IMG/VR virus record: IMGVR_UViG_3300047300_000455
Span: 1 to 29,314 of that record
Length of the DNA stretch: 29,314 bases
Strand: one strand, 5' to 3'
Source: a virus
The notes under the pieces are model-generated. The model was given only the letters and a program-made list of their open reading frames with translations, was not told the DNA's origin and made no database searches. The position numbers and the translations under genes were made by a program. The stretch's first letter is position 1. Every line of letters starts with the position of its first letter. Shown here piece by piece: positions 1 to 29,314 of the stretch.

Positions 1-428
1 CCCTCAAAGATCGGCAACACGCCAATGTTTGGCTCCCAGTTTTGAGCCTTCTTGATGTCGTTGGTTTCCCAGAGGAAATTTTCTGTGCGCCACCCGATCA
101 GTTTTGGCTTCGCCACCGGCTCCTGCTGCTGTGCTGGCGTGTTGTCGGCTCGGCATCTGTCGCTGAGTTCACAGCCTGTCGGTGATCCGCAATGACCAAG
201 CACGCACCTGCCATCCCATTCCACAGGCTCTTGCTGCTGTGCTGGCTGCTCTGCCAGTGCAGAGCGGATGGCATTCTCAAGCTCAAAGATTGGTGAATGC
301 GCGTTGGTGATTGCTTCGCGGGTGGCTTTGTTTACCTTGTTACCAAACGGCGGCACTTTCCACCAACGGGCTTTAAATTCCTGCACTTTTTCCAGCGCCA
401 GCTTCAGCGCCTCAGTTTGTTTACTCAT
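1..428 (-). CDS. Hypothetical phage protein, 3' end cut by window edge
   Basis: The frame is open from an ATG at 426-428 to base 1, so the C-terminus is missing; 142 codons are visible. It begins MSKQTEALKLALEKV, a start I associate with many small phage proteins of unknown role. The visible part is hydrophilic, with two Q-rich linkers (AQQQEPV, seen twice) and a cysteine-containing segment between them (about residues 78-95). No signal peptide or membrane segment is seen, so it is probably cytoplasmic. The start overlaps the stop of the upstream lipoprotein gene by 8 bases, implying translational coupling. The first dozen codons closely resemble those of that lipoprotein gene. No function can be assigned. 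Confidence 0.7.
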   Translation of the reverse strand, partial: MSKQTEALKLALEKVQEFKARWWKVPPFGNKVNKATREAITNAHSPIFELENAIRSALAEQPAQQQEPVEWDGRCVLGHCGSPTGCELSDRCRADNTPAQQQEPVAKPKLIGWRTENFLWETNDIKKAQNWEPNIGVLPIFE

Positions 429-738
429 GGCGGCACTCCTCTTTGATATAGCGCATCTTGCGGAATGAATGACGATATGAAGCGAGCTCGCATTGATGCA
501 CGACCTCATCCCAATCGTTGTATTTGGTTGCCTGTGGGCCAGCGGGAAGAGCTTTCAGGCATTGCTCAAACAGTTTTGCTCTTAGGCATTGGTCATTTGA
601 TGTCTTGTCTTCGGGGTCAATTGCCGCCGTTGTCAGCGTCAGAGTTCCGTCAGCATTTGTTTTTGAATTGCATCCCATTAAAACAAGGGGAATGCAGACT
701 AGCGCCAGCTTTAGCGCCTTTGTTTGTTTGTCAGTCAT
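421..738 (-). CDS. Small phage lipoprotein
   Basis: The product is 105 residues. A short basic N-region (MTDKQTKALK) is followed by a hydrophobic stretch ending in a lipobox, LMGC, with the cysteine at residue 23. The next residue is Asn, which by the usual Lol sorting rule favours the outer membrane. The mature part has four more cysteines (about residues 51, 60, 83 and 101) and is otherwise hydrophilic. The ATG at 736-738 is chosen because AAAGG lies upstream; an in-frame ATG at 756 has no ribosome site. It sits in a leftward cluster of small accessory genes rather than beside the endolysin, so a spanin role is not favoured. Function unknown; an envelope or exclusion role is speculation. 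Confidence 0.75.
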   Translation of the reverse strand: MTDKQTKALKLALVCIPLVLMGCNSKTNADGTLTLTTAAIDPEDKTSNDQCLRAKLFEQCLKALPAGPQATKYNDWDEVVHQCELASYRHSFRKMRYIKEECRHE

Positions 739-763
739 GTCCGCACCTTTCTGCATTGGTCTT

Positions 764-1444
764 TCATTCTGTCACCCCAAAGTTGAATGCAATCAATTGA
801 CAAAACAACCGATATTGCTCTAATGCCTCTTTGTTGTTAGCGTGAGTCTTTTCTATCTGTTGCGAGAACTCAAGTACAGAACCAGTAAAACATCCACATA
901 CAACACGCACACCAATCTTTTTATCTATAAATGCCGTAGTAAATCGGCCTGATGACTTTGCAGGGCCAACCAGCAACCATGTTTTATGATTTGACACCCA
1001 AGCATCGCCATACAACCAAGCATTGCCATACACCTGAGCATTGCCACACACCTGAGCATTGCCAGACACCCAAGCATTGCCATACACCTGAGCATTGCCA
1101 CACACCTGAGCATTGCCACACACCCAAGCATTGCCATACACCCGAGCATTGCCACACACCTGAGCATTGCCATACACCTGAGCATTGCCACACACCTGAG
1201 CATTGCCATACACCTGAGCATTGCCACACACCTGAGCATTGCCATACACCTTAGCATTGCCACACACCTGAGCATTGCCATACACCCAAGCATTGCCAGT
1301 TTGCGACAAATTTTTCTCGGCCTCAACGTAGCCACCAAGATCGCCAGCAGATACTGAAATTCCGATTGCAATCAATGCTTTGATGCGATACAAAATGCGT
1401 CCATTAAATTGTTTTGTGTCTGTTTTTACAAGTTCATATTTCAT
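764..1444 (-). CDS. Beta-helix hexapeptide-repeat protein
   Basis: The product is 226 residues. The N-terminus (MKYELV, then RIKAL, then DLGGYVEAEKNLS) matches my memory of a widespread phage protein family that precedes its repeats with the DLGGY motif. From about residue 48 there are some 16 tandem hexapeptides of the form GNAxVY or GNAxVC. Such repeats normally build a left-handed parallel beta-helix, three hexapeptides per turn. A non-repetitive domain of about 80 residues follows. The ATG at 1442-1444 is preferred over one at 1456 because it matches the family start and has GGA in front. The role is unknown; the catalytic residues of acyltransferases sharing this fold are not evident. 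Tyr and Cys alternate at one repeat position. Confidence 0.8.
   Translation of the reverse strand: MKYELVKTDTKQFNGRILYRIKALIAIGISVSAGDLGGYVEAEKNLSQTGNAWVYGNAQVCGNAKVYGNAQVCGNAQVYGNAQVCGNAQVYGNAQVCGNARVYGNAWVCGNAQVCGNAQVYGNAWVSGNAQVCGNAQVYGNAWLYGDAWVSNHKTWLLVGPAKSSGRFTTAFIDKKIGVRVVCGCFTGSVLEFSQQIEKTHANNKEALEQYRLFCQLIAFNFGVTE
1003..1298. repeat. 18-bp tandem repeat inside the beta-helix gene
   Basis: About 16 near-perfect copies of an 18-base unit (CATTGCCACACACCTGAG on the plus strand) run head to tail in one reading frame. Each unit encodes two hexapeptide halves of the beta-helix. Copies differ mainly at one base that switches Tyr and Cys codons. Expansion or contraction by slippage would keep the frame. 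Confidence 0.9.
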
Positions 1445-1456
1445 GATTTTTTCCAT

Positions 1457-1729
1457 TCAAAATTTGTGCTTCATATTTTCACGACACGCTTTGCGCATTT
1501 CAGGCGTGTAGTCAGGACTGATTTCTGCTAATGAGCAATCAATTTTTTTTGGTTGCATGAACGTAAACACCCCTGCAAACACAGCCACCCAAAAGATGGT
1601 CAGCAATACAGCAATGATTGTGTAAATGCTTTGGTTGCTCATCTGCTTATAAGGCTCAATACGAGCAGGACAATTTCGTCCTTGGTTGCATCCATATGTG
1701 GAGCAATATTCGTCGCAACAGGATTTCAT
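1457..1729 (-). CDS. Small single-pass membrane protein with Cys-rich N-terminus
   Basis: The product is 90 residues. The N-terminal 28 residues hold five cysteines (CC, C, C and C, including the motif NQGRNCPAR). One hydrophobic segment follows at about residues 35-58, and a soluble tail carries DCSLAEISPD and EMRKAC. The cysteine-rich head could bind a metal, but this is inference. The start at 1727-1729 has GAGG eight bases upstream and overlaps the stop of the preceding 35-residue gene. I recall similar short membrane proteins in Burkholderiales phages, without a known function. Confidence 0.75.
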   Translation of the reverse strand: MKSCCDEYCSTYGCNQGRNCPARIEPYKQMSNQSIYTIIAVLLTIFWVAVFAGVFTFMQPKKIDCSLAEISPDYTPEMRKACRENMKHKF

Positions 1730-1833
1730 AACAAAGCCTCATCGGCATCATTGATGCGTTTGCGCTGGTATTCAGCGATTTGTTGAGGTGTCCAGGGTGT
1801 TGGGCCAGATGGTGGCGGGAAAGGCCAAGTCAT
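1726..1833 (-). CDS. 35-residue peptide, first gene of the leftward cluster
   Basis: This short gene begins MTWPFPPPSGPTPW and continues TPQQIAEYQRKR to a TGA overlapping the next start (ATGA). Its ribosome site, AAAGGAGAAAGT directly before the ATG, is the best in the cluster, which supports translation despite the small size. The N-terminal half is proline-rich and the C-terminal half would form a charged helix. I recall related small phage ORFs with the same start; none has an assigned function. Confidence 0.65.
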   Translation of the reverse strand: MTWPFPPPSGPTPWTPQQIAEYQRKRINDADEALL

Positions 1834-1939
1834 ACTTTCTCCTTTGGTTAAGACAACTTGATTTTGCGACACTTTTGCAAAAAATAATGTAGGGGTTTTC
1901 ACCTAGTGACGAATGTTTTTTTGTTGCTAGTATTGAGCT
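1834..1939. promoter_or_regulatory. Divergent control region between leftward and rightward early genes
   Basis: This A/T-rich gap separates two divergent transcription units, so both probably start here. An inverted repeat, TTTTGC at 1862-1867 and GCAAAA at 1877-1882, could be an operator. For the rightward unit a possible promoter is GTGACG (1906-1911), a 16-base spacer and TAGTAT (1928-1933). It would start transcription almost at the ATG of the first gene, which lacks a clear ribosome site and may be leaderless. No convincing minus-strand promoter is seen, only A/T-rich hexamers near 1885-1892. Confidence 0.4.
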
Positions 1940-2122
1940 ATGAACTCATTTGACAAAGCAGAAGCAGAAGCGGCAGATGCACTGACAGACTATGGTTATC
2001 AACTGGTCAAAATCTATGTTGATCACCCTGGAGATGTAGAAGCCGCTATGCTTGCCGTCCTAACCCGAGCCATCGAGCGCATCATCAACCGAGAGGTGTA
2101 TATCAATGACTTCTATCAGTGA
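1940..2122 (+). CDS. Hypothetical early protein
   Basis: The product is 60 residues, acidic in its first third (DKAEAEAADALTDYG) and predicted mostly helical. It is the first gene of the rightward cluster and overlaps the next gene by 17 bases. No clear Shine-Dalgarno sequence precedes the ATG; a promoter-like hexamer lies 7-12 bases upstream, so the message may be leaderless. No domain is recognised. The overlap with a well-supported gene and its position after the divergent region are the main support. Confidence 0.6.
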   Translation: MNSFDKAEAEAADALTDYGYQLVKIYVDHPGDVEAAMLAVLTRAIERIINREVYINDFYQ

Positions 2123-2552
2123 AGACAACAAAGCAATCGCATATTATTTGGAACGCCTCAAAAATGGCCCCGAGAACGATAAGCGAATTCAGAACATCAT
2201 CAACCAGCGATTTAATGTGTCTGCGGCGTCTATCCGCAACAAATTGATCGCAGATGGTGTTATTGAATTAAAGGTAACCGGATACGACAACAAGCGCTTG
2301 CGCAACATCTTTGAAGTCAGGCTTGTCAACAAAGACAAGGTTAAATTTGTGCCTGAAAAAGTTGTTCAATCCAAGTCTGTTGTCATTGAAACGCATTGGC
2401 CTGAAGGCTGGCCCAAGTCGCGTAACAATGCTTTTGATTGGAAGAACACTGCTCAAGGGCTGTTTAGCAAGGCTGAAATGGCCGCTATGCAAGCCAAGAT
2501 CAAAGCCAATCCATCATTCACACAAACAACCAACGTATACAGCAGAGCATAA
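2106..2552 (+). CDS. Probable winged-helix DNA-binding protein
   Basis: The product is 148 residues. Residues about 25-60 (RIQNIINQRFNVSAASIRNK, then LIADGVI) look like a helix-turn-helix followed by a wing-like strand pair (LRNIFEVRLVN). The C-terminal half is basic and tryptophan-containing (HWPEGWPKSRNN) and ends in a helical segment. Being early and directly downstream of the divergent control region, it may be a regulator or replication accessory factor. That role is inferred from position and the HTH-like segment only; no family name is recognised. Confidence 0.65.
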   Translation: MTSISEDNKAIAYYLERLKNGPENDKRIQNIINQRFNVSAASIRNKLIADGVIELKVTGYDNKRLRNIFEVRLVNKDKVKFVPEKVVQSKSVVIETHWPEGWPKSRNNAFDWKNTAQGLFSKAEMAAMQAKIKANPSFTQTTNVYSRA

Positions 2553-2554
2553 CT

Positions 2555-2776
2555 ATGGGAAAAGGGAGTTCACCTCGGCCTTTCAGCGTTAGCAGTGAGG
2601 TCTTTTCATCAAACTTTGACGCCATTTTTGGCAAAAGGAAAGTAAATGTGGTTCAACAAACAACCCAAGACTCAATTGGAGCGCCTGGCAAAACTCCTGA
2701 CGAAAAAGTCGGGAACAACGACAGTGGAAATAGCTCAGAAGTTACCATCAACGACCCCAACACGCCGTCTCAGTGA
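2555..2776 (+). CDS. Small conserved phage protein; C-terminal half may be out of frame
   Basis: The first 30 residues (MGKGSSPRPF, then SNFDAIFGKRK) resemble a small phage protein family I recall that ends soon after the IFG motif. The remaining 44 residues are low-complexity and lie over the next gene, which starts at 2646 and is clearly real. One base fewer in the A-rich stretch around 2633-2642 would end this gene at the TAA at 2643-2645, directly before the next ATG. The long overlap may therefore reflect an indel, a natural frameshift or a real extended tail. Function unknown. Confidence 0.5.
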   Translation: MGKGSSPRPFSVSSEVFSSNFDAIFGKRKVNVVQQTTQDSIGAPGKTPDEKVGNNDSGNSSEVTINDPNTPSQ

Positions 2777-2870
2777 CATGCGTGACCGTGGTTGGACAAT
2801 CACGTTCAAGCTGAAAGACGATGGTGTGACCAAGATTTACTTTGGCAAGCCACCAGAGGCCGTCAAATGA
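2646..2870 (+). CDS. Helix-turn-helix protein (HTH_39-like)
   Basis: The product is 74 residues. It reads as one small HTH domain: TQLERLAKLLTKK, then TTTVEIAQKL as the first helix pair and PTRRLSDMRDRGWTI as the recognition helix with start of the wing, then a KIYFGKP strand. This pattern (Leu-Ser-Asp-hydrophobic-Arg-Asp-Arg-Gly) fits the HTH_39-type domains common before phage replication genes. AAAGGA lies seven bases upstream of the ATG. Its stop overlaps the start of the O-like replication gene (ATGA), so the two are probably coupled. It could help load the replication protein or regulate the cluster; this is inference from order. Confidence 0.7.
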   Translation: MWFNKQPKTQLERLAKLLTKKSGTTTVEIAQKLPSTTPTRRLSDMRDRGWTITFKLKDDGVTKIYFGKPPEAVK

Positions 2871-3229
2871 GCTTTGAAGCATTCTGGGCCGCATGGCCTA
2901 AGTCAATACGCAAAGGTGGCAAATCAGTCTGTTTGGCACGCTGGAAGAAGGGTCTGTACGATGGCTGTGCAGACCAGATCGTCAAGCATGTCGAATGGAT
3001 GAAAACCACAGATCAGTGGCGAAAAGACAACGGGGCTTTTATCCCTGCTCCACTGGTCTATCTCAACCAGCAACGGTGGGACGGCGCAGAGATTCCTGAG
3101 ACATTCATGAAGCCTGCTGCCCAAAACATCGACCCTGCTTTGTTGAAAATACAACAGGATCGCCAGAAAGCAGTGCCCATGTCTGATGAAATCAGAAAAA
3201 AATTGATGGAACTGCGAAAAAGTTGTTGA
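2867..3229 (+). CDS. O-like phage replication protein (C-terminal-type domain)
   Basis: The product is 120 residues. It begins MSFEAFWAAWPKSIRKGGK, then LARWKKGL, and later FIPAPLVYLNQQRWDG. The pattern of F-x-x-F-W-x-x-W-P near the N-terminus and a IP-x-P-x-x-YLN-x-x-RW motif mid-protein is typical of the C-terminal part of phage O / DnaT-like primosome proteins, which bring the host helicase to the phage origin. The N-terminal origin-binding domain of full-length O proteins is absent here; the preceding separate HTH protein may supply DNA binding. It starts within the upstream stop codon (ATGA). The protein ends in a basic helix (EIRKKLMELRKSC). Confidence 0.7.
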   Translation: MSFEAFWAAWPKSIRKGGKSVCLARWKKGLYDGCADQIVKHVEWMKTTDQWRKDNGAFIPAPLVYLNQQRWDGAEIPETFMKPAAQNIDPALLKIQQDRQKAVPMSDEIRKKLMELRKSC

Positions 3230-3256
3230 CAAGGACGGTGACGGTTGAAGTAGAAT
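3226..3256 (+). promoter_or_regulatory. Promoter-like sequence before candidate small RNA
   Basis: TTGACA (3226-3231), a perfect -35 hexamer, overlaps the stop codon of the replication gene. TAGAAT (3251-3256), five of six matches to the -10 consensus, follows after a 19-base spacer, longer than the ideal 17. Transcription would begin near 3263 and run into the hairpin and U-run ending at 3365. Confidence 0.45.
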
Positions 3257-3262
3257 TCAATC

Positions 3263-3366
3263 GTTGCCGTGGAAAGCGACAAAAATTGAGGCCTCTTACA
3301 CATGCTCTCGCCCTTGGTTTAAATCGAAGGGTTTCCACCGAGGGCAGTTGTAAGGGGCCTTTTTTA
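3263..3366 (+). ncRNA. Candidate small structured RNA
   Basis: No credible gene lies here. A transcript from the promoter-like site at 3226-3256 would first form a short stem (TCGTT 3261-3265 with AGCGA 3275-3279, if the start permits). It would then form a long rod: a 12-bp outer stem (3289-3300 with 3349-3360, one G-U) and a 9-bp inner stem (3310-3318 with 3337-3345), separated by an asymmetric internal loop, ending in a run of six T. It could be simply the terminator of the upstream operon; the promoter-like sequence is what suggests an independent RNA of about 100 nt. Confidence 0.4.
3289..3365 (+). terminator. Long-hairpin Rho-independent terminator
   Basis: AGGCCTCTTACA (3289-3300) pairs with TGTAAGGGGCCT (3349-3360), 12 pairs with one G-U, and T residues run from 3360 to 3365. 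An additional GC-rich inner stem (3310-3318 with 3337-3345) makes the hairpin much longer than usual. It would end transcription of the replication-gene operon or of the small RNA before the HNH element. Confidence 0.65.
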
Positions 3367-3395
3367 TTGTCTCAAGCATTGAAAGTAGCCTACCC

Positions 3396-3645
3396 ATGAG
3401 AGTAATCATCCGGCACTCGGACACTATGCGGACCGTCGGTGGTAGCGTCTTAAACAACCCTGTAACACGAGCAAGCCAGAGCAGGGAGGGTGGGCTAAGG
3501 ATAGAGCCTGGTGGTGGCCTTAAACGGCTATTAAGTCTGTCCAGTGCGAAGCGATGACATGGCTCCGAAGAGGGTTTTGTACTTCGTAAAGCATAGCGAA
3601 CTGTATCTTGGGTACGGTAAGGCTGTGCTTTGCTCCAACATTCAC
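3396..3645 (+). ncRNA. Candidate HEARO / omega-RNA-like structured RNA
   Basis: About 245 bases without a gene sit directly in front of an HNH gene and show many helices. These are CACT plus CGG (3414-3420) with CCG plus GGTG (3433-3441); CCCTG (3458-3462) with CAGGG (3482-3486); AGCC with GGCT near 3474-3496; CTTAA with TTAAG near 3519-3535; CGAAG with CTTCG near 3566-3586. There are also a 10-bp stem 3588-3597 with 3622-3631, and inside it a 6-bp stem 3600-3605 with 3613-3618. HEARO RNAs are known structured RNAs of this size located upstream of HNH/IsrB genes and acting as guide RNAs. ATGA at 3396-3399 matches the reported NTGA site preference. The identification is from architecture and remembered features; no covariance search was done. 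Confidence 0.55.
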
Positions 3646-3661
3646 CAAAGAGGGTATTGTT

Positions 3662-4009
3662 ATGAAGCAGATAGAGAAGTACAGAAGATCAACAATGAAA
3701 AGAAGAGCAAACGAGTCAATGAAAGGCTTGTCAGACAATGAGATAGCAGAACAAATAAAAAAAGCCACGACTGACTTTTTAAAGACCGAAGAATGGTTTT
3801 TGTTGAAAGCTCAGACAATTGCAAAGTATGGATGCACTTGCATGAGATGCAAAAAAAAGATTTCTTGTTGGATGGACATCAATGTTGATCACATCAAGCC
3901 AAGAAAACTTTTCCCGACCTTGGCAAACGATCCAAACAATTTGCAAATTTTGTGCGGGGCTTGCAACAAAGCAAAAGGCAACAAGCATGACACTGATTAC
4001 CGACCCTAG
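3662..4009 (+). CDS. HNH endonuclease next to the structured RNA
   Basis: The product is 115 residues. The HNH core lies at residues 58-108: C60 and C63 of the first zinc knuckle, D76-H77 (VDHIKP) as the catalytic pair, N92-N93, and C98 and C101 (ILCGAC) of the second knuckle. The N-terminal 45 residues are basic and helical. No RuvC domain, bridge helix or PLMP motif of IscB/IsrB is seen, so it is either a minimal HNH-only partner of the upstream RNA or an ordinary homing HNH. AGAGGG stands eight bases before the ATG at 3662; the open frame extends to a TTG at 3608, inside the RNA helices, which argues against that start. Confidence 0.8.
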   Translation: MKQIEKYRRSTMKRRANESMKGLSDNEIAEQIKKATTDFLKTEEWFLLKAQTIAKYGCTCMRCKKKISCWMDINVDHIKPRKLFPTLANDPNNLQILCGACNKAKGNKHDTDYRP

Positions 4010-4030
4010 GTAATACTATGGAGAAATGAA

Positions 4031-4264
4031 ATGAATAGAGAAGACATTATCCGCATGGCGCGGGAGGCAGGAGCAAGAGCGCAGCAAAACAAAAACTGCG
4101 ATGTGGAGTACCTGTTCAGTGTTGAGCAGATTGAACGGTTGCTTGCTGCCGAGCGTGAGGCGTGTGCGAAGGTGTGCGAGGAACGTATTGACTTCTGGCA
4201 GCGTGATGATGGGAGGCGTTACGAAGATGAGTACTGCGCTGATGCCATCCGAGCAAGGGGATAA
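4031..4264 (+). CDS. Hypothetical early protein, paralogue A
   Basis: The product is 77 residues, beginning MNREDIIRMAREAG and containing the motif EREACAKVCEE and a terminal AIRARG. This AAEREAC-x-x-VCE ... IRARG layout is widespread in phage accessory proteins of unknown function. It is helical and soluble, with paired cysteines that might bind a metal. GGAG lies eight bases before the ATG. The following gene is its paralogue, sharing the start, the cysteine motif and the end, so the pair arose by tandem duplication. Confidence 0.75.
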   Translation: MNREDIIRMAREAGARAQQNKNCDVEYLFSVEQIERLLAAEREACAKVCEERIDFWQRDDGRRYEDEYCADAIRARG

Positions 4265-4266
4265 GC

Positions 4267-4500
4267 ATGAACAGAGAAGAAATCATTGCAATAGCCCGTC
4301 AACACACCGTTGGTGGTTTGGAGTTTGATTGGGATGGGCTTGTCACGTTCTTCAACGAGGCCTACGCCGCTGGCGCTGCTGCCGAGCGTGAGGCTTGCAT
4401 TCAGGTATGCGAAGACAATGCAGACGATTACAGTGAAGGAGAGTGGGATTCTGCTTGCATTAGCTGTGCAGATCACATCCGTGCAAGGAGGCAGGCATGA
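4267..4500 (+). CDS. Hypothetical early protein, paralogue B
   Basis: The product is 77 residues, the same length as its upstream neighbour, and shares MNREEIIAIAR at the start, AAEREACIQVCED in the middle and HIRARRQA at the end. The middle differs, with WDGLVTFFNEAYAAG replacing the neighbour's sensor-like segment. It starts two bases after the neighbour's stop and overlaps the next gene by four bases (ATGA). Function unknown; the cysteine spacing is kept in both copies, suggesting it matters. Confidence 0.75.
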   Translation: MNREEIIAIARQHTVGGLEFDWDGLVTFFNEAYAAGAAAEREACIQVCEDNADDYSEGEWDSACISCADHIRARRQA

Positions 4501-4607
4501 CATACAGACAAGCAATGGAAATATTGGACAAGGTGCGTGAAGGACAGCCATTCCCAGATCACATTGTTGACAGAGCATTGAAGCTCACAGGCGATCTTGA
4601 TGAATGA
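4497..4607 (+). CDS. 36-residue early peptide
   Basis: A short gene (MTYRQAMEILDKVREG, then PFPDHIVDRALKLTGDL) between two genes that it overlaps on both sides: its ATG lies in the upstream stop region (ATGA) and the next ATG lies inside its end (4600-4602). AGGAGGCAGGC precedes the start, a strong ribosome site. It is amphipathic and helical. I recognise the style of small phage peptides but no function. Confidence 0.6.
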   Translation: MTYRQAMEILDKVREGQPFPDHIVDRALKLTGDLDE

Positions 4608-4764
4608 TTGGTTTGACCAGCTCGTAGAGCATTACGCTAAACTGGCTTCAGACCCTGCATGGATTGACCATGCCCGTTATCAAGTGATGAAATTGGAAAA
4701 GGATAGCAGCCAGGTGTTCAAAGGGCTTGGACAGGCTGTCAAGCAAAGATTGGAAAAGAAATGA
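4600..4764 (+). CDS. 54-residue early protein upstream of rusA
   Basis: It begins MNDWFDQLVEHYAKL and ends in a basic helix (QAVKQRLEKK). The start overlaps the end of the 36-residue gene by eight bases, and its stop overlaps the rusA start (ATGA), so translation of all three looks coupled. The tandem position directly before a resolvase gene and the helical basic character would suit a DNA-associated accessory role, but this is a guess. No family is recognised. Confidence 0.65.
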   Translation: MNDWFDQLVEHYAKLASDPAWIDHARYQVMKLEKDSSQVFKGLGQAVKQRLEKK

Positions 4765-5189
4765 CCTTCATCGTAACCTTTACCGTGGACGGTGTGCCAG
4801 TAGGCAAACAACGTCCCAAGTTCTCCAGTCGTGGAAGCTTTGTTCGGGCCTACACTCCAAAAAAGACTTCAGACTATGAGGCAACAGTTAGGCTGGCAGG
4901 CAAAGCCGCTATGGGCTCACAGGAGCCTCTAGAAACGCCTGTGAGCCTCTATCTTTACGTCAGAGTACCAATCCCTGCCTCGTGCTCCAAAAAGGCCACA
5001 GCGGCCTGTTTAGACGGTTCTCAGAAGCCAATCAAACGCCCGGATTTGGACAACATCTTGAAGGCGGTCAGTGATGCCTTGAATGGCGTTTGCTACAAGG
5101 ATGATTCGCAAATCGTAAACATTCATTGCACAAAGTTGTATTCGTCAGTGCCTGGTGTTGATGTGTGTGTCAAAGAATGTTTGGACTAA
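4761..5189 (+). CDS. rusA: RusA-family Holliday junction resolvase
   Basis: The product is 142 residues, near the usual RusA length of about 120. It begins with FTVDGVPVGKQRPKF, the strand-loop-GKxRP motif of the family. The catalytic region reads KRPDLDNILKAVSDALNG, then CYKDDSQI; D95, D97 and D114/D115 would bind Mg2+ at the active site. RusA homodimers cut four-way junctions symmetrically and resolve recombination or replication intermediates, here presumably preparing replicated phage DNA for packaging. It pairs naturally with the downstream annealing protein. The start lies in the upstream stop (ATGA). Confidence 0.9.
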   Translation: MTFIVTFTVDGVPVGKQRPKFSSRGSFVRAYTPKKTSDYEATVRLAGKAAMGSQEPLETPVSLYLYVRVPIPASCSKKATAACLDGSQKPIKRPDLDNILKAVSDALNGVCYKDDSQIVNIHCTKLYSSVPGVDVCVKECLD

Positions 5190-5270
5190 GGGTTTGTCCC
5201 TATGTTTTTGTTGGAAGAACTATGAGACAGTACAACCACTGACAGCAAGTCAGGCAACCAGGAGCAAGCA
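5189..5270 (+). promoter_or_regulatory. Intergenic spacer with a motif shared with the divergent control region
   Basis: The gap after rusA holds AGGGTTTGTCCCTA (5189-5202), a small palindromic core (AGGG, five bases, CCCT), followed at once by ATGTTTTTGTTG. The control region at 1892-1926 contains the similar order GGGGTTTTCACCTA, then ATGTTTTTTTGTTG. Both precede the first gene of a rightward run, so this may be a shared promoter or operator motif. No good -10 hexamer can be fixed here. CAGGAGCAAGCA before the ATG at 5271 is the ribosome site. Confidence 0.3.
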
Positions 5271-5474
5271 ATGAAAGTAATGTTCAAAGACAGATTGGTT
5301 AAAAACTTTGAGGTGGAAGATGTCCATTCATGGGACTATTCAGACTTCAGTGATGCGTACATTTCATACGCAGAATGGGAAAACGGAACACCTCTGACAG
5401 ACGAAGAGCTTGAAGAGTTCTGTGAAGCTAATCGTGACGTTGTATACGAACTGGCTTACAAGAGTTATCACTAA
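5271..5474 (+). CDS. Small acidic hypothetical protein
   Basis: The product is 67 residues and strongly acidic and aromatic (EVEDVHSWDYSDFSDAYISY, later DEELEEFCEANRD). Such composition is seen in DNA-mimic and inhibitor proteins as well as in unrelated small phage proteins, so it carries no certain meaning. AGGAG precedes the ATG by seven bases. It is the first gene after an intergenic spacer and may start a sub-operon. No family is recognised. Confidence 0.7.
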   Translation: MKVMFKDRLVKNFEVEDVHSWDYSDFSDAYISYAEWENGTPLTDEELEEFCEANRDVVYELAYKSYH

Positions 5475-5484
5475 GGAGAAAGTA

Positions 5485-5655
5485 ATGAACTGCATTGATT
5501 TTGAATCGTACCTTGAACACCTCGAAGAAGAGGCTGTAGGAAAGTACCCAGACCAACCTGCGATGCAACGTGCCCACTTGTGTGGTGCATTCCGAGCAAC
5601 AGCAGCGCATTGGGCAATCATGTTTAACCGTTTGGCAAAGAAAGTATCTGTATGA
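5485..5655 (+). CDS. Hypothetical early protein
   Basis: The product is 56 residues, starting at the ATG at 5485 behind a strong AAGGAG. An in-frame ATG at 5410 lies inside the upstream gene and is not preferred. It begins MNCIDFESYLEHLEEEA and then has a helical segment (AFRATAAHWAIMFNRLAKK) that is amphipathic rather than clearly membrane-spanning. Its stop overlaps the next start (ATGA). No function is recognised. Confidence 0.65.
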   Translation: MNCIDFESYLEHLEEEAVGKYPDQPAMQRAHLCGAFRATAAHWAIMFNRLAKKVSV

Positions 5656-5930
5656 ACACACAACCCGAAGCCCTGCGTCTGGCTGATGCTTTGGAAGCCT
5701 ACGACATTTGCGCAAGCGTTGAAGCAATGCCTGACCTTGATGTTGTCGCCGCAGAACTGCGCCGCCTGCACTCGCTAAACGCTGAACTGTTGAAGGCACT
5801 CAATCTGGTGCAGGTTGATTGCCAATATTTGCACCACGAAAAAAAAGAACGTCATCTATTGAGTCAGCCGTGTCCGGTTTCCGAACGCATCCACGCCACC
5901 ATCGCCAAAGCAACAGGAGAAAGTAAATGA
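5652..5930 (+). CDS. Conserved phage protein (MNTQPEALRLADALE type)
   Basis: The product is 92 residues. The start, MNTQPEALRLADALE, and the central AAELRRLHSLNAELLKAL belong to a family of short phage proteins I recall from Burkholderiales phages. The segment at about residues 35-55 has a leucine heptad pattern that would form a short coiled coil, so it may dimerise. Its stop overlaps the next start (ATGA). No biochemical role is known to me. Confidence 0.75.
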   Translation: MNTQPEALRLADALEAYDICASVEAMPDLDVVAAELRRLHSLNAELLKALNLVQVDCQYLHHEKKERHLLSQPCPVSERIHATIAKATGESK

Positions 5931-6082
5931 ACACCACCATGCTCAAATTGGCCCGTCAGCACTTTGATCGGCCATATCTTCCCCGTTCCATTGTTCGTCA
6001 TAACTGCCGTCAGTGGGCCCGTTCAATCCGTCATCTTGGCTCTAAGTGGCTGTTGGCAGAACAAGTGGAGCGCAAATCATGA
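5927..6082 (+). CDS. Small basic conserved phage protein
   Basis: The product is 51 residues and very basic (LARQHFDRPYLPRS, then RHNCRQWARSIRHLG, KWLL). I recall short phage proteins with the same order of LARRHF, RHNxRxWxRSxRxLGxKWLLA, so it is a conserved gene rather than a chance frame. The charge suggests nucleic-acid contact, which is inference. AGGAGAAAGTAA precedes the ATG at 5927; the gene overlaps its neighbours by four bases on both sides. The downstream neighbour is an HNH gene. Confidence 0.7.
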   Translation: MNTTMLKLARQHFDRPYLPRSIVRHNCRQWARSIRHLGSKWLLAEQVERKS

Positions 6083-6555
6083 ACAAAAACACAGGCGGCC
6101 CAGCCATTGAGGTAAGCCTAAAAAATGGCGGGACTGCACTTATTTCCCCAGAGACCGCATCTATGGTTTTAGTTGCGAGTTGGCGACTTGGAGCCAACGG
6201 ATATGTCTACAAGGTTGGCGCACGAAAAAGAGGCATTCAATGTCTGCTCCACAGGATTGTTGCGAACGCAAGCAATGGTTTTGATGTTCACCACAAAAAT
6301 GGGGTCAAGACAGATTGTCGGCTAGAAAATTTAGATGTGTGCACACCATCTGATCACCAAAAACATCACAGTCATTTTGTTGTGGCGCGGAATAAGTCTT
6401 CGCAAGTACACACATCATCCGGCAAATGCCTTGCGTGTGGGTGTGATTTTATAAAACATCCAGACCACCGTGGACGGCAAAAATATTGTAATCAAGTGTG
6501 CGCAAAATCCGATTTGAAAAATGCAAGAGCAAGGAACAAAAATGCAACCAAATGA
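6079..6555 (+). CDS. HNH endonuclease with C-terminal zinc knuckle
   Basis: The product is 158 residues. The HNH core is at about residues 57-97: LLHRIVANA, then V70-H71-H72-K-N (catalytic His region), RLENLDVCTPSDHQKHH. Behind it lies a zinc knuckle with C117, C120, C137 and C141 (CLACGCDF, then RQKYCNQVC). This order is usual for phage homing HNH nucleases that cut intron-less or rival genomes. The first nine residues (MNKNTGGPA) look borrowed from a different phage gene family, the one represented next door at 6542. It overlaps its upstream neighbour by four bases and its downstream neighbour by 14. Confidence 0.85.
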   Translation: MNKNTGGPAIEVSLKNGGTALISPETASMVLVASWRLGANGYVYKVGARKRGIQCLLHRIVANASNGFDVHHKNGVKTDCRLENLDVCTPSDHQKHHSHFVVARNKSSQVHTSSGKCLACGCDFIKHPDHRGRQKYCNQVCAKSDLKNARARNKNATK

Positions 6556-6763
6556 CCAACCAGCGTTTCCATACGTCTGCGATGCAGACTTTGACTACGG
6601 CACAGGCATGACCCTGCGCGACTACTTTGCGGCCAAGGCGTTGCAAGGATTGATGGGTCGCGATTGGTCACACCACAAAGGCAACGTCGACGAGCTAATG
6701 AAAGTTTGGGCAGTATCAGCATACGCACTGGCAGATTCAATGCTGAAAGCGAGGGAAGCATGA
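6542..6763 (+). CDS. Conserved phage protein (QPAFP ... LRDYFAAKALQG type)
   Basis: The product is 73 residues. It has the two landmarks of a common phage family: an N-terminal x-x-QPAFP and, after a TGMT, the helix LRDYFAAKALQGL, followed by a second helix ending YALADSML. The family function is unknown. The ATG at 6542 is chosen because AAGGA lies seven bases upstream and the protein then begins MQPNDQPAFP, as relatives do; a start at 6521 would add seven residues. It overlaps the HNH gene upstream and shares ATGA with the gene downstream. Confidence 0.8.
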   Translation: MQPNDQPAFPYVCDADFDYGTGMTLRDYFAAKALQGLMGRDWSHHKGNVDELMKVWAVSAYALADSMLKAREA

Positions 6764-6951
6764 AAACCTATTTTCAAGAATTTCTTTCAGAGTACGCAGA
6801 ATTGGAGTATTGCGACTACTGTCTCAATCCAAAGGGTCACAAGCAGTATTGCTGCGGCGAGGTTCACTTCACCGAGTTTCAGTACATCCCTGAAGACGAA
6901 CAGCGTCAGATTGTGCAGCGTGAATACGACAAAGCATTTGGAGGCAAATGA
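6760..6951 (+). CDS. Small Cys-rich hypothetical protein
   Basis: The product is 63 residues with a CDYC knuckle and a CC pair 14 residues later (QYCCGEVHF), so it may bind one zinc ion. The rest is acidic. GAGGGAAGC precedes the ATG at 6760, and both ends overlap neighbours by four bases (ATGA), the typical spacing in this cluster. The frame is open further upstream to an ATG at 6664, but that would overlap the preceding gene by 100 bases. No function is recognised. Confidence 0.7.
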   Translation: MKTYFQEFLSEYAELEYCDYCLNPKGHKQYCCGEVHFTEFQYIPEDEQRQIVQREYDKAFGGK

Positions 6952-7373
6952 TGAAAATTGCAATCAACAGATGTCACGGTGGTTTTGGACTTTCAGATGC
7001 CGCATATCGTCGGTATGCAGAACTTAAAGGTCTGCAACTTTGGGTTGAAAAGGATGAAGAATTTTCAATTCTTACTCATTATTGGACGGTTCCCCCCGAA
7101 AAAAGACCCCCAGATTTGAGCAGTCAATGGCAATCTTTGCCTTTGGATGTTCGTGCAGAAAACAATAAACAACATTCAAATTGTCGACTCTATGACAAAG
7201 ATATTCCAAGGGATGATCCAGATTTGATACAAACAATCAAAGAACTAAAAAAAGAAGCTAATGGTCCTTTTGCATCTTTAAAGATTGTCAATGTTCCCGA
7301 TGATGTTGAATGGCAAATAGAAGAATACGATGGGCTTGAATGGATTGCTGAAAAGCACCGTACATGGGAGTAA
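6948..7373 (+). CDS. Conserved phage protein (MKIAINRCHGGFGLSD type)
   Basis: The product is 141 residues. It starts MMKIAINRCHGGFGLSDAA, has a central R-D-D-P-D-L (PRDDPDLIQTIKEL) and ends VEWQIEEYDGLEWIAEKHRTW. These three blocks define a phage protein family I recall well from many siphovirus and podovirus genomes; no biochemical function is established. The N-terminal strand with an RCxGGFGLS loop and the C-terminal EEYDGxEW block are the most constant parts. It overlaps the upstream gene by four bases. Translation could also begin at the second Met (6951). Confidence 0.85.
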   Translation: MMKIAINRCHGGFGLSDAAYRRYAELKGLQLWVEKDEEFSILTHYWTVPPEKRPPDLSSQWQSLPLDVRAENNKQHSNCRLYDKDIPRDDPDLIQTIKELKKEANGPFASLKIVNVPDDVEWQIEEYDGLEWIAEKHRTWE

Positions 7374-7376
7374 ATT

Positions 7377-7583
7377 ATGAGCTTCTTCACAAACCTATTC
7401 AGTGGCAAGGTCTACAACGATGTAGGCAACATGCGTGTGTCCCAGGATGGTGAAACATTCATCAAGATGGGAAACCAGTGGATTGGCGACAACGGCAACC
7501 TGATTCAGAAGCAAGGCAATGATTGGGTTAATTTGGAAACAGGGGTGCGGTCTTCTTTTGGCGACCCCTTTGAAAAGGAATGA
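7377..7583 (+). CDS. Hypothetical protein with repeated strand-turn motifs
   Basis: The product is 68 residues with FTNLFSGKVYNDVG, then three short glycine-turn units (GNMRVSQDGETFIKMGN, QWIGDNGNLIQKQGN, DWVNLETG), which suggest a small beta-meander. It starts three bases after the upstream stop, with GGAG upstream in GGGAGTAAATT. The end overlaps the following HNH gene. Function unknown. Confidence 0.65.
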   Translation: MSFFTNLFSGKVYNDVGNMRVSQDGETFIKMGNQWIGDNGNLIQKQGNDWVNLETGVRSSFGDPFEKE

Positions 7584-7585
7584 TG

Positions 7586-8065
7586 ATGGTGACTCAAAAA
7601 GAATTGCATGAGATTTTTGAATATCGTGATGGACAACTTATCTGGAAATCTCCAACAAGCAATCGAGTCAGTGTTGGCGATGTTGCTGGAACGCCTCATC
7701 CAAGTGGTTATTTGAAAATATGTGTGAATGGCAAAAAATATTTCGCGCATAGACTTATTTATTTGTTTCATCATGGTCATATGCCAATGTTTTTGGATCA
7801 CATAGATCGCAATGGATTGAATAACAAGATTGAAAATTTAAGAGAAGCCACTTTGTCGCAGAACAGTGCAAACACATCAATTCGTAGCGACAACACTAGT
7901 GGATACCGTGGAGTATCTTGGGATAAGAAAGCAAAAAAATGGCTAGCAAAAATCACAATTTTCAGAAAACAAAAATATCTTGGATATTTTTCAAGTCCAG
8001 AGGCTGCTTATGAGGTTTATTGCGAAGCAGCAAGAAATCACTACGGAAAATTTGCAAACATTTGA
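7586..8065 (+). CDS. HNH homing endonuclease with AP2 DNA-binding domain
   Basis: The product is about 159 residues. The HNH part is at about residues 8-95: VAGTPHPSGYLKICVNGK, then the first motif HRLIY, then LDHIDRNGLNNKIENLREAT. The AP2-type DNA-binding domain follows (SGYRGVSWDKKAKKW, LGYFSSPEAAYEVYC). This pair is the classical layout of free-standing phage homing nucleases. Three ATGs stand in a row at 7580, 7583 and 7586; the third has AAGGA at the best spacing. It lies between unrelated short genes, consistent with insertion without loss of phage function. Confidence 0.9.
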   Translation: MVTQKELHEIFEYRDGQLIWKSPTSNRVSVGDVAGTPHPSGYLKICVNGKKYFAHRLIYLFHHGHMPMFLDHIDRNGLNNKIENLREATLSQNSANTSIRSDNTSGYRGVSWDKKAKKWLAKITIFRKQKYLGYFSSPEAAYEVYCEAARNHYGKFANI

Positions 8066-8076
8066 AAGGAATTGAA

Positions 8077-8679
8077 ATGAACGAAAACATGTTTTTAAAA
8101 TTGGCAGCAATTGACGTGCGCAATTTTATTGAGCACAAAGGGAAACTAGTATATTTGTCGTGGCCATTTGCTGTTGAGCAACTGATGCGCGTAGACCCGC
8201 AGGCAAACTGGGTGTTCCATGAACCCCAAATGTTTGGCGAGTCCATGATGGTGTCTTGCACTGTCACAGCATTCGGAAAACCAGTCACTATGCACTTGCC
8301 TGTCATGGACCACTTGAACAAGGCTGTCAAAAATCCTGATTCGGTGATCGTCAACAAGAACATGATGCGATGCCTGGTTAAAGCAATTGCTTGCCACGGC
8401 TTGGGTCTGAACGTCTATGCGGGTGAAGACCTGCCACTGGAACAGGCTCCAAAGGTCACAGCAACAGAATCGTTTGCAGTTGATCCAGCGCGTCAAAACA
8501 TTGTCTATGATGTTGCCGCCGCAATTGTGGAACGCATGGAAGCCGATGACATCATTGGCGCATATGAAGAATACCTTGGGATAACCGAGCCCGAGGAAAA
8601 GGGATTGCTGTGGAAGCAACTCGACTCAAAAACTCGGTCAGCAATTAAGAAACATGGCGAGAGCCTGAAAGGACAGTAA
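8077..8679 (+). CDS. Sak-type single-strand annealing protein (DUF1071)
   Basis: The product is 200 residues, typical for the family. It shows VYLSWPFAVEQLMRVDPQ near the N-terminus, a beta-rich middle (MVSCTVTAFGKPVTMHLPVM), MNRALK-like segment DHLNKAVKNPD, and the block NKNMMRCLVKAIACHGLGL followed by YAGEDLP. Those blocks define DUF1071/Sak-like recombinases, which coat single strands and anneal homologous DNA as multimeric rings. It would work with the SSB-like product of the next gene and with RusA. The ATG at 8077 has AAAGGA nine bases upstream. The C-terminal region (EEYLGITEPEEKG, then WKQLDSKTRSAIKKHG) resembles tails of other phage ssDNA proteins. Confidence 0.85.
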   Translation: MNENMFLKLAAIDVRNFIEHKGKLVYLSWPFAVEQLMRVDPQANWVFHEPQMFGESMMVSCTVTAFGKPVTMHLPVMDHLNKAVKNPDSVIVNKNMMRCLVKAIACHGLGLNVYAGEDLPLEQAPKVTATESFAVDPARQNIVYDVAAAIVERMEADDIIGAYEEYLGITEPEEKGLLWKQLDSKTRSAIKKHGESLKGQ

Positions 8680-8964
8680 ATGAGCAAGAAACGATTGGAC
8701 GCTATTGCGGTTGTTGGTGAATACACTGACAGCCAAGGCAATACAAAAAAGCGTTACAGCAAACTAGGCTCTGCTTTTGTAAATGACAAAGGTGAGGTGT
8801 CAGTCAAACTCGATTGCATCCCCTGCGGCAATGGTTGGGATGGCTGGGTTAGCTTGCGTGAGCCCTATGATGCCGAAAAGCCTGCGAGGCAAAGCTCTGA
8901 GCCAACGCGAACTTCTCGCCGTAGCGCTCCGGCAGACTTTGGGGAAGACGCGATTCCCTTTTGA
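8680..8964 (+). CDS. Small protein with SSB-like C-terminal tail
   Basis: The product is 94 residues. A strand-rich body (RLDAIAVVGEYTDSQGNTKK, then KLGSAFVNDKGEVSVKLD) is followed by a disordered basic linker and the acidic tip DFGEDAIPF. That tip resembles the DDIPF end by which bacterial SSB recruits partner proteins. It follows the annealing-protein gene directly (stop TAA then ATG), a common pairing of recombinase and SSB-like partner. A canonical OB fold cannot be confirmed by eye; the assignment rests on the tail and the neighbourhood. Confidence 0.6.
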   Translation: MSKKRLDAIAVVGEYTDSQGNTKKRYSKLGSAFVNDKGEVSVKLDCIPCGNGWDGWVSLREPYDAEKPARQSSEPTRTSRRSAPADFGEDAIPF

Positions 8965-8982
8965 TTAAAATGGGTTTATAAT
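8954..8982 (+). promoter_or_regulatory. Possible promoter before the zinc-finger HNH gene
   Basis: A perfect -10 hexamer TATAAT lies at 8977-8982, with only a weak -35 (TTCCCT, 8954-8959) after a 17-base spacer. It overlaps the end of the SSB-like gene and stands about 25 bases before the ATG at 9008. The gap it occupies (43 bases) is longer than most in the cluster, in keeping with an independent start. Confidence 0.4.
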
Positions 8983-9007
8983 CAGCCTTATTGGATAAAG
9001 GTTCAAT

Positions 9008-9442
9008 ATGGCTGATTGCAAAAAATGCTTTAAATGTGGTGAACTCAAAAGTTTGGATGGTTTTTACAAACATCCAAGAATGGCTGATGGTCATCTAAAC
9101 AAATGCAAAACATGCACAAAAAATGACGTAAGTAAACATCGTGGAGAAAATCTTGATCGAATCCGCGCTTACGACAGGGAACGAGGAAAATCAAAAGATC
9201 GAATCGCTGCAAATGTGGCAGTTAACCGTGCTTGGCGTTCTGAAGATTTGCGAAGACAAAAAGCACACATTGCTGTGGCCAAGGCGATTCGGAAAGGCGA
9301 CCTTATTCGACTTGCTTGCGAAAGATGTGGAAATGAAAAAAGTTTGGCTCACCATGAAGACTATGACAAACCATTGCAAGTGATGTGGCTATGTCAGCCT
9401 TGTCACAAACAAAGGCACAAGGAACTCAAAGAAGAGTTCTAA
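9008..9442 (+). CDS. Zinc-finger HNH-type endonuclease
   Basis: The product is 144 residues. The N-terminal finger has C7 and C10 (CFKCGELKSLDGFYKH) with C33 and C36 (CKTC). The C-terminal part has C104 and C107 (CERCGN), the histidines H115-H116-E-D-Y-D and C129-Q-P-C132 with H136. This divergent HNH layout (LAHHEDYDKP ... WLCQPCHKQRH) is common in phages, where it is annotated as endonuclease VII-like or HNH. The middle is a long basic helix rich in Arg and Lys. A TATAAT box precedes the gene, unlike its tightly packed neighbours, suggesting it came with its own promoter. Confidence 0.75.
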   Translation: MADCKKCFKCGELKSLDGFYKHPRMADGHLNKCKTCTKNDVSKHRGENLDRIRAYDRERGKSKDRIAANVAVNRAWRSEDLRRQKAHIAVAKAIRKGDLIRLACERCGNEKSLAHHEDYDKPLQVMWLCQPCHKQRHKELKEEF

Positions 9443-9466
9443 TCTGATGAAATGAAAGGGAAAGAT

Positions 9467-9667
9467 ATGTACTTTGTGATCAGCCCAAGTGGTTATTCTG
9501 GATACGGCGAAACACTTGCTGACTCCATAAAAGATTTAAATGAACAACACGAAACGTATGATTTGAAGGGTCTTGAGTTTTACAAAGCTCAACCTATCAA
9601 AGTGGAATTGCGTGAAGTTCCAACTCCAGTTGAAGTTACAAAACCAAAGACAACCAAAAAGAAATGA
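9467..9667 (+). CDS. Hypothetical early protein
   Basis: The product is 66 residues from the ATG at 9467, which has GGGAAAG in front; a start at 9452 would add five residues but lacks a good ribosome site. It begins MYFVISPSGYSGYGETLADS and ends in a Pro/Thr/Lys-rich tail (PKTTKKK). The start block predicts a small alpha-beta fold. The reading frame continues in coding-like fashion for 25 codons after the TGA stop. No function is recognised. Confidence 0.65.
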   Translation: MYFVISPSGYSGYGETLADSIKDLNEQHETYDLKGLEFYKAQPIKVELREVPTPVEVTKPKTTKKK

Positions 9668-9745
9668 TTAACGGGGCACGAAAGCGGATGCTGGGAAGCA
9701 AAGAAAGACCTGCAAGCCAATGCAGCGCCCAGACGCAGCGAGTAG
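9668..9745 (+). pseudogene. Possible gene remnant after the preceding stop
   Basis: In the same frame as the preceding gene, the 25 codons between TGA (9665-9667) and TAG (9743-9745) read LTGHESGCWEAKKDL and then QANAAPRRSE. The HESGCWEAKKDLQ stretch looks like protein sequence I associate with small phage genes, yet there is no start codon. It may be a decayed gene, or the tail of a longer ancestor cut by the TGA. The ATG-initiated frame at 9664 crossing this region looks random and is not annotated. Confidence 0.25.
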
Positions 9746-9770
9746 GCCCATTTTTAACTAAGGAAACTAT

Positions 9771-9938
9771 ATGCCAAAACATCTTTCACTTCCCACCGAA
9801 CTTGTTAATGCTATCTTGCAGTATCTTGGAACAAAACCTTTCCAAGAAACTCATCAACTCATTAACGCAATCCAAGCGGAATGCACGCCACAAATCCAAG
9901 AAGCACAGCAAACAATGGAAGTCGGGGGGACAGATTGA
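9771..9938 (+). CDS. Conserved small phage protein (MPKHLSLPxELV type)
   Basis: The product is 55 residues, beginning MPKHLSLPTELVNAILQYLG and continuing TKPFQETHQLINAIQ. I recall this short, strongly conserved phage protein, which is predicted to be two helices; its function is unknown. AAGGAAACTAT supplies the ribosome site. The stop codon overlaps the TTG start of the MazG gene (TTGA), so the two are probably translated together. Confidence 0.75.
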   Translation: MPKHLSLPTELVNAILQYLGTKPFQETHQLINAIQAECTPQIQEAQQTMEVGGTD

Positions 9939-10246
9939 GCTTCAACTACATTGAAAATCAGATTGAAATGTGGGGAATCAACAAGGGCATCATTGGCCCT
10001 GGTGGATTTGGCACATCACAATCACAAGCACTGAAAACTCTTGAGGAAGTTGAAGAGCTGTTGCTGGCTGTTGAGAAAAACAACAAGCCAGAAATCATTG
10101 ATGCTATTGGTGATATTGGAGTGACACTGATCATGCAATGTCACATCCAAGGCATCACCTTTACAGAATGCTTGGAAGCGGCTTATGCCGTTATCAGCAA
10201 ACGTAAAGGCAAAATGATTGACGGCCAGTTTGTAAAAGAAGCTTAA
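9935..10246 (+). CDS. mazG: MazG-type nucleoside triphosphate pyrophosphohydrolase
   Basis: The product is 103 residues if read from a TTG at 9935. The MazG metal site is visible as TLEEVEELLLAVEK (E37, E38, E40, E41) followed by DAIGDIGV (D57, D60) and the family's KRKGKMIDGQFVK end. These enzymes hydrolyse NTP or dNTP to the monophosphate and pyrophosphate; phage copies are thought to adjust nucleotide or ppGpp pools. The TTG start has GGGGG upstream and overlaps the preceding stop; an ATG at 9968 would remove 11 residues ahead of the fold. It is the last rightward gene and overlaps the convergent endolysin stop. Confidence 0.85.
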   Translation: MSFNYIENQIEMWGINKGIIGPGGFGTSQSQALKTLEEVEELLLAVEKNNKPEIIDAIGDIGVTLIMQCHIQGITFTECLEAAYAVISKRKGKMIDGQFVKEA

Positions 10247-10752
10247 AGCATGGTCAGTGCGGTTGCTTCAACTTCACTGACCCTGCGATTCCAACCCTTG
10301 CCAAACGTGCCCCAAGTAGGCAAGTCCATCATGAATGACAGACGGCGCTTTGAATAGTCTTCAACCAATTGCTTTGAGTTGAAGGCTTTCACTGCCGCCA
10401 ATGTCTTGGGGCCAATGCCACCATCAGGCTCTACGCCAACACAGGCTTGCAGAAACTTTGCTGCACGACCTGGGCCGCTATTGATGGCGCAATCAAACAC
10501 AGCATAGTCCACGCCATTAGGCAATTCATCGCCTTGGATTTTGTCCCAATACTTGCGCTTGTACAGTGGCGCAACGTCAGCGGGAGTTAAAGCCCTCATT
10601 GCTTTTTCATCAACGGGATGACCGCAATATTCTTCCCAAACGGCTTTAGTGCAACCCAGGTTAGTCATGCCGCCGGGATCACTTGGGTGATTAACAAACC
10701 CACCTTCGTGATGAAGAACAGCCGCCAATGCTTTGTCAAAGTTTGATTTCAC
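10243..10752 (-). CDS. Endolysin, GH108 N-acetylmuramidase
   Basis: The product is 169 residues, the usual size. It begins with LAAVLHHEGGFVNHPSDPGG; E16 of the HEGG motif is the catalytic glutamate of glycoside hydrolase family 108. The middle shows KYWDKIQGDELP and the C-terminal domain (FLQACVGVEPDGGIGPKTLA) is the peptidoglycan-binding domain normally fused to it. It cleaves the glycan backbone at the end of infection. No signal peptide is present, so release depends on the holin genes upstream. The start is a GTG at 10750-10752 overlapping the holin stop (GTGA). Confidence 0.92.
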   Translation of the reverse strand: MKSNFDKALAAVLHHEGGFVNHPSDPGGMTNLGCTKAVWEEYCGHPVDEKAMRALTPADVAPLYKRKYWDKIQGDELPNGVDYAVFDCAINSGPGRAAKFLQACVGVEPDGGIGPKTLAAVKAFNSKQLVEDYSKRRLSFMMDLPTWGTFGKGWNRRVSEVEATALTML

Positions 10753-11252
10753 TTGTTGTCCCCAAAAATGCTAGGTGTTACGTCTTTTTTGTGGTCGTGT
10801 GATGCGCCGAAATAGTACGACAGCACCTGAACAGTGGCGGCATTGACTGCACCCAAAACATAGATGGCAATGTCTTTGCGGTTGCCGTTAATGTCAGGCA
10901 AGAACATGATTGCAGCCAGCAAAGCAAAAGACACTGCAACAGTGCCCAAGGCCAGCACAGGCGTGACAATCTTGTTCAGCAGTGGAGCGTCTTGGCTTGT
11001 GGCAATTTTGACTTCACGGTCACGAGAATTGCTGCGATCTGCGGAATCCAACTTGGCGTACTCCAACTCCATTTCAGCCAGTTTTTGAGCGGCCTGTGGA
11101 TCACCAGCAATGGCTTTTGCCACAGCCTCCACGCTGTCCTCCACACCAAACTTGCTGGCAATAGCGGATACAGCAGCGCCACCCAAAGGGCCAGCCACAG
11201 CAGTTGCCAAAGCAGGGGCAACGCCTTTGATTAGGTTGATCAGATCATTCAT
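10749..11252 (-). CDS. Holin, 3-TM type (GTA-holin-like)
   Basis: The product is 167 residues. Hydrophobic segments lie at about 9-31 (alanine/glycine rich), 92-118 and 127-149. Between the first and second stands a helical stretch containing the motif ADRSNSRDREVK, close to the D-x-x-S-A-R-x-R-E signature of the three-TM holin family described for gene transfer agents. Such holins form membrane lesions that release the endolysin. It sits directly before the endolysin and overlaps it by four bases, and it overlaps the upstream gene by four. AGGAC precedes the ATG. Confidence 0.75.
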   Translation of the reverse strand: MNDLINLIKGVAPALATAVAGPLGGAAVSAIASKFGVEDSVEAVAKAIAGDPQAAQKLAEMELEYAKLDSADRSNSRDREVKIATSQDAPLLNKIVTPVLALGTVAVSFALLAAIMFLPDINGNRKDIAIYVLGAVNAATVQVLSYYFGASHDHKKDVTPSIFGDNK

Positions 11253-11752
11253 TTTTTAGTCCTGCATTTAGCTGTTTGACAGTGGTCGTAAACCATGTAG
11301 ATGCCGCCCCCGACCAAGGAAAAGCAAAGAACCACAGCAAACACCACGGCAATGATTTCAATCATTTCCTGCTTGGCTTGTTTGGCTCGTTTGACTCGAT
11401 CACGAGCGGCTCGTTCAGCGTGCTTATCTTGCTCATTCATTTGAGCCACGCGCTCTTGTATCTTTTCCCACACATCCATGTAATGAGGCCAGAACATATT
11501 TTTTAGTTCTTCCTCAAACTGCGCCTGAGACAGTAGAGCCATTTCAATCTCAACTGCTTTGCCAAGGTTTGAGCCGCCAGATCGCTTGGCTTCAGTCAAA
11601 GCCTTAACAGTGCTATGTTTCGCTTCAAAATAGTTGCCAATCAATGGGCCAAGACTGGCAACATCATCTACTGTGTTCTTTGCCGCTTTAATAAGCGACA
11701 CAGCCTTTTGCACAGCAGCAAATGCGGCTAGTGCTGTGCTGATTGGTTCCAT
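11249..11752 (-). CDS. Lysis-region protein with C-terminal membrane anchor
   Basis: The product is 167 residues. It begins MEPISTALAAFAAVQKAV, has an amphipathic helix with charged residues at about 95-128 (a possible coiled coil), one strong TM helix at about 130-154 (IIAVVFAVVLCFSLVGGG) and a short cytoplasmic or periplasmic tail with two cysteines. I recall similar proteins beside phage lysis genes without a firm role. It could be a spanin-like or pinholin-associated protein, but no embedded lipoprotein gene (Rz1 type) is seen in it. AGGTG precedes the ATG. Confidence 0.7.
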   Translation of the reverse strand: MEPISTALAAFAAVQKAVSLIKAAKNTVDDVASLGPLIGNYFEAKHSTVKALTEAKRSGGSNLGKAVEIEMALLSQAQFEEELKNMFWPHYMDVWEKIQERVAQMNEQDKHAERAARDRVKRAKQAKQEMIEIIAVVFAVVLCFSLVGGGIYMVYDHCQTAKCRTKK

Positions 11753-11778
11753 ATTTGCACCTATAAGCCGAGCGATTT

Positions 11779-12006
11779 TTAATGTGTCTTGAAATTATCC
11801 CAAGCCACACTGATGGCCGTAAGACAAGCGCCAATAAACAATATTGGTTTTGCAAGCTTGCCCAGCCATTCCAAAACAGTAAATGCGCCTTGAGCAGCGT
11901 CAAATGCTTTGACAACGCCTTGAGTGGTCTGATCAATCCGATCAACTTTTTCCTCAACCGTTAACAGTCGAGCGTAGATTTCTGCGTGCGATATTTCTTG
12001 CTGCAT
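11779..12006 (-). CDS. Small XhlA-like holin or holin accessory protein
   Basis: The product is 75 residues. An N-terminal helix with coiled-coil character (EIYARLLTVEEKVDRID) is followed by VVKAFDAAQGAFTVLEWLGK and one hydrophobic segment at about 53-69 (PILFIGACLTAISVAW). The order coiled coil then single TM recalls XhlA/BhlA-type lysis proteins. It lies at the head of the lysis genes, with AAGG before the ATG. With the 3TM protein and the C-terminally anchored protein it makes three membrane proteins in a row in front of the endolysin; which one forms the hole cannot be told from sequence. Confidence 0.65.
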   Translation of the reverse strand: MQQEISHAEIYARLLTVEEKVDRIDQTTQGVVKAFDAAQGAFTVLEWLGKLAKPILFIGACLTAISVAWDNFKTH

Positions 12007-12009
12007 GAT

Positions 12010-13392
12010 TTACCTTGGAGGGGGAACTGAACGATAAGGGCTTCCAAGCTTTTGAGAATTTTCATAAGCTTTGAATTGTTTCTCAGTCAATGTGCCGGGA
12101 GCCAGTTCTGTAGGCGTGATGCCAATAGGCAAGAATGATTCCCCAATGATCTGAGCCTTTTCAGAAGTGCTGGCTTTGGCAAACTCAGGAGTCAAAACCA
12201 TCGCAGCAATTGCCGCTGGGCCGCCTGCTTTCAAAACCTTCTTCATGTCATGAGTCAAATTAACTTTTGGCCCAGGAACATTTTCTTTTCTCCAGCCAAG
12301 AACTTTTCCAGTTTCTTCAGCGGAAAGACTACCGCCTTTACCTGTTTGATAGGCTGGCGTGTATCCAAGAATTTCTTTTACTTGCTCGTAAGCTTTCATT
12401 GAAAATGGATCATCTTTGCCACCATACATGCCAAGAAGATGATTCATCATGCCTGCTTCTTCTTTTGTCATGCCTGGTGGCACAGCGGCTTTTGCCTTCT
12501 TAACAACAGGCTCAGGTTTTGTTTTTTCAACAACAGCAACAGCAGCCTGCTTTTCAACAGGTGTTGCAGTCATTTGAATTGGATCAGGTGTTGGCGCAAT
12601 CTTGCTTGCGGCATCCATTGCCTGCAATTGCTTGGACGCACTCGCAGCGCCACTCTTCTGAATCATCTGCATGTCGGCTTCTGAAACAGGAGGTTTACCA
12701 ACTTTGGCTGCTGGCGATGTTTTTGGGCCAGCTTGAAGTTGTTGAAGTTTGTGTTCAGCAATAGCGGCTTTAGCTTCGGCTTCACGAATCTTTGCAGCTT
12801 GAATCGGATCAACAGGCTGTGGAGCAACTTTAGCAGGAGGAGCAACCGCAGCAGAAGCAGCAACATTAGGAGCGCCTGTTGGAGCGTTTATGGTTTGTTG
12901 ACCATATCCAGAAACAGCAGGCTGCTGAACATTGCCTTGAGGAAATTGAGGCTTAGGCAATTCTTGAGCAACAGGTGCTGGAGCAACTTCTGGCGTTGGA
13001 GCAACATTACGCAGATCGGTTTTTTGGGTCATACCTTCTGCGGGAGCGCCAGCAATGGTTTGACCCAATGGTAAGTTGTCTTTGTTTTTCCAAAGACCAT
13101 ATGCAGCCAAGCCAGCCCCAAGAGCCCCAAGTGCAGGTAGCGCATAGTTTGCCATAGCATCAGGAACTTCTGGATTTGGCAAGGCATTAGAAGTTTCCGT
13201 AACTCGTTCTGCAATTTGAACGGGATTGCTTGCACCAACCAAGTCGCGAGGCTTTTCTTCTTGTTTGGCTTTTGACAAACTGCGTTGAGAAATGCCAACA
13301 GATTTTGGTTTTGCAACCTCTGATGGCTTTTCTTCTACAGACGTTGTGTTGAAAACGCTGTAATCAATATCGGAGACATTACTTTTTGACAT
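12010..13392 (-). CDS. Low-complexity virion-region protein with one membrane-like segment
   Basis: The product is 460 residues. A charged N-terminus (residues 1-75) is followed by an Ala/Gly/Leu segment at about 82-101 (ALPALGALGAGLAAYGLW), a long Ala/Pro/Gln/Lys-rich disordered tract (about 105-310) and a more ordered C-terminus with KEILGYTPAYQTGKGG. In podovirus genomes proteins in this position between tail and lysis genes are often internal virion (ejection) proteins that enter the cell with the DNA. That role is inferred from position and composition only. It overlaps the end of the 484-residue gene by 14 bases. Confidence 0.6.
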   Translation of the reverse strand: MSKSNVSDIDYSVFNTTSVEEKPSEVAKPKSVGISQRSLSKAKQEEKPRDLVGASNPVQIAERVTETSNALPNPEVPDAMANYALPALGALGAGLAAYGLWKNKDNLPLGQTIAGAPAEGMTQKTDLRNVAPTPEVAPAPVAQELPKPQFPQGNVQQPAVSGYGQQTINAPTGAPNVAASAAVAPPAKVAPQPVDPIQAAKIREAEAKAAIAEHKLQQLQAGPKTSPAAKVGKPPVSEADMQMIQKSGAASASKQLQAMDAASKIAPTPDPIQMTATPVEKQAAVAVVEKTKPEPVVKKAKAAVPPGMTKEEAGMMNHLLGMYGGKDDPFSMKAYEQVKEILGYTPAYQTGKGGSLSAEETGKVLGWRKENVPGPKVNLTHDMKKVLKAGGPAAIAAMVLTPEFAKASTSEKAQIIGESFLPIGITPTELAPGTLTEKQFKAYENSQKLGSPYRSVPPPR

Positions 13393-14833
13393 TCACGGGC
13401 TCCCAATCTTTGTCGCGGGCATTCCAACGGCGCATTTTGTTGTTTTTGTCAACATAGATGGCATCATCTTCAAGCTCTGCGCCTTTACCTTGGATCATTG
13501 CGGCTTCATGATCATAAGTGCGATTTGCAGCCTTGAAAAAACGACTCTTAGTAAATTCTTCGCGCCACTTGCCAATGTCTTTTTCTTCTGGCGTATTGTG
13601 CGTTTCGTGCATTTTCTTCGCCAAGAAAGCGGCATAAGCAACCGTCATTGCATTGTTGCGACGAACATCGTTGTCGTAAAGAGCAACGTCACGAGGGCTA
13701 TTCATCAAAGGCTCAAGAGGAGCAAGTTTGCGAACTCCTGGAGCCTGATCGTTCCCAGAAAGTCTATCCATTTCTTCCACTTGGCTGTTGATCGTGTTGC
13801 TGAGTTGCATGTACTTTTGCAAACCAGTAAACACCTCTGGAGAGGCAGCGGCCATCTGAATAATCTTCTGAACTTCGCTAGACACATTGGTCTGCACGTT
13901 TTGAGAAGTACCACCCGTTGTGCCAATCTGCTGGCCTTCTGTGCCAGTAGCGGTTGCTTGAGTGTTCATGCCAGAAGAGCGACCCGCCTTAATGCCCATA
14001 GCCGCGCCAGGAGCAATACCTTCTGCGCCACCTTGCGCCGGAGGAGCGACACCACCAATCCCGCCACCAATGTTGCCGCCGACATTGGCTTGTACATTTT
14101 TGCCAATAGTGGCTGTACCCGATTCACTTGCGCTACGCTCTGTGGTTTGACCCGATGTTTTACCGGATTGAGCAGACACAAAGCCAAACAGCTCTTTTCG
14201 CTGCTCAGGTTTTAGGCTGGCGATTGCCGTCAAAACAGGCATCATCGCCTTGTTTGAATTCAACAAGCCACGCTGATCCACAGCATCACGCAAAGCAGTT
14301 CCGCGCTGAGATACGCCTTGAGCCACCAAGTATTGATCAGCAATCGGTTTTGCAAGAGTTTGCTCCATGTTTTCACGGATAGCTTTGGCAGCATTGAAGC
14401 CACCACTTTGCAAAGCTGTATTGTCCAAAGGCGTATAAAGACCGCCAGCCTCGTTGATCTTATTTGCTTCAGCAGCAGAAAGTTCTTTTCCATTTTTGAA
14501 GATACGACCAGTAGGAGCATTACGTTCGTTGTATTCAACTTCATAAGCGCCAAAGGTGGGGTGACGGCCTGTGATGCGACGAGTTTCACCACCGTTATAT
14601 GCCCGGATCATTCCTCGCGTGTCGCCACGCAACAAAGCTCCAATAAACGGCAATGTTTGAAAATCAGTGTTTGCGTACCCTTCGGTGTCATTGGTGATTT
14701 TCTTGTAAACAACATCAGCCGCCTTGACTCTGGATTCCGGATCAGAATCTGGAGAAATAGCTTGAGCAACAACAGTTACATTTTTGATGGCATCAACCTC
14801 TGGAGGTACTGCCGCATCTTTGATTTCAGCCAT
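13379..14833 (-). CDS. Probable internal virion protein
   Basis: The product is 484 residues. The N-terminal 150 residues look folded (YANTDFQTLPFIGALLRGD, then GAYEVEYNERNAPTGRIFKN), followed by a helical part (about 155-235) and a Gly/Ala/Thr/Gln-rich linker (about 240-330, with VGGNIGGGIGG). A second helical part follows (SSEVQKIIQMAAASPEVF), and the C-terminus has basic and aromatic residues (MRRWNARDKDWEPV). No enzyme motif, such as a transglycosylase Glu with its usual context, could be recognised. Its place among low-complexity virion genes suggests an ejection protein; this is inference. Confidence 0.6.
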   Translation of the reverse strand: MAEIKDAAVPPEVDAIKNVTVVAQAISPDSDPESRVKAADVVYKKITNDTEGYANTDFQTLPFIGALLRGDTRGMIRAYNGGETRRITGRHPTFGAYEVEYNERNAPTGRIFKNGKELSAAEANKINEAGGLYTPLDNTALQSGGFNAAKAIRENMEQTLAKPIADQYLVAQGVSQRGTALRDAVDQRGLLNSNKAMMPVLTAIASLKPEQRKELFGFVSAQSGKTSGQTTERSASESGTATIGKNVQANVGGNIGGGIGGVAPPAQGGAEGIAPGAAMGIKAGRSSGMNTQATATGTEGQQIGTTGGTSQNVQTNVSSEVQKIIQMAAASPEVFTGLQKYMQLSNTINSQVEEMDRLSGNDQAPGVRKLAPLEPLMNSPRDVALYDNDVRRNNAMTVAYAAFLAKKMHETHNTPEEKDIGKWREEFTKSRFFKAANRTYDHEAAMIQGKGAELEDDAIYVDKNNKMRRWNARDKDWEPVNVKK

Positions 14834-14835
14834 GA

Positions 14836-15192
14836 TTAATCCTCAAATTGATGGCTCATTCCAACGCCAACAGATTGACCTAAAGAGGGAAGTTTTGGAA
14901 GACTGGTTGAAGGAGATTTAAACCCCATTGTATTGGAGGCAGCAGAAAAATCGCCTTCACCAATCTGACCAGCGGCAGAACTATATTTTTGAAAATTTGG
15001 AGCAACAGCACCCATCACTTGTTGCCCAAACGATTGTTCAGAGCTTCCACTTGGTGGAGGCTCAACCCCAAATGTTGCCTTTGCCAAAGCATCTTTAATG
15101 CTGGTCATGCCTTGTCTTTCATCAAGACCTGAATATGTAGAAATATCAGAAAACTGATTTGGATTTGACCAATTTGCAGCATTAAAAGCCAT
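14836..15192 (-). CDS. Small virion-region protein
   Basis: The product is 118 residues, Ser/Gly/Gln/Pro-rich, starting MAFNAANWSNPNQFSD and ending in VGVGMSHQFED. AGAGG precedes the ATG. It contains no clear domain; a short helical block (IKDALAKATFGVE) is the only ordered-looking part. Neighbours on both sides are low-complexity candidate internal proteins, so this may be part of the same assembly. Function unknown. Confidence 0.6.
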   Translation of the reverse strand: MAFNAANWSNPNQFSDISTYSGLDERQGMTSIKDALAKATFGVEPPPSGSSEQSFGQQVMGAVAPNFQKYSSAAGQIGEGDFSAASNTMGFKSPSTSLPKLPSLGQSVGVGMSHQFED

Positions 15193-15201
15193 TTTTGCCT
15201 C

Positions 15202-16155
15202 TTAACTAAATTTGATGCCAGAGCCTTTGCCGGAACTTGTCTGACCTTGAGTGCCAGCAAAGTTTGGCGTAGTCGATGATTGAGGCGTACCGTAGATGAC
15301 TTGAGCATATTTTGCCAATACATCTTGAGGCGTACCAGCATAACCAATACGACTTGCGGCAGATTGTTGAGCAGCGCCCAAACCTTGCTGACCCAGAGTT
15401 GCAAGATTGGCAAAACCTTGCTGGCCTGCACCAAGAGCATTCTGACCTGCGCCCAGCAATTGACCGTAAGCAGTTTGAGCTTGACCCGTAGCGGCTTGAC
15501 CAGCACCAAGCAAAGCATTTGCTGCGGCCTGACGCTGGCTTTCAACACCAGCAGAGGTCTGAGCGGCAACCGTGCCAAGTCGTTGTTCGCCAAGTTGGCT
15601 CAAATTGCGATCAGCAAGAGCTTGACGAGCAGAACCCAAGCCGCCAGCACCACCAAACATTGCATTCTGACCAGCCAACTGATTGCGAATTTCTTCACGA
15701 GCAGGTTGCATCGCCGCTTGAATCTGCTGCTCTTTAAACTGAGGAGAGAACAACTGAGCAAGTTGGCCCGCGCCAGCACCAGTCAATCCTTGACCCAAGC
15801 CAGTCTGATAACCAGCCAGTTGATTAACGCCGCCAGCACCTTGACCTGCCAAACCTTGGCCAAGACCTGTTTGGAAGCCTGCCAACTGAGAAGAGCCACC
15901 AAGACCTTCTTGATAAGCCTGAGTGCCACCAGCTTCTTGCAGAGCGCCTGCGCGTTGACCAACATCCATTGCTGTTTGAGCAGCAGAAGTCGCAGCAGGA
16001 TTAACTTGGTTCAAAACATTTTGGGCTTGACCAATGGTTTGCTTATAAGCAGGAAGGAAAGTTCCTGTCAAAGCATCTGTTTGAACTTGAAGAAGCTGTC
16101 TTTGTTCAGGAGTTAATTGAGCCTGTGAAGAGCTACTACTTTTACCCATTCCCAT
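15202..16155 (-). CDS. Ala/Gln/Gly-repeat protein, probable DNA-ejection protein
   Basis: The product is 317 residues and mostly Ala, Gln, Gly and Leu. It begins GMGKSSSSSQAQLTPEQRQL. An internal duplication at about 90-135 repeats QLAGFQTGLGQGL as QLAGYQTGLGQGL, and later units use LLGAGQ and TLGQQGL. The block FGGAGGLGSARQALADRN is a segment I recall from virion proteins of short-tailed phages. Such helical, charge-poor proteins are thought to leave the capsid with DNA and line a channel through the envelope. The role is inferred. AAAGGGT precedes the ATG at 16155. Confidence 0.65.
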   Translation of the reverse strand: MGMGKSSSSSQAQLTPEQRQLLQVQTDALTGTFLPAYKQTIGQAQNVLNQVNPAATSAAQTAMDVGQRAGALQEAGGTQAYQEGLGGSSQLAGFQTGLGQGLAGQGAGGVNQLAGYQTGLGQGLTGAGAGQLAQLFSPQFKEQQIQAAMQPAREEIRNQLAGQNAMFGGAGGLGSARQALADRNLSQLGEQRLGTVAAQTSAGVESQRQAAANALLGAGQAATGQAQTAYGQLLGAGQNALGAGQQGFANLATLGQQGLGAAQQSAASRIGYAGTPQDVLAKYAQVIYGTPQSSTTPNFAGTQGQTSSGKGSGIKFS

Positions 16156-16157
16156 GA

Positions 16158-16394
16158 TCAGTACCCTTTACCTTTCCCGGATTGAGTCCGAGGTTGAATA
16201 GACGCATTATCCCACGGGCCAACCGTGTTTGAATAGGTGTTTGGCTTACCCATTTGAGGTTGACCGCCTTGACCAGGATAAGTCACATTTCCGCCTTTAC
16301 CTTGAGATTGCTCAGTTTGTTGAGGCTGGAATCCACTTTTCCCTTGTGGGGCAGAAGTAGGATTTGATTGGTTTGTCGGAGTAGGCATTCCCAT
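16158..16394 (-). CDS. Small Gln/Pro/Gly-rich protein
   Basis: The product is 78 residues and almost wholly disordered: MGMPTPTNQSNPTSAPQG, then QQTEQSQGKGG and a basic end (SGKGKGY). AAGGATAAATC precedes the ATG, and the gene fits tightly between its neighbours with two- and three-base gaps, so it is likely real. Its start (MGMP) is similar to that of the next gene (MGMG). It may be a minor virion component; nothing in the sequence specifies a function. Confidence 0.6.
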   Translation of the reverse strand: MGMPTPTNQSNPTSAPQGKSGFQPQQTEQSQGKGGNVTYPGQGGQPQMGKPNTYSNTVGPWDNASIQPRTQSGKGKGY

Positions 16395-16397
16395 GAT

Positions 16398-16817
16398 TTA
16401 TCCTTGAGGGGGAGTCGGCCAAGCCACGTTAAATGGATAGCCAGATTGGTCAGTTATATCACGCAATTGCTGGCGATACAAAGCCCATTCTTGCTGAATT
16501 TCAGGAGTTAATGGCCCATTTGCCAATTGAGTCCAATCAGACGAATATAGCAATGCGTTTCTTTTTGTAATGACGGTTTGTTTTTGAGCATCAGAATTTT
16601 GAACCCATTGCCCAGAAGAATAGTCAAAAGAACTTTCATAATCTGGTTTTGCAGGAATATCAACAACATTACCGTTGCTAATATATTGCGTTGATGGATT
16701 TGTTTTTTGCTCAAGAATGAAGTTGCCACTGACGCATTGCAAAGTGTAGTCTTCATCAGAGCAGTATCCCGACTGAAGAATTTGACCAACATCGTTGTAA
16801 ACAGTGAAGTACTTCAT
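16398..16817 (-). CDS. Tail fibre assembly / tail chaperone-like protein
   Basis: The product is 139 residues. The C-terminal half holds a familiar block: KRNALLYSSDWTQLANGPLT, then EWALYRQQLRDITDQSGYPF and VAWPTPPQG. This RNxLLxxSDWTQL ... YRQxLRDI ... WPxPP pattern marks the small phage tail-assembly chaperone family found just after fibre or tip genes. The N-terminal half is beta-rich. It would help fold or attach the adjacent tail protein. The start lies four bases inside the end of the upstream tail gene (ATGA), in line with stoichiometric coupling. Confidence 0.8.
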   Translation of the reverse strand: MKYFTVYNDVGQILQSGYCSDEDYTLQCVSGNFILEQKTNPSTQYISNGNVVDIPAKPDYESSFDYSSGQWVQNSDAQKQTVITKRNALLYSSDWTQLANGPLTPEIQQEWALYRQQLRDITDQSGYPFNVAWPTPPQG

Positions 16818-19561
16818 CGCTTTGTCACCAAAAGAATAATCGTGATTGGACTAGAAACGCCATTTTGATAAGCTGCCGTACTTCCAGTAAATGTATATGA
16901 CGCAGTGGATGGAGCAGAATAATTTACTGCAACTGTTGTCGATGGATAAACAGAATAATTATTATCAGAAGGATCAACATATCGACCAAAATATGAAGAA
17001 ACTGCTTTTATATTTGTCGACCCTACATTAATGTAGTCATACCCACTTGTTTGGTTTGTAGACAGCAAAGCGGCGTCTGCAACCGTCAATACGATGACCG
17101 TATCTCCGGCAGTGAGAGATGCAGAAAGCGACACAGTTCCAGAGCCACTAGCGCTAGAAACAATCGTCACCGCATTGGCATTGATGTTTGTCGTTGCAAC
17201 CACGTTCCCGTTCAACGTCATTTGACTGCCGTTATAGGAAATGTTGGTCGTTGAATTTCCAAGAGCAAAAGTGCCGCCACTGTTCACAATAGCGCCAGCA
17301 CCAGTCATGGTTGTTCCGCTAACAGCAGGACTGCTACCAACAGACAACGATGTGCCGCTTATTGAGCCAGATGTGATCGTGCCAATGTTGGCAGTGATTG
17401 CAGACAAACTGGAAATTGACAGACGATCAGCAGTGATGGTGTTTGCAGCAATTTGCCCAGCAGTAATCGTGTTTGCAGCAATCTTAGACGCATCAATCGT
17501 CCCCGCGCCAATGTTTCCAGCGGTCAGAACACCAACTTGAGCGGTTCCAATAGCCGCACCAGCAATGTATGTAGTGACGTTGGCAGAAGTGATTTGGCTA
17601 AGAGTTGCAAAAGCACCCGCGCCAAGACCACCCAAACTTACAGAACCACCGCCAGCACCACTCAAAGTGCCGTTTGAGTTAATGGTAATGTTGCTGTTAA
17701 GCCAACCAGAAGAAGGCGTGATGTTTGTGTAGTTCAGAGGGTTACCAGCCGCAAGCAAAATGTTGCCACTGTTGTCTCGCACTGTCAGGCCACGAGTCAG
17801 AGTGTTGTCAGCACTCATCACCCCTGTGACCATCTTGTCAGCAGTAATGGTGTTTTGAACAATCAAACTTCCAGTAATGTAGGTCTGAAACAAAACCCAA
17901 GATGTGACATATCGGTAAACAACAGCATTGTTGGAGTTGTTGTACGACACGGTACAAATATCACCAGCCACAGGAGTGCGGCCAAGCAAAGCGATAACTT
18001 CAGAGTTTGTTGGAGCAGAACTGTCGTTTGCTGTGCGGGTAATGACGTATGTTGCAGCGCCATTAGTACCATCGGTGCCATTCGTGCCATTAGTGCCGTT
18101 TGCACCATTAGCGCCGTTGTAAGCAATAGCCCGGATTGGGTAGCTGGTGTTTGTCCAATCAAGGGTTGAGGTCGTTGTTGTGGCAGACGTATTCAAAGGA
18201 ACAGTGATGCTCCACAGATAGTTACCTGCAACAGTATTGCTGGGAGCGCTTGTAGACCATCCAGAAGGCGCTGTAAACGCTCCAGTAGCCCATGTGTAGG
18301 TCGAAGTCGTTGTGGGCCTTGTAGGAGGCGTAGACGATCCAGTCCATTGATAGATGGTCGGGAATGCCGACATCAATCCGTTGGCCCCAGCCTGACCAGG
18401 AGCGCCGTCATACACCACAGGCATGGTGATGGTTTTGGTCAACGAGCCGCTGATGTTGCTGCCAGTGACAGTCAAGGTAACGGTAACACCAACAGACGAT
18501 GATGTCGGGGTAATAACCACCGAAGCCGTTGATGCGCTTGTCGGTGTTGCGCCAGAGATGGCCCAGCTATAGGTCGGCGATGTGATGTTGGCAATGTTTG
18601 CCGTCAGGGTTGCGCTTGTTGGCGTAAAAGCGCCGCCAGCATTCTGCACAAAAGCCGTATACCCATTGATGTCAACAGTGGGGCCAGCAGCGCCTTGAGC
18701 GCCTGGGTCAACGTACACCAATTGAACCGTTGCAACACCAGCCTGAGAAACCACGCCGAGGCTATTTTTGTATCGAACAGGAACGGTGATATAGGCAGGG
18801 CTACTTGGCATTGCCGTGGGGTTAGGCCACTGAGCATAGTCGCCAGCATCCGTGGGGTCGCCAATCGTAATGTTTGTATACGAAATGTCGCCGTTGCCAG
18901 TTGTTGAGCTGTTGCCAATGCGCCAAGAGTTATTTACAAACGCTACGTTGCTGTCGGTTTGAGCGGTTGTAAAAGGAACAACAACACCCGCATTTGTTGC
19001 AAACATCACTGGCGTGATATTTGTAAACACAGGAGCCAAAGGATTACCAGTGCGGGGAACCTGAAGCGTTGTTGGCGTGAAATATGGAACAAACGATTCC
19101 GCGATAACCGGGATGTTGCCGGAGGTCACCACATCCAAGTCAATTGAAGAGCCTGGATCAATTAACCAACCAGTATCAGGAGCGGAAGTTGCTACTGCAA
19201 ACTGAATTTGACGGCCACCAGTACAGATGTACCAAAGGTATTTGGTTGTGCCAAAACCGCCCGTTGCTCTGTACCAAATGTAGTCCGCAGGATTAGATGA
19301 CTCGGCGGCATCGTTGTTGTTACGAATGCCAAAGTAACTGCGGTTGGTCGGGCTGTTTGAGAAATTGACGGAACCATCAAAGCTATCAGCATATTTGATA
19401 GCCATGTACTTGTACAGATAGCCTGTGATTTCACCAGCAGGGCCAGTAATTTGCCCTGTATTTGGGTCGGCAGAGATGTTTGGACTGAAGTTAGCCAACA
19501 AATAGTTGACCGCTTCAGAAATCTCCGAAATCTCAGGATTTGAATCCAGTGCGAAAGGCAT
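16814..19561 (-). CDS. Large tail tip / fibre protein with collagen-like tract
   Basis: The product is 915 residues. The N-terminal 200 residues include a concanavalin-like or structural head (YMAIKYADSFDGSVNFS, then YIWYRATGGFGTTKYLWY). Beta-sandwich repeats follow, and a collagen-like run of Gly-x-Asn/Thr/Asp triplets lies at about residues 482-500 (NGTNGTNGTDGTNG). Further on come the NTITADKMVTGVMSAD motif and then DASKIAANTITAGQIAANTI at about 680-700, a pattern typical of J-type tip proteins and side fibres. It probably forms part of the adsorption device. GAGG precedes the ATG; the start overlaps the upstream stop by one base (TAATG). Exact location in the virion is uncertain. Confidence 0.75.
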   Translation of the reverse strand: MPFALDSNPEISEISEAVNYLLANFSPNISADPNTGQITGPAGEITGYLYKYMAIKYADSFDGSVNFSNSPTNRSYFGIRNNNDAAESSNPADYIWYRATGGFGTTKYLWYICTGGRQIQFAVATSAPDTGWLIDPGSSIDLDVVTSGNIPVIAESFVPYFTPTTLQVPRTGNPLAPVFTNITPVMFATNAGVVVPFTTAQTDSNVAFVNNSWRIGNSSTTGNGDISYTNITIGDPTDAGDYAQWPNPTAMPSSPAYITVPVRYKNSLGVVSQAGVATVQLVYVDPGAQGAAGPTVDINGYTAFVQNAGGAFTPTSATLTANIANITSPTYSWAISGATPTSASTASVVITPTSSSVGVTVTLTVTGSNISGSLTKTITMPVVYDGAPGQAGANGLMSAFPTIYQWTGSSTPPTRPTTTSTYTWATGAFTAPSGWSTSAPSNTVAGNYLWSITVPLNTSATTTTSTLDWTNTSYPIRAIAYNGANGANGTNGTNGTDGTNGAATYVITRTANDSSAPTNSEVIALLGRTPVAGDICTVSYNNSNNAVVYRYVTSWVLFQTYITGSLIVQNTITADKMVTGVMSADNTLTRGLTVRDNSGNILLAAGNPLNYTNITPSSGWLNSNITINSNGTLSGAGGGSVSLGGLGAGAFATLSQITSANVTTYIAGAAIGTAQVGVLTAGNIGAGTIDASKIAANTITAGQIAANTITADRLSISSLSAITANIGTITSGSISGTSLSVGSSPAVSGTTMTGAGAIVNSGGTFALGNSTTNISYNGSQMTLNGNVVATTNINANAVTIVSSASGSGTVSLSASLTAGDTVIVLTVADAALLSTNQTSGYDYINVGSTNIKAVSSYFGRYVDPSDNNYSVYPSTTVAVNYSAPSTASYTFTGSTAAYQNGVSSPITIILLVTKR

Positions 19562-21174
19562 TAGAAGGCATCCTCAACAATGGTGGTTTGCCAGTTAATG
19601 GCCGTCAGATTCCATGCATCTGAGTTGTCATTGGATTCTACTTTGACAGACACTGTACGAACAGCATTTTGTTGAGTTGTGACCCAAGGTGTATCTGTAG
19701 AAATCAATGTTTTGCCAGTTTGACCATAAGTGGCAGATTGAGCGGTAGAGTTTGCGCCGCCAACAGTGATGTTAATAGAGCCAGAGCCTGCAATCTCAGG
19801 AAGCAAACGGTGAACATAAACTTTGCTACTGAAAGGCACAGGGCCATTAGCAGTCTGCATCACCATATTGTTTCGCTCAAACAAAGCAGGAATTGGCTGA
19901 TTGTTGATGAAAGAATTTCCAACAGCAGTCTGAATCAGTTTTTGGCTTGATCCATCACCACGAGCATAAGCAACCACGCGAGAAGCAAGGTTGAATTGAC
20001 CGCCAACTACTTTGGGGCCTTCAGTACCCATGCAGGCGTTCTGAATATCTTTTGGAGCATTCCAGATTTGCAAGTCATAGCGATATGACAGCATCTTGTT
20101 GCACCAGCCTGTCGATGTCAAATCAGGGTAATAAATCTCAATCTGATACTTCTGCGTGTTATTCACCATGAACAAACGGTCATAATAAGCAGGATTCAGA
20201 TTGGAAAAGAAATAGTCTTTTACCCGTTGATTGCCAATAGAAGTGAAGTTTGCACCATCAAAAACCCAGATGTCACGAGCATCAATCCCGTACACATTGG
20301 CATCGGTGTTTGTCCAACAGTTATTGTTCAGTAGTCCTCGACCTTGATTGAGGAGACGAACGCCAAAGATCGGGGCAGTGCTGTTTTGATAGGCAATTGG
20401 GCTAAAGACAACCGTATCCCAATAAGAGCAAACATAGAAGTTTGCACCAAGGAAAAAGCCATCAATCAACGGGCCGCGAACAGGAACTTCTTGTTCGTTA
20501 GCCACGTTTGTTAATGTTGGCTCCCAGGTTTCCGGAATGCCAGTGTTTGCAAATGCTTGCGACCAACGAACAGTTGTTGGGTAGTTGTAATCAATGCCAC
20601 TGATTGTTTTGGTCAAGTTGCCTGCAATCAAAATATTGCCTACGTTTGGAGAGCAATAGTTGCGGACAAAACCAGCGGTGGTTTTGGTTACGCCAACATC
20701 GTAGTTCCAGCTGGCGTTTGAAGTGACTGTGATTTCGTTGCTGGTCGGCAAGAAATACATTGGATTGGAAATTGTGTCATTGATAAAGAACACATTGCCA
20801 ACCCAAGATGTCGTGATGTTCAGGTCGTTTGTATAACCAGGCAAAGTAACAGAAGGATTGCCGCCAACACCCGGAGTAATATTAGTCACGCCAGAAGTCG
20901 TAACCATATACCAACGCCCATTGTTGGACGAATCCCGAGTGGCAACAATGTAAACCCAATTTGTCTGCGATCTAAAACCACCTTCCATGAAAATGGGCTG
21001 GTTTGGAACGGCAGTTAGGATTTCCTGTTCGCCAAAGATTTTCTTAATCCCACGAACGTCAGATTCCACATTCAGACCGGAGTTGTACTCAGCAGGGCCA
21101 AGAGCATTGCTTGGCACATCTGGCGTGAATGACATACCCACAAAAGGGGTTCTGATACGGGAATAGTCGCTCAT
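19561..21174 (-). CDS. Tail hub / P22 gp10-like stabilisation protein
   Basis: The product is 537 residues, rich in strands and aromatic residues. It opens with MSDYSRIRTPFVGMSFTPDV and contains repeated blade-like units such as FMEGGFRSQTNWVYIVAT and the block YGIDARDIWVFDGANFTSIG, then QRVKDYFFSNLNP. That YxxDxxDIWxFDG segment with long beta content resembles beta-propeller tail proteins of the P22 gp10 / packaged-DNA stabilisation type found in short-tailed phages. It would sit between the adaptor and the fibres. The similarity is remembered, not searched, and other tail proteins with propeller folds are possible. AGAGG precedes the ATG. Confidence 0.55.
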   Translation of the reverse strand: MSDYSRIRTPFVGMSFTPDVPSNALGPAEYNSGLNVESDVRGIKKIFGEQEILTAVPNQPIFMEGGFRSQTNWVYIVATRDSSNNGRWYMVTTSGVTNITPGVGGNPSVTLPGYTNDLNITTSWVGNVFFINDTISNPMYFLPTSNEITVTSNASWNYDVGVTKTTAGFVRNYCSPNVGNILIAGNLTKTISGIDYNYPTTVRWSQAFANTGIPETWEPTLTNVANEQEVPVRGPLIDGFFLGANFYVCSYWDTVVFSPIAYQNSTAPIFGVRLLNQGRGLLNNNCWTNTDANVYGIDARDIWVFDGANFTSIGNQRVKDYFFSNLNPAYYDRLFMVNNTQKYQIEIYYPDLTSTGWCNKMLSYRYDLQIWNAPKDIQNACMGTEGPKVVGGQFNLASRVVAYARGDGSSQKLIQTAVGNSFINNQPIPALFERNNMVMQTANGPVPFSSKVYVHRLLPEIAGSGSINITVGGANSTAQSATYGQTGKTLISTDTPWVTTQQNAVRTVSVKVESNDNSDAWNLTAINWQTTIVEDAF

Positions 21175-21192
21175 GGTTTACCTCTGTCGGTA

Positions 21193-21498
21193 TTATGCCG
21201 TAGCCCAAGGAACTCCGGCTTCTTGCACAGGGTTCTTTTGCAGATCAATCTGGCTTTGCAAACTGGCTTCCACGGTATCTTTTCCAAGCGATGATTGAAC
21301 CCAGCCAACCACCTGAGATTCAGTCAGTTGATCGTAAGGCGTGTATTGTTCTCCGGGTTGTTGGCTATAACTGACAGTGCCATAAGTGCTGGAGCTATAT
21401 TCACCATCAACAGCATTAACACGGTAATGCACCGTGACAACAAAGCCATCAGAGGTTAGGCGATCCATTTGTGGGATTGTCCAAAAAAATGTAGTCAT
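21193..21498 (-). CDS. Small conserved tail-region protein
   Basis: The product is 101 residues. It begins MTTFFWTIPQMDRLTSDGFV, then VHYRVNAVDGEYSSSTYGT, and ends QKNPVQEAGVPWA. I recall this family (sometimes DUF7936) beside fibre genes of short-tailed phages and cyanophages; the LTExxVxGWVQSSLG helix near residue 60-75 is constant. It may be a structural or chaperone component of the fibre. AAGGA precedes the ATG; it is set apart from the large fibre by two bases. Confidence 0.75.
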   Translation of the reverse strand: MTTFFWTIPQMDRLTSDGFVVTVHYRVNAVDGEYSSSTYGTVSYSQQPGEQYTPYDQLTESQVVGWVQSSLGKDTVEASLQSQIDLQKNPVQEAGVPWATA

Positions 21499-21500
21499 TT

Positions 21501-24500
21501 TTAGTTTCCTTCAAGTTGTGCGACACGGGTGCGGAGGGATTGGATTTCCTTAACCAACATAGGAACAAGCTTGGAATAATCCACAGCCATCATCTGCTCA
21601 GGGTCTTCGGGTTGATGTACAGCTTCTGGAGCCACAGTCGCCAGCTCTTGTGCAATAAAACCAGCACGTTGATGATTGCCATCTGCTTTCCAATCGTAGC
21701 TCCGCACTTTGATGGAGTCGATGACGCTACCGAACTCGGGGGCATCAACGATGTTTTCCTTCAAGCGCTGGTCAGAGGTGACGTTGTATAGAACTGCGGT
21801 TGTGCCGGATTGGGTGATAGAGCCGATTGTTGTGTTGTTGTACCGAAACTCGATATATGAAGTTCCGGTTGATGTTCCTGTTGGGTGTCCAAGGTATCCA
21901 ATACCAGTGGCAAGAAAAGCGGCTCCTGTATTCACAGAACCCGGAGTTGTCCCAATCCATAAATTTGCACTCGCATCCAGCGTCATCGCCTGAGTGAAGC
22001 TGATGGCGTTGCCTGCTGTTCCGGAGGGGGCGGTGAACCAAGCGTGAATGCCGTTACCTACTTCACCTTGTGTGTATTTTGTGGCATACCCGGTTGCGAT
22101 GTATTTCCACCCTGCGTTGTAGTAAGCATTGCCTGTCAGTCCAGTTTCTGCGGTGGAGTACCCATAAACCGATCCGTTGTTTACCTGAAAGGCTTTGACT
22201 GTTGCCCACGCACTCGGCGTCACCCCGAGGCCAGCGTTGTTGGATGGGTCAATCGTCAGAGCAATTCCGTTGGCAGTTTCAAGAACAACGCTTGTGCTGC
22301 CCGTAGAAGTGCCAAAGTGAGCTTTGCCATCCGTGGTCGCCGCCATCAGGGCGTTGTACGTCCCGGTGGTGATGTAGTTCGTTGCGCCGCTGGCAGACTG
22401 AAGCTGCACAGTCTTGCCGCCGTAGATGGCTGTGATCGAACTCGTCCCAATGCCCAGACCTGTGGTGTTTAGGCGCATTTGTTCGGAGCCAATGTACCAG
22501 CTATGGAACCCGCCGTTGTTGTTGGAGTAGCGCATCTCGTCGCCACTCGTCACCCATTGGATTGATCCGAGGTTTGCTGCGTCAGTCCGGTTCAGTTGGA
22601 AGTAGCCGTTGCCGACACCAGAACCGCCAGAAATCACTTTTCCTTTGTTGGAAAAATCCGTCCCGTCAAACGTCAGCGCACTGCCCGTGGTCACTACTTT
22701 GGAGCCGTTGAGGTACGTCACGCCGTTGGCTGTGCCGCCAGAGAGGGTCAAACCCGTAAATATTGGCGAGTTACCAGTGCCCAATCCCAAGTTGGTTGCA
22801 GCACCAGCAGCAGTAGTTGCTCCAGTACCACCGTTTGCAATGCCCAATGTACCAGCCAGCGTAATAGTGCCAGAAGTTGTGATTGGGCTACCAGATGTGG
22901 TCAAACCAGTTGTGCCACCGGATACATCAACACTGGTCACAGTACCCAATGGGTTTGTTGCCCATGAGGTGTTTGTGCCGTCAGTGGTCAAGAATTTGCC
23001 GCCGTTACCGACTTGAGAAGGCACAAGAGCGTTAAAAGCAGCGTTTGCTGTTGTTTGACCTGTGCCGCCATTGGTAATGGCAAGAGTGCCAGCTAACGTA
23101 ACTGCGCCGGATGTTGCAGTTGATGGGGTAAGTCCTGTAGTGCCCGCAGAGAAAGTTGTAACGCCAATGCTGGACAGACTTGTCCATGTCGGAGTTCCGG
23201 TTCCTGCGCTTGTCAGAACTTGACCGCTGGAGCCTGCTGTAGTGAAGGCATAAGCTGTCCCTGTGCCGTAGGCCACAGCACCAGCAGTAGGAGTAGCTGT
23301 ACCATTAGTACCTCCCCTGTTAATTGCAATAACGCTGCCATTCCAAGTGGCACTTGTAATTGAGCCTGGATAGTCAAAAGTATTTGTTGACCAAGAAACA
23401 TTTGATGGCCCTTGATCGTGTCTATCCCACGATCCTGCAGCAATAGAATTGTTGGTTAAAACAATTGTTACAAAACCACCCGATTGAATTGTTGCAACTG
23501 TTGTGTTTGAGTTGTTGACAACAGTAATTGCACCAGAACTTTGGTTGTTATTGAATGTAAACAATGCGCCATTCGGCAAAGTAGTGGCATCTGGTAATTT
23601 GATCGTTTGCCCACCAGAACCTGTGATGTTCCAGTTTTGTACAGATGCCGCAGTCAACGTAATTGTTATTCCGCTTGCGGCTTGAGACGTATAACCTTCA
23701 AACAAGCAATTAACGCTAATATTTGCGTTGGCATCACGCAAAACAACTGAGTTTGCTCCACTTGAAGACGTAACGCCCGTCCCACCATTAGCTACTGGCA
23801 AAGCAGTGCCAGAATAGCTAATTGCCAATGTTCCGCTGCTTGTAATTGGACTACCAGTTACAGTCAGGAAAGATGGAACAGTTGCAGCAACAGAAATAAC
23901 AGTGCCACCAGGGTTGCTGCTGCTGATGGTTTGATTGGGCCAAGTTCCTGTAATGCTTACGTTAGTGCCAGCAACCAACGAAGGAGCTGATGTGCCTGTG
24001 CCGCCTTGAACAACGCTTAAAGCTGTAGTTAATCCAGATAAACTGGTGATGTCATTGTTTGCGCCGGATGCAGCAGCACCCAAAGCAGCACGGGCTCCAG
24101 AAGCCGTTGTAGACCCTGTTCCACCGTTGGCAATACCAACAATACCAGTGACGTTTGCAGCATTTCCGCTAATGGAGCCTTGAATTTGGCTGCTAAAAGT
24201 TTTTGTGCCAGCAATAGTCTGGCTGCTTGTCAAATCAACATACAAACTGGAGCCAGTAAGGCGCGTCCAAGTACCAGTTTCTTTAAACCAAATTGCTTGA
24301 GGAGTTGTATCAAGCTGAATGTATAACTGATCAGATTGACCAACACCAGAGCTAGGAATTCCAGAGCCAGAAAGAATTGGCAAACCACTGGAATAAGAAA
24401 ATTTACCAGGAACAGACCATGTAAGGTCAGAAGCAGTTTTGCTGTTGACCAGCGCAATAGACACCCAAACAATGTTTGTTGGGTTTGCAGGAGGAGTGCT

Positions 24501-24716
24501 AGACCAGCCAGATGGCGGTGTGCCACTGTTTGTAGTGAAGTCCCAAGAACCGCCTGTCGGAGTGGCAGGTTGCATGTCTGCTACTTGGAAAATAAACCAT
24601 TCAAAATAGGAACCACCAAAACTTGTGTTATTCCCATATAAACCCGTTGACTCAGAACCAGAAGCGGCTGCGACAACACCGGAAGAACTACTTCCATACA
24701 GGCCAACTGTTGCCAT
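21501..24716 (-). CDS. Tail fibre with C-terminal S74 intramolecular chaperone
   Basis: The product is 1071 residues. The N-terminus would attach to the virion (MATVGLYGSSSSGVV). The shaft has about six units of the form (I/V)ANGGTG-x-(T/S), each followed by an LG or AL block. The last 92 residues are a peptidase S74 chaperone: TSDQRLKENIVDAPEFG with the S981/K986 self-cleavage pair, then QRAGFIAQELATVAPEAV, VDYSKLVPMLVKEIQSL and a terminal coiled coil. The chaperone trimerises the fibre and then cuts itself off. This is the likely receptor-binding fibre. The C-terminal third of the gene is visibly more GC-rich than the shaft. AAGGAAAAAAC precedes the ATG. Confidence 0.9.
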   Translation of the reverse strand: MATVGLYGSSSSGVVAAASGSESTGLYGNNTSFGGSYFEWFIFQVADMQPATPTGGSWDFTTNSGTPPSGWSSTPPANPTNIVWVSIALVNSKTASDLTWSVPGKFSYSSGLPILSGSGIPSSGVGQSDQLYIQLDTTPQAIWFKETGTWTRLTGSSLYVDLTSSQTIAGTKTFSSQIQGSISGNAANVTGIVGIANGGTGSTTASGARAALGAAASGANNDITSLSGLTTALSVVQGGTGTSAPSLVAGTNVSITGTWPNQTISSSNPGGTVISVAATVPSFLTVTGSPITSSGTLAISYSGTALPVANGGTGVTSSSGANSVVLRDANANISVNCLFEGYTSQAASGITITLTAASVQNWNITGSGGQTIKLPDATTLPNGALFTFNNNQSSGAITVVNNSNTTVATIQSGGFVTIVLTNNSIAAGSWDRHDQGPSNVSWSTNTFDYPGSITSATWNGSVIAINRGGTNGTATPTAGAVAYGTGTAYAFTTAGSSGQVLTSAGTGTPTWTSLSSIGVTTFSAGTTGLTPSTATSGAVTLAGTLAITNGGTGQTTANAAFNALVPSQVGNGGKFLTTDGTNTSWATNPLGTVTSVDVSGGTTGLTTSGSPITTSGTITLAGTLGIANGGTGATTAAGAATNLGLGTGNSPIFTGLTLSGGTANGVTYLNGSKVVTTGSALTFDGTDFSNKGKVISGGSGVGNGYFQLNRTDAANLGSIQWVTSGDEMRYSNNNGGFHSWYIGSEQMRLNTTGLGIGTSSITAIYGGKTVQLQSASGATNYITTGTYNALMAATTDGKAHFGTSTGSTSVVLETANGIALTIDPSNNAGLGVTPSAWATVKAFQVNNGSVYGYSTAETGLTGNAYYNAGWKYIATGYATKYTQGEVGNGIHAWFTAPSGTAGNAISFTQAMTLDASANLWIGTTPGSVNTGAAFLATGIGYLGHPTGTSTGTSYIEFRYNNTTIGSITQSGTTAVLYNVTSDQRLKENIVDAPEFGSVIDSIKVRSYDWKADGNHQRAGFIAQELATVAPEAVHQPEDPEQMMAVDYSKLVPMLVKEIQSLRTRVAQLEGN

Positions 24717-24766
24717 GTTTTTTCCTTACTTGAATAAAGCTGTGAATTTAAACATAATACTTTAGA

Positions 24767-25750
24767 TTACTTAAAGGAATATCTGTAGTTACGAGGCTGG
24801 AATTCGGAGGTGAGGTGCTGATCCCCACCGCGCCATTTGCCTTTGTAGTTCTGGTCTTCAATCAAACCATAAGAATCATCAAAGCGAACTTGCCATTTTT
24901 GAGCTTCTTCCACGTTCTTGTTTTTGTCGTAATAGCACTGCAAAGTGCCATAAAGATAACCTTCAGGGAAAGAAGCCAAGACGCCATTGTTTTGCACCAC
25001 AGGCACAAGCGGGTCATCCGTAGTGCTAAACAAAAATGGGAATGTCTTTTGGTAGTACGCCTTGATGGTGACATCCTTACCTGGGTTTGGCGTAAACACA
25101 TAGTTAGGGCCAACTTCAGAGAAAGAAGCGCGGATAACGCGAGGAACACCAAACGGGCGAACATAGAGTTGGTCAATCATTCTGCGACGAATGATTTCTC
25201 GGTCACCAACTCGGTCATAAATAATCCAAGGGCCAAGGCTACTAGCGCCAGGAGGCTGGTTAGCCGGAGGCGATTCTTGGAAAAACAAAATAGGAAACAC
25301 CATATCCGCAGGGATAGGGGCCATACCGTTTTCGTTGGTCACCAAAATTGCCGGATCAACCGTGTCATATGGATTTGAACGAAGTGCAGGAAGCTCAAGC
25401 GTCCGCATTTTTAACTCGCACATCTGAATGCAAGCTTGAATTTCCACAGAAGACTGAGTAGGAATCTTGACAATAGCTGTGGGCAAAGTAGCCCCAGACC
25501 AAACATTATCGGTGTCGCTGACGGTAATGCTTGTCGAGTTAACAGCCAAAACCAGCGTGAACGGGCCAGTTACGCTAGAACCAATGAAATCACCAACCAG
25601 GACTTGAGAAGTTGGGTTTGCGGATGTTGTGATAACGCCAGTAGTCGAATTAAATGCCGTTGCATTGATGCCAATACTGCTTGGAATGGCCCCTACCCAT
25701 TGCGCGACACGGCTAACAAGCGAGTTAGCTGATTGAATAAAAAGGGCCAT
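24767..25750 (-). CDS. Head-tail adaptor protein
   Basis: The product is 327 residues. It begins MALFIQSANSLVSRVAQWVG, has a beta-rich insert (about 30-100), and ends with LPVPVVQ-like DPLVPVVQNNGVLASFPEGY, LYGTLQCYYDKNKNVEEAQK and SYGLIEDQNYKGKWRGGD. The pattern of a helix ending PEGYLYGTLxxYYDKNxNxEEAxKW followed by a disordered basic end is that of gp4 / gp11-type adaptor proteins, which join the portal to the tail. It sits between capsid and fibre genes, the expected order. GAGGAC precedes the ATG. The 50-base gap to the fibre gene is A/T-rich with no clear terminator. Confidence 0.7.
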   Translation of the reverse strand: MALFIQSANSLVSRVAQWVGAIPSSIGINATAFNSTTGVITTSANPTSQVLVGDFIGSSVTGPFTLVLAVNSTSITVSDTDNVWSGATLPTAIVKIPTQSSVEIQACIQMCELKMRTLELPALRSNPYDTVDPAILVTNENGMAPIPADMVFPILFFQESPPANQPPGASSLGPWIIYDRVGDREIIRRRMIDQLYVRPFGVPRVIRASFSEVGPNYVFTPNPGKDVTIKAYYQKTFPFLFSTTDDPLVPVVQNNGVLASFPEGYLYGTLQCYYDKNKNVEEAQKWQVRFDDSYGLIEDQNYKGKWRGGDQHLTSEFQPRNYRYSFK

Positions 25751-25759
25751 TTTGCGTCC

Positions 25760-26266
25760 TCACTTGGTCTGTACCATTGGATTATACGGAATAGGAATTT
25801 TCCCGCTAGGGTGGCAGACAAAATCACTGTAGTATTCATTTACGATGGCATAAAACTTGATTTTGTCGGCTTTATCTTGCTTGATCAACTCCCAAGGGCG
25901 GTTGTTAAACCACTTGGAGCTAATCTCATGGGCAAAACATTTTGGCAAGTTCATCATGTGAGCCGTACCAGCAAAGAACGGGTTGTCAGTACCGTGTTCT
26001 TTGTAAAACTCGCGTAAGTTTTTACACTCCTGACGAATTGCCTCTACGTTAGACTGCTCGTACTGAACATAGCGATTGCCGTCTTGAGCGCCAATCTTGT
26101 ACTTCATATTGCCAGTGTCAAAGGTCTGCGACCAAGTGCCTGACTTTACTTCGTTGAAAAGCTTGTCGTTTCGGCGAAACACGCCATCCACGCCTGCCTC
26201 AAGAATCCCATCTGTGTAGTAGTCTTCTTTCAGTTGTGCTTCTTCATTGTTAGCGTTCAATCCCAT
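25760..26266 (-). CDS. Conserved protein downstream of the capsid gene
   Basis: The product is 168 residues with KLFNEVKSGTWSQTFDTGNM, many aromatic and acidic residues, two cysteines flanking a helix (QECKNLREFYKE) and a C-terminal YYSDFVCHPSGKIPIPYNPM. No known fold is recognised. Such genes between capsid and adaptor often encode head-completion or decoration proteins, but nothing here proves that. Its ATG lies inside the end of the HNH gene (10-base overlap), so the HNH gene probably inserted directly in front of it. Confidence 0.6.
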   Translation of the reverse strand: MGLNANNEEAQLKEDYYTDGILEAGVDGVFRRNDKLFNEVKSGTWSQTFDTGNMKYKIGAQDGNRYVQYEQSNVEAIRQECKNLREFYKEHGTDNPFFAGTAHMMNLPKCFAHEISSKWFNNRPWELIKQDKADKIKFYAIVNEYYSDFVCHPSGKIPIPYNPMVQTK

Positions 26267-26760
26267 ACATTGCCTTTGCGTTTATTTTCAATCTCAGTAA
26301 GAATTTGAAGATTAAAGTGATTGTGCAATCCGCACACATTTTTTCCCACCAAGGGAACAATGTGATCAACGTGGTACTTCACGCCGGGATTCATCGCCTC
26401 AAGCTCCTTCGCTTTCTTATAAAACGATCTTACATTTTCTTGGCCCCAACCAGTTGTTGCCAACAATTCTTTTGCTCTGCGTTTTGCATCTTTTTCGATA
26501 AAAACAGCTTTGTTCAGATTGTAATACTTGCGCCCATATTCGCGGCGCTTTTCAATCATTTTTACAGAATTGAAATATGCCGCAACTTTTTCTGGATTTT
26601 TTTCAGACCATTGTTTTGTGTGATTTCGCTGACATTCAGAACAATTACCCGTGGCAGTCCAGCGTTTAGCTACATGACCTTGCTTACAAAAAAGACCCGT
26701 GAAATAGGCTTTTGAACCTGAATCACGGGCCTCTTGTCGAGTTTTTGGTAATCCATACAT
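26257..26760 (-). CDS. HNH endonuclease within the late operon
   Basis: The product is 167 residues. A zinc finger (C25, H29, C40 and C43 in FCKQGHVAKR and GNCSECQ) and a basic helical linker precede the nuclease core: KYHVDHIVPLVGKNVCGLHN with D132-H133 and H146, then NLQILTEIENKRKGN. That VDHIVPL-x-G ... CGLHxxxNLQxL signature is typical of phage HNH homing nucleases. It stands between the capsid gene and its usual partner gene. AGGAG precedes the ATG and lies at the foot of a terminator-like hairpin, so expression from the strong capsid transcript may be damped. Confidence 0.88.
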   Translation of the reverse strand: MYGLPKTRQEARDSGSKAYFTGLFCKQGHVAKRWTATGNCSECQRNHTKQWSEKNPEKVAAYFNSVKMIEKRREYGRKYYNLNKAVFIEKDAKRRAKELLATTGWGQENVRSFYKKAKELEAMNPGVKYHVDHIVPLVGKNVCGLHNHFNLQILTEIENKRKGNVWD

Positions 26761-26772
26761 TGCCTTACTCCT

Positions 26773-26801
26773 AAAAGAGCCTCCATTGTAGAGACTCTTT
26801 T
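26773..26801 (-). terminator. Hairpin after the major capsid gene
   Basis: AAAAGAGCCTC (26773-26783) and GAGACTCTTTT (26791-26801) form an 11-bp stem with one G-U and a seven-base loop. Read leftward it ends in a four-T run, a short Rho-independent terminator; read rightward it also ends in T residues. It lies between the capsid and HNH genes. It probably terminates part of the capsid transcripts and lets the rest continue. Confidence 0.65.
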
Positions 26802-26820
26802 GGAACTTAGCAAGTATTGA

Positions 26821-27978
26821 TTAAGCCAAATAGCGCTGTACTTGTGCCGATGGGCGGGGGCCAGTGACCGCTGCACCAGTGGCTGCTGTACCTGCAAGCA
26901 CTGCAACGCCAGCAGGGTTGCGGACGATCAATGTGCCTTCGAGAATGTACTGGTCAAGCGAAGCGTCAGCGTTAGAGAACACTTCGTTGTTCGGGCCGAG
27001 TTCGCGCAGGCTACCCCACTGGATAACGTCAGGGTTCAGGAACAGGCAGCTGGTGTTGTCAGCGCCAGTTTGATCCATCACCCAAGAATCGTCGATCTGG
27101 TAGGTGTAGTTGAAGTCACCTTCGTAGGTGCTGATCGTGTCACCCTTGTCAGCAGGGTTGAAACGGTTGATGCTACGGCTGGTAGGCATCTGGTCGCTGA
27201 TGTGGGTACGCATCGACGTTGGAACCACCATGTTGGTGATCTTGGCGTTGAAACGCTGTTCAGCGGTAGTCACCAACTGCTTGTAGGTGTAGGGGCTGAA
27301 CTGTTGCAGGGTCTGACCGGAGGCAAACGAGAAGTAGCCCAGACCAGCGTTCGACAGCAGGCCGTTGAAAGGCACGTTGGTCGAAGTGGTAGAGGTGGTG
27401 TCGTTGCTGTCAGAAGCTGCCAGGTTCAGAACCGCAGTACCTGTGGTGGGGTTGCCGGAACGTGTACCAGCAAAAGCGTACAGAGAGCCAAAACGGCGAC
27501 CGTTGTTAGGCGAAGAACCTTGGGTAGCGGCTTGACCAGCGTACTTGATAGAAGCACCGTCAGCGCGAACCATTTGCAGTTCAACGTCGAACATGATTTC
27601 GGTCAATTGCTTGACTTCTTGGTAGGCTTGGGGATCGCCACCAGCTTGTTCAACAGCACGAGCGGTGCCAGTAGCGCCGATCACGGTGGTGAAAATCTGA
27701 GTGTAGTTACCCAAGTTAGCGCGGGTGTTCGATGCGGCATCAGAAGCCGACACAGCAGCGCCTTCCAGCTTTGCGTTCAAAGCGGGGGTGCGGAAGTAGT
27801 CGTTAGGCCAGATGTGCAGAGTCGAATTGACTTTGCGCTTTTTGCTCATAGCCATGTTAGTGATCGGGGTGCGATCCTTCACATAGTTAGAGACGGTCAT
27901 ATCGAGGTCTTTGACCACGATGTCGGTGGTATACGAGCCGTTGCCGTTACCCAAGTTTGCAGAGGTGATGGTTGCCAT
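26821..27978 (-). CDS. Major capsid protein (SU10 / DUF5309-like)
   Basis: The product is 385 residues. It begins MATITSANLGNGNGSYTTD and shows the N-arm DLDMTVSNYVKDRTPITN, a helix with QVRADGASIKYAGQ-like VELQMVRADGASIKYAG, and the block EQRFNAKITNMVVPTSMRTH, then DQMPTSRSINRF. The pattern matches my memory of the SU10-type (DUF5309) HK97-fold capsid family. It follows the scaffold gene by 16 bases, as expected. Codons are strongly biased to C in third position (AAC, TTC, GGC), unlike neighbours, which fits very high expression. AGGAG precedes the ATG. Confidence 0.85.
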   Translation of the reverse strand: MATITSANLGNGNGSYTTDIVVKDLDMTVSNYVKDRTPITNMAMSKKRKVNSTLHIWPNDYFRTPALNAKLEGAAVSASDAASNTRANLGNYTQIFTTVIGATGTARAVEQAGGDPQAYQEVKQLTEIMFDVELQMVRADGASIKYAGQAATQGSSPNNGRRFGSLYAFAGTRSGNPTTGTAVLNLAASDSNDTTSTTSTNVPFNGLLSNAGLGYFSFASGQTLQQFSPYTYKQLVTTAEQRFNAKITNMVVPTSMRTHISDQMPTSRSINRFNPADKGDTISTYEGDFNYTYQIDDSWVMDQTGADNTSCLFLNPDVIQWGSLRELGPNNEVFSNADASLDQYILEGTLIVRNPAGVAVLAGTAATGAAVTGPRPSAQVQRYLA

Positions 27979-27994
27979 GTTAAAAACTCCTGAG

Positions 27995-29107
27995 TTATCG
28001 ACGGCGTTGTTTGTTTGCCGTCAACATTGTTGCCAAAAGGTCACGCGCCGCGCTTTTATCGCCAGCCTGTGCTTTCTTTTGAAGTTCTGAAGTCTTGTCC
28101 TCTGGAGAGGTCTTGGCTCGTGTGACTGGTCGGCTTGCCGCAGCAATAGAGCCACCCGCATTTCGCACTTTAGGCCCTTCGCGGAATTTCATTCCGTCCC
28201 GAATAAGCCCCAACAGATATTCATCACTGGAAACCAGATCAAGGTTCTGGACTCCAGGAACAAACGATCCGCTTGCCCCCTTCCATTCTTTAGACAACTT
28301 ATCCCGAAGTTCAGTAAAAGTTGCCTTGTTCGCAAGTTCTTTGTCTGCAAAGCTTTGGCGAGAGCGTTCAAGTTGTTCCTGAACGAGGCGAGAGCGATGC
28401 TCAAAAAACTCTTGTACTTTCGGACGATTCGCTTGGATGAACTTGGACTTCTCTTCAATCAACGCAGCGTTCTGGCGAATTGCCGCTTCAGCTTCACTGC
28501 GTTCGACCTCAGAAGTAGCCCGCTCGTAGATTTGCTTCCATTGCTGGTTATATTGCTGCAAAGTAACCAGTTCATCAGCCGCAGATTGCAGTTGAGGAAC
28601 AACGGTCAATTCCAGACCAATTTGCAAACCATCGAGTTCAGCCCTACGTTTGGCTTCATACTCTTCAAAATCAGCACGTTCGGTTTTAAGCTTACGCGCA
28701 TTTTCATCAATGTCGCTTGTCTGACCAAGAAGAGTCGCAGCCTTCTTTGCAGTAATCTCAATAAAGCCACCTTCGGCGTTTTTATTGGGAATACGCAGTT
28801 TCAGGTCTGGATTCTCATCTGCAAAATCAAAAAAATTGACAGGCTCGTTTACGGCATTGTCGCCGGACTCATCTTCAACTTCAGATTCTTCAGATGCTTG
28901 ATCTGAGCTTGCTTCATTTTCAGGTTCGGCTTCCAATACAGGAGCCGCCTCGGGGGATTCGGCTTTCACCTCTTCTTGTCCCGCTGGTGGCGGCAAACTT
29001 CCATCAGGCTGCTGAGTGTTACGCCGATTGGCGGCAATCATGTCAGCGATAGCTTGTTCCGGACTACCAGTTCCAGTGACGGTCGAATTTTCGATAACGT
29101 CTGTCAT
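27995..29107 (-). CDS. Capsid scaffolding protein
   Basis: The product is 370 residues. An acidic, Pro/Glu/Ser-rich N-terminus (about 35-100, with EASSDQASEESEVEDE) is followed by a folded patch (FFDFADENPDLKLRIPNKN), a long charged coiled coil (about 135-280) and a basic C-terminal end (MLTANKQRRR). This plan and its position directly before the capsid gene identify a scaffold, which shapes the procapsid and leaves before DNA entry. The basic end would contact capsid subunits. AAGGTAAGAT precedes the ATG. Confidence 0.85.
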   Translation of the reverse strand: MTDVIENSTVTGTGSPEQAIADMIAANRRNTQQPDGSLPPPAGQEEVKAESPEAAPVLEAEPENEASSDQASEESEVEDESGDNAVNEPVNFFDFADENPDLKLRIPNKNAEGGFIEITAKKAATLLGQTSDIDENARKLKTERADFEEYEAKRRAELDGLQIGLELTVVPQLQSAADELVTLQQYNQQWKQIYERATSEVERSEAEAAIRQNAALIEEKSKFIQANRPKVQEFFEHRSRLVQEQLERSRQSFADKELANKATFTELRDKLSKEWKGASGSFVPGVQNLDLVSSDEYLLGLIRDGMKFREGPKVRNAGGSIAAASRPVTRAKTSPEDKTSELQKKAQAGDKSAARDLLATMLTANKQRRR

Positions 29108-29123
29108 ATCTTACCTTATTTCG

Positions 29124-29314
29124 TTAAGTTTCGGTTCTTTTCAGAGCCATCTTAGCGAGATATTCAGTCTTCTCAATGAAGCCAATGAAATCTCTCACCC
29201 CGGCAACATAATGTGCATTTTCAATTCGTTCTAGATCGGTTGTACTGTCTTCCAACCTTTCTAGCATGTTAAACCTGTACAGGTTAAACAGCAGTGCAAA
29301 ATCCCCATTTAACA
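29124..29314 (-). CDS. C-terminal part of a late gene, 5' end beyond the window
   Basis: An open frame runs from the right edge to a TAA at 29124-29126, giving 63 codons that read LNGDFALLFNLYRFNMLERL, then EDSTTDLERIENAHYVAGVR, ending ALKRTET. It is protein-like with amphipathic helices. A shorter gene beginning at the internal ATG at 29267 (47 residues, AGG upstream) is possible, but the frame upstream looks coding too. It is 17 bases from the scaffold start, so both probably belong to one operon; by order it could be the end of a head-completion or small late gene. Function unknown. Confidence 0.55.
   Translation of the reverse strand, partial: LNGDFALLFNLYRFNMLERLEDSTTDLERIENAHYVAGVRDFIGFIEKTEYLAKMALKRTET

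Follow-up and report, generated by a model that had tools for sequence, protein, structure and literature searches.

A previously undescribed structured RNA cassette in phages that carries an exact copy of its own 3' end, and the HNH endonuclease gene found behind it

The window, a 29.3-kb IMG/VR virus record, carries at 3226-4009 a cassette of two structured RNAs followed by the gene for a small HNH endonuclease (Table 1). Promoter-like elements, weak in the window, overlap the end of the upstream replication gene; relatives have TTGACA..TATAAT in the equivalent position, ahead of an RNA that we call RNA1. RNA1 is followed by a second structured RNA, RNA2a, and then by the HNH gene. Carriers of the cassette are many uncultivated phages, mostly from freshwater, and its compact, strongly folded RNA holds an exact 5- to 8-letter copy of its own end, termed X for the internal and X' for the terminal copy. 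A sequence-only reading of this locus had taken the 115-aa HNH-only ORF and the structured RNA directly ahead of it for a HEARO/omega-RNA element; both components are present, and that reading had overlooked RNA1 and the exact direct repeat.

Table 1. Features of the cassette and HNH gene, in window coordinates
Feature	Position	Strand	Basis or remark
Promoter-like elements, -35 TTGACA (3226-3231) and -10 TAGAAT (3251-3256), spacing 19	3226..3256	+	sequence; weak in window
RNA1 type A	3262..3365	+	nhmmer E 1e-21 in window
RNA2a, structured RNA	3420..3655	+	alignment, pair counts, covariance model
RNA2a helix P1	3420-3426/3443-3449	+	
RNA2a helix P2	3458-3462/3482-3486	+	
RNA2a helix P3	3488-3490/3507-3509	+	
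RNA2a helix P4	3499-3505/3536-3542	+	crosses P3
RNA2a long-range pairing, P2 loop with 3' UUGCUC	3469-3474/3630-3635	+	
RNA2a helix P6, 10-bp stem AAAGCATAGC/GCTGTGCTTT	3588-3597/3622-3631	+	encloses 6-bp stem
X, internal copy of variable direct repeat, AAGAGGGT	3568..3575	+	directly after GGCTCCG
X', terminal copy of repeat, AAGAGGGT	3648..3655	+	directly after TTCACCA; element 3' boundary
115-aa HNH endonuclease gene	3662..4009	+	PF01844; zinc ribbon CxxC/CxxC

The noncoding stretch with its 10-bp stem around a 6-bp stem had been recognized from the letters of the window, and its structure is upheld by 37 non-redundant relatives. Folding energy by itself does not set RNA2a apart (z -1.12, matched by 30 of 200 shuffles). 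Across the 37 relatives, 84.4% of cells are paired in the structure, which was assigned by hand, compared with 36-44% when it is slid along the alignment; double-changed cells number 164, against 58 when shuffled, and the covariation score is 0.276, against 0.103. One P3 pair occurs as CG, GC, AU, UA and GU; the long-range pairing varies by G-U only, and the weaker fit of P6/P7 is explained by the poor alignment of that region. This comparative evidence is decisive and confirms the predicted structure as real, its helices, including two pseudoknotted pairings (P3 with P4, and the P2 loop with the 3' UUGCUC), being backed by compensatory changes. The ATGA that the sequence-only reading placed at the left end does exist at 3396-3399 but is not the boundary of the RNA, which proper runs from about 3420 to 3655.

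A search with a 22-nt core pattern placed relatives of RNA2a in at least 120 IMG/VR stretches, and related HNH genes, retrieved by protein, came from 16 loci, at several of which the RNA upstream is obviously related too. The RNA2a covariance model, R1, matches 3422-3658 of the window at 189 bits, the window copy being among the model's own sequences. No blastn match was found in isolate phages or plasmids, the relatives coming from uncultivated viruses, and 300 Burkholderiales genomes yielded one 2-mismatch match to the 22-nt pattern, comparable to reversed-pattern controls. The cassette RNA is a real, previously undescribed kind of phage RNA, which adds to the known repertoire a widespread and richly structured unit absent from Rfam.

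At the 5' end of RNA1 is a hairpin; its loop, GTGGAAA (3269-3275), forms a pseudoknot with TTTCCAC (3332-3338). RNA1 ends in an intrinsic terminator made of GGCCTCTTACA (3290-3300), TGTAAGGGGCC (3349-3359) and a T-run (3360-3365). It was located by nhmmer at 92 loci, and the loop-loop complement is perfect in all 47 distinct copies, in 27 different sequences; judged from these copies, RNA1 is likewise conserved with compensatory changes. Other phages substitute different RNA1 types, each with a terminator at its end, and with types assigned by simple patterns a T-run precedes RNA2a in 76 of 82 cases. The gene preceding RNA1 at L201, L202, L121 and L107 has a terminator whose loop contains the -35 box of the RNA1 promoter.

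The two copies of the repeat obey a strict rule. In 73 of 73 distinct RNA2a, X and X' are the same at five core positions, save for one cell (offset-1 group, last position); the three neighboring positions agree in 89-93% (offset-0 group), and agreement drops to background level just outside. The mean longest stretch common to X and X' is 7.75 nt, versus 4.2 nt for mismatched loci, and mutual information within RNA2a singles out X with X'; at one further locus, L023, they differ by one base. The flanks differ, X following CTCCG and X' following CACCA. Neither a positional scan nor mutual information revealed a consistent complementary partner for X within RNA1 or RNA2, and a P4-immunity-like or riboswitch-like switch working through such a complement was rejected on that ground. 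Additional copies and complements of X elsewhere in the loci numbered 21 and 16, where 27 and 18 were expected. We know of no named RNA with a rule of this type; identity of X and X', with nothing outside, is a sharp sequence constraint that any mechanism has to account for. At L122 and L014 a third, longer near-copy of X (AGAGCATCGATAAAGG versus AGAGCATCGTTAAAGC) occurs about 30-40 nt behind X' or after the HNH gene; it is one case and may be chance.

The rule extends to other RNAs. In classes b and d, X equals X' in 14 of 14 readable pairs. Profile searches link neither class to RNA2a, and covariance-model comparison gave no more than a weak 3'-module match (E about 0.5). Class b is the Rfam family RF02932, Betaproteobacteria-1 RNA, matched by all 11 class b loci scanned; the motif was reportedly described in a 2017 paper. 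Its phage members (L008, L035, L043, L045, L048, L050, L052, L062, L065, L091 and L096) are directly followed by genes of the same HNH subfamily, and wherever their 3' module is readable it has, as in RNA2a, the arrangement GGCTCC-X ... TTCACCA-X'. They differ in that the RF02932 model has no match in the window at E<=10 and the RNA2a model has no significant match in class b. Because the Rfam model stops before X, the repeat and the HNH link fall outside it, and this orphan sRNA family gains a phage setting and a gene partner. Of 300 Burkholderiales genomes, 6 also contained RF02932 matches (4 above the cut-off; L385-L392), three of these matches in one genome at different loci, and X' seems less well kept in these copies. 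Structured classes 2b and 2c follow RNA1 at the same sites (L230:1150-1640, L252, L330:2040-2480 and, downstream of a replication gene, L304/L305).

The HNH protein matches PF01844 (E 4e-11, 43 bits) and no other family above the Pfam cut-off, in line with the earlier description of it as lacking RuvC and PLMP parts. Its HNH motif is intact, the relatives share an invariant DHIKPRK..N..C..CNKAKGNK that holds the DH, the N and the C-x2-C pairs, and among solved structures an ordinary phage HNH, PDB 5h0m, is its nearest relative. A hairpin had been noted at 3996-4014, at the HNH stop; it is there, but because it has no T-run and overlaps the codons of the conserved TDYR end it looks incidental.

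How often RNA and gene are found together depends on where one starts. When loci are sampled by RNA, the HNH subfamily accompanies 7 of 72 RNA2a, always 0-15 nt behind the RNA. When 59 non-redundant HNH relatives are sampled by similarity to the window's HNH, 39 have an RNA2 (class a, b or d) immediately ahead of them, a recurring link. Most phage records with an HNH-less RNA2a encode no such HNH elsewhere, although records may be incomplete, and because most RNA2a phages are without HNH, RNA2a must function independently of it. On the HNH tree RNA class needs 9 changes, versus 31 in shuffles, which argues that the pairing is old and was switched a few times.

Pairs of related loci show the gene coming and going. 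With a constant RNA, presence and absence of a 338-bp HNH insert are clean exactly behind X' (L026 versus L202), and the sequences downstream of the site are identical at 369 of 398 positions in that pair and at 208 of 223 in L014 versus L122. Both pairs therefore display, between homologous flanks, the presence or absence at one site by which a homing endonuclease gene is recognized. At L169 and L170 an HNH of another type stands behind X'. By these comparisons, the HNH gene is mobile separately from the RNA cassette.

The cassette itself also appears to move. Neighbors of RNA2a include capsid, terminase and replication genes, and one replication gene has it either before or after; all 23 phage records have exactly one RNA2a copy, and 77 of 80 related capsid-gene loci are without the cassette. 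Alignment of related phages for empty sites, proposed in the sequence-only reading, did yield both ends: L273 is an empty site relative to L107, with flanks 94% and 86% identical, and the insert extends from just behind the -10 box, where RNA1 transcription starts, to X'. The exact ends rest mainly on this pair, with which the more distant L283 agrees. X' is therefore part of the element, and the idea that X is a copy of the target flank was rejected because X' lies inside the insert. In L160 versus L330, promoter and replication gene are alike and the RNA1/RNA2 pair is swapped, the break falling at the transcription start. A conserved leader (AAGGC..ACCG..GACCCTTACCGCAGTGG..GGCCCTGA..AGGCTTACCGGCGCGAGAACCC) about 200 nt ahead of the capsid start in L224-L303 looks like another structured RNA, and L304:2477-2550 and L305:2450-2523 hold sub-threshold matches to the int-alpA RNA (RF02996) with a T-run at the end, just before the replication gene.

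With slightly better than even confidence, we favor the view that the cassette is a portable phage RNA unit and that a homing-type passenger HNH nuclease has repeatedly settled at its 3' end. The promoter would make RNA1, pseudoknotted and stopping at its own terminator, and read-through would yield RNA2a, a compact multi-pseudoknot RNA ending at X'. The RNA unit would have its own function, as an operon leader in cis or a noncoding RNA in trans, that requires identical X and X', and the small free-standing HNH would spread by lodging exactly behind X', its gene being transcribed from the cassette with X' as its putative ribosome-binding site. Sequence comparison establishes the RNA structures, the identity of X and X', the modular build, where the insertions lie, and that cassette and HNH gene can each be present or absent; the promoter, the terminator and the leader position suggest regulation in cis or a trans-acting RNA, and homing would proceed by HNH cleavage of HNH-free alleles. 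The nuclease resembles free-standing phage HNH homing endonucleases (phrog_144, PF01844, 5h0m) in family, size and one-site presence or absence, and differs in that its subfamily is found linked to the 3' ends of three structured RNA classes. Because different RNA classes carry one HNH subfamily, it is hard to see one conserved DNA site that homing would recognize, and since no complementary partner was found, a regulatory role alone leaves X = X' unexplained. If X = X' is not a matter of RNA-DNA recognition, the cassette would be a phage leader RNA of a new type and a place where homing nucleases repeatedly insert.

A competing explanation is RNA-guided homing. RNA2 would bind the HNH protein, X would serve as a guide of 5-8 nt pairing with the other DNA strand at X', TTCACCA would be the adjacent motif, the cut would fall just behind X', and standalone RNA2 would be substrates or act in trans. 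The position of most HNH relatives behind three RNA2 classes, X = X' in classes a, b and d with different guide and target flanks, the insertion point exactly behind X' and an RNA that itself holds no complement of X all speak for it. Yet X = X' also holds in the roughly 90% of RNA2a without a local HNH, most of them in records without HNH altogether; the protein, at only 115 aa, shows no recognizable domain for RNA binding, a guide of 5-8 nt would be short, and X' persists in HNH+ alleles. We consider guided homing unlikely, and are just as doubtful that three RNA classes without detectable sequence similarity converged on, or kept, X = X' and one nuclease subfamily as a minimal RNA-guided system; were X = X' to reflect RNA-DNA recognition, it would be a new, very small programmable one. 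The HEARO/omega-RNA identity is another matter. As in systems with IscB/IsrB, a structured RNA precedes an HNH-domain gene and standalone RNA copies occur, but RF02033 has no match at E<=10 in the window, nor at E<=5 or E<=2 in relatives, there is no 5' guide, the protein lacks RuvC/PLMP, and what varies is a matched repeat at the 3' end of the RNA itself. The ends do not fit either, the L107/L273 junctions lying at the RNA1 transcription start and X' and not at the NTGA expected of HEARO. HEARO membership is not supported on any point examined (RF02033, RuvC/PLMP, NTGA end) and is already contradicted, its probability being practically nil; nor is the RNA a HEARO relic beside a homing enzyme, as it is intact, covarying and widespread without HNH.

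Self-mobility of RNA2, as a ribozyme-like or intron-like element whose 3' boundary is marked by X and which moves jointly with its cargo, would suit the span of the L107 insert, the many unrelated sites and the compact, pseudoknotted fold. Group I introns with homing endonucleases, and the lariat-capping ribozyme GIR1, likewise place a compact pseudoknotted RNA just ahead of the nuclease start codon. We find this distinctly improbable, as no Rfam ribozyme or intron matches at E<=10 in the window or is found in relatives and there is one copy per phage; splicing would be unneeded, because the cassette sits between genes. Group I intron, GIR1 and tmRNA were rejected as identities for want of an Rfam match (for group I and GIR1, none even at E<=10 in the window). 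Control of translation in cis, with X as a decoy for a ribosome-binding site X' and hence a switch for the gene behind it, draws on the Shine-Dalgarno distance between X' and the start codon in HNH+ loci, the window included. Many X', however, have no nearby start codon and are not Shine-Dalgarno-like (CGGCAG, GAGTAAT), yet match X, and a decoy needs no exact identity, which makes this quite a poor prospect. Type III toxin-antitoxin systems have an RNA with a terminator ahead of a nuclease gene, a layout that the cassette resembles and in which RNA2 would neutralize a toxic HNH. In such a pair the RNA always accompanies its toxin gene; here most RNA2a are without HNH, RNA and HNH come and go independently, and the chance that this is the answer is very slim.

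Elsewhere in the window, 4031-4264 and 4267-4500 are consecutive, similar 77-aa ORFs, apparently tandem paralogues, without a family match, and a weak second HNH-like match (E 4.6e-4) lies at 26266-26496 on the minus strand.
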